From Brucella pseudogrignonensis (GTDB lineage Bacteria; Pseudomonadota; Alphaproteobacteria; Rhizobiales; Rhizobiaceae): DNA of 64,000 bases. The notes under the pieces were generated by a model. That model was not told where the DNA came from and ran no database searches. It was given only the letters and a program-made list of their open reading frames with translations. The translations under genes and the position numbers were made by a program. Of the stretch, positions 1 through 64,000 are shown piece after piece. Every line of letters begins with the position of its first letter. The stretch's first letter is position 1. The DNA lies in contig NZ_NNRM01000039.1 in NCBI RefSeq assembly GCF_002252525.1, positions 1 through 64,000 of the forward strand, written 5' to 3'.

Positions 1-75
1 ATCGTTTTGCGTAAACTCAAACGGCAAAAGTCGCGCTTCAGCCTGACCTCACAGGTCAACTTAAGCGTTTCAAGC

Positions 76-120
76 TTGCGCTTTGATATCACTTTGTATA
101 TTCTGATCTCCGCGATATCA
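76..120 (+). promoter_or_regulatory. Putative promoter/operator of the FitA/VapC pair
   Basis: A TATATT hexamer at 97-102 could be a -10 element, with a weak TTGCGC 15 bp upstream at 76-81. Two GATATC palindromes at 85-90 and 114-119 flank it, 29 bp apart. FitA-type antitoxins autoregulate through paired sites, so these are candidate operator halves. The -35 spacing is poor, so the call is tentative. Confidence 0.3.
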
Positions 121-140
121 TAATGCAGGAGTGCCATCAA

Positions 141-398
141 ATGGCGAATGTGACCGTTAGAAATCTACCCGATGCTGTGCATCGGGCGCTTCGTGTACGC
201 GCCGCCCACCACGGCCGTAGCACCGAGGCGGAAATCCGCGAAATTCTCGAAACCGCCGCTCGACCGCCTCAGCGCGTCAAGCTGGGTTCCTTGCTGGCGT
301 CCATCGCCCGCGAGGCCGGCGGCCTGACGGATGAAGAGCACGCCGTATTTGACAGTGTGCGCGACAAGACGCCGGCCGAACCGATGAGGTTTGAATGA
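141..398 (+). CDS. FitA-like ribbon-helix-helix antitoxin
   Basis: This 85-residue protein opens with MANVTVRNLPDAVHRAL, the beta-strand and first helix of a FitA/Arc-type ribbon-helix-helix DNA-binding domain. A GRSTEAEIREIL segment follows and matches the second helix of the fold. The C-terminal half, rich in acidic and arginine residues, is the expected toxin-neutralising tail. The start at 141 is preferred over an in-frame ATG at 123 because AGGAG lies at 127-131, nine bases before it. The gene overlaps the toxin by ATGA, as expected for an autoregulated type II antitoxin co-translated with its toxin. It should bind both its own promoter and the PIN-domain toxin. The family assignment is firm; actual activity is inferred. 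Confidence 0.85.
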   Translation: MANVTVRNLPDAVHRALRVRAAHHGRSTEAEIREILETAARPPQRVKLGSLLASIAREAGGLTDEEHAVFDSVRDKTPAEPMRFE

Positions 399-820
399 TT
401 GTCATCGACACCAACGTGATTTCCGAGATGTGGAAAGTCGAGCCACACCCCGACGCGCTGACGTGGTTCGATGCACAGGCCATTGAAACGCTTTACCTAT
501 CTGCCATCACTGTCGCCGAGTTGCGCTATGGCCTTGCGGCGATGCCAGAGGGGAAGCGCCGCACGATTTATCAGCAACGACTGGAGCACGAGGTTTTGCC
601 GGCCTTCGCTGGCCGCGTCCTGGCCTTCGACCTGGCCACGACCAAGCACTACGCCGATCTGATGGCACAAGCGCGGACGTCTGGTAAGGCTATCGCCAAC
701 GCTGACGGCTACATCGCGGCTACTGCTGCGGCCCATGGCTTTATTGTGGCGACCCGCGATACCAGCCCGTTTCGAGCCGCGGGACTGGAGGTCATCGATC
801 CCTGGGCGACTTCTGTATAA
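395..820 (+). CDS. vapC: VapC/FitB-family PIN-domain toxin
   Basis: A 141-residue PIN-domain ribonuclease. The four acidic metal-binding positions are present: D5 in MIVIDTNVISE, E42 in TVAELRYGL, D104 in ANADGYIAA and D122 in VATRDTSPF. Such toxins cleave tRNA or rRNA when the labile antitoxin is degraded. The ATG overlaps the antitoxin stop codon by four bases (ATGA), so translation is probably coupled. Length is normal for the family and no disruption is visible, so the pair looks functional. It sits at the edge of decayed mobile DNA, which fits acquisition with a genomic island. The RNA target cannot be told from sequence. Confidence 0.88.
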   Translation: MIVIDTNVISEMWKVEPHPDALTWFDAQAIETLYLSAITVAELRYGLAAMPEGKRRTIYQQRLEHEVLPAFAGRVLAFDLATTKHYADLMAQARTSGKAIANADGYIAATAAAHGFIVATRDTSPFRAAGLEVIDPWATSV

Positions 821-1049
821 TGCCGGCGCTTCGCCTGGTCGGAGCCGCCAGACCCTGTGTGGGTAAACCCGTGATTTCAGTGACTTATCCACGCTGAAAT
901 TGACTTACGCGTAGATAGTGGATTTCTTAACGGAAAACGAAATTTTCCACAGTACCGGACGCTGAAACTGTCTTGAACGGTCGGAACAAGAGCATCGCAA
1001 AACAGTACGCTAAGGTCGAACGGACCGTGAACCCGCAAAATGGTGGTCG

Positions 1050-1345
1050 GCCCCGCCGAGTGCGAGGCATTAGACCTTCACGTCCATTTCCGCGAGGGCT
1101 TTGACGGTACTGCTTACATCGATAGCATCACAACCAGGGCGGTCGAGCTTGGTGACGATGAGGATGTCTCCGGACTCCAGCGTATCCAACAACCGGGAAG
1201 AGCCGCGACGTTGCGCGATGGCGGTGCTGCCGGAAATCTTTCAGTGACGACCCGGCGCGGCTCGACTTGAAAGCCGGCGGCTTCGATTTCCTGGATCTGT
1301 TTTTCCGTGATTTGGCCGGTTGTTGAGACGCGGACATAGCCAGAG
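1050..1345 (-). pseudogene. Serine resolvase/invertase, frameshifted and interrupted
   Basis: Read on the minus strand, GYVRVSTTGQITEKQIQE (from about 1341) is the catalytic serine motif of a small serine recombinase. Around 1238-1242 the frame breaks: a one-base loss converts the expected ETISGS into RFPAAP. The reading then continues in another frame as RRGSSRLLDTLESGDILIV and TKLDR. A TAA at 1070-1072 replaces what family conservation suggests was a Tyr codon before CLALGGAD. The C-terminal helix-turn-helix region is missing or unrecognisable and the normal start is lost. It is a dead resolvase, probably left by a transposon. Confidence 0.75.
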
Positions 1346-1835
1346 GTGCACGGTATAGGCTCACTTAGTCCGAATAGGCTGTCCGATAAAACAGCCCCTC
1401 TGTTCGAAATCATGTCAAGATAATGTGTGGACATGCTGTTTAAACCAACCCTAGTAATCTCTTTCATGGACGCATCCTCCACAATGGTGCTCAACGCTTC
1501 CATTCTGCCACATTAAGGCCGTCGGAGGGGCGTCCATCCCATCACAACCTTCTGCGGCGCATGGCCCGTGAACAGGGCTGTTCATCGTCAAATGCCCAGC
1601 GGATTCATCGCGTAACAAACTTCCAGGCCGAGATGGCCCGGTATTAATTGCTTGGAAGTATTACTCGTGCGAATAAGGAATTTGGCACCCAAATATCATC
1701 AGTGCTTTGATTGCCCGTCCAGATTTTTGACGATTGCCCCTCCTCAACGGCAGTATCGCCCATTGATCTTGGAGAGAAGCGAATTGGCGCGCCGTTGACC
1801 CCAGAAATAAAGTTGGAAGCGCAGCTGGTTGGGAT

Positions 1836-2114
1836 CATGTCAGGCCATTCCCGTGCGCCATGAAGTCGGCGGAGGATACGAACGGCCGATTGTGTTATAG
1901 CGTAAGCCACGACTTATGGGGTACCGTTTATAACCAGTTCCCGCGTCCCGGCAATTCTGCTAACCCAACCACTCGCCGGAAAATCAATTGCGCTACGAGC
2001 AGCCGCGACTATCCGATCGTCGACCATGATTGCAGATGAGGGATTCTCCGCCTCAATGAAAGTGAAGATGGCGTCTCGATCTGACAACGCAAACGCGGAC
2101 CAGGTGAGCTTCAC
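1836..2114 (-). pseudogene. ParE/RelE-family toxin with an internal stop
   Basis: Starting from a GTG at 2114 the minus strand reads VKLTWSAFALSDRDAIFTFI and later AGTRELVINGTP, which is the N-terminal two thirds of a ParE-type toxin. A TAA at 1914-1916 stops it. The same frame continues at once with VVAYAITQSAVRILRRL and HGAREWPD, the conserved ParE C-terminus. The stop stands where the family has Tyr (PYVV or PYIV), so a single TAC-to-TAA change explains it. The cognate antitoxin is not recognisable upstream, where IS3-like sequence begins. The gene is inactive unless the stop is read through. Confidence 0.72.
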
Positions 2115-2149
2115 GACTTGAGCGCCGCTGATTTAAGACATGCTACCGC

Positions 2150-2463
2150 CCGTCGTCTTTCGAAATGAGCTGTCGCTTTTCTAATAAATCTCGTTCCTGT
2201 CGTAGAAGCTCGTTTTCTTTACGAAGCCGGGCAAGCTCCTGGCTCATGCCTTCATGCGGAGCGGAGAGTAAATCTTACTCAGCAAAATTACGACGCCAGC
2301 GGTCAAGTGTTAATTTGCCAATGCCAAGGTCCTCGGCAACCGATGAAATGCCTCGACCACTCGTCGTTAAAATCCGAACGGCTTCGCGTTTGAATTCTCC
2401 TGTAAATTCTCGCTGCTTCAATTCTAAGGCTTCTGTCAGACTTGTCTGACAGAAGCCCTCCAC
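2150..2463 (-). mobile_element. IS3-family orfA remnant
   Basis: On the minus strand, EFTGEFKREAVRILTTSGRG followed by ISSVAEDLGIGKLTLDRWRR is the helix-turn-helix part of an IS3-family OrfA. A stop at about 2275 interrupts it. The reading resumes as DLLSAPHEGMSQELARLRKE and ELLRQERDLL, the leucine-zipper segment, then shifts frame into RKATAHFERR, a degenerate OrfA end. No orfB is present. The element is a decayed fragment lying between the ParE remnant and the amidohydrolase operon. Confidence 0.72.
2428..2457. repeat. Perfect 14-bp inverted repeat with a 2-nt centre
   Basis: GGCTTCTGTCAGAC, then TT, then GTCTGACAGAAGCC form an uninterrupted palindrome inside the 5' end of the IS3 orfA fragment. 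No T-run follows on either strand, so it does not look like a simple terminator. It could be a transposase or regulator binding site at the element end. Confidence 0.6.
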
Positions 2464-2526
2464 TTTTGAAGGGGAAGTCCAATCGCCAAAGCACTCTGAA
2501 AGTGGAGAACCGCGAAATAGAAACCA

Positions 2527-3693
2527 TCAGGCTGGTAAACGCTGGCGTACCAGTGTCGTCCAGTAAGAAGAGCCCCAAGCTATAACGTCATCATTAAAGT
2601 CATACTTGGGATGATGCAGATTGGCACTGGGGCCATTACCAATGTTGATCATCGCGCCCGGCACTTCATTGAGCATGAATGCAAAGTCTTCACCACCAAG
2701 AGTTGCCGGCATGTCACGCGTCACGCGTTCTGCACCTGCTACGGCTTCAGCTGCAAGAGCTGCCAGCTCAGTTTCATGCTCGTGGTTGACCGTCACAGGA
2801 TAATTACGCTGATAATCGAGTGTGGCCTTTGCCCCAAAAGCATCCGCTATACCCTGCACAGCACGAGTTAGACGCTCTTCGACATGATCCCGTACTTCTT
2901 CACGCAAGGTGCGCACAGTTCCGGTTAGCTTGATCGACTGCGGAATAACGTTGAAAGCATCACCGCCATGTATGGTGGTGATCGAGATAACAGCAGAATC
3001 CAACGGATCGATTGTTCGGGCAGTCAGCGTTTGAATGGCCTGAATAAGCGCAGCCGTCACTGGAATTGGATCAATCGTATGATGCGGCGATGCGGCGTGA
3101 CCGCCCACACCGTCGATTACGATGTCGATCACATCCACCGATCCCATGATTGGGCCTGAGTTAATCGTGAAGTTGCCAACTTCAAGATTGGGACGGTTGT
3201 GCATGCCGTAAACTTCATTAACGGGCCAGCGTTTGAAAAGACCGTCATCGATCATGGCTTTTGCACCCGCGCCACCTTCTTCGGCAGGCTGGAAAATGAC
3301 AATGACGGTGCCATCAAAGGCGCGGCTTTGAGCCAGTTCGCGTGCTGCGCCCAGAAGCATGGTGGTGTGACCATCATGGCCGCAGGCGTGCATTTTCCCC
3401 GGAACCTTCGATGACCATTCCGCACCGGTCTCTTCAAAAATCGGCAGCGCATCCATATCAGCACGCAGAGCGACAGCGCGACCAGATTTGTTGGTCTGTC
3501 CACGAATGACACCGACGACACCTGTGCGGCCAATACCGGTTACCACTTCGTCAAGGCCAGCCGCACGCAATGCGTCTGCCACTTTTTCCGCAGTCCGATT
3601 TACATCATAAAGCAGTTCCGGATTTTCATGCAGATCACGGCGGAAGGCAATCAGATCGTCAAGCTCGTTCGAGGTCCAGTTTTCAACCGGCAT
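2527..3693 (-). CDS. M20-family amidohydrolase (hippurate hydrolase/N-acyl amino acid amidohydrolase type)
   Basis: A 388-residue metallo-amidohydrolase of the M20D group, which removes acyl or carbamoyl groups from amino acids in the cytoplasm. Metal-binding and catalytic motifs are present: ALRADMDALP, MHACGHDGHTTML at about residues 101-113, FQPAEEGGAGA with the catalytic Glu pair near 138-139, and MHNRPNLEVG. The C-terminus carries MPATLGGEDFAFML, the last metal-ligand region. The start at 3693 is chosen over a longer reading because GGGAG lies six bases before it and it follows the upstream stop by one base. It is the last gene of the transporter/oxidase/ATC-hydrolase operon. It plausibly cleaves the product of the ATC hydrolase-like protein, though the exact substrate is unknown. 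Confidence 0.85.
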   Translation of the reverse strand: MPVENWTSNELDDLIAFRRDLHENPELLYDVNRTAEKVADALRAAGLDEVVTGIGRTGVVGVIRGQTNKSGRAVALRADMDALPIFEETGAEWSSKVPGKMHACGHDGHTTMLLGAARELAQSRAFDGTVIVIFQPAEEGGAGAKAMIDDGLFKRWPVNEVYGMHNRPNLEVGNFTINSGPIMGSVDVIDIVIDGVGGHAASPHHTIDPIPVTAALIQAIQTLTARTIDPLDSAVISITTIHGGDAFNVIPQSIKLTGTVRTLREEVRDHVEERLTRAVQGIADAFGAKATLDYQRNYPVTVNHEHETELAALAAEAVAGAERVTRDMPATLGGEDFAFMLNEVPGAMINIGNGPSANLHHPKYDFNDDVIAWGSSYWTTLVRQRLPA

Positions 3694-3694
3694 A

Positions 3695-4174
3695 TCAGGC
3701 TCCCTGTTGGTTGGTATCAAGGCTATAACGGAAATCGCAATGGCTTGCGCCCTTCATGATGGTCTGTGTGCGCTCCAGCTTCATTTCTGGATTATAGCCG
3801 ATGCAGAAATCGCCATCACGATTGCAGGACAGCAGGTGGCCAATCTCACCTAATCCCATAGCGCGATACATTTCCGAATAGCGGCAACGTTTCACATTGA
3901 AATCGAAATGATCCTTCCCCTGAGACAACACTTCAATTTCCAGCGCATTATCTTTGGTCCAGAGTGGGAGAATATCGGCAAAGTCCTGAAGATCAGGCGT
4001 CCGGCCAAGTTCTTCGGCGAAGTTTTTCCCTTGTTCGATTGCTGAACGGGTCACAGCTTCGCCGATTGCTGCCTGAGCTTCTTCCTCGCCCGAACGCTCG
4101 CGAAGAACCTCATAGACATTTTTCAGAACGAGTGCCTCGATACGGCGACGTTCAAGAATTGGCATTTGATTCAT
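3695..4174 (-). CDS. L-2-amino-thiazoline-4-carboxylic acid hydrolase-family protein
   Basis: A 159-residue protein of the ATC hydrolase family. Characterised members open L-2-amino-thiazoline-4-carboxylate to N-carbamoyl-L-cysteine. The C-terminal signature is clear: KRCRYSEMYRAMGLGEIGHL, then SCNRDGDFCIGYNPEMKLER and KGASHCDFRY, with conserved Cys and His residues. The start at 4174 has AAGG seven bases upstream. A GTG at 4189 is in frame but would place the ribosome site inside the gene. It is followed after one base by the M20 amidohydrolase, so the two products probably act in sequence. Many family members have unknown substrates, so cysteine formation is an inference. Confidence 0.75.
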   Translation of the reverse strand: MNQMPILERRRIEALVLKNVYEVLRERSGEEEAQAAIGEAVTRSAIEQGKNFAEELGRTPDLQDFADILPLWTKDNALEIEVLSQGKDHFDFNVKRCRYSEMYRAMGLGEIGHLLSCNRDGDFCIGYNPEMKLERTQTIMKGASHCDFRYSLDTNQQGA

Positions 4175-4209
4175 GGATCTACCTTTCACATGAATGTTGA
4201 ATAGTCAGC

Positions 4210-5529
4210 TCAGAGATTGGGCTCTTTGAGATCTTTGCGGCGCAACCATGCGAGATAGAACGGTGCGATCTTCCTTGCAATTTTATGGAAAGGTAGCGGT
4301 TCCGGCTCCGAAACTGGCAATGCAAGTTCCTGAACCGGCTCGCCATCCAGTGCGCGTGCTATCTCGCGTCCAAGTGCTGTGCCGAGTGCCACACCCCGGC
4401 CATTGCAGCCGATCCATGCCCAGCCATCCGTGCCGAGTTGGTGAACACGCGGAAAGCGGTCCCACGTCATACCGATATAGCCGCTCCAGACGTGGGTCAT
4501 TTCTGGCTCGCCAAGCGCCGGGAAAGCCTCTGCAAGATTGCGTGCAGCCTTATGCTTCACACGTTCTGCAACATTGTAATCGCCCATCACCACACCGCCG
4601 GTAATCAGACGATTGCGTGCGTCATAACGGAAAAAGCGCAGATCCCCACGCGTGTCGGAGACCGCCTGGCGACCGGGAAGGATCGTCGCGCGGAGGTTGT
4701 CGCTGACCGGCGTTGTCGCCATCTGCCATGAGAGAACAGGTACGATAGTGCGCGCCAGACGTGGCGCAAGCTTTTCGCGCAACTCGCCCGTATAGGTGTT
4801 GGTCGCAAGCAGAAAACCTTTTGCACGGACCGTTGCATTATCGGTACGCACTTCCCAATGATCGCCCTTGCGCTCATAGGAAGTAACAGGGCTTTGTTCA
4901 TGAATAACTGCGCCATGGCGTTCAGCGGCGGCTGCCAATCCACGGGCAAGGGCCAGCGGATTGATATGGCCACCAGTCGGATTGAACATGCCGCCATACC
5001 AGAAATCGCTGCCTAGAAGCTTGGCGGTCGCCGCGCTATCGAGATATTCAGCCGGAAAACCAAAACGTTTCCACGCTTCAACACGCGCTTTTGAAAGCTG
5101 GACCCGTCCTGGTGAGTGCGCAGACTGGAACCAGCCGGTTTGCTCTGCTTCTGCCTCAATGTTTTCCTCACGCACGATGCAAAACAGAATATCCGCACTG
5201 TTACCGATCAGCTTTGCAAAACGTTCACCCGACGTTCCGTAACGTTTGGCGATTGCATCAGGTTCAGCAGCGGTCATGGTCGGAATAACCTGACCATTGT
5301 TGCGCCCGGACGCTCCCCAGCCCACTGCTTTGCCTTCAAGCAAAAGCACACGCTTGCCACGCCTGGCAAGGTCTAGTGCTGCCGAAAGGCCGGTGAAACC
5401 ACCGCCCACGATAACGACATCTGCCTCAGTATCGCTGCTTAGGGGAAATGCGGGCTTACGGGCCGGGGCTGTTGCAGCCCAGATAGATGGCGGGAACTGG
5501 ATATTTTCCATAATGTCTGGCGCTTTCAT
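4210..5529 (-). CDS. FAD-dependent amine/amino acid oxidoreductase (DAO family)
   Basis: A flavoprotein of about 439 residues related to gamma-glutamylputrescine oxidase and other DAO-family enzymes that oxidise secondary or primary amines. The dinucleotide-binding motif VVIVGGGFTGLSAALDLARR lies near the N-terminus, then GWGASGRNNGQVIP, typical of PuuB-like oxidases. The C-terminal FAD contact is GCNGRGVALGTALGREIA. The ATG at 5529 overlaps the ABC ATPase stop (ATGA); another possible start is 5511. It sits mid-operon between the transporter ATPase and the ATC-hydrolase-like gene, so it likely oxidises the imported compound or its product. The substrate cannot be named. Confidence 0.82.
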   Translation of the reverse strand: MKAPDIMENIQFPPSIWAATAPARKPAFPLSSDTEADVVIVGGGFTGLSAALDLARRGKRVLLLEGKAVGWGASGRNNGQVIPTMTAAEPDAIAKRYGTSGERFAKLIGNSADILFCIVREENIEAEAEQTGWFQSAHSPGRVQLSKARVEAWKRFGFPAEYLDSAATAKLLGSDFWYGGMFNPTGGHINPLALARGLAAAAERHGAVIHEQSPVTSYERKGDHWEVRTDNATVRAKGFLLATNTYTGELREKLAPRLARTIVPVLSWQMATTPVSDNLRATILPGRQAVSDTRGDLRFFRYDARNRLITGGVVMGDYNVAERVKHKAARNLAEAFPALGEPEMTHVWSGYIGMTWDRFPRVHQLGTDGWAWIGCNGRGVALGTALGREIARALDGEPVQELALPVSEPEPLPFHKIARKIAPFYLAWLRRKDLKEPNL

Positions 5530-7166
5530 TCTGCGCTGTTGGAGCGAGGAGGCGTCCAATTCTTGCCAGGAATAGAGGCAAGCAGGCGCTGCGTATATTC
5601 ATGCTGCGGATTGGCGAAGACTTCAGCAGTTGGCCCGGCTTCAGCGATTTCGCCCTTCGACATAACTATGATGCGGTCGCAGAGCTGGGCGGCAACACGC
5701 AGATCATGCGTTACAAACAACAATGAAAGGTTCAGCCTTTCACGCAGATCAGCCAGCAAGCGCAGAACCTGTGCTTGAACCGAGACATCAAGTGCGGAAA
5801 CCGGTTCATCTGCCACGATAATGCGCGGCTCAAGTGCCAGTGCACGCGCAATGCCGATGCGCTGACGCTGACCGCCCGAAAACTCATGCGGAAAGCGATC
5901 AGCGGCGGCAGGCGAAAGCTCGACCAGTTCGAGCAGTTCACGCGCCTTCGCATGCGCCTGCTTTTTTGGCATACCATGGACAATTGGTCCCTGTGCAATC
6001 AGGTCAACGACGCGGCGGCGGGGGTTGAGTGACGCCATCGGATCCTGAAAGACCATTTGAATATCTTTGCGCATGGCGCGAACTTCACGTGCGCTTACGC
6101 TCAGAAAATCACGGCCATTCACATCGACTTTGCCGCTGTCAGCTGCAAGAAGTCGTGTCACGATCCGCGAAACTGTGGTTTTCCCCGATCCGCTTTCGCC
6201 AACCACGCCCAGCGTCTCACCCTGCCTCAGTTCAAACGACAAGTCTTTGACGGCAGGCACAGCGCTGCGCTTGCCGCTGAACAAACCACCTTGCGCCTTG
6301 AAAGTCTTGCGCAGGTCGCTGGCTTTCAGAATGACAGGCTGGCTATTGACTGATTGCTTCACCTCTGGTGGCGTCAGCGCTGGAACCGATGCGATTAGCG
6401 CCTGAGTGTAGGGATGCTGCGGGTTGTTGAGGACTTCCTGGGCAGGTCCCTCTTCGACCAGCTGACCAAGACGAAGCACTGCAACACGATCCGCTATTTC
6501 CGCCACCACGCCAAAGTCGTGGGTGATGAATAAAATGCCGGTATTGTGTTCGCGTTGAAGATCCCGGATCAGCTTCAGAATTTGCGCTTGTGTGGTGACA
6601 TCGAGGGCAGTTGTCGGTTCATCGGCAATGATGAGGCGCGGTTTCAGGATAAGCGCCATGGCGATCATGACACGCTGGCGCTGACCACCGGAAATCTGAT
6701 GCGGATAGGCACTATATGCTGACATCGGATCAGGAATTTTGACTTCACCCAACATGTCGAGCACAGCCACACGACGCTCCTTGCGGCTGAGCTTCGTATG
6801 TAGACGTAGCACCTCATCAATCTGCCATCCCACGGTCTTTTGTGGGTTGAGTGCAGTCATTGGCTCTTGAAAAATCATGCCGATGCGGTCGCCGCGCAGC
6901 TTTTTCATGGCGCCTTCGGTCAGCGAATAAAGCTCCGTGCCTTCGAGCCTGATTGAGCCATGGGTGACCCGCACATGTGGCTCTGGCAAAAGCCGCATGA
7001 TCGCGCCTGCCGACAGGGATTTACCCGAGCCGCTTTCCCCAACAAGGCAGAGGATTTCGCCCGGACTGATGGTCAACGTCAGATCCTGCAATGCGAAGGG
7101 ACGATCCGCGCCCTCAGGCAAAGCGATTTGCAGGTTCTGAATTTCTAGAACAGGAGCCGCAGTCAT
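5526..7166 (-). CDS. Fused dual ATP-binding protein of a peptide/nickel-type ABC transporter
   Basis: A 546-residue protein containing two complete ABC ATPase domains, equivalent to DppD and DppF joined. Each half has a Walker A (GESGSGKS), a signature (ISGGQRQRV and [10 protein letters not shown]) and a Walker B with DEP ([11 protein letters not shown] and [11 protein letters not shown]). Each half also ends with the C-terminal segment typical of oligopeptide ATPases ([16 protein letters not shown] and [15 protein letters not shown]). It starts within the stop of the upstream permease (ATGA) and overlaps the oxidase gene. It energises import by the two neighbouring permeases. The substrate is inferred to be a small peptide or modified amino acid. 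Confidence 0.92.
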
Positions 7167-8041
7167 TTCTTCTTCTGCCTTGGGTTGAGCGCGTCATTAA
7201 GCCCTTCGCCAAGCAGGCTGAAAGAAAGCACGGTGAGCAGGATGGCAATGCCAGGAACAACCGAGCAGAACCAGTCGGTTCGCAGCACTGCGCGACCCTG
7301 ACCGATCATATTGCCCCAGCTCGCGTAATTGGGATCGCCGAGGCTGAGAAATGCCAGTGCACTTTCCATGAGAATGGAAGTTGCCATGACCACCGACGCA
7401 AAGACGACGACCGGCGGCAAGGCATTGGGAAGGATTTCGCGGAAGATGATCGACAGATTACCGACACCGAGATTACGAGCTGCATCGACAAACTCACGAT
7501 TGCGCAGAGCCATGAATTCCGCACGAACCATTCGCGCAGGCGCGGTCCACGAAACAATGCCGATGCAAATGATGATATTTTCGATCGATGATCCGAAAAT
7601 TGCCACCAGTGTCAGCAGAAGCACAAAGCTAGGCACGGTCTGGAACGCTTCAGTCACCCGCATGAGTGCGTCATCAACCCAGCCGCCATAATAACCGGCA
7701 ACTGCGCCAATAATGACGCCGATGACAATCGAAATCATGGTAGCAACAACGCCAATCAGCAACGAAATGCGTGCGCCGTGAAATATGCCCGCCATAATAT
7801 CGCGCCCAAGCTGATCGGTTCCCAGCGGCGTTGCGGCATTAACGAATGGCCATGTAAGCGGATCGCCCACGCGACGCAGAGGATCGCCGGGCGTGATGAC
7901 CCCGGCTAAAATTGCGATCATCACCACTGCAATAAACAGAACAAGCCCCAACACAGCAGCACGGTTACGACTAAAACGCTGCCACAAAATGCGGGCACGC
8001 GAGGCTTGGGGGCGAGGAAGAGTAAGGTCTTGAGACGTCAT
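7163..8041 (-). CDS. ABC transporter permease, DppC type
   Basis: A 292-residue inner-membrane permease of the peptide/nickel (DppC/OppC) family. After a basic N-terminus comes a first membrane span (AAVLGLVLFIAVVMIAILAG), then the periplasmic segment GTDQLGRDIMAGIFHGARIS, which is diagnostic for DppC-like subunits. The cytoplasmic EAA loop (REFVDAARNLGVGNLSIIFR) contacts the ATPase. About six membrane segments are visible. The start overlaps the preceding permease by four bases and the end overlaps the ATPase start, so all subunits are translationally coupled. Confidence 0.92.
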   Translation of the reverse strand: MTSQDLTLPRPQASRARILWQRFSRNRAAVLGLVLFIAVVMIAILAGVITPGDPLRRVGDPLTWPFVNAATPLGTDQLGRDIMAGIFHGARISLLIGVVATMISIVIGVIIGAVAGYYGGWVDDALMRVTEAFQTVPSFVLLLTLVAIFGSSIENIIICIGIVSWTAPARMVRAEFMALRNREFVDAARNLGVGNLSIIFREILPNALPPVVVFASVVMATSILMESALAFLSLGDPNYASWGNMIGQGRAVLRTDWFCSVVPGIAILLTVLSFSLLGEGLNDALNPRQKKK

Positions 8042-9021
8042 GACAGTTCGATCCTGGAATCAAGCCGCGCATAGATAAGATCGGTGATGAAATTCACGAT
8101 CACCACGAGCACTGAGCATAGGAAGATGATCCCCATCAACGTGTTGAGATCGCGCTTTATCACAGAAGTGTAAGCCAACTGGCCAAGGCCGGGCAGCGAG
8201 AAAATCGTTTCGATCACCACTGAACCACCAAGCACAGTCGAGAATTGAAGTCCGAGCAGCGTTACGACCGGCAGAAAGGCGTTGCGCATGATGTGATGAA
8301 ACATCACTCGTGCGTTGCTCGCACCTTTGGCGCGAGCGGTACGAACATAATCGAGGCTTTCGACTTCGAGGACACTGGTGCGCATCAGCCGCATATAGAA
8401 AGCAACGTAAATCAGCGACAGTGCCGTTGTCGGCATGACGAGATGCACGGTTATATCCCAGACATTCTTCCAGCCCGTGTAAAAACCAGCGATGGTTTTG
8501 TAACCACCAACTGGAAGCCAGCCAAGCTTCACCGAGAATACAAACATCAGAATAAGGCTGAGGAAAAAGCTCGGCATTGCGTAACAGATCAGGCCGAGCG
8601 TCGAGATGGCATTATCTGTAAACGAGTACGCACGTCTTGCCGCGAAGGCGCCGAGTGCTATGCCAAAAATAAAGGCTATCGAAAGCGACGAAACCATCAG
8701 CAGCAGCGTCGGCACCAGACGGGATATTAAAACATCTCGTACCGGCAGTTCATAAACATAGGACCAGCCGAAGTCGAACTGGGCCAGCTTTGTCATGTAA
8801 ATCCAAAGTTGAACCCATACAGACTGGTCAAGACCATAGTCGGCACGCAGACTTGCAACAAATTGCGGGTCAGCCCCTCCCATATCACCCACCAATGCGT
8901 CAACCGTGTCACCGGGGGCAAGTTTGATAAGGAGAAACGAGCCAATCATGATGAGGAGAATGACCGGTATCGCCTGCAAGATACGGCGCAGCGCAAAAGT
9001 CAGGATTGGAGGCAGGGGCAT
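8038..9021 (-). CDS. ABC transporter permease, DppB type
   Basis: A 327-residue permease of the DppB/OppB family. It begins with the usual membrane anchor FALRRILQAIPVILLIMIGS, followed by FLLIKLAPGDTVDAL, the conserved PGD region. The cytoplasmic coupling loop is LDYVRTARAKGASNARVMFH, and the C-terminal GLGQLAYTSVIKRDLNTLMG segment is characteristic. It lies 89 bases downstream of the binding-protein gene, separated by a hairpin, so the first gene is likely expressed at higher level than the rest. It forms the channel with the DppC-type subunit. Confidence 0.92.
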   Translation of the reverse strand: MPLPPILTFALRRILQAIPVILLIMIGSFLLIKLAPGDTVDALVGDMGGADPQFVASLRADYGLDQSVWVQLWIYMTKLAQFDFGWSYVYELPVRDVLISRLVPTLLLMVSSLSIAFIFGIALGAFAARRAYSFTDNAISTLGLICYAMPSFFLSLILMFVFSVKLGWLPVGGYKTIAGFYTGWKNVWDITVHLVMPTTALSLIYVAFYMRLMRTSVLEVESLDYVRTARAKGASNARVMFHHIMRNAFLPVVTLLGLQFSTVLGGSVVIETIFSLPGLGQLAYTSVIKRDLNTLMGIIFLCSVLVVIVNFITDLIYARLDSRIELS

Positions 9022-9066
9022 TGAGAATTATCCTGCAGATATTCAGACGCAGTTTCTGCTGTCGGG

Positions 9067-9100
9067 AAGAAAAAAGCTGTTGCCGGAAACCGGCAACAGC
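9067..9100 (-). terminator. Intra-operon hairpin/terminator after the binding-protein gene
   Basis: An 11-bp perfect stem (GCTGTTGCCGG / CCGGCAACAGC) with an AAA loop at 9076-9100 is followed, in the minus-strand direction, by six T residues. It is a canonical intrinsic terminator between the binding protein and the permease. Partial read-through would explain excess binding protein; it may also protect the mRNA 3' end. Confidence 0.8.
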
Positions 9101-9110
9101 CTGATTAAGA

Positions 9111-10697
9111 CTATTGATCGATCCAGAGATCGTACCAGCTTGAAGAATCCCAGCGCGGTGTATTGTGATGGTTCTTCAACACCTTGCTGGTCACACCAAC
9201 AAACGGATGTTCGATTGCGAAGATAACGGGAAGGTCCTTCATCTCCAGCTTCTGAATCTGATGATAAAGGTCAGCACGCTTTGCCGGATCCAGCTCGGAA
9301 GCGGCCTGATCGATCAGCTGATCCATTTCATCCGATTTGTAATCGAACTGGTTCGACCATGCCGTACCGACAGGCGCGCCTGAGCGCAGCCAGACGGTGG
9401 TGGAGACGGCCGGATCCGAACGGAACTGGTGCCAGCCACTTGCTGTATCGAAATCATGGTCACGATAAACACCATTGAGGAAGCCCGGCGCATCATTCGT
9501 CAGGATTTCCACGTCGATGCCAACTTCCTTCATGGCTTGCGCATAATATTCGGCCCAGAGCTGCGTATATTCGCCCCATGGCGCAGGACGGTGACGGAGC
9601 TTGAAGCGGATGCCATCAGGACCTGCCGGAAAGCCAGCTTCATCAAGCAGCTGTTTTGCCTTTTCGACGTCGTACGCATAGGTCTGAACATCGTCAGTGT
9701 AATTTGCGCCACCTGAGCTTGGAATTGGGCCTCGACCTGGCTTGGCATAGCCGCGCATGATGGTCCTGATCGCAAAATCAATATCGAGGGCGTGATAAAT
9801 GGCCTGACGCACTTTCAGATTGGCGAGGATCGGATTGCGCAGATTGAATTCAACGGTCGAATGGGCAACGTTGTTTTCAAAGCCCTTCGTTCCAGTGTCG
9901 AAACGGCCATCTTTCTGAAGACGCTCAGTATCCGACATGGAAATGCCGTTAAAGCCAGTTTCCATCATCTCGCCTGCTTCAAGCGCTGCCGCAGCGGCTG
10001 CCTTATCGGGCATGAAACGCCATACAACACGATCGAGATAAGGGTATTCCTTGCCGCGCCAGTAATCATCATTGCGTTGTGCAATGATATGCTGGCCGCG
10101 CTCATATTCTACGAACTTGAATGGGCCCGTTCCGACAGGTGCAGAATTATATTTATTCTTGAGAATATCCGTGCCTTCATAAAGATGCTTGGGCACCGGA
10201 TGGCCGAGATCTGGCATTGCTGCAACCAGCAGTTCCAGCGGCATCGGCTTTGAATAGTTGAAAACTGCCGTGTGAGGATCGGTGCAATCGACGGATTCCA
10301 GATTGGCCTGAAGCGTCGTTGAATAGTTGAGCAGTTTTTTCCAAAGATTCATCGCGCTGAAGGAAACGTCCTCGCAGGTGAACGGCTGACCATCATGCCA
10401 ACGCACATTCTCGCGCAGCTTGAACGTGATGGCCTTACCATCTTCTGAAGACGACCAGCTCGTGGCCAATACGGGCACGTAACCCTCATAGGTCCGGTCA
10501 ATCAACGGCTCCATAATACGACCCGTGATCTGATAAACCCCCGTAGAGGCACGAAGCGCTGGATTGAGAACACCCTGTTCAGTGTTCATATGGACAATGA
10601 CCGTGCCGCCACGCTTCACATCTTCGGCATGGGAGGATGCCGTTGCAAGCGAAAAGGCAACGAGAAACAGGCCAAGGCCGGCTTTTCTGATATGCAT
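9111..10697 (-). CDS. Periplasmic substrate-binding protein, family 5 (peptide/nickel ABC transporter)
   Basis: A 528-residue exported solute-binding protein. The start at 10697 follows AGGGGA by seven bases. The N-terminus is a signal peptide (MHIRKAGLGLFLVAFSLATA, then SSHAED with a likely AHA-type cleavage site). The mature part has family-5 features: GGTVIVHMNTEQGVLNPAL at the start, KLRENVRWHDGQPFTCEDV and GTGPFKFVEYERG. It is the first gene of the operon and has its own putative promoter. It should deliver a small peptide or amino acid-derived compound to the permeases. Downstream enzymes suggest the ligand is processed by oxidation and amide or thiazoline hydrolysis. Confidence 0.9.
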   Translation of the reverse strand: MHIRKAGLGLFLVAFSLATASSHAEDVKRGGTVIVHMNTEQGVLNPALRASTGVYQITGRIMEPLIDRTYEGYVPVLATSWSSSEDGKAITFKLRENVRWHDGQPFTCEDVSFSAMNLWKKLLNYSTTLQANLESVDCTDPHTAVFNYSKPMPLELLVAAMPDLGHPVPKHLYEGTDILKNKYNSAPVGTGPFKFVEYERGQHIIAQRNDDYWRGKEYPYLDRVVWRFMPDKAAAAAALEAGEMMETGFNGISMSDTERLQKDGRFDTGTKGFENNVAHSTVEFNLRNPILANLKVRQAIYHALDIDFAIRTIMRGYAKPGRGPIPSSGGANYTDDVQTYAYDVEKAKQLLDEAGFPAGPDGIRFKLRHRPAPWGEYTQLWAEYYAQAMKEVGIDVEILTNDAPGFLNGVYRDHDFDTASGWHQFRSDPAVSTTVWLRSGAPVGTAWSNQFDYKSDEMDQLIDQAASELDPAKRADLYHQIQKLEMKDLPVIFAIEHPFVGVTSKVLKNHHNTPRWDSSSWYDLWIDQ

Positions 10698-10829
10698 TCT
10701 GTGTTCCCCTGAAGAACTTTGAGGAGGGCTTTTCCAGCCTCTTTTCCCCCACGTCCCATTATTGTTCAAGCCCCTGAAATTGTTCAGCAAAGCTCTTTTC
10801 TTGCTATAATATTGCCTGCAAGCATTCTT

Positions 10830-10857
10830 ATGCTAGAATCTCTATTATCTTTGTCAA
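10830..10857 (-). promoter_or_regulatory. Putative sigma70 promoter for the transporter operon
   Basis: On the minus strand TTGACA (10852-10857) is followed after 16 bases by TAGCAT (10830-10835) in a strongly AT-rich stretch. Transcription would begin near 10823, leaving a leader of about 125 nt before the binding-protein ATG. The rest of 10698-11087 is AT-rich and shows no gene. The divergent VOC gene must have its promoter in the same interval. Confidence 0.45.
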
Positions 10858-11087
10858 TATAAACTATTATTCATCTTCAATTTGGTAAAATATACCGCAA
10901 TTTCTGCGTTAATAAGTGTCGATTTTCTGCAATCGAGCTTGTCTGTTATCCGTTTCCCCGCAACTGTGACAAGGCCACGTCCCTTACGCCACCATCCTCG
11001 CCTGTCACCAGCACACTCTAGTCCGAGCAAGACCAGCCTTGGGTTTCCCGATAAGGTCTTCATCCAAGCATAACAAAGGAATATCGC

Positions 11088-11948
11088 ATGTCGCATCCCG
11101 TCAACGGAGTTGACCACGTCTTTCTTCTTGTCAACGATCTGGAGAAAAGTGCCGAGCAATATCGCCGTTTTGGCTTTACTCTTAGTCCACGCGGCCTGCA
11201 CAGCAAAGAAAAGGGTACCGGGAATTATACGATCATGTTCCCGGATGATTATTTTGAGCTTCTTGGCATCGTTTCTGAAACCGACGGAAATCTACATCAG
11301 CGCGAAAAACTTGCAGCACAAGGCGAAGGTCTGCACGCGATTGCCTGTCGTATAGCCAGTGCGAGTGACGCAAAGAAGGAACTGACTGAACTGGGCCTGA
11401 AGACAGGAGACGTAGGAGCGTTTTCACGCCCTGTCGAACTGCCAGGCGGCGGTGAGGGTGTCGCCGCGTTCGAAACGGTTTCTTTCGCTGATAGCGAAGT
11501 GCCCCAGGGCATGGTCTTCATGTGCCAGCACAAAACGCACGAAACGGTCTGGCTGCCGGAATTGATAAAACATGCGAATGGCGCGAATGGGCTTGCAGCA
11601 ATCATTGCAATCTCGGACCAGCCTGAAGCAACAGCTGAGGGCTTCGCTCGCCTATTTTCCGCTGGCACTGCAAACCAGGAGGATGGGCACTGGCAGGTTT
11701 ATACCGGCCCGCGCTCTGCTGCGATCATTGTTTATGACCGCGAAGCGGCCGAGAGCATTTACGGAAAAGCTGTTGTGAATTCAACGCCACAAGGAGCATT
11801 TGCATCACTACGCGTTCAGGTCACAGCACTTTCCAAAACGCGTGCAGCGCTCGATGGGAACAACATTACCTATACGACAACAAGCAACGGAATAATCATC
11901 GCACCTGTCGACGCAAGCGGGACAATTCTCGAGTTTTCCGAAGCCTGA
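11088..11948 (+). CDS. VOC-family (glyoxalase-like) protein
   Basis: A 286-residue protein with a glyoxalase-like fold. NGVDHVFLLVNDLEKSAEQY is the typical first beta-alpha unit of a VOC module, with His in the metal position, and DYFELLGIV supplies the Glu-bearing strand. A second, more divergent module occupies the C-terminal half. Such proteins act as dioxygenases, lyases or drug-binding proteins. The start follows AAAGGA by seven bases. It is divergent from the peptide-type transporter operon and shares its upstream region, so a functional link is possible but unproven. No specific reaction can be assigned. Confidence 0.75.
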   Translation: MSHPVNGVDHVFLLVNDLEKSAEQYRRFGFTLSPRGLHSKEKGTGNYTIMFPDDYFELLGIVSETDGNLHQREKLAAQGEGLHAIACRIASASDAKKELTELGLKTGDVGAFSRPVELPGGGEGVAAFETVSFADSEVPQGMVFMCQHKTHETVWLPELIKHANGANGLAAIIAISDQPEATAEGFARLFSAGTANQEDGHWQVYTGPRSAAIIVYDREAAESIYGKAVVNSTPQGAFASLRVQVTALSKTRAALDGNNITYTTTSNGIIIAPVDASGTILEFSEA

Positions 11949-11978
11949 AGGCTAAACCGCCCTACCCTTTTGCAACAA

Positions 11979-12006
11979 GAGTTCGACAAGAAATCTTGTC
12001 GAACTC
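11979..12006. terminator. 13-bp hairpin downstream of the VOC gene
   Basis: GAGTTCGACAAGA and TCTTGTCGAACTC form a perfect 13-bp inverted repeat with a two-base AA centre. It lies 31 bases after the VOC stop codon. No clear T-run follows, so it may be a weak terminator, an mRNA stabiliser or a protein site. The rest of 12007-12233 shows nothing I can support as a gene. Confidence 0.5.
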
Positions 12007-12233
12007 ATTCACATGATCCACAAACAACAAGGCATCATTTCGGCTGCAAAAGCACTCTCTATCAAACAACAGTTCTGTGTATCGAAACGCACCTTCCGGC
12101 AGCGCTTGAAGCTTAAGCCTTTCTACGTGCCAACTGAAAATTTCGTGCATAAGAACCCGGTTATGCGTCTCCGCCAGACGTCAGCGCCCAAGCCAAGCTA
12201 AAAATACGATTAAAATATACACACCAATTCGTT

Positions 12234-12332
12234 TATACGCTTAAACGCATAAAATCGTTTTATGCGCAATAGCGTATAAGGCCGCTATATACGGCGTAGC
12301 GTATATTGACAATAAATACGCTTTCGCGTATA
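12234..12332. promoter_or_regulatory. hipBA promoter with four operators phased at 27 bp
   Basis: Four 18-bp imperfect palindromes, consensus TATACGC-N4-GCGTATA, start at 12234, 12261, 12288 and 12315, exactly 27 bp apart. A near-ideal sigma70 promoter is present: TTGACA at 12306-12311, 17-bp spacer, TATATT at 12329-12334. The fourth operator fills the spacer and touches the -10, and the third abuts the -35. The known E. coli HipB operator pattern (TATCC-N8-GGATA) has the same geometry, here TATAC-N8-GTATA. Confidence 0.85.
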
Positions 12333-12352
12333 TTCATGCTCAGAGAGGTCGC

Positions 12353-12601
12353 ATGAATAACATTGTCCGAACACCACCCCACATCGGGGCTGCGATAAGA
12401 AGGCAGCGCAAATTGAAGGGGCTCACGCAAACCCAGCTCGGAGAAAAAACCAAACTCCGGCAGGCTACGATTTCGCAGCTGGAGAACGGCGAAGGTGGCG
12501 TCCAACTCAACACGCTGACCGACGTTCTCGCTGCCCTGAATCTGGAGCTGGTCATACAGGAACGGTCAACGTCTGCGCATGACATTGAGGATCTCTTCTA
12601 G
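12353..12601 (+). CDS. hipB: HipB-type XRE antitoxin
   Basis: An 82-residue helix-turn-helix protein. The segment IGAAIRRQRKLKGLTQTQLG then EKTKLRQATISQLENGEGGV is a classic XRE DNA-binding domain, and LNTLTDVLAALNLELVIQER closes it as in HipB. The last residues (DIEDLF) form the flexible acidic tail typical of HipB. It should repress its own operon through the four upstream palindromes and neutralise HipA. A GAGAGG sequence precedes the ATG. The stop codon TAG directly abuts the hipA ATG with no gap. Confidence 0.92.
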   Translation: MNNIVRTPPHIGAAIRRQRKLKGLTQTQLGEKTKLRQATISQLENGEGGVQLNTLTDVLAALNLELVIQERSTSAHDIEDLF

Positions 12602-13942
12602 ATGGCACGTACCAAGAGAAATCCACCTCTGCGGGTACTGCTCAACGGAAGAGACGTCGGCATGCTTGCACGCGCTTCCAGCGGCGCGATTGATTTTCAG
12701 TATGCGCAGGAGTGGCTTGAATGGGACAATGCTATACCGGTGTCGCTATCGCTCCCTTTGCGAGAAGACCGCTATATTGGTGCGCCGGTACTCGCCGTGC
12801 TCGAGAACCTTCTGCCAGACAACAAGGCAATACGGGACAGAGTGGCGGCAAAGGTGCAGGCGAGCGGCACAGATGCTTACAGCCTGCTGAGCAAGATTGG
12901 CGCTGACTGTGTCGGTGCCCTCCAGTTCCTGCCAGACAATGCCGACGTAGGAAAGACTGGCACGATCGAAGGTCGCCCCATCAGCGATAAAGAAATCGCC
13001 GAAAAGATTGCCGACCTCAAATCATCCCCCCTCGGCATGGATGAGAATGACGATTTCCGCATTTCCATAGCCGGAGCCCAGGAAAAGACCGCACTGCTCT
13101 ATCATGAGGGCAAGTGGCAAGTTCCGCTCGGAACAACGCCAACGACGCATATCATCAAACCGCAGATTGGGCAGATTCCGAACGGTATCGATCTCAGCAA
13201 CAGCGTCGAGAACGAATATCTCTGCATGAAGCTTTGCAAGGCATTTGGGCTTGATGTCGCCAATGTTGAAATAGTCGATTTTGCGGGCACTAAGGCTCTT
13301 GCTGTGGAACGCTTCGACCGCATCTGGACGCGCGATGGCCGTCTACTACGCCGTCCACAAGAAGATATGTGCCAGGCGCTATCAGTACCGCCTAACCTCA
13401 AATACCAAGCTGATGGCGGTCCTGATAATCAGGCCATCATGCAACTGCTCAAGGGAAGCGACAAACCACAAGATGATCAGCTTGCCTATTTGAAGGCGCA
13501 GCTCATCTTCTGGTTACTCGGTGCCACCGATGGCCACGCGAAAAATTTCAGCGTCTTTCTAACGCCGGGAATGCGATACACGCTGACACCGCTCTATGAC
13601 ATCCTCACCGCGCAGCCGAGCATTGATTCAAATCAGGTCAGCACCAAGAAATTCAAGCTGGCAATGTCGGTGGGTGACAACAACCACTACAAGATCAGTG
13701 ACATCACCCCGCGCCATTTCATACAGACTGCGGATCGCTGTAAATTCGATCAGTCGAAGCTGATTGCTGAACTAGAACAGCTTCTGGCGCTCGGGGAGAA
13801 AACTGCCCAATCAACAATAAGCGGACTTGCTCATAAGCTGCCAGATCAACTGACAGACAGCGTCCTGGCGCGCATCGTGGCAAGAATCCGAAGCATCTCG
13901 TTGTGGCCACAAAATCAGGGCAAATCGGACACTCAAAGCTAA
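12602..13942 (+). CDS. hipA: HipA serine/threonine kinase toxin
   Basis: A 446-residue HipA-family kinase. In E. coli HipA phosphorylates glutamyl-tRNA synthetase and drives persistence. Visible motifs: the N-terminal HipA_N domain (VLLNGRDVGMLARASSGAID); the activation-loop region DFRISIAGAQEKTALL with S155 equivalent to the autophosphorylated Ser150; K186 in THIIKPQIG for ATP; catalytic D310 in GATDGHAKNFSVFL; and metal-binding D333 in LYDILTA. All key residues are present and length is normal. It forms an operon with hipB. Flanking IS21 and mobile-protein debris suggests arrival on mobile DNA. Confidence 0.92.
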   Translation: MARTKRNPPLRVLLNGRDVGMLARASSGAIDFQYAQEWLEWDNAIPVSLSLPLREDRYIGAPVLAVLENLLPDNKAIRDRVAAKVQASGTDAYSLLSKIGADCVGALQFLPDNADVGKTGTIEGRPISDKEIAEKIADLKSSPLGMDENDDFRISIAGAQEKTALLYHEGKWQVPLGTTPTTHIIKPQIGQIPNGIDLSNSVENEYLCMKLCKAFGLDVANVEIVDFAGTKALAVERFDRIWTRDGRLLRRPQEDMCQALSVPPNLKYQADGGPDNQAIMQLLKGSDKPQDDQLAYLKAQLIFWLLGATDGHAKNFSVFLTPGMRYTLTPLYDILTAQPSIDSNQVSTKKFKLAMSVGDNNHYKISDITPRHFIQTADRCKFDQSKLIAELEQLLALGEKTAQSTISGLAHKLPDQLTDSVLARIVARIRSISLWPQNQGKSDTQS

Positions 13943-13970
13943 ATCGCTGGCGCTAATATAGAGGTGTTGG

Positions 13971-14024
13971 TTTCCACGCAGAACTGAGCCGGTTAGGCAG
14001 ATAATTTCCATTAAGAACTGAGCC
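13971..14024 (+). repeat. Direct repeats marking an IS21-like left end
   Basis: Two 20-bp repeats, TTTCCAnnnaGAACTGAGCC, start at 13971 and 14005, 34 bp apart, and differ at only three positions. Multiple short terminal repeats of this kind bind IstA at IS21-family ends. They lie directly upstream of the istA fragment. Confidence 0.65.
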
Positions 14025-14077
14025 ATGTGAACCTTCCCCCAAACGCGGTGAGCAACGGGGGCAAGGGAGTGATCCAC

Positions 14078-14239
14078 ATGGGACTGTTAAACATCATCCG
14101 TCGGACGGCGCTGCGAGAGAAGCAGTCGATCCGTGAGATCAGCCGACGCACCGGGCTGTCGCGCAACACGATCACAAAGTATTTGAACGCAGGTACAATC
14201 GAGCCGACGTTTACGGTAACAAGGAAGAATACGCGCTGA
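14078..14239 (+). mobile_element. IS21-family istA N-terminal remnant
   Basis: The reading MGLLNIIRRTALREKQSIRE, then ISRRTGLSRNTITKYLNAGT and IEPTF is the helix-turn-helix N-terminus of an IS21 IstA transposase. After about residue 47 the similarity ends and the frame closes within a few codons at 14239. No istB or right end is seen, so it is a truncated, inactive copy. The start has GGGAG upstream. Confidence 0.78.
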
Positions 14240-14295
14240 AGCTGTATGAAAACCTGGCCGAGATGCGAACAAAGCGCGGCCCACGCGGCACCAGA

Positions 14296-14621
14296 CGAGT
14301 GTGGGATTTCAACACATCACCCAGATTAGCCTCGGCTACGACAGCATAGATGAGAACGCTATCCAATAACTCGGCTGATTGCCGCAGGGCTCATGAGCGT
14401 TACGACTTAGTGCCTCCGTGGGCTCCACTCCAGAGCTGTAATGCGTGGCTGTGCAACGTTCAGTGGCTTCCAGAACTGCCCTGTCGTCAACCGATAGATT
14501 CATGAATAGCCCTCATCTCCCCTTCCGGGCGGATCAACGACTCCATTGTTCGCAGAGGCTTCAATTGCTGGTCGAGCGCCCGCCGAGCGAGCACGTTTAG
14601 ATTTCGCTTCTTTGAATTCAT
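14296..14621 (-). pseudogene. 'Mobile mystery protein A' (XRE-type), multiply frameshifted
   Basis: With a good AGGAG ribosome site, the minus strand from 14621 reads MNSKKRNLNVLARRALDQQL, then KPLRTMESLIRPEGEMRAIH and ESIG, and stops at 14487-14489. Restoring one base gives MTTGQFWKPLNVAQPRITAL, the helix-turn-helix of the family. A third frame at about 14384-14296 gives RQSAELLDSVLIYAVVAEAN and LGDVLKSHTR, the family C-terminus. At least two frameshifts have destroyed the gene. The family is commonly paired with a Fic-type 'mobile mystery protein B' on mobile DNA; no partner is seen here. Confidence 0.7.
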
Positions 14622-14689
14622 AGTTTTAAATCTCCTATCCCTTTATAGCCTATAAGTTCTGACGCACGAGTTGTGCTGACCTAAAGATT

Positions 14690-15016
14690 TTAACTATTTA
14701 AGGTTTCAGAATGGCCACATTTCGTAGGAGTCACGGACCAGTAATGAAGAATGATATCAAATGAGGGTCGCAGCGGTCTATGCAACGACAGAAACACTGC
14801 GCTCCCACATTCGTCGGCGCCCCATCCTGGATTTCCCGCATTATCGGAATTTATGCCAGTATCGCTTCCGCCATTCAGCATCGATGACACAAAGTCGGTC
14901 GGGAGAAATCGCCAATAATTCGGAGAACTCTTGATCTGGCTTATCCAAAAAGTCAGATCTTGCCACTTCATGTATGCAGAATGTGCATTGATCATACGAT
15001 AGTTGGCATTGGTCAT
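14690..15016 (-). CDS. Hypothetical protein, doubtful
   Basis: An open frame of 108 codons starting MTNANYRMINAHSAYMKWQD with only a weak upstream purine stretch (AACTGAGA). It has several Trp and Tyr residues, no signal peptide and no motif I recognise. It stands alone between the mobile-element debris and the symporter gene. It may be a real small gene or chance; I lean to doubtful. Confidence 0.25.
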   Translation of the reverse strand: MTNANYRMINAHSAYMKWQDLTFWISQIKSSPNYWRFLPTDFVSSMLNGGSDTGINSDNAGNPGWGADECGSAVFLSLHRPLRPSFDIILHYWSVTPTKCGHSETLNS

Positions 15017-15107
15017 TCTCAGTTATCCAAGGTTATGAATTTCCTCACATGAGAGGTGTGCTGCCGGGAGGATGAAGGCAGTAGCTCTCCATTCTTGGGA
15101 GGAAATA

Positions 15108-16424
15108 ATGAGAGGACTGTTCAGTCAACTCTACATTCAGGTTTTGATCGGCATTGTTATCGGCTGCCTCATAGGCTTCTTCTGGCCTGACACAGCCACC
15201 TCTTTGCAACCATTTGCGACTGGTTTCATCAAACTCATCAAGATGCTGCTCGCCCCGATTATTTTCGGAACGGTGGTCCTTGGTATCGCAAAAATGGGCA
15301 ATGTTCACGAAGTGGGGCGCATTGGAACTGTTGCGCTCATCTATTTCGAGATCGCATCGACCATTGCTCTGGTGCTTGGCCTGATTGTCGTCAATCTGAT
15401 GCAGCCGGGAGCGGGTATGAATATTGATGCCAGTCAGATCGATGCATCATCGATTGCAGGCTATCAGAAGAGTGCAGCCGAACATGGCGGCGTCATTGAT
15501 TTCTTTTTGGATATCATTCCGCAAACCATTGTCGGCGCTTTCGCTTCCGGCGCAATGTTGCAAGTCATTCTGATCGCACTTCTGTTCGGTATTGCCCTGG
15601 TACAGATCGGCGAGCGCGCGAAGCCTTTTGTCGATGTGATCGACGTGTCGCTGCAGGCACTTTTCCGTATCGTTGGAATGGTTATGAAGCTGGCGCCATT
15701 GGGCGCTGGCGCTGGCGTTGCCTACACGATTGGCAAGCACGGTATCGGAACAATCTGGTCTCTCGGCCACCTGATGCTCGCGGTCTATCTGACATCGATT
15801 CTTTTCGTGGTTCTCGTCCTAGGCACCGTCGCGCGCTGGACGGGCTTTCCACTTCTTCAGTTCTTCCGATATTTCAAGGATGAGATTTTCATCACATTGG
15901 CGACCTGCTCAACAGAGGCGGTCCTGCCACGCATGATGACCAAGCTTGAACGTCTTGGCGTCAGCAAGCCAGTCGTCGGACTGGTGCTGCCAACTGGCTA
16001 CGCTTTCAATGCTGATGGCACCTGTATCTATCTGACAATGGCTGCAATCTTTATCGCGCAGGCCACCAATACCGATCTTAGCCTCTGGGGGCAGTTAGGT
16101 ATTCTCGGCGTCCTGTTGCTCACTTCCAAAGGATCAGCAGGCGTGGCCGGTGCAGGCTTTGTCACGCTCGCCGCAACCCTTTCCACCTTCCACACCGTAC
16201 CTGTAGCCGGGCTGGTCCTGCTTCTTGGTGTTGATCGTTTCATGAACGAAGCACGCGCTGTCGTGAACCTGATCGGAAATGGCGTTGCAACGATTGCAGT
16301 CGCCAAATGGGAAGGTGAACTCGACATGGATACCGTACGCCAGGTCATCGCCGAACAGAAAGGCCAGACGCCACGGAAAATAACCGCTCAGGCACTGCCG
16401 GAAGCCACTCATCAGCACGCTTAG
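15108..16424 (+). CDS. Dicarboxylate/cation symporter (DAACS family, DctA-like)
   Basis: A 438-residue membrane transporter of the dicarboxylate/amino acid:cation symporter family. Start at 15108 is supported by GGGAGGA six bases upstream. Diagnostic segments are PIIFGTVVLGIAKMGNVHEV near the N-terminus, LPTGYAFNADGTCIYLTMAA with the conserved substrate-site region, and SKGSAGVAGAGFVTLAATL, the reentrant-loop motif. DctA proteins import C4-dicarboxylates such as succinate, malate and tartrate-like acids with protons or sodium. The next gene, 34 bases downstream, is D(-)-tartrate dehydratase, so D-tartrate is the likely substrate here. Confidence 0.88.
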   Translation: MRGLFSQLYIQVLIGIVIGCLIGFFWPDTATSLQPFATGFIKLIKMLLAPIIFGTVVLGIAKMGNVHEVGRIGTVALIYFEIASTIALVLGLIVVNLMQPGAGMNIDASQIDASSIAGYQKSAAEHGGVIDFFLDIIPQTIVGAFASGAMLQVILIALLFGIALVQIGERAKPFVDVIDVSLQALFRIVGMVMKLAPLGAGAGVAYTIGKHGIGTIWSLGHLMLAVYLTSILFVVLVLGTVARWTGFPLLQFFRYFKDEIFITLATCSTEAVLPRMMTKLERLGVSKPVVGLVLPTGYAFNADGTCIYLTMAAIFIAQATNTDLSLWGQLGILGVLLLTSKGSAGVAGAGFVTLAATLSTFHTVPVAGLVLLLGVDRFMNEARAVVNLIGNGVATIAVAKWEGELDMDTVRQVIAEQKGQTPRKITAQALPEATHQHA

Positions 16425-16458
16425 CATAAAGAATTCAGCAGAATAGGAGATAGATATC

Positions 16459-17622
16459 ATGCGCATCATCGAAGTCCGTGAAGTGACCAAACCGATCTCT
16501 TCGCCGATCCGTAACGCGTATATCGACTTCAGCAAAATGACGGCGAGCCTCGTGGCAGTCGTTACTGATGTCGTCCGTGATGGCCGCCGGGTCGTGGGTT
16601 ATGGTTTTAACTCAAATGGTCGCTACGGACAGGGCGGGCTCATTCGTGAACGGTTCCGGGATCGTATTCTGCAGGCAGACCCTGAAAGCCTGGTCAACGA
16701 AGCCGGTGATAATCTCGACCCACACAAGATCTGGGGGGCTATGATGGCCAATGAAAAGCCAGGCGGCCATGGCGAACGCTCGGTTGCAGTCGGTACAATC
16801 GACATGGCTGTTTGGGATGCGGTTGCAAAAATTGCTGGAAAGCCCCTTTTTCGCCTGCTCGCAGAAACCAAGGGTGTTGAGGCTAACCCGCGCGTGTTCG
16901 TTTATGCGGCTGGCGGATATTACTATCCGGGCAAAGACGATTCCGCTCTGCGCAAGGAAATGCGCAGCTATCTCGACCGTGGCTATAATGTCGTCAAAAT
17001 GAAAATTGGCGGCGCGTCCATTGACGAAGACAAGCGCCGTATCGAAGCTGTTCTCGAAGAAATCGGATCAGAAGCCCGGCTGGCTGTTGATGCCAATGGT
17101 CGTTTCGATCTTGAAACCGGCATAGCCTATGCAAAGATGCTGCGTGATTATCCGCTGTTCTGGTACGAAGAAGTTGGCGATCCACTCGATTACCAGCTTC
17201 AGGCCGCACTCTCCGAATTCTATCCCGGTGCGATGGCAACTGGCGAAAACCTGTTCTCCCATCAGGATGCGCGGAACCTGATCCGGTACGGTGGTATGCG
17301 CCCGGATCGCGACTGGCTACAATTTGATTGCGCACTCTCTTATGGCCTTGTCGAATATCTTCGGACGCTTGACGTGCTCGACCAGCTGGGCTGGTCTCCT
17401 TCGCGCTGCATCCCTCATGGTGGCCATCAGATGTCGCTGAACATTGCAGCTGGACTCGGGCTGGGCGGCAATGAGAGCTATCCAGACCTCTTCCAGCCTT
17501 ATGGCGGTTTCCCGGATGGGGTGAAAGTCGAAGACGGCCACATCGTCATGCCTGACCTTCCAGGCATCGGCTTTGAAGGAAAATCAGACCTGATCAAGGT
17601 CATGCGAGAACTTGCGGAATAA
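16459..17622 (+). CDS. tarD: D(-)-tartrate dehydratase (enolase superfamily)
   Basis: A 387-residue enolase-superfamily enzyme that closely resembles the characterised Bradyrhizobium TarD, which dehydrates D(-)-tartrate to oxaloacetate. Recognisable stretches are KPISSPIRNAYIDFSKM, FNSNGRYGQGGLIRERF and NEKPGGHGERSVAVGTIDMA. Catalytic residues are in place: the KxK base with K182 in VVKMKIGG, metal ligands D211 (AVDANGRF), E237 (FWYEE) and E263 (ATGENLF), and H320 in RCIPHGGHQ. AGGAG lies before the ATG. Together with the upstream symporter it makes a two-gene tartrate uptake and breakdown unit, ending at a strong terminator. From memory I place it with TarD rather than other enolase-superfamily dehydratases. 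Confidence 0.92.
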   Translation: MRIIEVREVTKPISSPIRNAYIDFSKMTASLVAVVTDVVRDGRRVVGYGFNSNGRYGQGGLIRERFRDRILQADPESLVNEAGDNLDPHKIWGAMMANEKPGGHGERSVAVGTIDMAVWDAVAKIAGKPLFRLLAETKGVEANPRVFVYAAGGYYYPGKDDSALRKEMRSYLDRGYNVVKMKIGGASIDEDKRRIEAVLEEIGSEARLAVDANGRFDLETGIAYAKMLRDYPLFWYEEVGDPLDYQLQAALSEFYPGAMATGENLFSHQDARNLIRYGGMRPDRDWLQFDCALSYGLVEYLRTLDVLDQLGWSPSRCIPHGGHQMSLNIAAGLGLGGNESYPDLFQPYGGFPDGVKVEDGHIVMPDLPGIGFEGKSDLIKVMRELAE

Positions 17623-17628
17623 GGTTGC

Positions 17629-17656
17629 ATGGCGGGGTTTCACCCCGCCATTTTTC
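17629..17656 (+). terminator. Intrinsic terminator after tarD
   Basis: ATGGCGGGGT, loop TTC, ACCCCGCCAT forms a 10-bp GC-rich stem followed directly by TTTTT. It lies seven bases past the tarD stop and closes the tartrate unit. Confidence 0.9.
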
Positions 17657-17747
17657 GTTTGGCGTTCTCGAACACTCATGGGAGCCTGTTTCATACAGGG
17701 AGAGTTGGAGAACACAATTTTACAGTTTAATGGAGGAGGGACTGCAC

Positions 17748-18824
17748 ATGATGCGTTATGTAAAACGGAAGGCCGTGCTGCTCACAGCAATTCTTTTGAT
17801 AATTTTTCAAGCGTCAAATCACGTCATGGCTGACAACTATCCAAAGCCGGAAGAACACGCTTACACGATCACAAATTTTCGGTTCCATGATGGCAGCACC
17901 ATGGATCTGAAAACGCACTATCTGACCATTGGCAACCCTGATGGCAAACCTGTATTGATTTTGCATGGGACCAATGGATCAGCCAGGAAAATGCTGAACA
18001 AGGGATTTGCAGAGGCGCTTTTTGGTCCTGGACAACCACTTGATGCCCAAAAATACTTTCTGATATTGCCAGACTCTATCGGTGCGGGAGGCTCGCAAAA
18101 GCCTTCCGATGGGTTGCGCATGAAATTTCCGCATTACAATTATGACGACATGGTTGAAGCGCAATATCGACTGGTCAAGGAAGGGCTTGGGATTGATCAC
18201 CTGCGTCTCATTCTGGGCCATTCAATGGGCGGGATGCATGTCTGGAACTGGGGTATCCGCTATCCGGATTTTGCGGATGCACTGGTTCCCATGGCGTCGC
18301 TACCTGCGCCGATGGCCGGACGTAACTGGATGATGCGCAGGATGCTGATTGATGCGATCACCAAAGATCCAGCCTGGCAAAGCGGCAATGACCAAAGGCA
18401 GCCGGAAAATCTCCGCATCGCTTCTGTTTGGTATGATCTTGCAACGAATGGCGGAAATACACGTCTCTGGCAAGCAGCCCCCACAAATGCGGAGGCCAAC
18501 ACCCTTGTGGACGCAAAGCTGTCCGAGGCAAAAATCGTGGACGCAAATGACACACTCTATCAGTGGAGCGCTTCAGGGGATTTCGATCCATCAAAGGATC
18601 TTGAGAAAATCACCGCATATCTGTTTGCGATCAACGCAGCTGATGATGAGCGCAATCCGGAAGAGCTCGGCCTTCTGCAAGCCGCCGTTGATCGGATGCC
18701 ACATGGCAGCTACCTTATAATTCCTGCGAGCAGTAAGACACGGGGTCATGCGACAACCAGCAATGTGGCGGAGCTTTACGCAGAGAAGCTCAGCGAGTTT
18801 ATGAGCCACGTTCCGACAAAATAG
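17748..18824 (+). CDS. Exported alpha/beta hydrolase, MetX-like fold
   Basis: A 358-residue protein with a cleavable signal peptide (MMRYVKRKAVLLTAILLIIF then QASNHVMADN). The start at 17748 follows GGAGGAGGG by seven bases. The mature part is an alpha/beta hydrolase related to the homoserine acetyltransferase (MetX) branch: PVLILHGTNGSARK oxyanion loop, nucleophile elbow LILGHSMGGMHVWNWG, and a C-terminal GHATT carrying the likely catalytic His. MetX enzymes are cytoplasmic, so a secreted version probably acts as a periplasmic esterase or lactonase instead. It lies after the tarD terminator, so it is probably a separate unit. Substrate unknown. Confidence 0.78.
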   Translation: MMRYVKRKAVLLTAILLIIFQASNHVMADNYPKPEEHAYTITNFRFHDGSTMDLKTHYLTIGNPDGKPVLILHGTNGSARKMLNKGFAEALFGPGQPLDAQKYFLILPDSIGAGGSQKPSDGLRMKFPHYNYDDMVEAQYRLVKEGLGIDHLRLILGHSMGGMHVWNWGIRYPDFADALVPMASLPAPMAGRNWMMRRMLIDAITKDPAWQSGNDQRQPENLRIASVWYDLATNGGNTRLWQAAPTNAEANTLVDAKLSEAKIVDANDTLYQWSASGDFDPSKDLEKITAYLFAINAADDERNPEELGLLQAAVDRMPHGSYLIIPASSKTRGHATTSNVAELYAEKLSEFMSHVPTK

Positions 18825-18839
18825 CGTTATATGGTTAGC

Positions 18840-18861
18840 CCACAATGTTGGAGCATTGTGG
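18840..18861. terminator. Hairpin between convergent genes
   Basis: CCACAATG and CATTGTGG form an 8-bp stem with a six-base loop between the convergent hydrolase and GMC oxidoreductase genes. It could terminate transcription from both sides, although T-runs are weak. Confidence 0.45.
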
Positions 18862-18879
18862 ACTGGCTTTCATGAAAGT

Positions 18880-20514
18880 CTAGATTTCCTTGATCAGCGT
18901 ATCCGCAATGCGCACGCTGAGCGCCGCACCTGTCAGCGTTGGGTTTACGCAAGACGATGAAGGCATGACACTGGTACCCGCAATGAACATATTGCGATGG
19001 TCATGGGTGCGGCAATTGCGATCAACGACCGAATTCTTCGGATCATCGCCCATGATCGTCGTTCCCATGATGTGCTGGCGGTTCTGCCATTTGACATCGG
19101 TGCTCAGGATTTCACCATCAAGCAGTCTGGCAATCTGATCGAAATCCTGCAACGCGCGGTCGCGGCCTGCATTCCAGTAGTCAGTCACGCTGTAATAGAT
19201 CGACGGAACCGGAATACCGAGCGCATCGACCTTGTTCGTGCTTGGGAGGACACGGTTTTCAGCCAGAGGCAGCGTTTCAAAATCTACGGCCCAATTAAGT
19301 GATCGTGCCGACTGGCGCCGAATTTCGGCATCAAGCTTCGAGCCGAGAACCCCCTTTTTCAAAAGGCTCGCGGTCGTCTGACCCGTCGGAACAGTATTAC
19401 GAACCTTGATCTTGTAGCTTGGGTAATCCTTGCGGAATGCGCCATCACGCTGATTGAGATAAACAAGAAGCTGGGTTGGGCCTTCGCCCGGCCAGAAATC
19501 TTCTTTCGCCATCACATTCATGCTGATGCCGGTATGATCCATCAGGTTACGACCAACCTGATCGGAAGAATTGGCAATACCGTTCGGAAAACGATCAGAC
19601 TTTGAAAGAAGCATGATCTTTGGCGATTCAATGCCGTAAGCAGCCATGACGAAATAACGTGCGGTGAGCTTATGCTCCGAACCATCCGGGCGTTTATACC
19701 AGATCGCGGTAAGCTTGCCGCTATCATCTGCATCAATCTTACAGACAACTGAATTGTCCTGAATGATCGCCCCATGACGTTCCGCTTCGTCGATATGCAT
19801 TGAGCCGTCATATTTCGCGGCAATCGGGCAGACCGGGTTGCAATTGTTGTTACCGCCACAGGCCGGACGCTGGCCATAAGGGCGTGTTGCGCGGCCATTC
19901 GGCTCAAGGATCGGGTTAAAGCCGCCTTTTGAAAGCTTTTCGGAAAGCTGATTGAACATGTAACTCGGCCTGAGGCCACGCATCGGATACGGAATCGAAC
20001 GCGGTGGATAGGCGCTGCCACCCTGCCCGCTTTCATCCTGGCCATCGACACCACTGACACCCAGCTCTGTTTCAGCGCGGGCGTAAAATGGCTCGAGTTC
20101 ATCATAGCTCACCGGCCAATCGCGACCATGGCCATAAAGCGACTTCAGGTGGAAGTCGTTCGGGATCATGCGCCAGAGCGACGAGCCGAAATGCCATGTC
20201 GTACCGCCCACGACGCGCAAATATGAGGTGTTATACTTAACCGGGCCAACCTGCTGGAGATAATCACCATAGGTGGATGGTGCGTGTGGCAGGCTCGGAA
20301 ACGGCGAGCCTGCGCCCTGCAACTTCGCATTGGCCAGCGAAAGCTTTACTGGAGCATTGCGAAAAGTCTCGACAATATCGCGACGATCGACGCGCGGGCC
20401 CGCTTCCAGCACGATCACTTTCTTGCCAGCTTTTGCAAGGCTGCTGGCAATGATCCCACCCATTACGCCTGAACCGATGACGATCAGATCCGCATCATAT
20501 GCGTCGTTTGCCAT
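18880..20514 (-). CDS. GMC-family FAD flavoprotein subunit of a membrane dehydrogenase
   Basis: A 544-residue GMC oxidoreductase, the catalytic subunit of gluconate 2-dehydrogenase/sorbitol dehydrogenase-type complexes that oxidise sugars or sugar acids in the periplasm. It has the FAD motif LIVIGSGVMGGIIASSLAKA and VVGGTTWHFGSSLWRMIPND. A Cys-rich segment (RPACGGNNNCNPVCPIAAKY) is typical of this branch and may hold an iron-sulfur cluster. The C-terminus has INPTLTGAALSVRIAD-like active-site sequence. Start at 20514 follows AGGAAGAG. It has no signal peptide; such subunits are exported with the Tat-tagged small subunit encoded just upstream. The exact sugar is not deducible. Confidence 0.88.
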   Translation of the reverse strand: MANDAYDADLIVIGSGVMGGIIASSLAKAGKKVIVLEAGPRVDRRDIVETFRNAPVKLSLANAKLQGAGSPFPSLPHAPSTYGDYLQQVGPVKYNTSYLRVVGGTTWHFGSSLWRMIPNDFHLKSLYGHGRDWPVSYDELEPFYARAETELGVSGVDGQDESGQGGSAYPPRSIPYPMRGLRPSYMFNQLSEKLSKGGFNPILEPNGRATRPYGQRPACGGNNNCNPVCPIAAKYDGSMHIDEAERHGAIIQDNSVVCKIDADDSGKLTAIWYKRPDGSEHKLTARYFVMAAYGIESPKIMLLSKSDRFPNGIANSSDQVGRNLMDHTGISMNVMAKEDFWPGEGPTQLLVYLNQRDGAFRKDYPSYKIKVRNTVPTGQTTASLLKKGVLGSKLDAEIRRQSARSLNWAVDFETLPLAENRVLPSTNKVDALGIPVPSIYYSVTDYWNAGRDRALQDFDQIARLLDGEILSTDVKWQNRQHIMGTTIMGDDPKNSVVDRNCRTHDHRNMFIAGTSVMPSSSCVNPTLTGAALSVRIADTLIKEI

Positions 20515-20527
20515 TATTCTCTTCCTG

Positions 20528-21055
20528 TCATATCTTGGTGTCAGGTTTCGGACCCCAGGCGTCTGGGCCAGGTCCATAGGTCGGGATCGCCAGAATGCCG
20601 CGCGTCGGGCGGTACATCAGCGCTTCTCCATATGCGATAAGCTCTGCATCTTCTGGCTCACCGACCACGCCGAGATACCAGGCCGACACAATCTTGGTTG
20701 CGGTTTCCATCAGCCTCGGATCAATGGAAGGCAGTTCAAGAAATGCATCCATATTGGCAACATTGCTCTTCTTGATGACCGAACCGAGCGCATTCATTTG
20801 CGCGACGAGATCGGGATTCCTTTTCTGCAAGGCCGCGAAATAGCGGCTGCCCAGCACCGGACCGAGATGGTGACCGGTCAGAAACGTCGAAAGCTGCATG
20901 AAGTCCTGCTGCGTCGCATCAGCGGCAGCCGCAGGCAGTGGACCAGCGATAGCGGCTATGGCACCGAGCGCTGCAAGGGCAACCGTTCCGCGCAACACGG
21001 ACCGGCGAGAGATTTGACGGGGGAAAGCGGTGTCCAGAAAATTATCGACTGGCAT
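20528..21055 (-). CDS. Small (gamma) subunit of the membrane dehydrogenase, Tat-exported
   Basis: A 175-residue protein with a twin-arginine signal (QISRRSVLRGTVALAALGAI) ending near PAAAADA. The mature portion resembles the gluconate 2-dehydrogenase subunit 3/sorbitol dehydrogenase small subunit family, with FMQLSTFLTGHHLGPVLGSR and a C-terminal MYRPTRGILAIPTYGPGPDA. It chaperones the folded flavoprotein through the Tat system and stays in the complex. Start at 21055 is supported by CAGGAG. It lies between the cytochrome c gene (55 bases upstream) and the flavoprotein (13 bases downstream). Confidence 0.85.
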   Translation of the reverse strand: MPVDNFLDTAFPRQISRRSVLRGTVALAALGAIAAIAGPLPAAAADATQQDFMQLSTFLTGHHLGPVLGSRYFAALQKRNPDLVAQMNALGSVIKKSNVANMDAFLELPSIDPRLMETATKIVSAWYLGVVGEPEDAELIAYGEALMYRPTRGILAIPTYGPGPDAWGPKPDTKI

Positions 21056-21110
21056 TATTGGTCTCCTGCGGGAGTGCTCAATGCTATGGGCAAATAAGAA
21101 AACAAGCTGA

Positions 21111-22556
21111 TCAGGCGCGCACGGCACGATTGCGGCGACGAAGCAGCCAGACGATCAGCGCGATCAGGATCAAAATGCCGGCCACGATTGCCGGTGCGGC
21201 AAATGGCGCGAGCTTGGCGAGGAGCGGCTTCGGTCCCCCTTCGCGGATCAGTTTGACGTCTGCGGGCGTCACTTTGACATCCGGATTGCCGTATTGCCCC
21301 AGCACATAATTGCTGACGTCGGCAATATCCTGATCGGAAAGCTGATCCGTGTAGAAGGCATCTGCTCCGAAGCCCGGCATGAATGCCGTTTCCCCGTCGA
21401 CGGTACGATTGACACCAAATATGATTGCAGAAAGCAGATTATCAGAACGATCAGCACCGGTAACCGTATTGTGGAACAGCGACGGATAATGCTTGTTGCC
21501 TTCCCCATTCATCTGATGGCAGTTCGCACAAACGCCACTGAAAATTCGAAAGCCACTTTCATTGGGTTCTTCCCCTGGAAGACCGCGCAGCGCATATTCA
21601 GTCACTGATGGCTTGCCGAACTTGTCGCGCGGAGTTTTATCTCCGGAAGACACCGGCGCCACATCCTTGACGTAAACCGCAATGGCGTTGAGATCGTCAT
21701 CGCTCAGATGCTGGAGGCTGTGTTCGATGGCTTCTGCCATAGGGCCTGCGGCCTGCGCCTTGCCCGCAACGTGACCTGTGCGCAAATATTGCACCAGTTC
21801 GTCCTGCGACCAGTCACCAATGCCACTGACAGGATCAGCGGTGATGTTGGGCGCATACCAGGAACCGAGCGAACCACCGGAAAGTGCTTGGCTCGCCTCC
21901 TCGGCCATCAGATCATTGCGGGGTGTATGACAGGTGCTGCAATGGGCCAGCGCTTCGGAGAGATAGGCACCGCGGTTCCACTCTACTGATTTATTGGAAT
22001 CCGGCGTGAAACGGGTCTTATCGAGGAAAAGAAGGTTCCATGCCGCCATCGATGTCCGTACGCTAAACGGGAACGGCAGTTCAGTCTTCTGAGGCTGATG
22101 ATCGACCGGTTTCACCGCATGCATGAAATAGGCATAAAGCGCTTTCACGTCTTCGTCGGTCATCTTCGCATAGGCCGTGTAAGGCATGGCCGGATAAAGA
22201 TGTGAACCGTCTTTCGCCACACCATCACGAACTGCATGTGCAAATTCTTCTTCGGTGTAATTGCCGATGCCATCAGCCTCTGACGGCGTGATATTTGTCG
22301 AGAAAATCGTGCCAAGCGGCGATGCGATCCCATAACCGCCAGCGAATGGGAGACCGCCGTGAGGGGCCGTGTGGCAGGCTGCACAATCTGATGCGGTGGC
22401 AATATACCGCCCCTTGGCAATGAGTTCCGCAGAAGGCTCATCGGCCATTGCGACTGATCCGAGTGCCATGATGGAAATGGCTGTTGCGCCGAGGCGTGCT
22501 TTCCATGAAGGACGGAGTGCAACGGATTGTTGCTTGAACCTGCCTGATTGCGACAT
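21111..22556 (-). CDS. Triheme cytochrome c subunit of the membrane dehydrogenase
   Basis: A protein of about 481 residues with three c-type haem motifs, CAACH, CSTCH and CANCH, one in each of three similar domains. It has an N-terminal signal-like hydrophobic stretch ending near SVAMADE. A C-terminal membrane anchor (FAAPAIVAGILILIALIVWL then LRRRNR) is present. It passes electrons from the flavoprotein to quinone. This layout (cytochrome, small subunit, GMC subunit) is the usual one for gluconate, sorbitol or fructose dehydrogenase. The start is uncertain: 22556 is taken, but an in-frame ATG at 22580 is possible. It is the first gene of the operon and faces a LysR gene. Confidence 0.87.
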   Translation of the reverse strand: MSQSGRFKQQSVALRPSWKARLGATAISIMALGSVAMADEPSAELIAKGRYIATASDCAACHTAPHGGLPFAGGYGIASPLGTIFSTNITPSEADGIGNYTEEEFAHAVRDGVAKDGSHLYPAMPYTAYAKMTDEDVKALYAYFMHAVKPVDHQPQKTELPFPFSVRTSMAAWNLLFLDKTRFTPDSNKSVEWNRGAYLSEALAHCSTCHTPRNDLMAEEASQALSGGSLGSWYAPNITADPVSGIGDWSQDELVQYLRTGHVAGKAQAAGPMAEAIEHSLQHLSDDDLNAIAVYVKDVAPVSSGDKTPRDKFGKPSVTEYALRGLPGEEPNESGFRIFSGVCANCHQMNGEGNKHYPSLFHNTVTGADRSDNLLSAIIFGVNRTVDGETAFMPGFGADAFYTDQLSDQDIADVSNYVLGQYGNPDVKVTPADVKLIREGGPKPLLAKLAPFAAPAIVAGILILIALIVWLLRRRNRAVRA

Positions 22557-22824
22557 TCTAAACAAGCTTTCATGAAGCATGAACAATTCAATGCGAGCGT
22601 TCAGCCGTTTTCTTTCAAAAAACAACCTGTCGGCCTCGCTCGAAACGGTAAAAGCATAACAATCCAAGAATCGAGATTTCTTGAATAATCCTATTCTCTT
22701 CGATAATTCAGAGAGTTGTGTATGCAGTGTCCCGCGACTGGGTTTTTGGAATAGCTCTAAGTGACTGGATAAGAAAATCAGTCTTTGCTAAAACCTGCTT
22801 TCATCATTCGTGAAAGATAAACAT

Positions 22825-23721
22825 ATGAAATTCGACCTTGTGGATCTGCGCATCTTCGTATCTGCCATTGAGGGCGGGAGCCTGACCGCTGCTGCAGGCC
22901 AGAACAATATTGTGGTGGCTGCAGTCAGTGCGCGCCTCAAGAAACTCGAAGAGTCCTTTAATCTCAAGCTGTTCGAAAGAACCGGTCGCGGGATTCGCCC
23001 AACGCTGGCAGGAGAAATCTTTGCGCGAAATGCGCGCAAGCTTATCGACGATGCGCGGCGGGCACAGACCGCACTCGATGACTTGGCCGACGGGCGTGGG
23101 GGGCATGTACGGTTATTGTCGAACACGAATATGTTAGCGGAACATATTCCGCATGCACTCGGGACCTTTCTTGCAGCAAACCCCGATGTGACCGTAAGCG
23201 TCGAGGATAAGCCCAGTCTGGAAGTGGTGAGTCTGCTCAGGAACGGGGAAGCCGACATTGGCATTGTCGCATCTTCTGCTGACATGAGCGGCCTGGAACG
23301 TTGGCGTTTTGTGCCCGACAGGCTGGTTCTCGTCACACCGCCCGATCATCCGCTCGCGGCATCACCGGTGAATTATTCGAGAATCCTCGATTTCAAACTG
23401 ATTGGTCTACCCAAGCACACGGCCCTGATGCAGTTCATGAACAGGCTTGCCAATGAACTCGGCCGCGCGGTTGATTATCGAACCCGCGCAGAGAACTTTG
23501 AAAGCGTCTGTCACATGGTTGAATGCGGCGCAGGCATCGCAGTCGTCCCTCAAACGGCGGCGCTTCGCTACGGGCGCTATATGGGTATTAACATTGCAGA
23601 AATTGACGAAAACTGGGCCGATCGAAAGCTCTACCTTTGCGTCAGAAATGAACTGCAACTCCCTGGTTACACAGCAAGCCTGCTTGATCACCTTCGTCGC
23701 TATACGCAAGCTGTGACCTGA
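22825..23721 (+). CDS. LysR-family transcriptional regulator
   Basis: A 298-residue LysR regulator. The N-terminal winged helix reads LVDLRIFVSAIEGGSLTAAA then SARLKKLEESFNLKLFERTG, and RPTLAGEIFARNARK continues into the linker helix. The effector domain shows LRNGEADIGIVAS and LVTPPDHPLA. The ATG at 22825 is preferred to a GTG at 22810. It is divergent from the triheme dehydrogenase operon across a 268-bp gap, the usual place for a regulator of that operon. The effector would be the dehydrogenase substrate or product. Confidence 0.88.
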   Translation: MKFDLVDLRIFVSAIEGGSLTAAAGQNNIVVAAVSARLKKLEESFNLKLFERTGRGIRPTLAGEIFARNARKLIDDARRAQTALDDLADGRGGHVRLLSNTNMLAEHIPHALGTFLAANPDVTVSVEDKPSLEVVSLLRNGEADIGIVASSADMSGLERWRFVPDRLVLVTPPDHPLAASPVNYSRILDFKLIGLPKHTALMQFMNRLANELGRAVDYRTRAENFESVCHMVECGAGIAVVPQTAALRYGRYMGINIAEIDENWADRKLYLCVRNELQLPGYTASLLDHLRRYTQAVT

Positions 23722-23881
23722 TTTTATACCTCACTATCGTTGTCAGCCCGCGGGGGTGCCTTTCATAGCACACGGTTGGCAATCTTGGCTAAGTCAGATT
23801 ATAGCCATTCCTTTTCCCTGCTTTACCCTTACGGGCGCTGATGTGGCAGGAAGGAGTGGGAATTCAGAAACCAGGCTAGGC

Positions 23882-24670
23882 TCACGTCGAGTTGAAGAAA
23901 ATAGTAATGACATCAGCAAACCTTTGCGGAGCCAAACGCGGAAAGAAGTGACCGCCCTGCATTTCTTGCATCTCAGAATGCACAATCAAACGACGCAGTT
24001 CTTCGATATGATGATATGGGATCATGATATCGTCACGCGCGCCAAGGAGAAGCGTGGGCTGGTTAATCGCGGCCAGCTCTTGCGACCGATCAAAATCAAG
24101 CAACATTGCAATGCGCTGCGCAGTCACCTTATATGGCGCAAGATAATGGGCGGCGCTCGTCACTGCCTCACGAAGTTCGAGTTCATGTGCGGCTATCCAA
24201 TCCGCCGTATAGCCAAACACATGTGTGAGGTTCTGATAGGCCGTCACCTCACCCTTCTGCATCATTTCCCAACGCGACAGGAAAAGCGCTCGAAAGCGCG
24301 CATCCGGACGTGCCCAACTTCCGCTTATCACCAGTGATCTGGCACGCTCAGGGGCATCAAGCGCGATGGTTTGTACGACCGTTCCCCCGGTGGAATGGCC
24401 AACCAGATGCGCGCCATCGATTTTTTCCGTGTCAAGAATAGTCAGCACATCGCTTGCAATCCGCTCGATAGAATAGCCGTTATCGGGGCGGTCGCTTCGC
24501 CCCGCCCCGCGATGATCAATTGTGATGATCTGAAACCCTTTGAGGGCCTTCTCGACACCAGCCCAGAAGCGGCCATCGCCCCCTAAACCCGGGATAAGAA
24601 CGATCGGTTGCCCCTCACCCTTCACCTCATAATACAGACGGCAGCCATCATCTGCCAGAGCGATCGACAT
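23882..24670 (-). CDS. Alpha/beta hydrolase
   Basis: A 262-residue cytoplasmic hydrolase of the PcaD-like branch. It shows PIVLIPGLGGDGRFWAGVEK (oxyanion loop), DHRGAGRSDRPDNGYSIE, nucleophile S93 in LVGHSTGGTVVQTIAL, an acid in LLLGARDDIMIP and a C-terminal His in MQGGHFFPR. It is the last gene of the ten-gene catabolic operon, 17 bases after the Ser/Cys racemase-family gene. It may open a lactone or lactam or hydrolyse an enol ester made upstream. PcaD (enol-lactonase) is the nearest well-known relative but the context gives no support for protocatechuate breakdown. Confidence 0.78.
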   Translation of the reverse strand: MSIALADDGCRLYYEVKGEGQPIVLIPGLGGDGRFWAGVEKALKGFQIITIDHRGAGRSDRPDNGYSIERIASDVLTILDTEKIDGAHLVGHSTGGTVVQTIALDAPERARSLVISGSWARPDARFRALFLSRWEMMQKGEVTAYQNLTHVFGYTADWIAAHELELREAVTSAAHYLAPYKVTAQRIAMLLDFDRSQELAAINQPTLLLGARDDIMIPYHHIEELRRLIVHSEMQEMQGGHFFPRLAPQRFADVITIFFNST

Positions 24671-24687
24671 TTGGCGTTCTTTCTCTA

Positions 24688-25719
24688 TCAGTTGCCCGGC
24701 CAGGTATCGCCGAGGCGAAACCCAGTAGGAAACGGGTCTGTCGGGTCGAGCACATAATTATGAAAAGCGGTGATCCATGCCTGACCGGTGATCGCCGGAC
24801 AAATGGCCCCCTTCCCCCCACATGTGGTTTCCCCAAGCACGCGACCGATAAACTCAGTACCGATGATCGATTCATGGATGAATGTTTCACCAATGGCGAC
24901 TTGACCACGCGCATGCATTACCGCCAGCCGTGCACTTGTGCCAGTGCCACAAGGCGAGCGATCAATACGACCCGGCGAGACGATTACAGCATTGCGGGAG
25001 CGCTTGACACCATCGTGCTCTTCTAGAGGCCCTGCGAATAGCGTCTGGTTGATCGTGTGGATTTCCGGATTTTCCGGATGGATCGCCGGAAGCTGTTCAG
25101 CGGCGGCTTTTTTAATCCGCTCGCCGACCTCGACAAGCCGGGATGCTTCGGCCTTATCGATATTGAAGCCGATGGATGCCGCATCGACCAGCACATAAAT
25201 CATCCCGCCATAAGCGACATCAACCGTAATTGTCCCAAGCCCCGGCACTTCAACCTTTGCGTCCAGCGCAAAGACGAAGGATGGAACATTTTCAAATGTG
25301 ACGCTAATGCATTTCCCGTTCTCGCACTGCGCCGTCACCGGTACAACACCCGCCGGAGCTTCCAGAACCAGTTTTGTTTCTGGCTCCTTCATGGGGATCA
25401 TGCCAGTTTCAAGCAATGCTGTTACAGTGCAAATTGTATTGGTGCCAGACATTGGCACGTAAAAATCCGACTCCATAATAACAAAGCCAGCATCCGCTTC
25501 AGGCTTTGTGGCTGGCAGGACAAGGTTGACGCATTGCGTGACCCTACCCCGAGGTTCGTTGAGTAGAAAATTGCGCAGATCATCAGCCTTGCCTTCAAGA
25601 TATTGCATCTTTTCGAACATTGAAGCGCCTGGCACGTCGAGAACACCGCCAGTGATTACCTCGTTTAATTCACCGGCAGCATGAACGCCGACAACATTGA
25701 CCATCTTTGAAAAACGCAT
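24688..25719 (-). CDS. Proline racemase-family protein with Ser/Cys pair (3-hydroxyproline dehydratase-like)
   Basis: A 343-residue member of the proline racemase superfamily. The first catalytic position reads MSGTNTICTVT, so S91 replaces the usual Cys; the second is intact, C257 in DRSPCGTGTSARLAV. In this superfamily Cys/Cys enzymes racemise or epimerise, whereas replacement of the first Cys by Thr or Ser goes with dehydration of trans-3-hydroxy-L-proline. The known dehydratases mostly have Thr, so Ser here is worth testing. It lies three bases after the DHDPS-family gene. A second, Cys/Cys paralogue is encoded earlier in the same operon. Confidence 0.8.
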   Translation of the reverse strand: MRFSKMVNVVGVHAAGELNEVITGGVLDVPGASMFEKMQYLEGKADDLRNFLLNEPRGRVTQCVNLVLPATKPEADAGFVIMESDFYVPMSGTNTICTVTALLETGMIPMKEPETKLVLEAPAGVVPVTAQCENGKCISVTFENVPSFVFALDAKVEVPGLGTITVDVAYGGMIYVLVDAASIGFNIDKAEASRLVEVGERIKKAAAEQLPAIHPENPEIHTINQTLFAGPLEEHDGVKRSRNAVIVSPGRIDRSPCGTGTSARLAVMHARGQVAIGETFIHESIIGTEFIGRVLGETTCGGKGAICPAITGQAWITAFHNYVLDPTDPFPTGFRLGDTWPGN

Positions 25720-25722
25720 GAA

Positions 25723-26622
25723 TTAGCCCTTCAATGATGCGAGCTTGGCAATTGCGTCATTCACGACAGTTTCGACATGGACACGTTCCGCACCCAGCAG
25801 TGGCAGTCTCGGCGCGCGGACCCATTCCGGCGCACCATAGACGAGCTGTTCCGCAAGCTTGATGTACTGAACCAGCTTCACATGCGTATCGAGATGGAAC
25901 GCTGGCGTCAGCAAGCGATAGAGTGTGCGTGCCTCATCAAAATTGCCAGACGAAGCAAGGTTGAACAGCTTCACACATTCGGCAGGCCAGACATTGGTCA
26001 TCCCGGAAACCCAGCCCGTGACACCCAATGCCAGACTTTCAACGATAAGATCATCTACGCCACAGAACACTGAGAAACGGTCGCCACATGCATTGTATAG
26101 ATCAGTCACGCGACGGATGTCGCCACACTCTTCCTTGATACAGACAATCGAAGGAATTTCCTCCAACTGTTTAAGGATTTCCGGTGTTACATCCACACCA
26201 TAAGCAATGGGATTATTATAAATCATGATCGGCAAATCGCTGCTTGCAGCAAGCGATTTGTACCAGACCACGGTTTCCCGTGGGTCCGTCTTATAGGCAA
26301 GCGACGGGAAGGCCATGAGACCCTGAGCGCCAAGCTTTTCATAATGACGTGCTGCAGCACCTGCATCAGCCGTCGAAATCTGAGCGAGGCCAGAGAGCAG
26401 CGGAACACGCCCGGCGACAGCTTCTTTTGCTGCCAGAATAACCTGATCACGCTCTTCCGCGCTGAGCGATGCATTCTCACCCAGCATTGGCAGAACAATG
26501 ACGCCGGAAACGCCATTGGTGATCACACGATCTATTGAAGCAGCAGTTGCATCAAGATCAAGCGCACCATCTTGCTTGAGCTTTGTAGTAACTGCCGGAA
26601 ATACGCCTGTCCAACCCGTCAT
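25723..26622 (-). CDS. DHDPS-family aldolase/lyase
   Basis: A 299-residue class I aldolase-type TIM barrel of the dihydrodipicolinate synthase/N-acetylneuraminate lyase family. The Schiff-base lysine is in SIVCIKEECGDIRR, the catalytic Tyr in IMIYNNPIAYG, and LPMLGENASLSAEER is the substrate carboxylate site variant. Hydroxyproline degradation uses a family member that deaminates 1-pyrroline-4-hydroxy-2-carboxylate to alpha-ketoglutarate semialdehyde, and the neighbouring epimerase and oxidase genes make that the leading guess. GAGGGA precedes the start and the ATG overlaps the B12-protein stop. Lysine biosynthesis is unlikely given the context. Confidence 0.82.
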   Translation of the reverse strand: MTGWTGVFPAVTTKLKQDGALDLDATAASIDRVITNGVSGVIVLPMLGENASLSAEERDQVILAAKEAVAGRVPLLSGLAQISTADAGAAARHYEKLGAQGLMAFPSLAYKTDPRETVVWYKSLAASSDLPIMIYNNPIAYGVDVTPEILKQLEEIPSIVCIKEECGDIRRVTDLYNACGDRFSVFCGVDDLIVESLALGVTGWVSGMTNVWPAECVKLFNLASSGNFDEARTLYRLLTPAFHLDTHVKLVQYIKLAEQLVYGAPEWVRAPRLPLLGAERVHVETVVNDAIAKLASLKG

Positions 26623-28403
26623 GTTCTTGTTCCCTCATTTTTGGTGTTTATGAAATTCTCGATAAACTTCGTCATCGTTTCAGGCGTCTCGCAAGGCAAA
26701 GCACCCAGAGCCTCGATATCGGCTTTAACGTCCACCGGGAGCCCCGAATTGGAGTCTTCAGGTATCTCGTTGAGCCTTCCGCCAATCAGAACTGGCATAT
26801 CAGAACCAACCTCTTTGAGAGCTGCCAGCACATCACGCGCATAGCGCAGTGCAATGCCGTTATAAGTCGAAATGGCGATAAAATCCGCTTTCTCGGCAAG
26901 GGCTGTCGCAACTACGGCTTCGGGGTCCGCAGAGGTGCCTCCGTCAATGATGCCGATGGAACTCATGCCAAGAAGACGCTCAATCAGATTCTTGCCATGT
27001 TCATGCACATCGGATGAGGCAACGCATCCCCGTAAGCCGCTCTCAGCAATGGTGGTGCGTACGGCCTCAGGGACGCGTTTGATCCATTCATGTGCACTTT
27101 CTTCAAGCTCTTCGACCCACTCGGCCAGCATGACAGAACGACGACCACCCCAGGCTGTCGCATCTTCGTTACCTGCACCATAGAGGCTTTCCAACCGCTT
27201 CGGCCCGACACGACGCAAGGCAAGCATAAGCGCTGCCGCGTCGTTGATGTTGACGCCAGCTTCTTCAAGACCGGACAGAACATTCTGACTGAAACGCTGC
27301 CCGGCTTCCATCAGATCATCGGCAGCTTTATCCACCTGTGCCAGATCAATCAGTCTGGCGGTCGGGATCGCATGTTCAGCCATGCGGGTCGCAAAAGTCT
27401 GCGCATCGATGATTTCATCAATATCCGGTATGCGCTGATTTTCAGTCACAGGAACCGGATTGATTGCATGGCCTGTAGGAATCCGCGCCAAGGCCCAGAT
27501 ATCTGCCTGCAAATAGCTGGCAAGGCTTGCGAAATTGCCTGCAGGGCTTGATTTATAGCTCACAGTATTGCCGAAAAGCATGGTACCCGGCGCATCGCTA
27601 AATGTCGCCAGGGCCTTATGGAAAGCCATGCGTATCAAAGGTGCTGTATAATGGTGGCCAAAACAATGCGACATGCGTCCACCGATCAGATGCTCGACGA
27701 TATGACGCTCGATCAACACCATGCCAAGCGCTGAACTCATATCTGCAAACAGTCCGGCAAACCCGTCATCCAGATTGGAATGAACGAGCACCTCCTGATC
27801 CTGTGCGGCGATTAAACCAAGCGCTGTCACCGCGGCTTCTGTCGTCGAAACATCGTCATCCCAATAAGGCAGACGAAACGTAAAATACTGCCCCAGATTG
27901 CCAATGGCTGTGGCACCTGCTGCCAGCGCACCCTTTGTATTTTCAATGGCGCCTGGCAATCCAAGCATGAAATCACCAAAGTGCGCAGCAGCAGGCGCTG
28001 CATTGGTGATGCGGGCAAAATCCTCCGCTCCATTCAGAACGATGCCTGTTCCTTTCGGGCGATCCTTGCGCAAGGCAACCGGATAGCCCATCGACCAGTC
28101 AAGTGTAATCCCGAAACGATCGACCGTCACACCACGGCTGGCACAAGTGCCATGCACTTCGCCAATTGCGTCAACAGTGCGCTCAACGCTGCGAAAGCCG
28201 ATATGCGCATGCTGCATTATCTTGCCTTCAGCGGCCTTGCGTCGCTTATATTCAGCCTCGCTTGTTACGTTGTTTGTTTCGAGGAACACATTCCCGCCAA
28301 CACGCCAGTCGCGGGATAGCGCTTTGCCTTCAGCGATAAGATCAGCGCCCGGCTTCATACGTTCAGGGACAAGATCAACAAGAGCAGGCAAAACAGCTTT
28401 CAT
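26619..28403 (-). CDS. Cobalamin-binding-domain protein, probable B12-dependent mutase of unknown substrate
   Basis: A 594-residue protein. Residues near 465-470 read SSDVHEHGKNLIERLLG, containing the D-x-H-x-x-G motif whose His ligates cobalt in base-off B12 mutases. ADFIAISTYNGIALRYARD and MPVLIGGRLNE follow as the later Rossmann elements. The N-terminal 430 residues look like a TIM barrel, with NGAEDFARITNAAPAAAHFG, ATAIGNLGQYFTFRLPYW and SHCFGHHYTAPLIRMAFHKA; these suggest a glutamate mutase- or aminomutase-like barrel but I cannot match a named enzyme. The start at 28403 comes three bases after the NIPSNAP stop. It would catalyse a carbon-skeleton or amino-group shift in the pathway. The B12 assignment is strong, the reaction unknown. 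Confidence 0.72.
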   Translation of the reverse strand: MKAVLPALVDLVPERMKPGADLIAEGKALSRDWRVGGNVFLETNNVTSEAEYKRRKAAEGKIMQHAHIGFRSVERTVDAIGEVHGTCASRGVTVDRFGITLDWSMGYPVALRKDRPKGTGIVLNGAEDFARITNAAPAAAHFGDFMLGLPGAIENTKGALAAGATAIGNLGQYFTFRLPYWDDDVSTTEAAVTALGLIAAQDQEVLVHSNLDDGFAGLFADMSSALGMVLIERHIVEHLIGGRMSHCFGHHYTAPLIRMAFHKALATFSDAPGTMLFGNTVSYKSSPAGNFASLASYLQADIWALARIPTGHAINPVPVTENQRIPDIDEIIDAQTFATRMAEHAIPTARLIDLAQVDKAADDLMEAGQRFSQNVLSGLEEAGVNINDAAALMLALRRVGPKRLESLYGAGNEDATAWGGRRSVMLAEWVEELEESAHEWIKRVPEAVRTTIAESGLRGCVASSDVHEHGKNLIERLLGMSSIGIIDGGTSADPEAVVATALAEKADFIAISTYNGIALRYARDVLAALKEVGSDMPVLIGGRLNEIPEDSNSGLPVDVKADIEALGALPCETPETMTKFIENFINTKNEGTRT

Positions 28404-28405
28404 GG

Positions 28406-28720
28406 CTACACCATTGGTGAAATTGCAGTAGGTTTGAGAATGCGGATATTCTGGCGCTCGATCATCCCTTTGATCGCTTCGAGATAGGTTTGCCATCCCG
28501 GATGGGCGAGCATGCGTGCGCGTCTTTCCTCACGATCGGCGATGGTTTCGTAACGCCAGAGTGCAACGACATGGTTCAACTCACCAATATCGCAGATGAA
28601 ATGGCCAATGAAGCCGCCGAGAATTTCTGTCTGGATTTTAAGGCCAAGCTGTTCATAGGTCGCGATGAATTCCGCAATGCGGCCCGGGACAATGTGATAA
28701 TCGCGTTCTTCGAGGATCAT
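28406..28720 (-). CDS. NIPSNAP-family protein
   Basis: A 104-residue NIPSNAP domain protein: MILEERDYHIVPGRIAEFIA opens it, VVALWRYETIADREERRARM and LAHPGWQTYLEAI match the family core (ferredoxin-like alpha/beta dimer). Bacterial members are small single-domain proteins often found in catabolic operons and have no settled activity. The gene ends three bases before the B12-protein start and begins six bases after the racemase stop, so it is tightly co-expressed with both. It could be an isomerase-like accessory or a stabilising partner. Confidence 0.8.
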   Translation of the reverse strand: MILEERDYHIVPGRIAEFIATYEQLGLKIQTEILGGFIGHFICDIGELNHVVALWRYETIADREERRARMLAHPGWQTYLEAIKGMIERQNIRILKPTAISPMV

Positions 28721-28726
28721 GTCCGC

Positions 28727-29728
28727 TCACTTTACCTGAAAGCCAAAGGCAAGCGGATCGCGCTCATCGACCAGTATCGTGTTGTAGCCTGTTACCCGCG
28801 CCCAACCACCAATGCTTGGCCGAATAGCAGGGCGACCGCCAACTTCCGCAGCGCTCTCCACGCGACCATGAAACAATGTTCCGATAATCGATTCATGAAC
28901 AAAATTCTCGCCATCTTTCAGCATGCCTTTAGCGACACGCTGCGCCATGCGCGCTGAAGTACCAGTTCCGCATGGCGAACGATCAATTGCTTTGTCCCCA
29001 TAAAACACCGCATTGCGTGCATCGGCTTCAGGGTGTTTTCCGTTATCCGCCCACATGACATGACTGACACCGGCAATGCGATCATCCTCGGGATGAACCG
29101 GAGCTACGGCTTCCTGCACCAGTTTACGCACCAGTGGGCTGATCTTGAGAATGTCGTCAGCGCTCATCGTATCGAGACCAGCCCAGTTCTTCTGTGGTTC
29201 GATGATGGCATAGAAGTTACCACCATAAGCAACATCGACCACCAGCTCGCCAATACCGGGCACATCGATCTTCGCTTCGCTGGCATGAAGATAGGCAGAG
29301 ACATTGAAAATGCGAACTTCGTCAACGAAACGACCATTGCGCCTGTATTCAACCTCGACCCGTCCCGCAGGAACTTCCAGGGCCAATTTACCCTCGGTCT
29401 TGGGGACAACAAACCCCTGTTCGAGCGCCACAGTGACCGTGCCAATTGTACCATGCCCGCACATCGGCAAACAGCCGGACACTTCGATAAACAAGACCCC
29501 AAGATCGCAATCGTCGCGTGATGGTGGATAAAGAACCGAGCCAGACATAACATCGTGTCCGCGTGGTTCAAACATCAGCGCTTGGCGCACCCAATCATGG
29601 TCACGCAGGAAGATCTGGCGTTTTTCAGCCATGCTGACATTCGGCAAAATAGGCGCACCACCACAGACCACACGGACTGGATTACCGCAGGTATGGGCAT
29701 CGACACAGATAAAGGTATGAGGATTCAT
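28727..29728 (-). CDS. 4-hydroxyproline 2-epimerase-like (proline racemase family, Cys/Cys)
   Basis: A 333-residue proline racemase-family enzyme with both catalytic thiols: C90 in LPMCGHGTIGTVTVALEQG and C253 in DRSPCGTGTSARMAQRVA. MCGHGTIG is the signature of hydroxyproline 2-epimerases, which convert trans-4-hydroxy-L-proline to cis-4-hydroxy-D-proline. Start at 29728 is supported by TGGAG eight bases before; a longer frame exists but lacks a ribosome site. It lies 13 bases after the flavoprotein gene, which would oxidise the D-isomer. A close relative with a different catalytic pair is encoded further down the operon. Confidence 0.87.
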   Translation of the reverse strand: MNPHTFICVDAHTCGNPVRVVCGGAPILPNVSMAEKRQIFLRDHDWVRQALMFEPRGHDVMSGSVLYPPSRDDCDLGVLFIEVSGCLPMCGHGTIGTVTVALEQGFVVPKTEGKLALEVPAGRVEVEYRRNGRFVDEVRIFNVSAYLHASEAKIDVPGIGELVVDVAYGGNFYAIIEPQKNWAGLDTMSADDILKISPLVRKLVQEAVAPVHPEDDRIAGVSHVMWADNGKHPEADARNAVFYGDKAIDRSPCGTGTSARMAQRVAKGMLKDGENFVHESIIGTLFHGRVESAAEVGGRPAIRPSIGGWARVTGYNTILVDERDPLAFGFQVK

Positions 29729-29741
29729 ATTGTGCTCCAGA

Positions 29742-30968
29742 TCAGGAAAACCGGCTGACGGTAAAAGGTGAAAGATCAATGGCGGGTTGCCTTCGGGCGA
29801 CGAGATCAGCAATAAGACGAGCGGTGGTTGGCCCGAGTGTCAGCCCCCCATGGCTATGACCATAGGCATGAATCACGTCCTTGCGTTGCGGCGAATGTCC
29901 GATCACTGGCAGACTGTCCGGTGTCGTCGGACGATGCCCCATCCAACGCGTTCCTTCATGCGCATTGAGATCAGGCAGATAAATGCGCGCCAACTTGGCG
30001 AGTGCATCGCTACGCGCATAATTGGGGGGAGTGTCGAGGCCAGCAAACTCGGCAGCGCCGCCAATACGCAATCCCATATCCATCGGTGTGGCCACGAACT
30101 TACGTTCAGCGAAAATAACTTCACGCGTAAGCGAAACGCCAGAATCGGGAATTGTCACATTATAGCCGCGTTCGCTTTCGAGCAGCACACGATCACCAAT
30201 CGTCTTCGCAAGACGTGCTGACCATGCGCCGGCCGCGATGATCAAATGATCAAAGTCAATCGCTTTGCCATCAGCCAAACGCAATCGCTTGCCGTCCACT
30301 GCAAGCGCTTCGCCGGTTACAAGCTTTGCACCCCGCCGGACAACAAGCGTCCGCAAGCGATCGACGAGACGTTTGGGATCATCAAAATGCGACCATTGCG
30401 GTGTCATTGCTGCACGAAGAACCGCCTTTCCAAGAGCTGGTTCCAACCTGCGCGCTTCATCGCCGTCCATCTCATCAAAAACAATACCGTAGCGGCGTCT
30501 GAGATCACGATCTGCTGCATCTGCTTTAAAGGCTGCTTCAGTCTCATAGACCCACAAAGCACCAACCTGATGCAGTTCATGGGTGAGTTTCAGCTCCTCC
30601 AGCAACGGCAGGTAATCATCGTAAACGGGTGCTGTGAGTGCTGCGAGAGCCTCGGTAATCCGTAACATTTTCGATTGTGAGCCACTGCGCATGAAACGCG
30701 CAAGCCAAGGCACAAGTTTTGGGAAATGTGCAGGATGCACCGAAAGAGGACCGAGCGGATCACACAACCAGCCTGGCAGTTTCCAGACAAGGCCCGGCAC
30801 GCTCGCGGGTACGATTTCGGTAACGCCCAGACCGCCCGCATTGCCAAAAGATGCTTTGTCACCCGCTGGATCGCGGTCAACGATCGTGACACTGTGCCCG
30901 TCAGCGATCAAAGCACGCGCTGCGCTCAGTCCTATTATTCCTGCACCTGCAATGACAACATTGCTCAT
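29742..30968 (-). CDS. D-amino acid oxidase/dehydrogenase-like flavoprotein (D-hydroxyproline oxidase candidate)
   Basis: A 408-residue DadA-like FAD enzyme. VVIAGAGIIGLSAARALIAD is the dinucleotide-binding motif, ASFGNAGGLGVTEIVPASVP follows as in D-amino acid dehydrogenases, and HAYGHSHGGLTLGPTTARLI closes the FAD site. Paired with a hydroxyproline 2-epimerase it most likely oxidises cis-4-hydroxy-D-proline to a pyrroline, feeding the DHDPS-family lyase. It lies between the aspartate dehydrogenase-like gene (19-base gap) and the epimerase. Broader D-amino acid use is possible. Confidence 0.83.
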   Translation of the reverse strand: MSNVVIAGAGIIGLSAARALIADGHSVTIVDRDPAGDKASFGNAGGLGVTEIVPASVPGLVWKLPGWLCDPLGPLSVHPAHFPKLVPWLARFMRSGSQSKMLRITEALAALTAPVYDDYLPLLEELKLTHELHQVGALWVYETEAAFKADAADRDLRRRYGIVFDEMDGDEARRLEPALGKAVLRAAMTPQWSHFDDPKRLVDRLRTLVVRRGAKLVTGEALAVDGKRLRLADGKAIDFDHLIIAAGAWSARLAKTIGDRVLLESERGYNVTIPDSGVSLTREVIFAERKFVATPMDMGLRIGGAAEFAGLDTPPNYARSDALAKLARIYLPDLNAHEGTRWMGHRPTTPDSLPVIGHSPQRKDVIHAYGHSHGGLTLGPTTARLIADLVARRQPAIDLSPFTVSRFS

Positions 30969-30987
30969 TCAGCATTCCATCCATTCA

Positions 30988-31794
30988 TCACGCCGGAGCT
31001 AATCGCTCGGCAAAATAACGTGTGGCTTCGATCAAGAGGCTGGCGGCAGTGATTGCCGAGGTCTTTGGATTGTCCGGCGAAGGCAGGTTGGCGAACCGCA
31101 TGAAGGCTTCGCCAAATGAACTTCGTGCTTCAATTTCATGCGTATTGAACAAAACCGCCGGGTCTGCCACAACCCTGACTGCCGTGCGCGCCACACCTGC
31201 AGCCAGTGCAATCGTCAAGCCGGCATTCAGATTACGCGGATAGAGCTCTGCTGCGCGCAATGCATCGCCTTCATAAAGTAGGACGGCTTCGCTTAGTTTC
31301 TGCGGGTCAAACCCAAGGCTCTCTAGTTCAGCCACCCAAGCAGAGACCGGCTTTCGCGACGTATAAACAACGCTGAGATCTTCAGCCTGAGCGACAACAT
31401 GAAGGTAATCAAGACCACCGACAGCACCTGTCGGGAAGATTAACCGAGCACCGCTTTTCTGACCTGCTTCCGCCGCTCTTTGTTCGAAATCGGCGTCGCC
31501 AATGACACCAACAGAGGCCGCAATCACATCAATTCCCGCTTCTAAGAAAACCGGGCAGAATGCTTTTAACGCATCCTGTCCGGCGGCCTCGATAACAACA
31601 GAAGGTTCTGACGCCAAAAGCGCATTCACGTCGTTGAAAAACCGGACGCCTGACTGTTCCGGTGCTGATGGGCCGTCGCGCAACAGCACACCGATCTGGC
31701 AACGGTAGGTTAGAAGCTTGCTACAAAGAGCCCTTCCGATGGCGCCGAAACCAAGTAGTGCTATGTTTGGAACGGGAACGGTGAATATCGTCAT
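30988..31794 (-). CDS. L-aspartate dehydrogenase-family protein
   Basis: A 268-residue protein of the aspartate dehydrogenase family (DUF108). It has a Rossmann N-terminus (NIALLGFGAIGRALCSKLLT), VVIEAAGQDALKAF, IDVIAASVGVIGD and the signature FPTGAVGGLDYLH. The C-terminal catalytic part holds YPRNLNAGLTIALAAGVA, with the Asn and neighbours typical of the family. Such enzymes make or use L-aspartate with NAD(P)H. In this operon it could aminate or deaminate an acidic intermediate downstream of the B12 protein. Six bases separate it from the SDR gene. Confidence 0.83.
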   Translation of the reverse strand: MTIFTVPVPNIALLGFGAIGRALCSKLLTYRCQIGVLLRDGPSAPEQSGVRFFNDVNALLASEPSVVIEAAGQDALKAFCPVFLEAGIDVIAASVGVIGDADFEQRAAEAGQKSGARLIFPTGAVGGLDYLHVVAQAEDLSVVYTSRKPVSAWVAELESLGFDPQKLSEAVLLYEGDALRAAELYPRNLNAGLTIALAAGVARTAVRVVADPAVLFNTHEIEARSSFGEAFMRFANLPSPDNPKTSAITAASLLIEATRYFAERLAPA

Positions 31795-31799
31795 AGCGC

Positions 31800-32552
31800 T
31801 TACCAGGCCGACATGCCGCCATCAACGGTGAACATAGCCCCCGTTGCAAAGGACGCTTCATCCGATGCTAGCCACAAAATGCAGTTTGCGATTTCTTGTG
31901 GTTCTGCCCAACGATTGATCGGAGAACGGGCTTTCAATGCATTTTTGAAGCCATCGGGATCAGGCGTTGTTTCGACCATTTTCTCGAAATAGCTCGACCA
32001 AGTGACACCCGGTGCCACACAGTTTACGCGAATTTTTTCCTTGGCATGATCCAGCGCCATAGCCTTGGTAAGAGCTGCGACACCGCCCTTCGAGGCCACA
32101 TAGGCTGCGCGATCAAAGATGCCGACAGTTGCAACATTGGAGGCGGTGTTGACGATTGTGCCACCGCCTTGTGCTGCCATTACCGGGATGGCGTGTTTAC
32201 AGCAAAGATAAACGCCCTTGAGATTGACAGCCATCAATGCGTCCCAATCGTCTTCATCTGTATTCACGACGGTCCCGGGGATACCATATCCGGCATTGTT
32301 GGCCAGAATATCGAGCCGCCCAAATTTGCGGACCGCAGTATCGATCATCGCCTTCACCTCGTCGGAGCGGGAAACATCAACGGTAAAGGCAAGTGCTGCA
32401 TCACCGAGTTCAGCGGCAACCGCCGAAGCCTTTTGCCCGTCACGATCAGCGACAATGACCTTTGCCCCTTCGCGAACGAAAATTTGAGCGGCAGCCTTGC
32501 CAATACCCGCACCGGCACCGGTGATGATGGCGATTTTGTCTTTCAGACGCAT
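31800..32552 (-). CDS. Short-chain dehydrogenase/reductase
   Basis: A 250-residue classical SDR. The cofactor motif is IAIITGAGAGIGKAAAQIFV, then LANNAGYGIPG, catalytic Ser in IVNTASNVATVG, the YxxxK pair in AAYVASKGGVAALTKAMALD and VNCVAPGVTWSSYF. VIVADRDGQKA places Asp after the second strand, which favours NAD over NADP. Start at 32552 is chosen because GAGGA lies just before it. It is the second gene of the operon after the cupin and would oxidise a hydroxyl group on a pathway intermediate. Confidence 0.87.
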   Translation of the reverse strand: MRLKDKIAIITGAGAGIGKAAAQIFVREGAKVIVADRDGQKASAVAAELGDAALAFTVDVSRSDEVKAMIDTAVRKFGRLDILANNAGYGIPGTVVNTDEDDWDALMAVNLKGVYLCCKHAIPVMAAQGGGTIVNTASNVATVGIFDRAAYVASKGGVAALTKAMALDHAKEKIRVNCVAPGVTWSSYFEKMVETTPDPDGFKNALKARSPINRWAEPQEIANCILWLASDEASFATGAMFTVDGGMSAW

Positions 32553-32653
32553 TTTTTCCTCGAACATAACTAGCCGGCCAACCCACAGCGTTGCGGATTG
32601 TTTCAAGCTTCTGGGGATGCCAGCACCATTTGCTGGCGGGGAGAATTTCGTAG

Positions 32654-33190
32654 TTAGACCTTGTAAGGATCGGATGGCGGAGCCGCAAAAACGGTATCGC
32701 GCTCAATCTGCAACACATTCTCAGGCCGCGGGAACGGCGCTGGTGCAGGCTCCCCCTTCAAACGGTCACGTCCGATCAGGCGGAAGAAATCCTCCAAACC
32801 ATTTGGCACTATCAGCCAGGTCCAAACAATATCGGTCTCGCCTTCATTGATGAACATATGACGACGGTTCTTGCCGATGAAAAATGCGGAGCCCGGGTTC
32901 ATTGCATGACTCTCACCATCAATCACGGCACGCCCGTTGCCGGACACGACGAAGATGACTTCCTCATTCTGATCGTGGGCATGTTCACGGACATAGCCAC
33001 CCGGCGGAACAGTCTGCGTTCCAAAACCAATCGGGTGCTCCATCGGAACGCGATGCGGGGCGAAAATAACATCGATTGAACCATTCGCAGGCACTGGCTG
33101 CCAGTAGCTTTCCGCTGAACCCGGCTGAACGATAAGCACGTCCCCGCAAGGACCCTCTCCAGCGACGGCGCGTGTGTCTTTATTGATCAT
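32654..33190 (-). CDS. Cupin-domain protein
   Basis: A 178-residue single-domain cupin. The first cupin motif is GYVREHAHDQNEEVIFVVSG with HxH and Glu metal ligands, and the second is PGSAFFIGKNRRHMFINEGE with the third His. Start at 33190 has GGGGA six bases upstream. It is the first gene of the ten-gene operon, directly divergent from the GntR regulator. Small cupins of this sort act as isomerases, dioxygenases or ligand sensors, so no reaction is assigned. Confidence 0.8.
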   Translation of the reverse strand: MINKDTRAVAGEGPCGDVLIVQPGSAESYWQPVPANGSIDVIFAPHRVPMEHPIGFGTQTVPPGGYVREHAHDQNEEVIFVVSGNGRAVIDGESHAMNPGSAFFIGKNRRHMFINEGETDIVWTWLIVPNGLEDFFRLIGRDRLKGEPAPAPFPRPENVLQIERDTVFAAPPSDPYKV

Positions 33191-33225
33191 TTCAATTCCC
33201 CGGCGCGAGCTTTTGCTCGTCAATA

Positions 33226-33356
33226 TTGGATACAATATCCAACATGATCGGAAATATCACCGCCGTCAACGCCTTTATTGAAATTATTTTTCTATATTTC
33301 GTGTTGGTTGGTATTGTATTTCAGAGTTGACTCTATTTTTTGCATATTGTATCCAA
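33226..33356. promoter_or_regulatory. Divergent control region with GntR-type operators
   Basis: A perfect palindrome TTGGATA-CAA-TATCCAA at 33226-33242 sits just upstream of the cupin operon. The half site TATTGTATCCAA recurs at 33345-33356, and a weaker GTATTGTATT lies at 33311-33320. A TTGACT at 33327-33332 with a 17-bp spacer to TATCCA (33350-33355) could be the regulator promoter, overlapped by the second operator. The arrangement fits a GntR protein repressing both directions. Confidence 0.65.
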
Positions 33357-33375
33357 TTTGGAAATGGAGAGCCGG

Positions 33376-34053
33376 ATGACAAAAAAGATCGGGAGACAAT
33401 CCCTCACTGACCAAATCGTGGTGGAGCTGCGCCGCAGAATTATTGCTGGCGAACTCGCGGAGGGGACTCCCCTACGCCAGGAAGCATTGGCGATCGAGCT
33501 CGGAGTTTCGCGTATTCCCATTCGCGAAGCCATCCGACAGCTGGAGGCAGAAGGCTTTGTCCAGTCTGAACTGCACAAGGGAACCGTCGTTAAAGCCCTG
33601 TCACTGGCGGAGATTCAGGAACTTTTTGACATCCGAATTCATCTCGAAACATGGCTGTTCGAAATGGCGATACCGCGTCTTTCCGAAGCCGATTTACGTC
33701 GTGCAGAACAGTTGACTGACGAAACGCTCACGGAAGGCAACGTTGAAAACTGGGGTGACTTGAACTGGCAATTTCATGAAACGCTTTATGCGCCGAGCGG
33801 TCGCACGGTCGCACTGAAGCTGCTCAAAAGCGTCCACGATAATGCCAACCGTTATATCAACCTTCAAATCGCAGTCGCCCAGGACGTCGAGCTCGAACTC
33901 TCCGACCATCGCGCCATTCTGGCTTATGCGAAGCTGAAAGACGCCGAACGAGCGGTCGAAACATTGCGCAAGCATATCCAGCGCGTTGCCAACAATCTTA
34001 TGAAATCCTTGATCGAAAGCAGATCAGATCAACGGGAACAGCAAACCGCTTAA
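33376..34053 (+). CDS. GntR-family (FCD type) transcriptional regulator
   Basis: A 225-residue regulator. The winged helix reads LTDQIVVELRRRIIAGELAE, GTPLRQEALAIELGVSRIPI and REAIRQLEAEGFVQSELHKG. The C-terminal all-helical FCD domain has the metal/ligand positions in the region of LFDIRIHLETWLFEMAIPRL, NWQFHETLYAPSGR and LSDHRAILAYAKLKDAERAV. Start at 33376 follows GGAG by six bases. It stands between the ten-gene operon and the liv-type transporter, so it probably controls both in response to a carboxylic or amino acid ligand. Confidence 0.88.
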   Translation: MTKKIGRQSLTDQIVVELRRRIIAGELAEGTPLRQEALAIELGVSRIPIREAIRQLEAEGFVQSELHKGTVVKALSLAEIQELFDIRIHLETWLFEMAIPRLSEADLRRAEQLTDETLTEGNVENWGDLNWQFHETLYAPSGRTVALKLLKSVHDNANRYINLQIAVAQDVELELSDHRAILAYAKLKDAERAVETLRKHIQRVANNLMKSLIESRSDQREQQTA

Positions 34054-34158
34054 GGCAATTGCCCGAAAGCAAAAAGGCGTCGGCGGATGACGGTCAATCC
34101 GCAAAAATAAAAATAATACCGGCCCATGAAGGCTAGAAAAAAACAAAAGAGGGTTACG

Positions 34159-35271
34159 ATGAAAGCTTATAGAAAGTTTCTCGCAGCGTCGATCGCCGTT
34201 GCGGGTCTGACGAGTGCTGCCCATGCGGATATCATCATCGGCGCAGCCGGTCCGTTAACCAATGCCGAGTCAATCTTCGGCGTGACTTGGATGAACGGCA
34301 TGGAAATCGCCGTGCGTCAGGTGAATGACGCGGGTGGGATCAATGGTGAAAAGGTCGTCCTGCAGCGCGACGACGATAATGGCGACCCAAAGCAAGGCAC
34401 ACTGATTGCACAAAAACATTGCGACAATGCCGCAATGCTTGGTGTGGTTGCAAATTTCAATAGCGGTGTGACCATTCCGTCGTCCGATGTCTACCATCGC
34501 TGCGACCTTCCACAGGTGACCAATGCTTCGAACCCGAAAGTCACGCAATCGGGTTACAAGAATCTCTTCCGCCCGATCGCCAACGACCTTTCTCAAGGCT
34601 CGGCCCCTGCTGACTATGCAATCAACACACTGAAAGCCAAATCAGCCGCCATCATCCATGACAAACAGGCATTTGGTCAGGGGGTTGCCGAAGTATTCCG
34701 CGACACATTCACAAAAGACGGCGGCAATGTAACCTCCTTCTCAGGTGTTACACAGACCGACGTTGATTTCTCTGCTCTACTCACCAGCATTCGCTCAGAA
34801 AATCCAGATGTCATCTATTTTGGTGGCGTGATGCCTGCCGTTGGCCTGTTCGTCAAACAAGCACGCGAATTTGGCATCAAGTCGACTATTTTTGGTGCAG
34901 ATTCCGCGTTCTCTTCTGATTTCATCAATGGCGCTGGCGCTGAGAATGCCGAAGGTGCGATCGTTTCGTTCCAGGCTCCTCCTTACGACTCATCACCCGA
35001 ACTCGAAGCCTTCGCGAAATCCTATCGGGATGCTTTCGGTGAAGACGCAGGACCATACTCAGCCTATGGCTTTGTTGAAGCGTCAGTGATCCTGGAAGCC
35101 ATGAAGAAGCTGCCCGCGCCGCTAACACGCAAGGCAATTGCAGAAGAAATCGCGAAAACCGATCTTAAAACCATGGTTGGAACCGTATCCTTCAAACCAG
35201 ATGGTGAACTCACCAACCCTTTCATCTTCCTGTACAAGGTTGATGGCGGCAAATTCGCCCTCGTGAAGTAA
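34159..35271 (+). CDS. livK: Branched-chain amino acid-type ABC substrate-binding protein
   Basis: A 370-residue periplasmic binding protein of the LivK family. The signal peptide is MKAYRKFLAASIAVAGLTSA ending at AHAD. The mature protein starts IIIGAAGPLTNAESIFGVTW and has VRQVNDAGGINGEKVVLQRD, as usual for the type I fold. AGAGGG lies before the start at 34159. Many LivK relatives bind compounds other than branched amino acids; given the adjacent operon, a proline-, betaine- or hydroxyamino acid-like ligand is likely. The symbol is used at family level. Confidence 0.87.
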   Translation: MKAYRKFLAASIAVAGLTSAAHADIIIGAAGPLTNAESIFGVTWMNGMEIAVRQVNDAGGINGEKVVLQRDDDNGDPKQGTLIAQKHCDNAAMLGVVANFNSGVTIPSSDVYHRCDLPQVTNASNPKVTQSGYKNLFRPIANDLSQGSAPADYAINTLKAKSAAIIHDKQAFGQGVAEVFRDTFTKDGGNVTSFSGVTQTDVDFSALLTSIRSENPDVIYFGGVMPAVGLFVKQAREFGIKSTIFGADSAFSSDFINGAGAENAEGAIVSFQAPPYDSSPELEAFAKSYRDAFGEDAGPYSAYGFVEASVILEAMKKLPAPLTRKAIAEEIAKTDLKTMVGTVSFKPDGELTNPFIFLYKVDGGKFALVK

Positions 35272-35410
35272 CGCTGATCTGGCGCAAACAAGCCTCTCGC
35301 GGCAGCTGGAGGCTTGCTGTCCCAACTTGGAAACGGTGCGCTTGGATCCCCTGGAGCATAGCTGTGCTGTGCTTCTTCCTAAGCGCTCCTCGGCAATCGA
35401 GGCTTCACAG

Positions 35411-36352
35411 ATGTCTTCTTTCCTTCTTCAGCAGACTGTCAATGCGCTGACAGTCGGATCAATCTATGCCCTCATCGCGCTGGGCTACACGATGGTTTAC
35501 GGGGTCTTACGCTTGATCAATTTCGCGCATAGCGAAATGTTCATGTCAGGCGCATTCGTCGCTGTCTTTCTCAGTGGTTCGCTAGGGATTTCCGGTTTCC
35601 CAGGTGCAGCCGTCATTGTGGGCATTCTCGCCTTCGTCGTCATCGGCATTCTGGGCATGTCAATTGAAGTCGCAGCATATAGACCGTTGCGCAATAAATC
35701 GCGCCTCGCCCCAATGCTTTCAGCGCTTGGCATGGCTATTATTATTCAAAATGTCGTCATGCTTATCGCAGGGCGTCGTCCGATAATCTATCCGTCAATG
35801 CTACCAAGCGGTGTGGTCGAAATCGGCGGCATCATCATTACATGGAAACAGATTACGATCCTTGCAATCGCACTTATCCTGATGGTTGCACTGGAATTGT
35901 TTGTCAATCGCAGCCGTATGGGTATCCGCATTCGAGCGGTTGCGGAAAATGCCAACACCGCTTCGCTCATCGGTATCAATCCGAATATTCCGATCTCGGT
36001 GATCTTCTTTATCGGACCGGGCCTCGGTGCCGTCGCAGGTCTTCTTTATGCGTCATATTACGGTGTTGCGACCTTCACAATGGGCTTTGTGATCGGCATG
36101 AAAGCCTTCACCGCAGCCATTCTCGGCGGCATCGGCTCTATTCCCGGAGCAATGCTAGGCGGCATCTTGCTTGGCTTCATTGAAACCTTCGCAACAGCTC
36201 TTTTACCCGGTCTGACCGGTGGCGTCATCGGCACGGAATATCGTGATATTTTCGCCTTCTCCGTTCTTGTTCTCATCCTTCTGTTCCGTCCGTCCGGATT
36301 ACTGGGCGCCAAGGTCAGTGAAGAAACGATGGTGTACAAAAGTGATTTCTAA
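35411..36352 (+). CDS. livH: ABC permease, LivH type
   Basis: A 313-residue inner-membrane permease. It opens QQTVNALTVGSIYALIALGY then TMVYGVLRLINFAHSEMFMS, the standard LivH N-terminus. The coupling region around RSRMGIRIRAVAENANTASL contacts the ATPases, and AFTAAILGGIGSIPGAMLGG is the conserved late membrane segment. Start at 35411 is taken because GAGG is upstream and a longer reading adds non-conserved residues. Its 3' end overlaps the next permease by 11 bases. Confidence 0.88.
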   Translation: MSSFLLQQTVNALTVGSIYALIALGYTMVYGVLRLINFAHSEMFMSGAFVAVFLSGSLGISGFPGAAVIVGILAFVVIGILGMSIEVAAYRPLRNKSRLAPMLSALGMAIIIQNVVMLIAGRRPIIYPSMLPSGVVEIGGIIITWKQITILAIALILMVALELFVNRSRMGIRIRAVAENANTASLIGINPNIPISVIFFIGPGLGAVAGLLYASYYGVATFTMGFVIGMKAFTAAILGGIGSIPGAMLGGILLGFIETFATALLPGLTGGVIGTEYRDIFAFSVLVLILLFRPSGLLGAKVSEETMVYKSDF

Positions 36353-37355
36353 AGCCCCTCCCAAAAGCGCAGATAGCGCTCCCGTACCAACAAGCAACGC
36401 CTGGGGGCGAACCCTGTTATTGCTTGCAATAATCCCCCTCGCACTCATCCTTCTGGGGGAGTTCCTGCCGACCTATCCGTTGCGCGTGCTTGACACGATC
36501 CTTCTCTACGCCGTTCTGGCAATGGGTCTGAACATCGTTGTGGGTTATGCTGGACTACTGGATCTCGGTTACGTCGCCTTTTACGCAATTGGCGCCTATA
36601 CCTATGCGCTTTTGGCCTCCGATCAGTTGGGGCTACACCTGCCCTTTCCAATTATTTTGGTCATTGGTGCAGTTCTGGCAGGTATCGCTGGCATCCTCCT
36701 TGGTATCCCCGTGCTACGACTGCGTGGCGACTATTTGGCGATTGTCACCCTTGGCTTCGGTGAAATCATTCGCGTTCTCATGAATAATCTGAACTGGTTG
36801 ACAAACGGACCACAGGGAATCGCACGTATCGACGAGCCGAAACTTCTTGGCTGGACGATCTCATCCCCACTCGATTTCCTCTATCTGCTTATCGGCCTGT
36901 TGATCATCACCTTCCTTTTTGTTTGGAAGTTGCAGCAGAGCGCACTTGGTATTGCTTTGTCAGCAGTCCGTGAGGATCAGGACGCCGCCCGTGGCTGCGG
37001 TATCAACACAACGAAGGTCAAGCTTGTAGCCTTTGCAACCAGTGCGGTGATCGGAGGAATCTGCGGCGTTGTCTTCGCATCCATGCAACGTTTCGTCAGC
37101 CCTGAAAGCTTTACTTTCTGGGAGTCTCTCACCATTGTTCTCGTGTTGGTGGTCGGCGGCCTCGGCAATCCATTCGGCGCAATCCTCGGCGCAGCCATCC
37201 TGGTGCTAATTCCCGAACTCATGCGTGACTATGCGGACTATCGGCAACTCGTGTTCGGCATCGCGCTCGTCTGTGTTATCCTGCTACGACCTATGGGCAT
37301 TATAAGCCGCCAATATGGTCCGTCATGGCTCGCCGCAAAACTGGGAGGGCGTTGA
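36342..37355 (+). CDS. livM: ABC permease, LivM type
   Basis: A LivM permease of about 337 residues. LLYAVLAMGLNIVVGYAGLL and DLGYVAFYAIGAYTYALLA are hallmark LivM segments, with RLRGDYLAIVTLGFGEIIRV and FASMQRFVSPESFTFWESLT further on. The start is probably GTG at 36342, overlapping livH by 11 bases; upstream in-frame codons read livH sequence in another frame and are not conserved. The stop shares its A with the livG ATG (TGATG). Confidence 0.85.
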   Translation: MISKAPPKSADSAPVPTSNAWGRTLLLLAIIPLALILLGEFLPTYPLRVLDTILLYAVLAMGLNIVVGYAGLLDLGYVAFYAIGAYTYALLASDQLGLHLPFPIILVIGAVLAGIAGILLGIPVLRLRGDYLAIVTLGFGEIIRVLMNNLNWLTNGPQGIARIDEPKLLGWTISSPLDFLYLLIGLLIITFLFVWKLQQSALGIALSAVREDQDAARGCGINTTKVKLVAFATSAVIGGICGVVFASMQRFVSPESFTFWESLTIVLVLVVGGLGNPFGAILGAAILVLIPELMRDYADYRQLVFGIALVCVILLRPMGIISRQYGPSWLAAKLGGR

Positions 37356-38188
37356 TGCTAACTTTCGAACATGTCACCAAAGCCTTCGGGGCACATAAGG
37401 CGGTCGATGATGCTTCGCTTTCCATGAAGCCAGGGAAAATCACCTCGATAATCGGCCCGAATGGTGCGGGTAAATCAACGCTGGTTAATATGGCAGCAGG
37501 GTCCTATCAAGTGACGTCAGGACGGATCGTTCTTAACGGTGTCGAATTACAAAGGCTTCCAAAACACGCAGTTGCCCATGCAGGACTGGGTCGGACATAC
37601 CAGAATATCCGTCTTTTCGATGGAATGACCGTCATGCAGAACCTGGAAGTAGCCCTTGTTCCCCCTACTATTTCGGCGCTGATCGCAGATGCCCTTCCGG
37701 GAAGGAGTGCCGAAACGCATCGACGGGAAAAGTGCCACGCCATCCTAAAAAAACTTGGCATTTCGCATCATGCGCAAAGGCTTGCCGGATCGCTCGCCTA
37801 TGGGCAGCAAAAGCTTGTCGAACTTGCCCGTGCGATGGTCAATGATCCGCATGCCATCCTCCTGGATGAACCTGCCGCAGGACTTAATCACGGCGAAACA
37901 GAAGAACTCAAGCATCACATTGTCGACCTGAAATCGGGCGACATCGCCGTCGTGCTCATTGAGCATGACATGAAACTCATCATGTCCATATCGGATGAAA
38001 TCTATGTGATGAACCGCGGTAGTGTTCTGGCGCATGGGTCGCCCGTCGACATCCGTAACAATCAGCAAGTTCAGGAGGCTTATCTTGGCCAGCCAGGTGC
38101 AATCAGTGACATCGAAACCGCTGCTCGCAATCGAGCAAATCGAGTCCGGTTACGGTCGGGTGAAAGTCTTGCATGGCATCAATCTTGA
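37355..38188 (+). CDS. livG: ABC ATP-binding protein, LivG type
   Basis: A 277-residue ATPase. Walker A is [13 protein letters not shown], the Q-loop region has GLGRTYQNIRLFDGMTVMQN, the signature is LAYGQQKLVELARAM and Walker B is AILLDEPAAGLNHGETEEL. GGGAGGG precedes the ATG. The C-terminal tail (about 34 residues beyond YLGQPG) is read through the start of livF, giving an unusually long 104-base overlap. The tail resembles no family segment and may be an accident of gene overlap. Confidence 0.88.
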   Translation: MLTFEHVTKAFGAHKAVDDASLSMKPGKITSIIGPNGAGKSTLVNMAAGSYQVTSGRIVLNGVELQRLPKHAVAHAGLGRTYQNIRLFDGMTVMQNLEVALVPPTISALIADALPGRSAETHRREKCHAILKKLGISHHAQRLAGSLAYGQQKLVELARAMVNDPHAILLDEPAAGLNHGETEELKHHIVDLKSGDIAVVLIEHDMKLIMSISDEIYVMNRGSVLAHGSPVDIRNNQQVQEAYLGQPGAISDIETAARNRANRVRLRSGESLAWHQS

Positions 38189-38822
38189 GCTCTATGCAGG
38201 AGAAATCGTTTCGCTGATTGGTCCGAATGGGGCTGGCAAAAGCACGCTTCTACGCTCAATTAGCGGCGTTTGTCCGATCACCTCTGGGCAAATCAGCTTC
38301 AAAAGCGAGCGTATCGACCGGATGAAGCCTTATCAGATCGCGAAACGCGGCCTTGGCCATTGTCCAGAGGGGCGCGCGGTCTTCCAGCACCTCACCATCG
38401 AAGAGAACCTGATGGCGGGCTTTTTGGAAGAGCGCGGCAAGACCGAAGCTGAATTGTTTGACCATGTCTATACGTTGTTTCCAGTGCTCGCGGAGCGCCG
38501 TAAAAGTCAAGCTGGTCGATTGTCCGGTGGGCAACAGCAGATGGTGGCCATTGCAAGATCGATGATGGGCAACCCAGAATTGTTACTTCTGGATGAACCA
38601 TCACTGGGGTTAGCACCGATCATCATTCACCAGATCTTTGAGATTATTATCAAGCTGGCTGAGGCAGGGGTATCGATTGTTCTAGTCGAACAAAACGTGG
38701 ATCTCTCTCTCGAAATTGCCGATTATGTCTATGCCTTCGAGCATGGTCAGATCCACGTATCTGGTCCTGCCGAAAGACTGGCAGGAGACTCCCGCGTTCG
38801 GGAAATTTACTTGCCGGCATAA
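38085..38822 (+). CDS. livF: ABC ATP-binding protein, LivF type
   Basis: A 245-residue ATPase. Walker A is [36 protein letters not shown] is the LivF signature, [16 protein letters not shown] and [20 protein letters not shown] follow. No ATG fits the family start. The best initiation codon is TTG at 38085, because AGGAGG lies exactly six bases before it inside livG; GTG codons at 38097 and 38106 are alternatives. It completes the five-gene transporter. I see no terminator after its stop. Confidence 0.85.
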
Positions 38823-39065
38823 GGATTCGACTCCATGGACGGTTTCCTCACTCGCGGCTTCAGAGATGCCTTAGTGCTATCATTGGAAGCCAAAGAGAGG
38901 TGACCGTCCACGCAACAAGAACCGTTCCCCTTGCTGCAGTTCATGCGGTATGGAAAACGCAGACACGCGCGCTTGAGCTCGAGGGATCCCGCAGCCTGTA
39001 ATTTTAGGTTCATGCGTTGCCTAGAGTAGCGGATGAGAAAGCGGTCTCAGGAGAGGAGGAAGTTG

Positions 39066-39146
39066 ATGCTTTGCGAGCGATGCATGCCAGTCGATCAGAC
39101 GAGCTATGCGTTTTCTGCGTCGTTTGGTTTGATCGACCCTGCGTGA
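39066..39146 (+). CDS. Possible 26-residue small protein
   Basis: An ATG at 39066 follows an unusually strong ribosome site (AGGAGAGGAGG) and opens MLCERCMPVDQTSYAFSASF, ending after 26 residues. It contains a CxxC pair. There is no homology I can recall and codon evidence is too little. It lies in the 560-bp gap between livF and cspA, where nothing else is visible apart from the leader of the cold-shock gene. Confidence 0.25.
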   Translation: MLCERCMPVDQTSYAFSASFGLIDPA

Positions 39147-39382
39147 TCGTTTTGCAGAGGCGTATAGGCCTGTCCAACACACTTTAAGGGCATAAGGGGT
39201 TTACAGGCGCGTCCTGAACCCATGAAACCATCCATAGATGTGCAGTTTCATGCGGGATCCGTTCAACTTTACGCCTGAACGGCCTACAAACATGAGTGGA
39301 GGAACTGAAATTCGGTTTCCTGTTGCGGGCATCAGCAGAGCAAGCTAGACAGATCCCATCAACAACGACAGATGAGGAAATA

Positions 39383-39586
39383 ATGGCGACCGGTACAGTT
39401 AAATTTTTCAACAACGAAAAAGGCTTCGGCTTCATTACACCTGAAAATGGTGGCGCTGATGTATTTGTTCACATCTCGGCAGTTGCTTATGGCAGCGCAC
39501 TCCACGACGGACAAAAAGTCAGCTATGATATCGGACAGGACCGCAAAACGGGCAAGTCCAAAGCCGAGAACGTGAACGTAATCTAG
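39383..39586 (+). CDS. cspA: Cold-shock domain protein (CspA family)
   Basis: A 67-residue single cold-shock domain. The RNA-binding motifs are [20 protein letters not shown] (RNP1, KGFGFI) and DVFVHISAV (RNP2). ATG at 39383 follows GAGGA. It is monocistronic, with a long upstream gap in which a structured leader, usual for cold-shock mRNAs, could lie. It acts as an RNA chaperone. No link to neighbours is apparent. Confidence 0.93.
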
Positions 39587-40020
39587 ACTAAAGCATTTAC
39601 GAGATCACTGATCTCTGCCCAGAAAAATATTCGTCGCTGAGCTACGCTCTGGTCTAGCGGCGATGCCCCAGGCGTTGCACGATCGATGAACGCCGAAAAA
39701 CAAACTCCAGCCGGCCTTCGCAAGTTTCGCTCGGCCCTCGACCGCTCCAACAGGCATGATGATCTGATGGTGCACGCCCTCACAGCAATCGCCAACATTG
39801 ACGGCTTCGTTGCGGACGAATTGGCACAGCGGCCCTTCTCGCGCCGCACAGCATGCGAACCAGCTTGTTTTCGGGTCAAACCGAGTCGATGCTTGCGCAA
39901 CCAAGTCCGGCTTGAAAAAATACTCTGCCAAAGTGATCTGGCGCAGCGGAAATTTCGTTAACTAACATGCCCCCGAACAGGGGAAACCGGAATCGATCCG
40001 GATCATGGGAGGAAAATGAA
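39587..40020. other. 434-bp gap between cspA and the fasciclin gene
   Basis: Open frames of about 90-108 codons exist on both strands here, but none has a ribosome site together with recognisable motifs. I see no tRNA, repeat or terminator. Short GC hairpins lie just upstream of the fasciclin gene. It may contain a decayed gene. Confidence 0.3.
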
Positions 40021-40578
40021 ATGATGCGTTTTTCTGGAAAAGCACTCACTGCTGCTGCAATTCTCTCCGCCTGCGCCACAGTTGCATTGGCCGAGAATCC
40101 AACAGTTGGTGGGGCGGCAATGTATGACAATAAGACAATCGTTGACAACGCGATGAACTCGAAGGACCACACCACACTCGTCGCAGCTGTCAAAGCGGCT
40201 GGTCTTGTCGACACTCTGAAAGGCAAAGGACCGTTCACCGTTTTCGCACCCACGGACAAAGCCTTCGCTGCCCTACCAAAAGGCACAGTGGATGGCCTTC
40301 TAAAGCCGGAGAACAAGGAGAAGCTGACGAAAGTCCTGACCTGTCACGTTGTTGCCGCTGATGCCATGTCGAAAAATATCTCCAAGATGATTAAGGACGA
40401 CAATGGATCACACGCCATCAAGACTGTGGGCGGCTGTGTCTTAACAGCCAGGGAAAAGATGGGAAAGCTCACCCTCACCGACGAGAATGGAACCGTCGCC
40501 CACGTGACGATCGCAGACGTGAAGCAGTCCAACGGTGTGATCCATGTCATCGACAAAGTGCTTTTGCCTAAAATGTAA
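40021..40578 (+). CDS. Secreted fasciclin-domain (FAS1) protein
   Basis: A 185-residue exported protein: signal peptide MRFSGKALTAAAILSACATV ending at ALAEN, then one FAS1 domain. FAS1 boxes are HTTLVAAVKAAGLVDTLKGK, GPFTVFAPTDKAFAALP (H1) and NGVIHVIDKVLLPKM (H2). GGGAGG precedes the start. Such proteins mediate adhesion or surface interactions. A SigK/RskA-type pair lies close by; in mycobacteria SigK controls the fasciclin proteins MPT70/MPT83, so a comparable regulatory link is likely here. Two Cys residues may form a disulfide. Confidence 0.88.
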   Translation: MMRFSGKALTAAAILSACATVALAENPTVGGAAMYDNKTIVDNAMNSKDHTTLVAAVKAAGLVDTLKGKGPFTVFAPTDKAFAALPKGTVDGLLKPENKEKLTKVLTCHVVAADAMSKNISKMIKDDNGSHAIKTVGGCVLTAREKMGKLTLTDENGTVAHVTIADVKQSNGVIHVIDKVLLPKM

Positions 40579-40601
40579 TTGCCTTTGAATTTACTCGATT
40601 T

Positions 40602-40627
40602 ACCGACCGGGTTCTTACCCGGTCGGT
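40602..40627. terminator. 11-bp hairpin after the fasciclin gene
   Basis: ACCGACCGGGT and ACCCGGTCGGT form a perfect stem with a TCTT loop, 24 bases past the stop codon. There is no T-run, so termination may be weak or factor-assisted. Confidence 0.6.
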
Positions 40628-40772
40628 GATGTGATGGAAGCCAAGCTTTCGAGGAGAGGAATGAACACGCAACGGATGCGATCCTGCCATTGTCATGGAG
40701 GGACGAAACTGTGTTCTTACCCTCCAAATGTCGATCTCAGTTTAATCGCAGATTATCAAACAAAGGACTGAG

Positions 40773-40798
40773 AAAAGGGCCGATCGAAAACCGGCCCC
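40773..40798 (-). terminator. Intrinsic terminator of the DUF4394 gene
   Basis: In the minus direction GGGCCGG, loop, then CGGCCC is followed by TTTTC. It lies ten bases after the DUF4394 stop codon. Confidence 0.7.
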
Positions 40799-40807
40799 GT
40801 TCGTCAT

Positions 40808-41602
40808 TTAAGAAGCCGGAAGAATAGCTATATCGCGCAAATGGCCATCGAGCTTCTCGATCGTTCCGACCTTCGTGGCGGCACCTGTGTCAAGATCAAC
40901 TGTGTAGATCGTATTATCACCAACAAGGTAAGCGGTGTTGCGGCCTTCCGCCATTCCCTGAATGTCAAAGGCATAGGTTTCAGGGCTCTCACTTATGTCC
41001 AGCTTGCCGATCGTCTTCAAAGTCCCGTCATTGGGCTTTGTTTGCTGAACCAGTGTCTTGTTGCCAGCATCAATATTGAACATGGCAGTCTTTTCAGGCT
41101 TGCCGATGGAATTGGTGTAAGCTGCGGCAGCGATTTTACCTTCAGAACCTTCGGCGACATCGCCCTTTTCGAAAGCAAGCTTGCCATCGACCGTCACCGC
41201 ACCCGTATCCGGATGAACACGATGATTAGTTGTCCCAGTCATGAAACGAAGACGGTCAGCCATTGGATTGAAATCGACAATGACCGCCTGCCCTTGCGTG
41301 AGTGGCAGCATCTCGTTCATCTTCGATACTTCGTTTACCGTACCACTCTCGATGTTAATGGCGACAATCCGATGATCCTCGGTAACACCGATAACGGTCT
41401 TGTCGGCAGGTCGAAAATCAATGCCAAGCAGCTTTTCAACGTCGGCCACATCCATCGTCTTTGTGACCTTGCCATCCTCTGTGTCAAACATGACAAGCGT
41501 CTTGTCGCCGACAAGGCCAATCGCCGGTGCAGCCATAGCGTGAACAATCGAAACCCCAAGCATTGTAGATGTGGCCAGTGCCAACTGAGTGATACGCATC
41601 AT
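40808..41602 (-). CDS. Exported DUF4394-domain protein
   Basis: A 264-residue secreted protein with signal peptide MMRITQLALATSTMLGVSIV ending AMAAPA. The body is a DUF4394 beta-propeller-like domain with repeating units such as KLLGIDFRPADKTVIGVTED, VDFNPMADRLRFMTGTTNHR and FDIQGMAEGRNTAYLVGDN. AGGAG lies just before the start. It is divergent from the sigma-factor gene and shares its upstream region, so it may be a target of that sigma factor. Function is unknown. Confidence 0.83.
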   Translation of the reverse strand: MMRITQLALATSTMLGVSIVHAMAAPAIGLVGDKTLVMFDTEDGKVTKTMDVADVEKLLGIDFRPADKTVIGVTEDHRIVAINIESGTVNEVSKMNEMLPLTQGQAVIVDFNPMADRLRFMTGTTNHRVHPDTGAVTVDGKLAFEKGDVAEGSEGKIAAAAYTNSIGKPEKTAMFNIDAGNKTLVQQTKPNDGTLKTIGKLDISESPETYAFDIQGMAEGRNTAYLVGDNTIYTVDLDTGAATKVGTIEKLDGHLRDIAILPAS

Positions 41603-41791
41603 TAATCTCCTTTGTTTCCCGGTTTGAAGCCGCTGTTTTACGCGTGGGTTCCAGCGTCTCACATTTTAAGACACGCGAGACTTGTGGTTTGGATGCAGCG
41701 AGAGAAAATAAATTTTCAATGCATGTCTTTGCCTGTTTCCTGTCGATAGGCATTGCGGTTAAGTTAGCTATCGGATGAGGAGACAGATCGC

Positions 41792-42337
41792 ATGGGCGTG
41801 CAAAAGGATGAACTGGCAAATGCTATTGCTGCCTGCGTGCGTCGCGACCGCTCCGGGCTGCGCGCCATATTTGATCAGGAAGCGGGCCGCTTGCTGGCAA
41901 TTGCCCACCGCATCCTTCGGCGCCGCGAGCTTGCAGAAGAGGTCTTACAAGAAGCACTCATTCGGATCTGGACTCATGCCCATCAATATGCCCCGGATCA
42001 AGGCTCTGCCAAGGGATGGATTTATGCGATTGTCAGAAATCGAGCATTGAATGCATTGCGCGATGGCAATCGCGAACACACGGTCGAAAATGTAGAAACC
42101 TTGGTCGAAGCCGAGCATTCCAATGAGATTCTGAACGCCTGGCATCGCCTCGATCAAAAAAGCCAATTGCGCGATTGTCTTCAATCGCTCGATAAGGACA
42201 AGCGGGACGGAATTTTGATGGCCTATGTCGGCGGTTATTCGCATGGTGAAATAGCGGGTCGCCTGCAGATACCTCTGGGGACCGCTAAATCCTGGATACG
42301 GCGAGGGTTGAGCGCATTGCGGGCATGCATGGCATGA
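41792..42337 (+). CDS. sigK: ECF sigma factor, SigK-like
   Basis: A 181-residue extracytoplasmic-function sigma factor. Region 2 includes LRAIFDQEAGRLLAIAHRIL, AEEVLQEALIRIWTHAHQYA and AKGWIYAIVRNRALNALRDG; region 4 includes LDKDKRDGILMAYVGGYSHG and EIAGRLQIPLGTAKSWIRRG. It is followed by its anti-sigma gene with a four-base ATGA overlap. Fasciclin and DUF4394 genes next door are candidate targets. The symbol reflects resemblance and gene order rather than proof. Confidence 0.85.
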   Translation: MGVQKDELANAIAACVRRDRSGLRAIFDQEAGRLLAIAHRILRRRELAEEVLQEALIRIWTHAHQYAPDQGSAKGWIYAIVRNRALNALRDGNREHTVENVETLVEAEHSNEILNAWHRLDQKSQLRDCLQSLDKDKRDGILMAYVGGYSHGEIAGRLQIPLGTAKSWIRRGLSALRACMA

Positions 42338-43041
42338 TAAGATCATTCGATAATATTGAAGAACTGGCCGACGAATATGTATTGGGTCTGCTTGACGCTG
42401 ATGAGACGGCTCAAGTGGAAGATGAAATTGCCAACAACGAAGCCCTGAAAAGAGCGGTTGCGAGCAGCAGGGAACGCTTTCTGCCACTCGATAGTTCAGT
42501 CACCCCGATGCACGTGGAGGAACGCGTCTGGCGCGCGGTTCAAAGCCGGCTCTCCGATGATCCCGCCGTATCGACCACATTCGTCAGGAGCGCCAATGAT
42601 AACAGGAACAGTGTCAATCGGTGGCGAGTTGCTGCGCTTTCCGCCGCAGCAGCTTCGATCCTTCTTGCAATCGGCCTGGGGTGGTCGTTGAACAGAACTG
42701 TCGATCCAATTGTAATCGCTGTTTTGCTGGATGATGCCGGAAGCGTGCAGGCAATCGTCGAAGATTTTGGCAATGAAAATGCGCGTGTGCGATTATTAAA
42801 CCATGTCACAATACCAGCAGGAAAAGCCATTCAGGTCTGGACCCTTCCTTCTCAGGAGATGGGACCGGTGTCGCTGGGCTTACTTGAAGGTGGGCAATCA
42901 ACGCAGTTAAAGGGACCAGACCTGCCAAAACCGCGCGGTGAACAGCTTTACGAACTTACATTAGAGCCCGCCGGAGGCTCGCCAATCGGACGTCCGACCG
43001 GGCCAATTCTCTCGAAAGGCTACGCGAAAATTCCGCTGTAA
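42334..43041 (+). CDS. rskA: Anti-sigma factor, RskA-like membrane protein
   Basis: A protein of about 235 residues. The N-terminal cytoplasmic anti-sigma domain has ELADEYVLGLLDADETAQVE, a typical RskA opening. One membrane span (VAALSAAAASILLAIGLGWS) follows around residues 93-112, then a periplasmic RskA domain with GKAIQVWTLPSQEMGPVSLG and LYELTLEPAGGSPIGRPTGP. It holds the sigma factor at the membrane until cleaved. The ATG at 42334 overlaps the sigma stop; an in-frame ATG at 42325 is the alternative. Confidence 0.87.
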   Translation: MIRSFDNIEELADEYVLGLLDADETAQVEDEIANNEALKRAVASSRERFLPLDSSVTPMHVEERVWRAVQSRLSDDPAVSTTFVRSANDNRNSVNRWRVAALSAAAASILLAIGLGWSLNRTVDPIVIAVLLDDAGSVQAIVEDFGNENARVRLLNHVTIPAGKAIQVWTLPSQEMGPVSLGLLEGGQSTQLKGPDLPKPRGEQLYELTLEPAGGSPIGRPTGPILSKGYAKIPL

Positions 43042-43313
43042 CAGCGATCCAATTGATAACAGCACAATTTTCGCTCATTGCCAGAGATGATTCCATGAGA
43101 TTATCGCTCTCCAATGACGAAACGGCTGTTACATCCCTTGTTAGGCTTCAGAAGAGATTGAACTTTCGCGTGAACAGCCCGCCCAAAGCGGGGCAAAGGC
43201 GTCACAACGATACAGTCGTCGAACCAGGCGAACATCCATACTTCGACTGTTATCAGCATTCCTATCGACCCATCCGCTATTTCTGCCAACAGCTTATAAT
43301 GACAGCCTTCCGG

Positions 43314-43354
43314 AACGGCGTTATAAGGTTTTGGCACAAACTTATAACGCCGTT
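43314..43354. repeat. 14-bp inverted repeat between rskA and the YihY gene
   Basis: AACGGCGTTATAAG and CTTATAACGCCGTT are perfect inverted copies separated by 13 bases. The flanking gap 43042-43522 holds no supported gene. The repeat may serve as a bidirectional terminator for the convergent genes, or be a dispersed repeat. A related half, CTTATAATG, lies at 43293-43301. Confidence 0.6.
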
Positions 43355-43522
43355 GCGGCACGGGATCCGGCGGCTCACGGTGAGGTCCGTTTCTTCCATA
43401 CAGCAGAACATTTTAGTTCATTTCTGAAAGTGAGGATACGCGGTCGCGTGCTCCGTGCTATCAGTCGGCGTGGCATTTCTAAGCCAAGCGAAAAAGCCGG
43501 AGATATCCTAATTCTGGAAAAC

Positions 43523-44509
43523 TTAATCGACGGTCTTGCCCAAGGTGTCGGCCACGAACGCACCGCGGTTTCCCATAGGCTGCGGCGACCCCGTGGTAGA
43601 GTCACAAGCGGTTTGGTGCTCCAGCTCTGCGTTAAGTTCAGCACCGACAATCAATATGATTACTGAGATCCAGACCCACACCATCATGCCGATGAGTGCG
43701 CCAAGCGTGCCGTAGGTCGCGTTGTAATTCGCGAAATTTTCAATATAAAATGAGAACAGGATTGATGCGGACATCCAGAGCAGTGTGCTAAGTACCACGC
43801 CCCAGTTTAACCACCTGAATTTTGCCTGTGCGCGGCTCGGACCAAAGCGGTAGATTAAGGCGATACCACAGCCGACCAGGACAAGAACGAGAGGCCAGCG
43901 CGCGAACCGCGCCAGGAGCTCCTGCCATCGATCCAGCCAAAGATATGACAAAACGGCTGGAAGCACTCCGATGGCCGCGATAAGAACGATGGCGATAATA
44001 AGCCCACCGAATGTAAATGTCAGAGATAAGAGGTTCAGGCGTACAAAGCTCCGTTTCTCCTTTTCCCGATATGCAACGTTCATAGCATCGAATATCGCCT
44101 TCATGCCACTGTTGGCACTCCAGATCGCTACAACGAGGCCGGCAAAGAACGCAAAACTCAGCGTGGAAGCCTTTTGCAGTGTAAGAGCAGTCAACTGATT
44201 GAGTATGAGGTCGAACGATCCAGGTGGAAAGACACTTGCCAGGAAGCCAACGTGTCCCATAATTGTTGAGGGGTCGGCGACGAAGCCGTAAAGAGCAACA
44301 AGTGCAGCCAGCGCCGGAAACAGAGATAGTAGAAGGTAGTAGGTCACACCTGCAGCAATCAGTGTAACCCGATCTGCCGTGATAGCTTCAATGACGCGCC
44401 AAAAGACGTCGCGAAGGCCCCTAACCGGTATTTCGCCAGGCGATTTGGCATCCCGACCACGATCAGAACTCACACTTTCTGGTAAGACACGCTCCTGGCT
44501 ATATTTCAT
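43523..44509 (-). CDS. YihY/virulence factor BrkB-family inner membrane protein
   Basis: A 328-residue polytopic membrane protein of the YihY (UPF0761, formerly 'ribonuclease BN') family. It has about six membrane spans and the family landmarks AAGVTYYLLLSLFPALAALV, FFAGLVVAIWSANSGMKAIF and YNATYGTLGALIGMMVWVWI. The start at 44509 is selected because the longer frame upstream lacks conservation; an AGGATCC stretch lies before it. Function is not settled; a transport or envelope role is usual. The 304-bp gap to the next gene holds nothing recognisable. Confidence 0.85.
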   Translation of the reverse strand: MKYSQERVLPESVSSDRGRDAKSPGEIPVRGLRDVFWRVIEAITADRVTLIAAGVTYYLLLSLFPALAALVALYGFVADPSTIMGHVGFLASVFPPGSFDLILNQLTALTLQKASTLSFAFFAGLVVAIWSANSGMKAIFDAMNVAYREKEKRSFVRLNLLSLTFTFGGLIIAIVLIAAIGVLPAVLSYLWLDRWQELLARFARWPLVLVLVGCGIALIYRFGPSRAQAKFRWLNWGVVLSTLLWMSASILFSFYIENFANYNATYGTLGALIGMMVWVWISVIILIVGAELNAELEHQTACDSTTGSPQPMGNRGAFVADTLGKTVD

Positions 44510-44813
44510 CGCTAAGGATCCTGTTTCTGCTGAACCCTTAACGTGCAAAACTGCATGATGTTTCCGTCTGTCGTCGGGAGAACCCTTTTTATTTGAGCAT
44601 CGATTGGCGGGGAAGTCAGGGGGTGTTGCTGTCGTGGCATGAGCCAACCATGTTGAGTTTTTTACTGGTTTCCTCCGCACTCCCATCCCATCGTTCTCAG
44701 CGGCAATCAACAATGCCAGACAATCTTATTCACCTGACATCTCTCGCTTAGCTTCAGCACTGCATAATTGCGTGCATCTTCGAGCTGACCGCGCAACTTT
44801 GATGCTTCAAGAT

Positions 44814-45920
44814 TCACACGATTTGGGCTGGAACGGCTGCCCCTTCTTGCGAGAAAACATGTATATCCTTCGTCGACGCCGAGAAAGATAACGTATCTGA
44901 TCTCCTAAAATCAGTGTCTTCCGCTGTCTTGATCAGATATTTGCCATGAGATCCGGCAATATCCATATAGAGGATCTGGGCTTCGCCCAGATGCTCTACA
45001 AGATCCACTGTACCAGAAAAGACAGGCCCCTCAGTTTCGTTGCGGGCAATCCTGGTATTTTCTGGACGAATTCCAACGCTAACTCGATCCTTTTTTGCGA
45101 ACGTTCCCTCACCCGCTTCAAGAGCCAGTTTCGTCCCGCAGTCAAGATGGCAGCTGTAATGGCGTCCCGAGGCCTCCGATATGGTGCCCGCGAGTATGTT
45201 CATGGCCGGGGAACCAATAAACTGGGCAACGAAAAGATTGGCTGGCTTTTTGTAAAGCTCCACTGGCGTGCCAATCTGCTCGATATTGCCGTCTTTGAAC
45301 ACAACGATCCGATCCGCCAACGTCATGGCTTCCACCTGATCATGGGTCACATAGATCATTGTGACATCGGGCATGCTTTGCTTGAGTTTTGCAAGCTCGA
45401 TGCGTGTGGCCACACGCAGAGCTGCATCAAGATTGGACAAAGGCTCATCAAACAAAAACACGCGCGGGTTTCTGACAATCGCCCGTCCAATCGCAACACG
45501 TTGCCTCTGCCCACCTGAAAGCGCCTTCGGCAAGCGTTGCAGATAGCCGCTCAGCTGAAGAATCTCGCCGGCTTTCTTGACCCGTTTGTCTATCTCAGCC
45601 TTTGCCATACCGGCGATACGCAGACCGAAAGCCATATTCTCATAAACAGTCATATGCGGATAAAGCGCATAGGACTGGAACACCATTGAGATACCCCGTT
45701 TCGACGGAGCAACATTGTTCATCCGCTCACCGGCGATGACGAGATCACCTGACGTTATTGTCTCAAGACCAGCAATTGAGCGCAACAGCGTGGACTTTCC
45801 ACAACCCGACGGCCCGACGAAAACAACGAACTCACCCGATGAGATATCAAGGTCAATTCCATGGAGTACTTCCAGATTGGAATAGGATTTACGTATATTC
45901 TTCAGTGACAGGTCGGCCAT
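44814..45920 (-). CDS. ABC sugar transporter ATP-binding protein (UgpC/MalK type)
   Basis: A 368-residue ATPase with a C-terminal regulatory OB/TOBE domain. Walker A is [16 protein letters not shown], signature [16 protein letters not shown], Walker B FLFDEPLSNLDAALRVATRI and the H-loop TMIYVTHDQVEAMTLADR. It closes the Amadori-compound operon as the last gene and powers the two permeases encoded upstream. The gap of 43 bases from the oxidase gene and a clear ribosome site suggest co-transcription. Confidence 0.9.
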   Translation of the reverse strand: MADLSLKNIRKSYSNLEVLHGIDLDISSGEFVVFVGPSGCGKSTLLRSIAGLETITSGDLVIAGERMNNVAPSKRGISMVFQSYALYPHMTVYENMAFGLRIAGMAKAEIDKRVKKAGEILQLSGYLQRLPKALSGGQRQRVAIGRAIVRNPRVFLFDEPLSNLDAALRVATRIELAKLKQSMPDVTMIYVTHDQVEAMTLADRIVVFKDGNIEQIGTPVELYKKPANLFVAQFIGSPAMNILAGTISEASGRHYSCHLDCGTKLALEAGEGTFAKKDRVSVGIRPENTRIARNETEGPVFSGTVDLVEHLGEAQILYMDIAGSHGKYLIKTAEDTDFRRSDTLSFSASTKDIHVFSQEGAAVPAQIV

Positions 45921-45963
45921 TGTTCCCGTTCCTTGTAGTTTTGTTCCGCGTGGGTTGGTTGGC

Positions 45964-47367
45964 TCACGGAGCCAGACTTGCCAGAAGCCGCGTTATCGGG
46001 CCTGGGACACGGTTGAGGATTTCGGTATCGTTCTTTCTTCGAATAGCTGCACGGACAATTTTGGCGCCCAGATAACGCACCGGTTCGGGAGGAAGCTTGG
46101 TGCGATTTTTGATGCCTACCAAACCACAACCGCTCCATTTATCCACGCGCCCCAGGATCAGGCTTGCCAGAATCCGACCTGCGACAGGCGTCTGGGCAAT
46201 ACCGGTCCCATTAAACCCCAACGCATAGAAAACATTCGGATGACTTCTGAGATGATCAAACACCGGCAGATGCTGCGCGGTGCAGTCAATCGGACCGCTC
46301 CAGTCATGAAGGACAGGCACATCCTTTAGCTGAGGATATACCCGGTGAAGTTCACGTATGTTGTCTGCACCACCGTCGCCGCCGCGATTAAACCGCGCGT
46401 CGATCCGATCATTAAAGGAAATTCCACCCGTTCCCCGTCCAAATACAACCTGATCGGAGGTCGTGCGCTGATAATAGAGCACGTGATGCTGCGCATCACA
46501 GATCGACGCACCATCGGTCCATCCGATGCGCTCCAGTATGTTTGCAGCAGGCGCTGTTACGATAAGTTGGCTGCTGACCACATACAGATAGGGATGAAGT
46601 TCAGGTATCGCGGAAGCCCAAGCATTGACCGTTAAAGCAACCTTGTTGGCCGTCAATGTTCCGTCCGGTGTTTTAAGTTCAGGCCTTTCACCTAAAACCA
46701 TCTCCAAAACAGGGCTTCTTTCATGAATGACAATCCCCTTTGCCATCGCAAGCTTGCGAAGGCCAAGGGCAAGCTTTGCGGGTTGAACCGTCCCTGCCCG
46801 CTCTTCGACAATGCCGACATAGGATGCGCTGGAGCCAGTGCGCCTTTCAATGTCATGCGCATTGAGTGTTTTAAACGGGTTGAACGCGGATTTTCGGCAA
46901 ATCTCCAGGGCCTTGTCCCATGCCCGTTCCTGTGCGAGCGAACTTGCGGTCCAAAGCCAGCCATCAAGGCGCAGATCCATGTCGATGATGCCGCTATCTT
47001 GCAGCACCTTCAGCTCCTCAATCGCATCGCAGGTTGCGTGACAAAGCATCCTTGCATCTTCGTCGCCGACAAGATCGCGCAACATATCGATTTCAGCAAA
47101 CCAGCTGTGGACTTGCCCGCCATTGCGTCCGGATGCGCCAGAACCGCAAAAATCCGCTTCCAGGATTGTGATGCGCGCCTTTGGATCTTGCTCTCGTAGC
47201 CGCAGCGCTGTCCAAAGCCCGGCATATCCCCCGCCAACGATTGCGATATCGCATTGGTGCTGGCCCGATAAAGGCGCTGTGACGGGATCGGCACCAATAC
47301 TTTGCAGCCAGAAAGAGCGATCCCTCGTCGCCGCAACAACAGGTGCTCTCATTGTGATCGAGTTCAT
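45964..47367 (-). CDS. FAD-dependent amine oxidoreductase (DAO family) in the frl-type operon
   Basis: A 467-residue DAO-family flavoprotein. The FAD motif is CDIAIVGGGYAGLWTALRLR, followed by GSGASGRNGGQVHSWF as in PuuB-like oxidases, and ALGFNGTGIAQTPVAGRILA at the C-terminus. Its ATG lies two bases after the kinase stop, so it is part of the operon. E. coli frl has no such gene, whereas some soil bacteria split Amadori compounds with FAD amadoriases. It may be a second, oxidative route or act on the amine released by the deglycase. Confidence 0.8.
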   Translation of the reverse strand: MNSITMRAPVVAATRDRSFWLQSIGADPVTAPLSGQHQCDIAIVGGGYAGLWTALRLREQDPKARITILEADFCGSGASGRNGGQVHSWFAEIDMLRDLVGDEDARMLCHATCDAIEELKVLQDSGIIDMDLRLDGWLWTASSLAQERAWDKALEICRKSAFNPFKTLNAHDIERRTGSSASYVGIVEERAGTVQPAKLALGLRKLAMAKGIVIHERSPVLEMVLGERPELKTPDGTLTANKVALTVNAWASAIPELHPYLYVVSSQLIVTAPAANILERIGWTDGASICDAQHHVLYYQRTTSDQVVFGRGTGGISFNDRIDARFNRGGDGGADNIRELHRVYPQLKDVPVLHDWSGPIDCTAQHLPVFDHLRSHPNVFYALGFNGTGIAQTPVAGRILASLILGRVDKWSGCGLVGIKNRTKLPPEPVRYLGAKIVRAAIRRKNDTEILNRVPGPITRLLASLAP

Positions 47368-47369
47368 GG

Positions 47370-48239
47370 TCAGTCCCTCTGCGCTGTGGCAATCACATCC
47401 TGGTATTTATCGAGCAACCATTGCGGGATCGCCTGCAAGGGTTGGGGAAAGCCGCCTGGGTGCGTGCAGGTTTCAGACGCTCTGACAGCAGCCTTTTGAA
47501 GGGCTTGTTCTTCAGAACACTGCTCGAAGAAAAGTGCCACCAGAAATGAAGCGATAAAGCTATCACCAGCTCCACAGGTATCGACCACCTGCACGGGTAC
47601 CGAGCCTGCAGAAAATGACTGACGTCCATTGTCATAGAATGAACCGCGTTTGCCGCAGGTAATAACGACTTGTTGGGCTCCGGCCTGCTTGAATTTTGCA
47701 ATCAATGGCTCAACCGGTTCCTGGGGATCATCGGGACCTGATGCAAAGACCAGAGGGACGCCTTCCAGTGCCAGGTCAAAATGCCGGGTCGAGACATCCA
47801 CACTGAACCTGGCACCGTCCACAACGAGCCTACGGACCAGCTTTTCACTGGAATTGGTACCAAGATGGGCCCAATCGCAGGAAAGCAATGATTGATAACG
47901 CTGTTGGTCTGGAATGTAGTTTTCGCCAACACCCAGAGATTCAAACAGGAACTGCCGTTCGCCGTTCTTATCGGTCAAAAGCGTGACAGCAGAATTGCCC
48001 TCAATAGTTTCAATATCGCTTGGCAGAAGTCCGGCTTTTTCGATCACATTAAGCATGATCTCCGCTTCCATGTCGGGGGCCATCGCGCCCATATAACGAG
48101 CACCGACCCCAAGTCTTTTCCACTGCACAGCGACATTAAGGGCATTTCCACCGACCGTGACCACTCCCTTGTCCAGATAGGCGTCAAGGCAATTGTCACC
48201 GACAGCGACAAGATTGATATTTGGCTTCTTCATCATCAT
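47370..48239 (-). CDS. frlD: PfkB-family kinase, fructoselysine 6-kinase-like
   Basis: A 289-residue ribokinase-family kinase. The N-terminal motif is NINLVAVGDNCLDAYL with VVTVGGNALNVAVQWKRLGV, close to FrlD, and the anion hole and catalytic Asp lie in VDTCGAGDSFIASFLVALFF. ATP-site residues are in VVITCGKRGSFYDNGRQ. FrlD phosphorylates fructoselysine at C6 before FrlB cleaves it. Start overlaps the epimerase stop by four bases. Assignment rests on sequence and on FrlB/FrlC neighbours. Confidence 0.83.
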   Translation of the reverse strand: MMMKKPNINLVAVGDNCLDAYLDKGVVTVGGNALNVAVQWKRLGVGARYMGAMAPDMEAEIMLNVIEKAGLLPSDIETIEGNSAVTLLTDKNGERQFLFESLGVGENYIPDQQRYQSLLSCDWAHLGTNSSEKLVRRLVVDGARFSVDVSTRHFDLALEGVPLVFASGPDDPQEPVEPLIAKFKQAGAQQVVITCGKRGSFYDNGRQSFSAGSVPVQVVDTCGAGDSFIASFLVALFFEQCSEEQALQKAAVRASETCTHPGGFPQPLQAIPQWLLDKYQDVIATAQRD

Positions 48240-49075
48240 TCCGCACTATCAAAATGAGGGGAAATCGCGTCAAGGCATTGCCGCCAGACCGCCGCCGGGT
48301 CCAGTGCATATGAACCGTTTCCAAAAGGCTCGAAGGTCAAGGTGCCCTGAAATGAATGCTGTGTGATTTCGGCAAGGTAAGCGTCGAGTGGTAGATTTCC
48401 ATCTCCCCATGCCAAATGCCCCGCTGGGGTCCCATCGACGACATGAACATGGGCAAGACGTTTGCCAAATCGCGAAAAATACCCACCAACCGTATCTCCA
48501 GCCGTTGCCATGGCGACCAAGTCGAGTACCAGATCGACATGATCCGCATTCAGTTCCTTCCAGAGCCGTTCAAGATCGGCGACATCATTGACGATGTTGC
48601 TTTCGGTACGCTGCAAGGGTTCAAGCAGACATCGAAGCCCCAGTTTGGCCGCATGTGCGGTAATTTTATCCAAGGATTGCAGGGCGTGGTTCCATGCGCG
48701 TTCGCGGCACTCGCATTCATAACCCCGTCCAGGTGTCAAGAAGAGGTATTTGGCACCCAGTTCGGCGCATAAATCGGCTGCTCGCAGGAAACATTCAACA
48801 CTCTTTCCACGATAAGCGTCGTTGCTTGAGGCGATATTGACTGGGTAAAGAACCTGTTCCGGGGTGAAGCAATGCACGCTGATCCCGTTATCCTCCAGAA
48901 CCGACCGGATCTCCGAAAGCCGAGCGCGGTCAGAATGAAACAGATCAAGATGAGGGGCTATTCCCCATAGTTCCATGCGTTGAAAGCCCATGAGCCGAAG
49001 CTGCTTGACACCCCATTGAAACGGATAGTGCTGAAACGAAAAATTGGCACCAATCAACTGTTCACGTTGTAACAT
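48236..49075 (-). CDS. frlC: Sugar isomerase/epimerase, FrlC-like
   Basis: A 279-residue TIM-barrel enzyme of the xylose isomerase-like family. Metal-site segments match fructoselysine 3-epimerase: LGLRCLLEPLQRTESNIVND (Glu), HVDLVLDLVAMATAG (Asp), KRLAHVHVVDGTPAGHL (His) and TLTFEPFGNG (Glu). FrlC interconverts psicoselysine and fructoselysine, so it would widen the substrate range. It lies between the permease gene and the kinase gene in the operon. Confidence 0.82.
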   Translation of the reverse strand: MLQREQLIGANFSFQHYPFQWGVKQLRLMGFQRMELWGIAPHLDLFHSDRARLSEIRSVLEDNGISVHCFTPEQVLYPVNIASSNDAYRGKSVECFLRAADLCAELGAKYLFLTPGRGYECECRERAWNHALQSLDKITAHAAKLGLRCLLEPLQRTESNIVNDVADLERLWKELNADHVDLVLDLVAMATAGDTVGGYFSRFGKRLAHVHVVDGTPAGHLAWGDGNLPLDAYLAEITQHSFQGTLTFEPFGNGSYALDPAAVWRQCLDAISPHFDSAE

Positions 49076-49086
49076 TTTCCACCACC

Positions 49087-49950
49087 CTATTTGCCGATTC
49101 CTTCCGCGAGCCCACGAATGAAGAAGCGCTGGGCCGCGAAGAAGACGATCAGGATCGGAAGTGCCGAAAGGGTCATTGCTGCAAAGACAATGGCATAATT
49201 GGTTCCATGTTTTGCCATGATTGAAGTGAGGCCAACGGGCAATGTCTGCACATCCGCGCCACTGGTGAAGATCATGGCGAAGAGATATTCATTCCAGGCA
49301 AACAGAACATGCAGGATGACACAGGAGACGAGGATCGGTTTGCACAGAGGCAAGGTCACACGCCAGAAGATCTGGCCTTCACTCGCTCCGTCCATAACGG
49401 CTGCTTCGTCCAGATCGCGCGGAAGACCAAGCATATAGGCGCGAATAAGGAAGGTGGTGAACGGGATGCGGAACGCGGTATAGAGAATGATCAGAGCCCA
49501 ATAGGTGTTATAGAGACCAAGATTTTGCATGATCCGCACCAGTGGAATGACCGCAACTGTTGGGCTCAACATCAATCCGCCAAGCACCAGACCGACAAAG
49601 AACGGCTTGCCAGGCAGTTTGGATCGCGTCAGGCCGAAGGCGGTCCACGCGCTGATCAGAACCGTGCAGACCGCTGAAACCAACGTGACGATGATGCTCG
49701 TTGCAATATAATTCCTGATGCCCTGGTTCCAGGCTGAGATGTAATTGTCGAGCGTAAAGCCCGTCGGTAGGGCAAAGGGTTCACCAAATATCTCGGAGTT
49801 GGTTTTGAAACCGTTCAGGGCCATCCACAACAGCGGATAGATGACCACGACCCCAAGGCTGATCAGAAAAGTGAACAGGCAGACACGCACAAGCCCCTGC
49901 ACAAAATTCATGGGTTGCAGCTCGCGCGGCTGATAGGAGGCCTCACTCAT
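49087..49950 (-). CDS. ABC sugar transporter permease, MalG type
   Basis: A 287-residue permease with about six membrane spans. The EAA coupling loop is LPRDLDEAAVMDGASEGQIF WRVTLP in sequence (residues about 192-217), typical of carbohydrate transporters of the MalG type. The N-terminal span VCLFTFLISLGVVVIYPLLW and LNGFKTNSEIFGEPFALP follow the usual pattern. It overlaps the other permease by four bases and works with it. Confidence 0.9.
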   Translation of the reverse strand: MSEASYQPRELQPMNFVQGLVRVCLFTFLISLGVVVIYPLLWMALNGFKTNSEIFGEPFALPTGFTLDNYISAWNQGIRNYIATSIIVTLVSAVCTVLISAWTAFGLTRSKLPGKPFFVGLVLGGLMLSPTVAVIPLVRIMQNLGLYNTYWALIILYTAFRIPFTTFLIRAYMLGLPRDLDEAAVMDGASEGQIFWRVTLPLCKPILVSCVILHVLFAWNEYLFAMIFTSGADVQTLPVGLTSIMAKHGTNYAIVFAAMTLSALPILIVFFAAQRFFIRGLAEGIGK

Positions 49951-50912
49951 AGTTCCACCCTCCGTTTTCTGGTATACCAGAGCTGTCCAAAGCCGGTCAG
50001 CAGCGTGATGATAAAAATCACCGATGCGATTGCAGCGCCATAACCAAAGTCATTTTCAATAAAGCCCTGTTGATAGAGCCATGTACCCAGTACCTGGCTG
50101 GCGTTGTTAGGGCCGCCACCTGTCATGACCATGACCTCGTTGAAGACCTGAAACGCTCCGGTGATCGTCACAATAACCATAAGACCGGTCATTTCGCGCG
50201 TCAGCGGAAATGTTATGTTCCACAGCCGACGCCACATACCGGCGCCGTCCATGGTCGCTGCATCATAAAGCTCACGAGGGATTTTCTGGATCGCTATGGC
50301 AAACAAAAGCGTCGAATAGCCAAAACCTTGCCACTGGCTCATGGCGATAATTGCGTAGATCGCAGTCTGCTCTTCCCCCAGCCATGAGCGAGACCAGCTG
50401 GCAAGTCCAAGATGGGTAAAAGCGGAATCCAACAGGCCGATATCGGGTTGATAGATAAAGTAGAAAAGCAGCCCCGTTACAGTGATCGAAATTGCTGATG
50501 GTATGAAATAAACAGCGCGCCAGAATCTGCGCCATGTCTCATGCTGCAGACCCTCAATGATCGCCGCGAGTACGAATGCACCCAACACCTGAAACACCAC
50601 CGAAATGACCGCATAAAGCGTATTGTTGAAGATTGCCGTCCAGATGACCGGATCGTCTTGCAGACGCCGATAATTATCCAGACCGACAAAGGCAGTTTCA
50701 CCGGTGAAGATATCCTGATTTGTCGTACTGACGATAAAATTATCGATGATTGGATAGTAGACAAACCACAGGATCAAAACGAATGCGATCAGAACCCAGC
50801 GGAAAGAAAGTAACTTCGCCAGCAAACCGGACTTGTCGTATTGAGACCCGTCCGGCAGGGGGAAGCCGTTTTTGGCAGCCTCCCCTCCATTTTCATGCTT
50901 CATGACAGTCAT
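49947..50912 (-). CDS. ABC sugar transporter permease, MalF type
   Basis: A 321-residue permease. LIAFVLILWFVYYPIIDNFI is the first membrane segment; IPRELYDAATMDGAGMWRRL is the EAA loop; GGGPNNASQVLGTWLYQQGF is a conserved MalF-type periplasmic segment. It lies 15 bases after the binding-protein gene and overlaps the MalG-type gene. Confidence 0.9.
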   Translation of the reverse strand: MTVMKHENGGEAAKNGFPLPDGSQYDKSGLLAKLLSFRWVLIAFVLILWFVYYPIIDNFIVSTTNQDIFTGETAFVGLDNYRRLQDDPVIWTAIFNNTLYAVISVVFQVLGAFVLAAIIEGLQHETWRRFWRAVYFIPSAISITVTGLLFYFIYQPDIGLLDSAFTHLGLASWSRSWLGEEQTAIYAIIAMSQWQGFGYSTLLFAIAIQKIPRELYDAATMDGAGMWRRLWNITFPLTREMTGLMVIVTITGAFQVFNEVMVMTGGGPNNASQVLGTWLYQQGFIENDFGYGAAIASVIFIITLLTGFGQLWYTRKRRVEL

Positions 50913-50927
50913 CGGCCATTACCATCC

Positions 50928-52253
50928 TTATCGGGAAGAGGCTGCAGCCTGCTTTACCTTTTCCATGACCTGTTCCGGTGTCATGGAGCCACCGATCAGG
51001 GCTTGCAGACCTGAAAGCCAGACAGATGCAACGCGCGGTGGATTGGCGGTATCAAGCCACGGCATCAGATAGGATGAATCCGCAATAACTTTGAGACCTT
51101 CAACGACAGACGGGTTCATGCTTTCAGACGAATATCCGCCAACAGTCGCGCTTGGCTGCCCATAAGGTGGTGCCGACAAAATCTTCCCGTTTTCGGGTGA
51201 GGTGATAAACTTCATGAAATCCACAGCCAGCGGAATATTCTTCGAGGCTGAATTGATCATGTAGCCTTCCGGGGCACCTTCGATTGATTTGACATCACCC
51301 TTTGCGTCTTTTGATGCGGGCAGTTTGAAGAAGCCAAAATCTTCCTTCTTCAACGCGCCATCCGCAGTGCTTTGATCGAACTCGATAATTTCTTGATAGT
51401 ACATTGCGGATTTGGCATTGCTGAATTGCTGCAATGCAGAAGCATAGGATGAACCATTGGTGCCTGCGCCGTCCGAACAATCATCGATAATTTTCTTCAA
51501 TTGTGTCAGGCTTTCAACATAGCCTGCATCCGAATATTCAGCGGTCTTGGGGTTGAAATCTTTTTCAAGTGTCACTTTTGGCACGTTATAGGCAAGCAAC
51601 TGTCCGGCAAAATGCACAGCAGGCCAGCCTTCCTTGTTGCCGAACGAAATCGGCGTTACCCCAGACTTGCGCAGCGCTGCACACGCACTGATCAACTCAT
51701 CGAAACTCTTCGGTTCCGCCAGACCGGCTTTGGCAAAAAGCACCTTGTTATAGCCCATGAACTTTGCGTCCAGATAAAGCGGAATTCCGTATAATTTTCC
51801 ATTATATTGGAATGCATCGACCGCAGCATGGGCAAGCTGTTTGCCCCATGGCGTGTCGGGACCAATAATCTTTGTCAGATCAACAGCGCGATTGCCTCGC
51901 ACAAAATTTTCGCCCCAGCTCCCAGTCCAGGTGAAATAGATATCCGGCAGGGAGTTAGAGGCAACCAGGGCCTTGGTCTTCCCCTTCACGCTATCGTCGC
52001 TTTCCTGAATAAGCTCGACTTTAACGCCGGGATGAAGCTTCTCATATTCCTTGGCCGCATTGACAAAATAGGGCGAAAGCTGCTGGAGGCCGAACTTCGT
52101 CAGAATGCTCAACGTACCAGAATATTCGACGGTAGCATCAGGTTCAGCTACAATGGCGTCGCCCGCCGCCGCTGCATTCATAGGGCCAGACAACCACCCA
52201 CACATCATCAGTGAAACAAGGCTTGTTGTGCTCAAAAACATTCTGCATTTCAT
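50928..52253 (-). CDS. ABC sugar-type substrate-binding protein, family 1
   Basis: A 441-residue exported binding protein. The signal peptide is MKCRMFLSTTSLVSLMMCGW with cleavage near NAAAAGD. The mature protein has LSILTKFGLQQLSPYFVNAA, NSLPDIYFTWTGSWGENFVR and FAGQLLAYNVP, matching family 1 (MalE-like) proteins. AGAGGAA precedes the start. Given the enzymes, it probably binds a fructosyl- or glucosyl-amino acid. An imperfect hairpin at 52312-52326 lies between it and the deglycase gene. Confidence 0.88.
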   Translation of the reverse strand: MKCRMFLSTTSLVSLMMCGWLSGPMNAAAAGDAIVAEPDATVEYSGTLSILTKFGLQQLSPYFVNAAKEYEKLHPGVKVELIQESDDSVKGKTKALVASNSLPDIYFTWTGSWGENFVRGNRAVDLTKIIGPDTPWGKQLAHAAVDAFQYNGKLYGIPLYLDAKFMGYNKVLFAKAGLAEPKSFDELISACAALRKSGVTPISFGNKEGWPAVHFAGQLLAYNVPKVTLEKDFNPKTAEYSDAGYVESLTQLKKIIDDCSDGAGTNGSSYASALQQFSNAKSAMYYQEIIEFDQSTADGALKKEDFGFFKLPASKDAKGDVKSIEGAPEGYMINSASKNIPLAVDFMKFITSPENGKILSAPPYGQPSATVGGYSSESMNPSVVEGLKVIADSSYLMPWLDTANPPRVASVWLSGLQALIGGSMTPEQVMEKVKQAAASSR

Positions 52254-52339
52254 TTCGAAGTTCCTCTCTTTTTGCTCTTGTTCTTTGTTTCGTCAGAATG
52301 CGGAAGCCCGATCCGGCAGAGCCGGACCGGGGAAAGCTG

Positions 52340-53353
52340 TTAGTACTCGACGCGCTTGTAGTACCGCCTTGTGGTCAGGGGGTGGTCGCGCAAAACTTCC
52401 AGATGCGCACTCAAACGCTCCAGCATGGTCGCCAAGATGATTGGAGAGATCAGGCTGCGTGTCCTTTCGGAGATGCCGGGGAGACTGGCCGAAGCGGCAT
52501 CCAGAATATGAACCTTATCTGTGTAGCGCTTTGCGAAGTGTTCAACCCGCTCCGTCAATGGACGGCATGCATCCTCTCCCTTGAAGATGAACAGGCTGAC
52601 CCCTGGCTCAACCAGTTCCAGCGTACCGTGGAAGAAATCGGATGCATGAACCGGGCGGGTACGGATCCATTGCATTTCTTCAAGAATGCACATGCCGTAA
52701 TAGTGAGCCTCGGGCCAAGCGGTGCCGGCGCCGGTAAAAATGTGATATTTCTCGTCCTTGATCTGCTGCGCGAGTGCTGCTGCGCCTTTTTCAAAGTTCT
52801 CCTTAACCGAAACCAGAAGTTCCGGGAGTTGCTTCAACTCGGAGACAATTTCGTCGAAGTCTGGAAACTCGCCGCGTTCAGCCAGCAATGCAAGCACGAT
52901 CAACAGGGTCTGCAGGTAAAAGGATTCCGAGGATGTGTCGTCCTCCGCAAAATTGGTGAAGTTGTAGTCGGCATCAAGGCCAAGCGGCGTATCTTTGTGT
53001 CCGGTAAGCGATAGCGTTTTGACACCCTTGTTCTTCAGGAATGACAGAAGCTGCACACTTTCCTTGGTCGTCCCGGAGAGGGACGGAAGGATCACAAGTG
53101 CCTTGTCGTCCAGCCCAGCGGGCGATTCCAAAACAACCTGAGCAGAAAATGCCGCCTGAACCGGAAAGACAGTTGCGTTGCGGGCGATCTCGATTGCCGG
53201 CTGGGTCAGAAACTGTACGCCGCCCGTCCCCATGAAGAAAATGCGCTCCAGGCCGTCGTCAAGCAGCCTGCGCATCAGAGCGCGTACATCTTCTGCAATC
53301 GCGACCGCGCCGCCCTGAATTTTCACAAAGCGGTCTTTATCGAAGTTGAGCAT
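52340..53353 (-). CDS. frlB: SIS-domain deglycase, FrlB-like
   Basis: A 337-residue protein with two SIS domains (sugar isomerase fold). First domain: RIFFMGTGGVQFLTQPAIEI and VILPSLSGTTKESVQLLSFL; second: KYHIFTGAGTAWPEAHYYG and RPVHASDFFHGTLELVEPGV, where FFHGTLELVEPG matches FrlB's catalytic region, and the C-terminus RRYYKRVEY matches RRYYGGLVEY. FrlB splits fructoselysine-6-phosphate to glucose-6-phosphate and lysine. GAAGG precedes the ATG. It is the first structural gene after the LacI gene. Confidence 0.84.
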   Translation of the reverse strand: MLNFDKDRFVKIQGGAVAIAEDVRALMRRLLDDGLERIFFMGTGGVQFLTQPAIEIARNATVFPVQAAFSAQVVLESPAGLDDKALVILPSLSGTTKESVQLLSFLKNKGVKTLSLTGHKDTPLGLDADYNFTNFAEDDTSSESFYLQTLLIVLALLAERGEFPDFDEIVSELKQLPELLVSVKENFEKGAAALAQQIKDEKYHIFTGAGTAWPEAHYYGMCILEEMQWIRTRPVHASDFFHGTLELVEPGVSLFIFKGEDACRPLTERVEHFAKRYTDKVHILDAASASLPGISERTRSLISPIILATMLERLSAHLEVLRDHPLTTRRYYKRVEY

Positions 53354-53397
53354 TACTACCTTCCCGTTTGCGCCGTTGAAACCGCGAGAAAAGCCCG

Positions 53398-53448
53398 AAC
53401 CGGTTTTGCGCCTGAAACTCGTTGCGACAATGTGAGATCGATCTCACA
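53398..53448. promoter_or_regulatory. Candidate operators of the frl-type operon
   Basis: Between lacI and the deglycase gene lie two palindromes: AACCGGTT at 53398-53405, which is the core of many LacI/GalR-family operators, and an 18-bp perfect palindrome TGTGAGATCGATCTCACA at 53431-53448. They are 45 and 78 bases upstream of the deglycase start. The first fits the local LacI protein; the second may bind another regulator. Confidence 0.6.
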
Positions 53449-53530
53449 ACTATTTAGCGCACAGGAATTTTCTGATGGCAAGTAGGCTTTAGGATTTTTT
53501 TTTGCAGGCAAAACTGCACGTCTCGTCGCT

Positions 53531-54544
53531 TCAACGACCGCGAACAGAACCTCGGACTATCAGCTTGGTTTCAAAGCTGATTTTCTCTGGGGGGCGTTTC
53601 TTTCCTGCTATTTTCTCAAGCAAAAGTCGGCCCGCAGCGCGGCCTATTTCCGACACTGGTTGAGCAACGACAGTGATCTGTGGATCGGTAAAAGTTGCCA
53701 GATTGAAATCATCAAAACCGATCAGGGACACATCGTGGGGAATCGATATTCCCATCGAGCGGAATGCTAACAGCGCCCCCTGCGTCATCAAGCTATCGAC
53801 AGTAAAAAGAGCCGTTGGCGGCCTTTTTTGACTGAAAAGGCGGATGGTTGCATCCACAGCATGCTCAACCGTCGACTGCGCGACACAGATCAATTTTTCA
53901 TTGGGTTCGATATCATGGGCGAGCAACGCAGTCCTGTAACCATTCAAACGCTCGCGTGAGGTAAATATGCGCGCATCGTCCTGCAAAAGCGCAATGTCTC
54001 GATGCCCCATTTCGATCAGATATTCGATGGCCTTGCGCGCACCACCTTCATTGTCGACAACAACACTGTCGCACTCAATTCCCTGCGCTGCGCGGTCAAT
54101 CAAAACCAGCGGTACATGTTCATCGATCAGACGTTGCAGATGCGAACTGTCTTCGGCTGATGTCGGCGCTATGATGAAGCCGCGAATGCTTAAAGACTGC
54201 AAACTGGCGAGCAGTGATTTCTCCTGATCCAGCTGTTCTTCACTGCTCGCAATGATGAGATTATGTCCTTCTTCTCGCGCCAGCACTTCGACATCATGGG
54301 CAATCTTTGCAAAGAACGGATTTTGTATATCGCCAAGAACGCAGCCAATAATTGGCAACTGCCCGTTGCGCAGAGCCTGAGCAAGTCGGTTGCCTCGATA
54401 TCCAAGTTTCTCCGCAGCAGCGTGAACTTTCTGCGCGGTTTCATCACCAACATAGCCGTAACTGTTGAGTGCACGGGCAGCAGTGGCACGCGACACATTC
54501 GCTAGTGCCGCCACATCTTTAAGGGTCGCCGATTTCAGAGCCAT
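53531..54544 (-). CDS. LacI-family transcriptional regulator
   Basis: A 337-residue LacI/GalR regulator. The N-terminal domain is ATLKDVAALANVSRATAARA then LNSYGYVGDETAQKVHAAAE, with RLAQALRNGQLPIIGCVLGD as hinge and first sugar-fold strand. The periplasmic-binding-like core has NPFFAKIAHDVEVLAREEGH and DVSLIGFDDFNLATFTDPQI. It heads the operon in the same direction as the catabolic genes and should repress it until an Amadori compound or its phosphate binds. Confidence 0.9.
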   Translation of the reverse strand: MALKSATLKDVAALANVSRATAARALNSYGYVGDETAQKVHAAAEKLGYRGNRLAQALRNGQLPIIGCVLGDIQNPFFAKIAHDVEVLAREEGHNLIIASSEEQLDQEKSLLASLQSLSIRGFIIAPTSAEDSSHLQRLIDEHVPLVLIDRAAQGIECDSVVVDNEGGARKAIEYLIEMGHRDIALLQDDARIFTSRERLNGYRTALLAHDIEPNEKLICVAQSTVEHAVDATIRLFSQKRPPTALFTVDSLMTQGALLAFRSMGISIPHDVSLIGFDDFNLATFTDPQITVVAQPVSEIGRAAGRLLLEKIAGKKRPPEKISFETKLIVRGSVRGR

Positions 54545-54949
54545 ATCATATTCACAACTGATGAACCTTGACAGTTGTTAGCATCGGAGATCGTGCAATA
54601 GTAGTAGGGTTTATCAATTGGTTCCCGGAATGAGCGATCGAGAACGCATTTGGCCTGATCGATTGAGACGACAAAGCGCTGGATCGCTGCAATCTGTCGC
54701 TACGCATCTGATCATTTTGGATCAGATCGCGCCCACGGTCACGTGCGTCCGAGCAGCGCCCCGTTCTGGCCTGAGCCCCAATTCGTCCCTCATGGAAGGA
54801 GCGAGCGATAGGTTCGTCGGCACAACTCTCCCTTCGCTTCAACTTACGATTACAGATTTGCACAGAGTGGCTCAGTCTGTCAGTGTTTTACGCTCCAGTG
54901 GCAGGGGGCGACGCCATCCCAAAAGGCAGCTCAGAGGGTCATTCCCTCG
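54545..54949. other. 405-bp gap upstream of lacI
   Basis: Open frames on both strands exist but none has a ribosome site with family motifs. It must contain the lacI promoter. I see no tRNA, repeat or terminator. Confidence 0.3.
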
Positions 54950-56002
54950 TCAATCACGGCGGACAGCCCCTTCGGAGATCGATTTCGCAGTCGTAATCGT
55001 CTCAATCCAAGCACCGTGTGGGTCGGTCCATGCCGTCGGTTGATTATTCACCGACAGCAAGAAGGCACCTGGCGAGGGGGCGTCAGCTGAGGAAAAGCCA
55101 AAATGCGGCATAACGCCCGGTGCCTCATTGCAGATCCATATATCTGATAGCGCGGAAACCTGGTCGGCAAATCCCATCCGGTCGCCGTTGTTTGAAACGT
55201 AGGCGAGAACGGCGGTATGGAAGACTACCAGCGTGGCATCCTGCGGAGCTTGAAGGCAAAGGGCTGCGAATTCAGGTCCCAGCAGATCACCCTTTACGAT
55301 CGTCGGCCGCTCCGCTGCCACAATACCGAGTGCCAGACGAAGCCGGTGACGGCGCTCTACCTGTTCGGGCCAAATAAGTGTTTCGAGCCAAGCAGCCTCG
55401 TCTTTATCGCCAGCGTCAAGCGGATTCAGATCGAGCCCGGCCCGCCAAACGATCTGCGGCAGCGTTTCAGGAAGTTGAATATTTGCGGCAGCCTTGCATG
55501 GGAACACGGGATACGAATTGTCTTCCCCCCAGGGCCGAAGGCTCCGTGAGGGATATTCATATCCGTAGCGATCCGGAAAGAGGCAAAGTCCAGCAGACGC
55601 GCCAACCTCCAAAAGCGCCAGAGGCTGCGGTAGCTTCGCTAAAACCGGCAGAAGCAAAGCGCAGCGTCCCGGTTCGTTGGTCTGCGTCGAGCGCCTGAGA
55701 ATGATCGAGCGAACCGCATCAAAGCGCTTGAGCAAAACGCGCTTGAACTCGCTGTAATTCGACGGAACACCGAAGAGGTGTCGATAAACGGCAAGAAGTA
55801 GGTTGGGCTGCTGCTTTGGTTGAGGCAAGGCCGAGATCAGGCCAAGGACCTCTGCGTCTTCCGATATGCTCATGGCGAGGTGCTCGTATAGCGGAGAACG
55901 CCCGCAAGCCTCACGAACTGCAAAGCGATGGTAGCGGGAGGCTAATTCATTCCGTTCCGCGTCAACAGTCACACTAAACGCCTTCCTGCCACTGATTGCC
56001 AA
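54950..56002 (-). CDS. DUF2332 protein
   Basis: A 350-residue protein of the DUF2332 family. Typical segments are RYHRFAVREACGRSPLYEHL at the start, LLEVGASAGLCLFPDRYGYE (a GASAG motif near residue 136 resembling a methyltransferase-like glycine loop) and VVFHTAVLAYVSNNGDRMGF. The function of the family is unknown. It stands alone, with gaps on both sides, so context does not help. The length is normal for the family and no disruption is visible. Confidence 0.82.
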   Translation of the reverse strand: MAISGRKAFSVTVDAERNELASRYHRFAVREACGRSPLYEHLAMSISEDAEVLGLISALPQPKQQPNLLLAVYRHLFGVPSNYSEFKRVLLKRFDAVRSIILRRSTQTNEPGRCALLLPVLAKLPQPLALLEVGASAGLCLFPDRYGYEYPSRSLRPWGEDNSYPVFPCKAAANIQLPETLPQIVWRAGLDLNPLDAGDKDEAAWLETLIWPEQVERRHRLRLALGIVAAERPTIVKGDLLGPEFAALCLQAPQDATLVVFHTAVLAYVSNNGDRMGFADQVSALSDIWICNEAPGVMPHFGFSSADAPSPGAFLLSVNNQPTAWTDPHGAWIETITTAKSISEGAVRRD

Positions 56003-56808
56003 GGGCCAGCCTACACCACCCGATTATAAAATCTGAATCGCCCTCTATCCACCCTTTAACCGGCGGTGCCAAATGACGGCGCTTTCAGTCATACTGAACG
56101 CAACTGCCTGGAATCATTGCCAGGCTAGAAAACAAGACCTGGACTGAACAGGCTCAAGTCCTTCGCGTTTTACATGCGCCGATCGTTTCATGTTCACCTT
56201 CCCCGCTCTTTTGCGCGTAATGAGATGAAATAGATACCACCGATGCTCACCGTCATGACGCCAACGCGAAACTGTGTTGAAAGGGCATGCTGGACTGTGT
56301 AATCAGCGGCTGCGAGCAGGCTACTCGCGATGAGGGCTAAAGCAATCAATGCTCATCTGCCCAACGCTTTAAACGGCGTTCCTTGTCATCGACCATCAGC
56401 CTTCGCAATCTGAAGGAAATGATTGCGGACTTGGCGTTGACCTTGATCATTCAGTCCATTGTTGGGCCATCTGCTTTAGTCCAAAACTGCTTGAAAGTTT
56501 CCCTTGGAGGAAACAGGGCAGCCCGCTCGAAGCCTTCATCAAACAACTTCACGATGCCGTGTTCGGCGTCAGCCAATCAACGATCTCGCGATACGATTCC
56601 GGCCTGATCAGCCAGCTCGGCAGAGCAAAGAATCCTAGGTTCTGGAAAATCCAGCCGAACGCAGGGCTAAACTTAGAATTTACTTGGCTGAATGCCGCGA
56701 GCGCAGGCGTAAGAGGAAAAAAGCAGAAGCCGCGGCTTCACAAGCGGGCTCCCACAGCGAGGGCGGATACCAATCCGCCAGCGCCCGAACGTAACCGCGG
56801 CGACACCG
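56003..56808. other. 806-bp region without a supported gene
   Basis: Two plus-strand open frames (56383-56607 and 56559-56831) can be read, the second containing FGVSQSTISRYDSGLISQLG, which resembles a helix-turn-helix segment. Extending that frame upstream gives KQGSPLEAFIKQLHDAV without a start codon. The second runs into the 3' end of the ABC ATPase gene. I read this as a decayed regulator or mobile gene. A small stem (GCCTGG/CCAGGC) lies at about 56108-56127. Confidence 0.35.
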
Positions 56809-57573
56809 TCATTGCGACAGATAGTTTTTGAGGAAACTGCGTGTGCGCTCCTGCTGCGGATTGCGCAACAATGCACTGGGAGCCCCTTCTTCAACCACCA
56901 CTCCACCATCCATGAACAGGATCCGATCGGCCACCTCGCCTGCAAACCGCATCTCGTGGGTGACGATCAACATGGTCATATGTTCCGCCGCCAGCTGTTT
57001 CATCACCAGATTGACCTCATCGACCAGTTCCGGATCAAGCGCCGATGTCGCTTCATCGAACAACATCACCTTGGGCTGCATCGCAAGCGCTCTGGCAATC
57101 GCCACACGCTGCTTCTGGCCGCCGGAAAGACGCGACGGATAGACATCCGCCTTGCTTGCGAGGCCGACTTTCTCCAACAATTCCAGTGCCAGCGCACGCG
57201 CCTCCGCCTTGCGCATGTTTTTCAGCCTGATCGGACCGAGCGTAATATTGTCCATCACAGTGAGATGCGGAAACAGGTTGAAGTGCTGAAACACCATTCC
57301 CATCTGCTGGCGCACCGCATTGATGTGCTTTTCAAAAGCCTGCCCCTTGAGGGGCTGGTTGACCTGCGTACCGTCGAGCCAGACCTCCCCGCCATTCAGC
57401 GTCTCAAGGTGATTGATCGATCGCAACAAGGTGCTTTTGCCGGAGCCACTCGGACCGATGATCGCAATAATCTGGCCACGCGTCACCGACAGATCGATCC
57501 CTTTGAGGACTTCAAGCGCGCCATAGGCTTTGCGCGCAGCCTTGACTTCAACCATTGCTAAGGATGCGCTCAT
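56809..57573 (-). CDS. Polar amino acid ABC transporter ATP-binding protein (GlnQ type)
   Basis: A 254-residue ATPase. Walker A is [36 protein letters not shown] is the typical GlnQ Q-loop region, the signature is LSGGQKQRVAIARALA and Walker B VMLFDEATSALDPELVDEV. ATG overlaps the stop of the permease (ATGA). It is the last gene of a four-gene transporter whose binding-protein promoter carries the same operators as the big fusion gene. Confidence 0.92.
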   Translation of the reverse strand: MSASLAMVEVKAARKAYGALEVLKGIDLSVTRGQIIAIIGPSGSGKSTLLRSINHLETLNGGEVWLDGTQVNQPLKGQAFEKHINAVRQQMGMVFQHFNLFPHLTVMDNITLGPIRLKNMRKAEARALALELLEKVGLASKADVYPSRLSGGQKQRVAIARALAMQPKVMLFDEATSALDPELVDEVNLVMKQLAAEHMTMLIVTHEMRFAGEVADRILFMDGGVVVEEGAPSALLRNPQQERTRSFLKNYLSQ

Positions 57574-58229
57574 CGCGTCACCTCCACTTTTCTTTCAATA
57601 CGTCGCAGCATCGCCTCCATGACAAGATTGGCGATGTAATAAAGCACAGCCGCAGTCAGATAGAATTCGAACGGACTGTATGTCTCGCTGATCGCGATCT
57701 GCGCACTATGTACCAGTTCGGCAATGCCGATAATGGAAACGAGAGAAGTATCCTTGAGCAGCACGATCATGTTGTTGCCAATGGGGGGGATCGTGTTGCG
57801 GATGGCCTGCGGGATGATCACATAGCGTAACGCCTGACCCCGACTAAGCCCAATGGAGCGCGCGCCTTCGGTCTGTCCCGGGTCGACCGACACAATTCCG
57901 GCACGCAGAACATCAGCATTATAGACGGCGAAATGCAGGCTCAGTCCGATGATGCCTGCAAACAACGCAGGAATATCAATGCCGATCTGCACAAGACCAT
58001 AATAGATCAGATAAAGCTGCAACAGCAGTGGCGTTCCCATGAACAACCACATGAAGAAGCGGACCGGAATTGCGAGCAGTGCGGGCGCATAAAGAACAAT
58101 CAGCGCAAACAGGATGCCAAAGACAAAACTAAGAACACTGGAGGCAATCGCGAGAACCAGGGTCCAGCCAAGTCCGGTGAGAAGGATATCGGCATAGGGG
58201 GCGACAATACTGAAATCAAGTGCTGGCAT
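57570..58229 (-). CDS. Polar amino acid ABC permease (HisQ/M type)
   Basis: A 219-residue permease. It starts MPALDFSIVAPYADILLTGL, followed by GWTLVLAIASSVLSFVFGIL. The coupling loop is DPGQTEGARSIGLSRGQALR, and VIIPQAIRNTIPPIGNNMIV is the family hallmark. Start at 58229 has AGAGG upstream. It pairs with the adjacent permease as a heterodimer. Confidence 0.9.
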   Translation of the reverse strand: MPALDFSIVAPYADILLTGLGWTLVLAIASSVLSFVFGILFALIVLYAPALLAIPVRFFMWLFMGTPLLLQLYLIYYGLVQIGIDIPALFAGIIGLSLHFAVYNADVLRAGIVSVDPGQTEGARSIGLSRGQALRYVIIPQAIRNTIPPIGNNMIVLLKDTSLVSIIGIAELVHSAQIAISETYSPFEFYLTAAVLYYIANLVMEAMLRRIERKVEVTR

Positions 58230-58240
58230 TAAGTTGCCTC

Positions 58241-58888
58241 TCAACGCGGCGCGAAGCGCTTGTCGAGCAGATCAACGATCGTGACGACAACATAAACAAT
58301 GATCATGTAGAGAACCGCCGCAACCGCGAATATCTCCAATGGCTTATAGGTGGAACTGATGAAGCGTTGCGCGGTATAGGTGAGTTCGACCACCGAAATC
58401 GTGGACACCAGTGCCGATCCTTTAACCAAAGCCACTGCATTGACGCCGAGGGGACGGATCATCAGTCGAGCCGCCTGTGGCAGAATGATCAGCCTGAGCG
58501 TCCGGCCGCGGTCAAAACCAATCGATCGGGCCGCTTCTGCTTGCCCCCTGTCAACGCCGGCAATGGCACCACGAATGGATTCCGCCATGTAAGCGCCGAT
58601 ATTCAGTCCAAGCCCAATCACGCCGGCGGCATAGGGTTCAAGCTCCAGCCCGATCTGCGGGCCGCCAAAATACAGCACAAACAACTGCACCAGACAGGGC
58701 GTGCCGCGAAATACGCTGATATAGGCCCCTGATAACAGGCGCAGCAGCGCGCTGTTTGACAGGCGCGCCAGAACAAGAACGGTGGCGATGGCAAAGCCCA
58801 GCGCAAGCGCAAGGACAGAAATCTGCACGGTGACCCACGCAGCCTCCAGAAAGAACGGGAGGACCCGCTGCATCAAAGCAAGATCCAT
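58241..58888 (-). CDS. Polar amino acid ABC permease (HisQ/M type)
   Basis: A 215-residue permease with LPFFLEAAWVTVQISVLALA as first span and the coupling segment DRGQAEAARSIGFDRGRTLR. LIILPQAARLMIRPLGVNAV and GSALVSTISVVELTYTAQRF follow as in HisM-like subunits. Start at 58888 follows GGAG by seven bases. It lies 62 bases after the binding-protein gene. Confidence 0.9.
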   Translation of the reverse strand: MDLALMQRVLPFFLEAAWVTVQISVLALALGFAIATVLVLARLSNSALLRLLSGAYISVFRGTPCLVQLFVLYFGGPQIGLELEPYAAGVIGLGLNIGAYMAESIRGAIAGVDRGQAEAARSIGFDRGRTLRLIILPQAARLMIRPLGVNAVALVKGSALVSTISVVELTYTAQRFISSTYKPLEIFAVAAVLYMIIVYVVVTIVDLLDKRFAPR

Positions 58889-58950
58889 AAGCATACTCCG
58901 AAACGTCAAGGGAACCGGCCCGAACTGCTTCGGGCCGGACTGTAATCCAA

Positions 58951-59736
58951 TCAGCGAATGTCGCTGCCGATCCATTCCATTGAAATTTTTTCGTAGCCGC
59001 CATCAGCCAGCATGGCCTCCAGGGTCTTTTGCATTTCCGCTTTGAGTTCGGGATTGTTCTTGCGGATTGCGATACCGAGCGCCACCCGCCCCCCTTCGAT
59101 GTCAGGCGTATCAAGAATACGGACTTTCTGCCCGGTCTCCTTCACCGCAATCATCACCGGAATGCTGTCCATGACCAGGGCATCCAGCCGACCTGCATCC
59201 AGATCAATGAGCATTTCAGGGAGGCCCTTATAGGTCCGCACGCTCAAATCCCCTTGCGCCTTGGCCCATTTTTCATGGGCGTCACCCATGGTTACGCCAA
59301 CAGTCTTGCCATTGAGATCCTCCAGTTTCTGAATGGAGGAACTCTCCTTGACAACGATCGTGCGTCCGGCATGATAGTAGGGTCCCACAAAATCCACGGC
59401 CTTCTCGCGTTCCGGTGTGATGGTCATGGAAGCTACGACCGCATCATATTTTTTGGCCAGCAGCCCGGCGATGATCCCGTCGAAAGGAGTGGTGACGATG
59501 TTGGCCTTCAGCCCCATCCGCTTGGCGATTTCCGAGCCGATCGATGCATCAAAACCGACCACCTCATTCTTTTCATTGGTGAAGCTGAATGGCGGATACT
59601 GGCCGCTCATTGCAATCCGCATTTCACCGGCGGCCTTGAGCTTTTCCAGCTCGTCCGCCTGGGCGGGGGCACTCGAAAATCCGACCGCGATTGCTAAGGC
59701 GGCGACAGCAAACAGGCTATTGAACTTGGAACGCAT
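58951..59736 (-). CDS. Polar amino acid ABC substrate-binding protein, family 3
   Basis: A 261-residue exported protein with signal peptide MRSKFNSLFAVAALAIAVGF ending near APAQADE. Family-3 motifs are GEMRIAMSGQYPPFSFTNEK, NEVVGFDASIGSEIAKRMGL and MTITPEREKAVDFVGPYY, with the ligand Arg in SMTITPER. GAGGAAA precedes the start. The upstream operators link it to the Lrp gene and the kinase/aminotransferase fusion, so it likely binds an amino acid or amino alcohol consumed by that enzyme. Confidence 0.9.
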   Translation of the reverse strand: MRSKFNSLFAVAALAIAVGFSSAPAQADELEKLKAAGEMRIAMSGQYPPFSFTNEKNEVVGFDASIGSEIAKRMGLKANIVTTPFDGIIAGLLAKKYDAVVASMTITPEREKAVDFVGPYYHAGRTIVVKESSSIQKLEDLNGKTVGVTMGDAHEKWAKAQGDLSVRTYKGLPEMLIDLDAGRLDALVMDSIPVMIAVKETGQKVRILDTPDIEGGRVALGIAIRKNNPELKAEMQKTLEAMLADGGYEKISMEWIGSDIR

Positions 59737-59834
59737 GATTTTGAGTTTCCTCTGGATTTGTCTTTTTGTTTTGGGGTTATGGTTTGTCATTAACCTTCGA
59801 GAATGAGCTTGGCACAGGCTCCGTTTGCAAGCAT

Positions 59835-59890
59835 CCTGCAATATGTCTGCGGGCCCGACACATTGCCGGAATCTACCGGCATATTGTCGG
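59835..59890. promoter_or_regulatory. Operator array A, upstream of the polar amino acid transporter
   Basis: Two 15-bp boxes, CCGACACATTGCCGG (59855-59869) and CCGGCATATTGTCGG (59876-59890), start 21 bp apart; a weaker third box, CCTGCAATATGTCTG, starts at 59835. The two strong boxes and their spacer match the array beside the Lrp gene at 29 of 36 positions. Array A lies about 120 bases upstream of the binding-protein start. Confidence 0.75.
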
Positions 59891-59968
59891 CGCTCCGCAG
59901 AGCCGCAAATTCGCACCGCCCTGGGGGCGGAGGCGGTTCACGCAAAGCTGTGAGCGTCGCTTCAAACA

Positions 59969-60014
59969 CAAAAAAGCCCTCACCGCTCCGGAACAAGCCA
60001 GGCGGTGAGGGCCT
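59969..60014 (-). terminator. Intrinsic terminator of the fusion gene
   Basis: GCCCTCACCGC (59976-59986) and GCGGTGAGGGC (60002-60012) form an 11-bp stem with a 15-base loop; in the minus direction six T residues follow. It separates the fusion gene from the transporter operon downstream, so the two are distinct transcripts. Confidence 0.85.
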
Positions 60015-60038
60015 TTGGTCAGACAACCCTTGCTGCGT

Positions 60039-63000
60039 CTATTTCAGCGCAGATACAAAACTGTCATTTAGCACATCAAGCAGATGGTCAGCATTCTGGC
60101 GGCTGAACACCATCGACGGCCGCATTTTCAGCACGTTGTCATGAGGGCCTTCAGTGCCCATCAGAATACCGCGCTGGCGTGCTCCATCATTGATGCGCCG
60201 CGCTAAATCAGTCGCCGGTGCCTTGGTCTGGCGATCCGTGACCAGTTCAATACCCAGAAACAGACCCTGGCCACGCACATCGCCGATAATTTCGAAACGG
60301 TTTTGCATTTCGCGAAAGCCATCGATCAGATAGTTGCCGACTTCCAGTGCATTTTCACGCAACCCATCACGCTCGATGACATTGAGGACGGCAAGACCCG
60401 CAGCGCAGGACACCGGATTGCCGCCAAATGTATTGAAATACTCCATACCATTGTTGAAACTATCAGCGATCTCCCGCGTGGTCACCACGGCCGACATTGG
60501 ATGACCATTGCCGATCGGCTTGCCCATCGTGACAATATCAGGCACGACATCCTGCAGCTCGAATGCCCACCAGTGACTGCCAACGCGACCGAACCCGACC
60601 TGCACTTCATCAGCGATGCAAACACCGCCCGCAGCACGCACCATTGCATAGACTTCTTTCAGGTAGCCTTCGGGCAGGAACACCTGACCGGCAACGCTTG
60701 GAATGGATTCTGCCATAAAGAAAGAAGGGGCTTTTCCCTGGAGGCGCATGCTATCAATTTTCTCGGCGATATCCTCAGCAAATCTTTTGCCATGCTCCTC
60801 GAAAGCCCAATCTTGCGGAGCGCGATAGCTATCAGGAATCCTGCCTTCATACACATGCTCGGGCCGTCCCTTGCCACCCTTGCGCTTATACTTGTAGGGG
60901 CTAAGATCAATGAGCTCCTGCGTAGTACCATGATAAGCCCAGTCAAGGACGATGGCTTCATTGCGACCGGTATGATTGCGTGCCATCCGCAAAGCCAGAC
61001 TATTCGCCTCACTTCCTGAGCACGCGAAGGATGCGACAGTCAGCCCCTCAGGCAATGTGGCAGTCAGCCGCTCTGCATATTCGACAATGTTGTCATGCAG
61101 GTAACGGGTATTGGTATTCAGCAAGGCCGCCTGACGGGCAATTGCCTCTACCACCTCTGCATGGGCATGTCCGATGTGGCAGACATTGTTGAAGCAATCG
61201 AGATAAGCACGGCCCCGGTCATCGATCAGCCAGGTACCTTCTCCACGCACGAACTTGATCGGCTCGGAATAGGAGATCGAGAGGTTTGGCAACAGTATTT
61301 CTTTGCGCTTTTCGATGATTTCAGCGCGGGTTCTGCCATCTTGAGCAAAGGTTTCTGGCGGAATGCCAGCCAGATCCGCAACATCCGGAAATAAATCAGC
61401 CCAGACGTCAAGATATGCTGCTTCACCAACGCCCAAAATTTCAGTTGCGGTCAGATTCACATCTGTGGTCATCTCAAAATGCAGATGCGGGGTCCATCCG
61501 CCATTCTCATCAATATCACCCATATGGCCAACAAGGTCACCGGGTTGCAGCTTCTGGCCCGGCTTCAGCCTGCCGAGCGCCTCATGCGCCATATGCCCCC
61601 AGAGTGTGACAAATGGCGGGCAGTTTTCAGGGTGATGCTCGAGCTTGACGAGACCACCATACCCAAGCGGCTCATGCTCGATTTCAACACTTAAGACCGT
61701 TGCCGCCAGTGGCGTGTAGAGCGGTGTTCCTGCTGGCATGAACAAATCAACGCCAAGATGATGAATGCGGCGCTGTCCTTCAATGAACCGGGATTGAAAT
61801 GCTTTGTCGGTATAGACCGTGCGTTTCTCACCCCAGGAACCTATTCCGAGCTCAATATCATGTTCCGCACAAAAATCGTCCCACCATTGTGTCGCTTCTG
61901 TTGCGCGTTGCTCCGCCGAGGCCACCGTCATGAAATGCGAAGCATCACCATAGGGAACAATCGCCTTTTTCAACGTCGCCGGCGCAGGGCGAACGATAGG
62001 AGCGAATGTTTTCGCATTACCCGACACCCACTTGCGGATGGCCGCTGCTCCATCGATTGCATCAAAGCCGCATGCCTTGCGCAAAATCGCGGTGGCAAAG
62101 CGCGGGTTCATCGCATCCATTTTTTCCAGAAGACGCCATGCCGGTGCTTCGCTGATCGCAAGATATGGATTGTCATCGGTCTTTTCGCGGCGAGATGCAG
62201 AGAATGTAACACTTGTGACAAGGCGCATGGCAATCAGATCGAAGAGAAGATCAATTTCTTCGGCCTTGAGCGGATAACGCTCATGAAATCCTTCAGCCAG
62301 GGCTGCAGCAGCGCCAATTGGATCTTGCGTATCAAGGGCCGCATAGGCGCAGGCTATTGCGACTTCTGAAATCAACACTGTATGAACAGCATCACCAAAA
62401 TCGATCAGGCCGGCGATTTTTTCATGATTGTCGTTATCGACAAGAACATTCCAATCATTGGCATCATTATGGATAACCTGCGCACGCAAGCCTGCAAGCT
62501 TGGGAGCGACCAAGTTTTCAAAGCGGGTTATGAAGCGCTCAAGCAATGCTTTCTTATCAGCATCGTCAATATAATGCAGACGGTCGCGCGCGCGGCCTGC
62601 ATGGCGCAAATCCCAATCGAGATCACGCAATGCACCCACATGGATGAAGCCCTGCAGCGCCTGGTCGAGTTCGCCCAGCGAACGCCCCAGATTGCGCATC
62701 AGTTCGAACGTTCTGTTGACTTCGGCCAGCGGGGTTCCCGGCAACCAGCCCACAAGACGTAGAGCATGTTTTTCGCCACTTTTGCCGGTTGTCGAGGCCA
62801 GCACATTTCCTGAAACACTTGGCTTTAAATGAGGAACGGCGAGACGGGATTGCGCTGCAGAAAGATGATGAAGCAGCGCCGTCTGGAACTCGCTTTCCAG
62901 CTTTGGTTCACTGGCATTGACGATTTTCAGTATCCAGTCAGCATCCGTGCCGGTTTTGAGACGAAAATTACAATCACGCTCGCTGTCGAGTTGAGAGGCC

Positions 63001-63086
63001 GTTGCATCAACGCCAAAAACGTCTTTTGCCAGTTGTTCTGCGTCAATCACTGAAAACTGAGGCGCGGGGTGAGAGAGATCAGTCAT
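60039..63086 (-). CDS. Trifunctional fusion: APH-type kinase, M23 peptidase domain, class III aminotransferase/phospholyase
   Basis: A 1015-residue protein with three domains. Residues 1-360: aminoglycoside phosphotransferase-like kinase with [14 protein letters not shown] (catalytic HxD) and GLIDFGDAV. About 410-560: M23 metallopeptidase fold with [15 protein letters not shown] and the HxH in WTPHLHFEM. About 600-1015: PLP class III aminotransferase with [28 protein letters not shown] and Lys about 856 in [12 protein letters not shown]. The two end domains resemble human hydroxylysine kinase and the PHYKPL/ETNPPL phospholyases. The chain could thus phosphorylate an amino alcohol and eliminate phosphate and ammonia. 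The ATG at 63086 is preferred over a TTG at 63092. The peptidase's role is unclear. Confidence 0.87.
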
Positions 63087-63150
63087 AGCCAATATTTTTC
63101 CAGGTTACATTTCTTGTCCGCAGCTTGGCATGCAAAGGATTTTCGGGCAT

Positions 63151-63206
63151 CAAGTATCCTGTCGGGATAACCGGCACATTGTCGGAATGAACCGGCATAT
63201 GTCCGG
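63151..63206. promoter_or_regulatory. Operator array B, between the fusion gene and the Lrp gene
   Basis: Boxes CCGGCACATTGTCGG (63171-63185) and CCGGCATATGTCCGG (63192-63206) start 21 bp apart, and a partial box ending CCTGTCGG begins at 63151. This mirrors array A in sequence and spacing. It lies 85 bases upstream of the fusion gene and directly before the Lrp gene, so the regulator may control itself, the fusion enzyme and the transporter. Confidence 0.8.
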
Positions 63207-63217
63207 TGACGAACAGG

Positions 63218-63664
63218 ATGATGATGCGTGAACTTGATGCGAAAGATCGTGAAATACTGGCAATCCTGTCAAAGGAAGCGCGTATCGCGCTGAAAACGCT
63301 GGCTGGGCGTATTGGATTGTCGCGAAGTGCCACGAGCGAACGCGTCACCAATCTCGAGCGAAGCGGCGTCATCAGAGGATACCGGGCGGATATCGGTGAG
63401 ATCGATGCAAATGTCATTCGAGCGGCATTGTTGATCAACCTGCGCCGAACGCCAGCCCATGAATTGCTCGATATCCTGGCCCGTCATCCAGAGGTGCGAC
63501 GCGTTTCGTCAGTGAGCGGTCAGCTTGACCTTATCGTTGAACTTGAAACCGGCTCGATTGACGGTCTTAATCGGGTGCGCGATCTGATTGCAGGCCACGC
63601 TATCGTTGAGGACCTCACAACAGCGATCGTTTTACGCCGTGATATTGATCGTGAGCTCAGTTAG
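63218..63664 (+). CDS. Lrp/AsnC-family transcriptional regulator
   Basis: A 148-residue Lrp/AsnC regulator. The helix-turn-helix is LDAKDREILAILSKEARIAL then KTLAGRIGLSRSATSERVTN and LERSGVIRGYRADI; the C-terminal RAM domain contains VSSVSGQLDLIVELETGSID. Three consecutive ATG codons start at 63218, and a GTG at 63206 is also possible; 63218 is taken. It is divergent from the fusion gene, and its likely operators lie in the shared region. Confidence 0.9.
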   Translation: MMMRELDAKDREILAILSKEARIALKTLAGRIGLSRSATSERVTNLERSGVIRGYRADIGEIDANVIRAALLINLRRTPAHELLDILARHPEVRRVSSVSGQLDLIVELETGSIDGLNRVRDLIAGHAIVEDLTTAIVLRRDIDRELS

Positions 63665-63765
63665 CTTCCAAATCTAACGCCGGACGTGGCCAAATCCCTT
63701 GAATGCCACCGAAAATGACGTTATATTGCGTCAAAATAAATGGCTTTGTTTCAAGGGGTCTGTAT

Positions 63766-64000
63766 ATGGGACTCGCACAATATTCAGATAATGGTCTGTT
63801 TGCACCGCGCAAAATCGCAGATACGCTGCGTACGACAAGTGATGAAGTCGCACGCTCCGCAGGTTTGGGTCGCGATGCTGTGCAACGCAAAGACCGCGTG
63901 CAATCCGACAAAACACAAAAACGACTGCGGGAAATGGTAGAAATCCTGAACAAGGTCGAACCACGTTTCGGTTCGGCACTCATGGCTTATGCCTGGTATC
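63766..64000 (+). CDS. MbcA/ParS/Xre-type antitoxin, cut by the window edge
   Basis: An open frame from ATG at 63766 (AAGGGG upstream) runs off the window after 78 codons. It reads LFAPRKIADTLRTTSDEVAR, DKTQKRLREMVEILNKVEPR and FGSALMAYAWY. This matches the N-terminus and start of the toxin-binding domain of Xre/MbcA antitoxins paired with RES-domain toxins. A TGACG/CGTCA inverted pair upstream at 63716-63733 is a candidate operator. The toxin gene, if present, lies beyond the edge. Confidence 0.7.
   Translation, partial: MGLAQYSDNGLFAPRKIADTLRTTSDEVARSAGLGRDAVQRKDRVQSDKTQKRLREMVEILNKVEPRFGSALMAYAWY

What the first reader, a model, noticed from the sequence alone, without database searches (positions are those of the whole stretch)
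26619..28403. B12-binding mutase-like enzyme embedded in a hydroxyproline-type operon
The protein has the DxHxxG cobalt-ligand motif (DVHEHG, about residues 465-470) and later B12-domain features after a barrel-like N-terminal region. It is translationally linked to a NIPSNAP gene on one side and a DHDPS-family lyase on the other. Known hydroxyproline or proline routes need no B12. The operon may rearrange the carbon skeleton or amino group of a cyclic or hydroxylated amino acid, with aspartate dehydrogenase and an SDR acting downstream. I do not recognise a named mutase with this sequence.
Basis: partly seen in the sequence, partly recalled or inferred. Interest (0 to 1): 0.85.

Follow-up and report, generated by a model that had tools for sequence, protein, structure and literature searches.

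The report
Unassigned vitamin B12 mutase-like enzyme family
A bacterial gene sitting among hydroxyproline-type breakdown genes encodes an uncharacterised enzyme built like the vitamin-B12 radical enzyme glutamate mutase but apparently with a different substrate site, so it may perform an amino-acid rearrangement that has not been described.

The parts
26619..28403 (-). B12 mutase-like enzyme, 594 aa plus stop
   Evidence: ORF; PF02310; fold
27096..28403 (-). N-terminal barrel domain, residues 1-436, glutamate-mutase-E-like fold
26634..27041 (-). C-terminal Rossmann B12-binding domain, about residues 455-590
26994..27011 (-). DVHEHG cobalt-ligand motif, H467
   Evidence: sequence; D465/H467/G470 identical in 102 of 102 covering rows
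27441..27443 (-). E321, proposed equivalent of glutamate mutase Glu330
   Evidence: identical in 103 of 103 rows; aligned to E330 in weak hhalign runs
28406..28720 (-). NIPSNAP gene, 104 aa, stop 2 nt before the mutase start
   Evidence: PF07978 E 3.1e-25; sequence
25723..26622 (-). DHDPS-family Schiff-base lyase, start overlaps mutase stop
   Evidence: PF00701 E 1.7e-52
24688..25719 (-). second proline-racemase-superfamily enzyme (Ser/Cys pair), t3Hyp-dehydratase-like but below cut-off
   Evidence: PF05544; NF047722 439 bits, cut-off 550; sequence
23882..24670 (-). alpha/beta hydrolase (RutD/PcaD-like, below those cut-offs), last gene of the run
   Evidence: PF00561; relatives in 40 of 80 loci
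28727..29728 (-). 4-hydroxyproline 2-epimerase (HypE)
   Evidence: NF010578 578 bits, cut-off 376
29742..30968 (-). D-amino-acid dehydrogenase (DAO family)
   Evidence: PF01266
30988..31794 (-). aspartate-dehydrogenase-like enzyme
   Evidence: PF01958, PF03447; 2dc1 L-aspartate dehydrogenase E 2.4e-31; below the NCBIfam cut-offs
31800..32552 (-). short-chain dehydrogenase (SDR)
   Evidence: PF13561
32654..33190 (-). cupin
   Evidence: PF07883
33376..34053 (+). divergent regulator, called GntR-type from its sequence and not scanned against Pfam
   Evidence: ORF; relatives in 15 of 80 loci
34126..38822 (+). ABC transporter genes (binding protein, permeases, ATPases), branched-chain amino acid type by annotated relatives
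   Evidence: ORFs; relatives annotated livK/livH/livM in L113

Best explanation
A single-chain, PLP-independent, adenosylcobalamin-dependent carbon-skeleton mutase of the glutamate-mutase fold class. Its GlmE-like barrel and GlmS-like B12 domain are fused. His467 is the lower cobalt ligand. Substrate binding closes the B12 domain on the barrel, E321 contacts the adenosyl ribose and helps break the Co-C bond, and the adenosyl radical takes a hydrogen from a small amino or imino acid, which undergoes a 1,2-rearrangement. The product is an amine that an NAD(P)-linked dehydrogenase then oxidises: the aspartate-dehydrogenase-like enzyme here, the P5CR-like enzyme in many other clades. In this operon the substrate may come from a (hydroxy)proline-like imino acid handled by the epimerase, the D-amino-acid dehydrogenase and the Schiff-base lyase. 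Shown: gene, B12 domain, predicted fold class, conserved residues, gene partners. Inferred: cofactor form, E321 role, chemistry, order of steps, substrate. My odds: AdoCbl mutase class 0.85; carbon-skeleton type 0.65; amino or imino acid substrate 0.6; hydroxyproline-derived substrate 0.3.
Against: Foldseek on the whole chain ranks methylmalonyl-CoA mutases first (2xiq_B E 1.9e-13; GlmE rank 22, E 4.8e-9), so kinship with GlmE over MCM rests on the barrel. The sequence alignment to GlmE is very weak (hhalign E 0.033, probability 1.5%; E 0.12, 0.5% with shallower sets; two forced-global runs, E 0.93, paired none of the key residues), so residue equivalences are tentative. The B12 domain does not tell mutases from corrinoid methyl carriers. 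Nothing here shows cobalamin binding or activity. 10 of 80 loci have neither dehydrogenase-like gene (some contigs are short), and this genome has no specific P5CR-like protein, only a 28% hit. No one substrate fits every context.
Confidence: 0.6

Rival explanations
1. A PLP- and B12-dependent aminomutase, moving an amino group as lysine 5,6- or ornithine 4,5-aminomutase do.
Against: PLP is held by a lysine of the B12 domain in both known enzymes (passages of PMC3958899). Here no lysine of that domain is invariant: the best column, K471, is 85% Lys, and position H467+11 is Leu in 89% (the +11 spacing is recalled, and no aminomutase sequence was aligned).
Confidence: 0.12
2. A true glutamate mutase (glutamate to 3-methylaspartate), merely fused, whose product the aspartate-dehydrogenase-like enzyme oxidises.
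For: Best structural alignment is glutamate mutase E; an aspartate-dehydrogenase-like partner would suit 3-methylaspartate (inference).
Against: No PF06368 match in the protein or its genome. At the aligned places the arginine claw R66/R149/R100 (passages of PMC9545868) becomes H67/H141/I99 (weak alignment). None of the 10 operon genes scanned matched a methylaspartate ammonia-lyase. One alphaproteobacterium (G028) has both this protein and a PF06368 protein.
Confidence: 0.08
3. A corrinoid methyltransferase that demethylates N-methylated amino acids or betaines.
For: The B12 domain also hits MetH and Mta/Mtb corrinoid proteins; some loci carry dimethylglycine-dehydrogenase-like (L091, L093), DUF3483/CCG plus ETF (L084) or PhyH genes.
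Confidence: 0.08
4. An adenosylcobalamin eliminase (dehydratase or ammonia-lyase type) or other radical enzyme of this fold rather than a mutase.
For: Fold does not show reaction; the aligned active-site positions differ from glutamate mutase.
Against: The closest solved folds are mutases.
Confidence: 0.12

Closest known systems
Glutamate mutase (GlmE/MutE + GlmS/MutS), PF06368
   Different: Fused in one chain, 9% identity in the structural alignment, no PF06368 match, arginine claw not found at aligned places, no methylaspartate ammonia-lyase among the operon genes scanned
Lysine 5,6-aminomutase / ornithine 4,5-aminomutase
   Different: No invariant lysine in the B12 domain to carry PLP
Methylmalonyl-CoA mutase family
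   Same: Single chain of barrel then C-terminal B12 domain; first in whole-chain Foldseek
   Different: Lower structural Z (about 20), no Pfam match to it, no CoA-ester gene among the operon genes scanned
2-methyleneglutarate mutase (Clostridium barkeri)
   Same: Recalled: single chain of about 600 aa with a C-terminal B12 domain
   Different: Its sequence was not at hand, so kinship was not tested
B12 protein family predicted in 2009 beside octopine/nopaline dehydrogenase (PMC2667541, passages seen)
   Same: Predicted B12 plus barrel protein beside a CH-NH dehydrogenase
   Different: Reported in Clostridia, Lactobacillales, Chloroflexi and Thermotogae, with the B12-like part at the N-terminus; no sequence compared
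trans-4-hydroxyproline operon (HypE, DAO, DHDPS, ALDH; PMC4113996, passages seen)
   Same: HypE, DAO and DHDPS-family genes present
   Different: None of the 10 operon genes scanned is an aldehyde dehydrogenase; adds B12 enzyme, AspDH-like, cupin, SDR, hydrolase, NIPSNAP

Membership tests
B12-binding domain superfamily (PF02310) | Pfam score over the curated cut-off | tested here: met
   42.1 bits, cut-off 32.1
B12-binding domain superfamily (PF02310) | DxHxxG, then Ser and GG motifs, conserved | tested here: met
   D465, H467, G470 in 102 of 102 and S512, G541, G542 in 101 of 101 covering rows
Glutamate mutase | PF06368 (Met_asp_mut_E) match | tested here: not met
   No hit at E up to 1; 0 in the own genome
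Glutamate mutase | GlmE barrel fold | tested here: met
Glutamate mutase | Separate E and S subunits | tested here: not met
   One 594-aa chain with both parts
Glutamate mutase | Arginine claw R66/R149/R100 | tested here: inconclusive
   Aligned residues H67, H141, I99, not Arg, but hhalign E only 0.033 and forced-global runs paired none
Glutamate mutase | Glu330 at the adenosyl ribose | tested here: inconclusive
   E321, 103 of 103 rows, aligns to it in local runs only
PLP/B12 aminomutases | PLP-binding lysine in the B12 domain | tested here: not met
   Best Lys column of that domain is 85%; requirement from PMC3958899 passages
Acyl-CoA mutases (MCM, ICM) | Pfam match to their barrel family | tested here: not met
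   PF02310 was the only Pfam hit at E up to 1
2-methyleneglutarate mutase | Sequence similarity of the barrel | not tested
Corrinoid methyltransferases | Methyltransferase barrel as best fold | tested here: inconclusive
Canonical 4-hydroxyproline operon | Alpha-ketoglutarate-semialdehyde dehydrogenase in the operon | tested here: not met
   No aldehyde dehydrogenase among the 10 genes scanned, cupin to hydrolase

The most novel reading that the evidence does not exclude
An adenosylcobalamin mutase with a reaction not yet described, which rearranges the skeleton of a proline-derived or other cyclic imino/amino acid, giving hydroxyproline-type catabolism a B12-dependent step, with related operons using the same chemistry for other substrates.
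Probability: 0.25. Interest if true: 0.85.

Novelty: new variant of a known kind. Interest (0 to 1): 0.62.

Why it matters
Few reaction types of adenosylcobalamin mutases are known (recalled). A broadly scattered, unassigned family in plant- and soil-associated Alphaproteobacteria, with the glutamate-mutase fold but apparently different active-site positions, could add a reaction and reveal cobalamin-dependent amino-acid catabolism in aerobes. The dehydrogenase-like partners give a concrete way to find the substrate. One genome of the same genus (G296) carries two copies; the second sits in the other operon type (the neighbourhood of the first was not read), so comparing the two could separate shared chemistry from substrate supply.

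Tried and rejected
Rejected: chance motif (whole-domain Pfam hit and invariant residues). Rejected as the general role: hydroxyproline catabolism (62 of 80 loci have none of the hyp-type relatives at my limits). Considered and lowered: PLP aminomutase, canonical glutamate mutase, corrinoid methyltransferase (see rivals).

Led nowhere: the Rfam scan of the window found nothing at gathering threshold, so no cobalamin riboswitch there. hhalign to glutamate mutase E was weak, and forced-global runs paired no key residue. Six paper searches aimed at this family or its setting listed no paper that I took to describe it (titles and starts of abstracts seen, PMC open-licence papers only; one search showed 12 of 261). 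Searches looked for known mutases. Adrenodoxin hits to residues 190-239 (E 0.004 and weaker) were taken as chance. Methyltransferase barrels other than methionine synthase are not among the 50 rows shown; that is no evidence against them.

Rows dropped: one search failed to extract L012 and L015, real relatives, and L002, the B12-domain hit of another protein. A1 has 20 rows; near-copies L016, L017, L019 were also left out. The 103-row set is the window, 22 genome-search loci and 80 genome-contig loci, 98 distinct. The tree used 99 rows: L106 (under 480 aa) and L001, L016-L018 were left out. A3 is the window plus 22 genome-contig loci under 82% alike among themselves. Of 230 genome contigs relatives only the best 80 were returned, and 61 of 80 have near-full flanks, so context counts are lower bounds. 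Searches (E 1e-10, 60% coverage; over 38% identity, 50% coverage) use different limits, hence P5CR-like 51 and 48.

Full report
What was checked. The ORF at 26619-28403 (-) is 594 aa long and starts at the ATG at 28403. The NIPSNAP gene upstream ends in TAG two bases before this ATG (PF07978 E 3.1e-25). The stop TGA overlaps the ATG of the DHDPS-family gene downstream. DVHEHG is at residues 465-470. The only Pfam family reached at E up to 1 is B12-binding, residues 462-544, 42.1 bits against a cut-off of 32.1. NCBIfam gives 12 families, all through the B12-domain stretch (methionine synthase, corrinoid proteins, mutases) and all below cut-off. The best PDB sequence match is 2yxb, named a B12-dependent mutase, E 2.3e-7, again over the B12 domain. 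Residues 1-440 are touched by no family match.

Active site. In 103 rows, 98 of them distinct, D465, H467, G470, S512, G541 and G542 are identical wherever covered, and so are D102, D144, N169, Q172, D212, D213, E232, E321, R324 and E330; H65, H141, H208 and H312 are 99% conserved. An alignment of this family with 13 glutamate mutase E sequences is colinear but weak (E 0.033, probability 1.5%). It pairs E321 with E330 and puts H67, H141 and I99 at R66, R149 and R100; three local settings agree, while two forced-global settings (E 0.93) pair none of these. In a shallower run E321 again meets that Glu, at E 0.12. E330 and its ornithine aminomutase counterpart E338 interact with the adenosyl ribose and favour Co-C cleavage (passages of PMC4413051 and PMC3958899). 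R66, R149 and R100 form the arginine claw that holds glutamate (passages of PMC9545868). I read this as kept radical machinery with a changed substrate site, at moderate confidence because the sequence alignment is weak; other invariant arginines, such as R177 and R324, could still bind carboxylates. Known aminomutases hold PLP on a lysine of the B12 domain (passages of PMC3958899); the best lysine column there is 85%.

Distribution. A match at E up to 1e-10 was found in 12 of 289 genomes of the class and 10 of 60 relatives, 7 of 35 in the same genus; each count includes the own genome. A scan of 84,980 species found 230 relatives; the best 80 were returned. Their record titles name Alphaproteobacteria or groups within them, except L079 (Proteobacteria bacterium) and L101 (Gammaproteobacteria MAG): Brucella/Ochrobactrum, Ancylobacter, Bosea, Mesorhizobium, Rhizobium, Shinella, Rhodobacteraceae and others. 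A profile search of 398 genomes of the phylum at E 1e-30 found 4, own included. In plasmids 9 of 72,556 records match, 8 over at least 80% of the protein; product names seen are 'hypothetical protein', 'cobalamin-dependent protein', a DUF1349 label on the partial match, or none. An Acetobacter garciniae copy is 76% identical beside a DHDPS gene 85% identical, which suggests horizontal transfer.

Context. In the window the run, all on the minus strand, is cupin, SDR, AspDH-like, D-amino-acid dehydrogenase, HypE, NIPSNAP, mutase, DHDPS-family, second proline-racemase-family enzyme, alpha/beta hydrolase; a GntR-type regulator and ABC transporter genes run the other way. In 80 loci I count AspDH-like 46, cupin 46 (both together 45), hydrolase 40, NIPSNAP 33, DAO 16, second racemase-family 16, HypE 15, DHDPS 13. 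A P5CR-like gene is in 51 of 80, in 23 within 1.5 kb of the mutase: 14 upstream and divergent, 6 downstream and co-directional, 3 downstream and convergent. Either dehydrogenase-like gene is in 70 of 80; the P5CR-like gene is in none of the 15 loci with HypE and DAO. Many Rhizobiaceae and Mesorhizobium loci add E1/E2 genes of an acetoin- or pyruvate-dehydrogenase-like complex (E1-beta in 29 of 80), a 3-hydroxyacyl-CoA-dehydrogenase-like gene and a ketosteroid-dehydrogenase-like gene. In the 99-row quick tree the 16 hyp-type rows (15 loci and the window) lie with 6 cupin-AspDH rows and one other in a 23-row set of support 100, apart from the E1/E2 rows. A separate 19-row set (support 99) holds L096, L097, L100, L101 and L102, each with a P5CR-like gene just downstream (29-40% identity), so that partnership is probably the older one; the root is only a midpoint. 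G296, of the same genus, holds a copy 91% identical to the window's and a second one, 62%, in an E1/E2-type operon.

Hydroxyproline. HypE here passes the 4-hydroxyproline epimerase cut-off (578 against 376), and the operon has the usual DAO and DHDPS partners, but none of the 10 genes scanned is the aldehyde dehydrogenase that completes the known route (route from passages of PMC4113996). The genome has another HypE (628 bits) beside a DAO-type gene. The main text of that paper does not contain B12 or cobalamin. In Phyllobacterium zundukense the mutase and a P5CR-like gene lie near genes annotated proline racemase family, aldehyde dehydrogenase, FAD oxidoreductase and dapA, and L071 has a similar set. 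So the link with hydroxyproline-type genes recurs but is not general.

Mechanism. My best reading is given above. The AspDH-like partner is a clear relative of L-aspartate dehydrogenase (2dc1, E 2.4e-31), though below the NCBIfam cut-offs; the P5CR-like partner of L114 is a relative of pyrroline-5-carboxylate reductases (2ahr, E 2.4e-11). Both families act at C-N bonds, so the mutase product is probably an amino or imino acid. A 2009 survey predicted a different B12 family beside a CH-NH dehydrogenase (passages of PMC2667541), a parallel only. The genome has a corrinoid adenosyltransferase.

Novelty. By fold this is a known kind; by sequence, architecture, aligned active-site positions and gene partners it is an unassigned branch. 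Six paper searches gave no description of it, but they cover only open-licence papers. Interest is fairly high because a new adenosylcobalamin reaction is plausible and testable; it is not higher because no reaction is shown. The recount changed facts of detail (45 loci with both cupin and AspDH-like, the complementary pattern, the Foldseek order); I left the odds as they were, since the added results pull both ways.

Noticed in passing
window 24688-25719 (-): Second proline-racemase-superfamily enzyme with a Ser/Cys pair (MSGTNTIC, SPCGTGTSAR); 439 bits against a cut-off of 550 for trans-3-hydroxyproline dehydratase, so that name is not certified; a Ser/Cys member in PMC4113996 (passages) is a 4-hydroxyproline epimerase.
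   Followed up: partly
L113 18207-19064 and 30 of 80 loci: A family of about 289 aa, no hit of the member scanned (L070) in Pfam or NCBIfam, regularly in the mutase operons of rhizobia.
   Followed up: no
L015 (G261), L026 (G327): Distant relatives, 32-33% identical, living beside true members in the same genomes; possibly a second enzyme of this fold.
   Followed up: partly
L108, L109: Proteobacterial PF06368 proteins whose open frames (648 and 877 codons) exceed the glutamate mutase E length; L108 begins with a stretch resembling a B12 domain by eye, perhaps a fusion in the opposite order.
   Followed up: no
L091, L093, L084, L065, L069, L098: Mutase copies near dimethylglycine-dehydrogenase-like, DUF3483/CCG plus ETF, P450-ferredoxin or PhyH genes, which may point to N-methylated or hydroxylated substrates.
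   Followed up: partly
G000:C3:180217-181206 (L132): A second 4-hydroxyproline epimerase (628 bits) beside a D-amino-acid-dehydrogenase-like gene and Liv-type ABC transporter genes in the same genome.
   Followed up: yes
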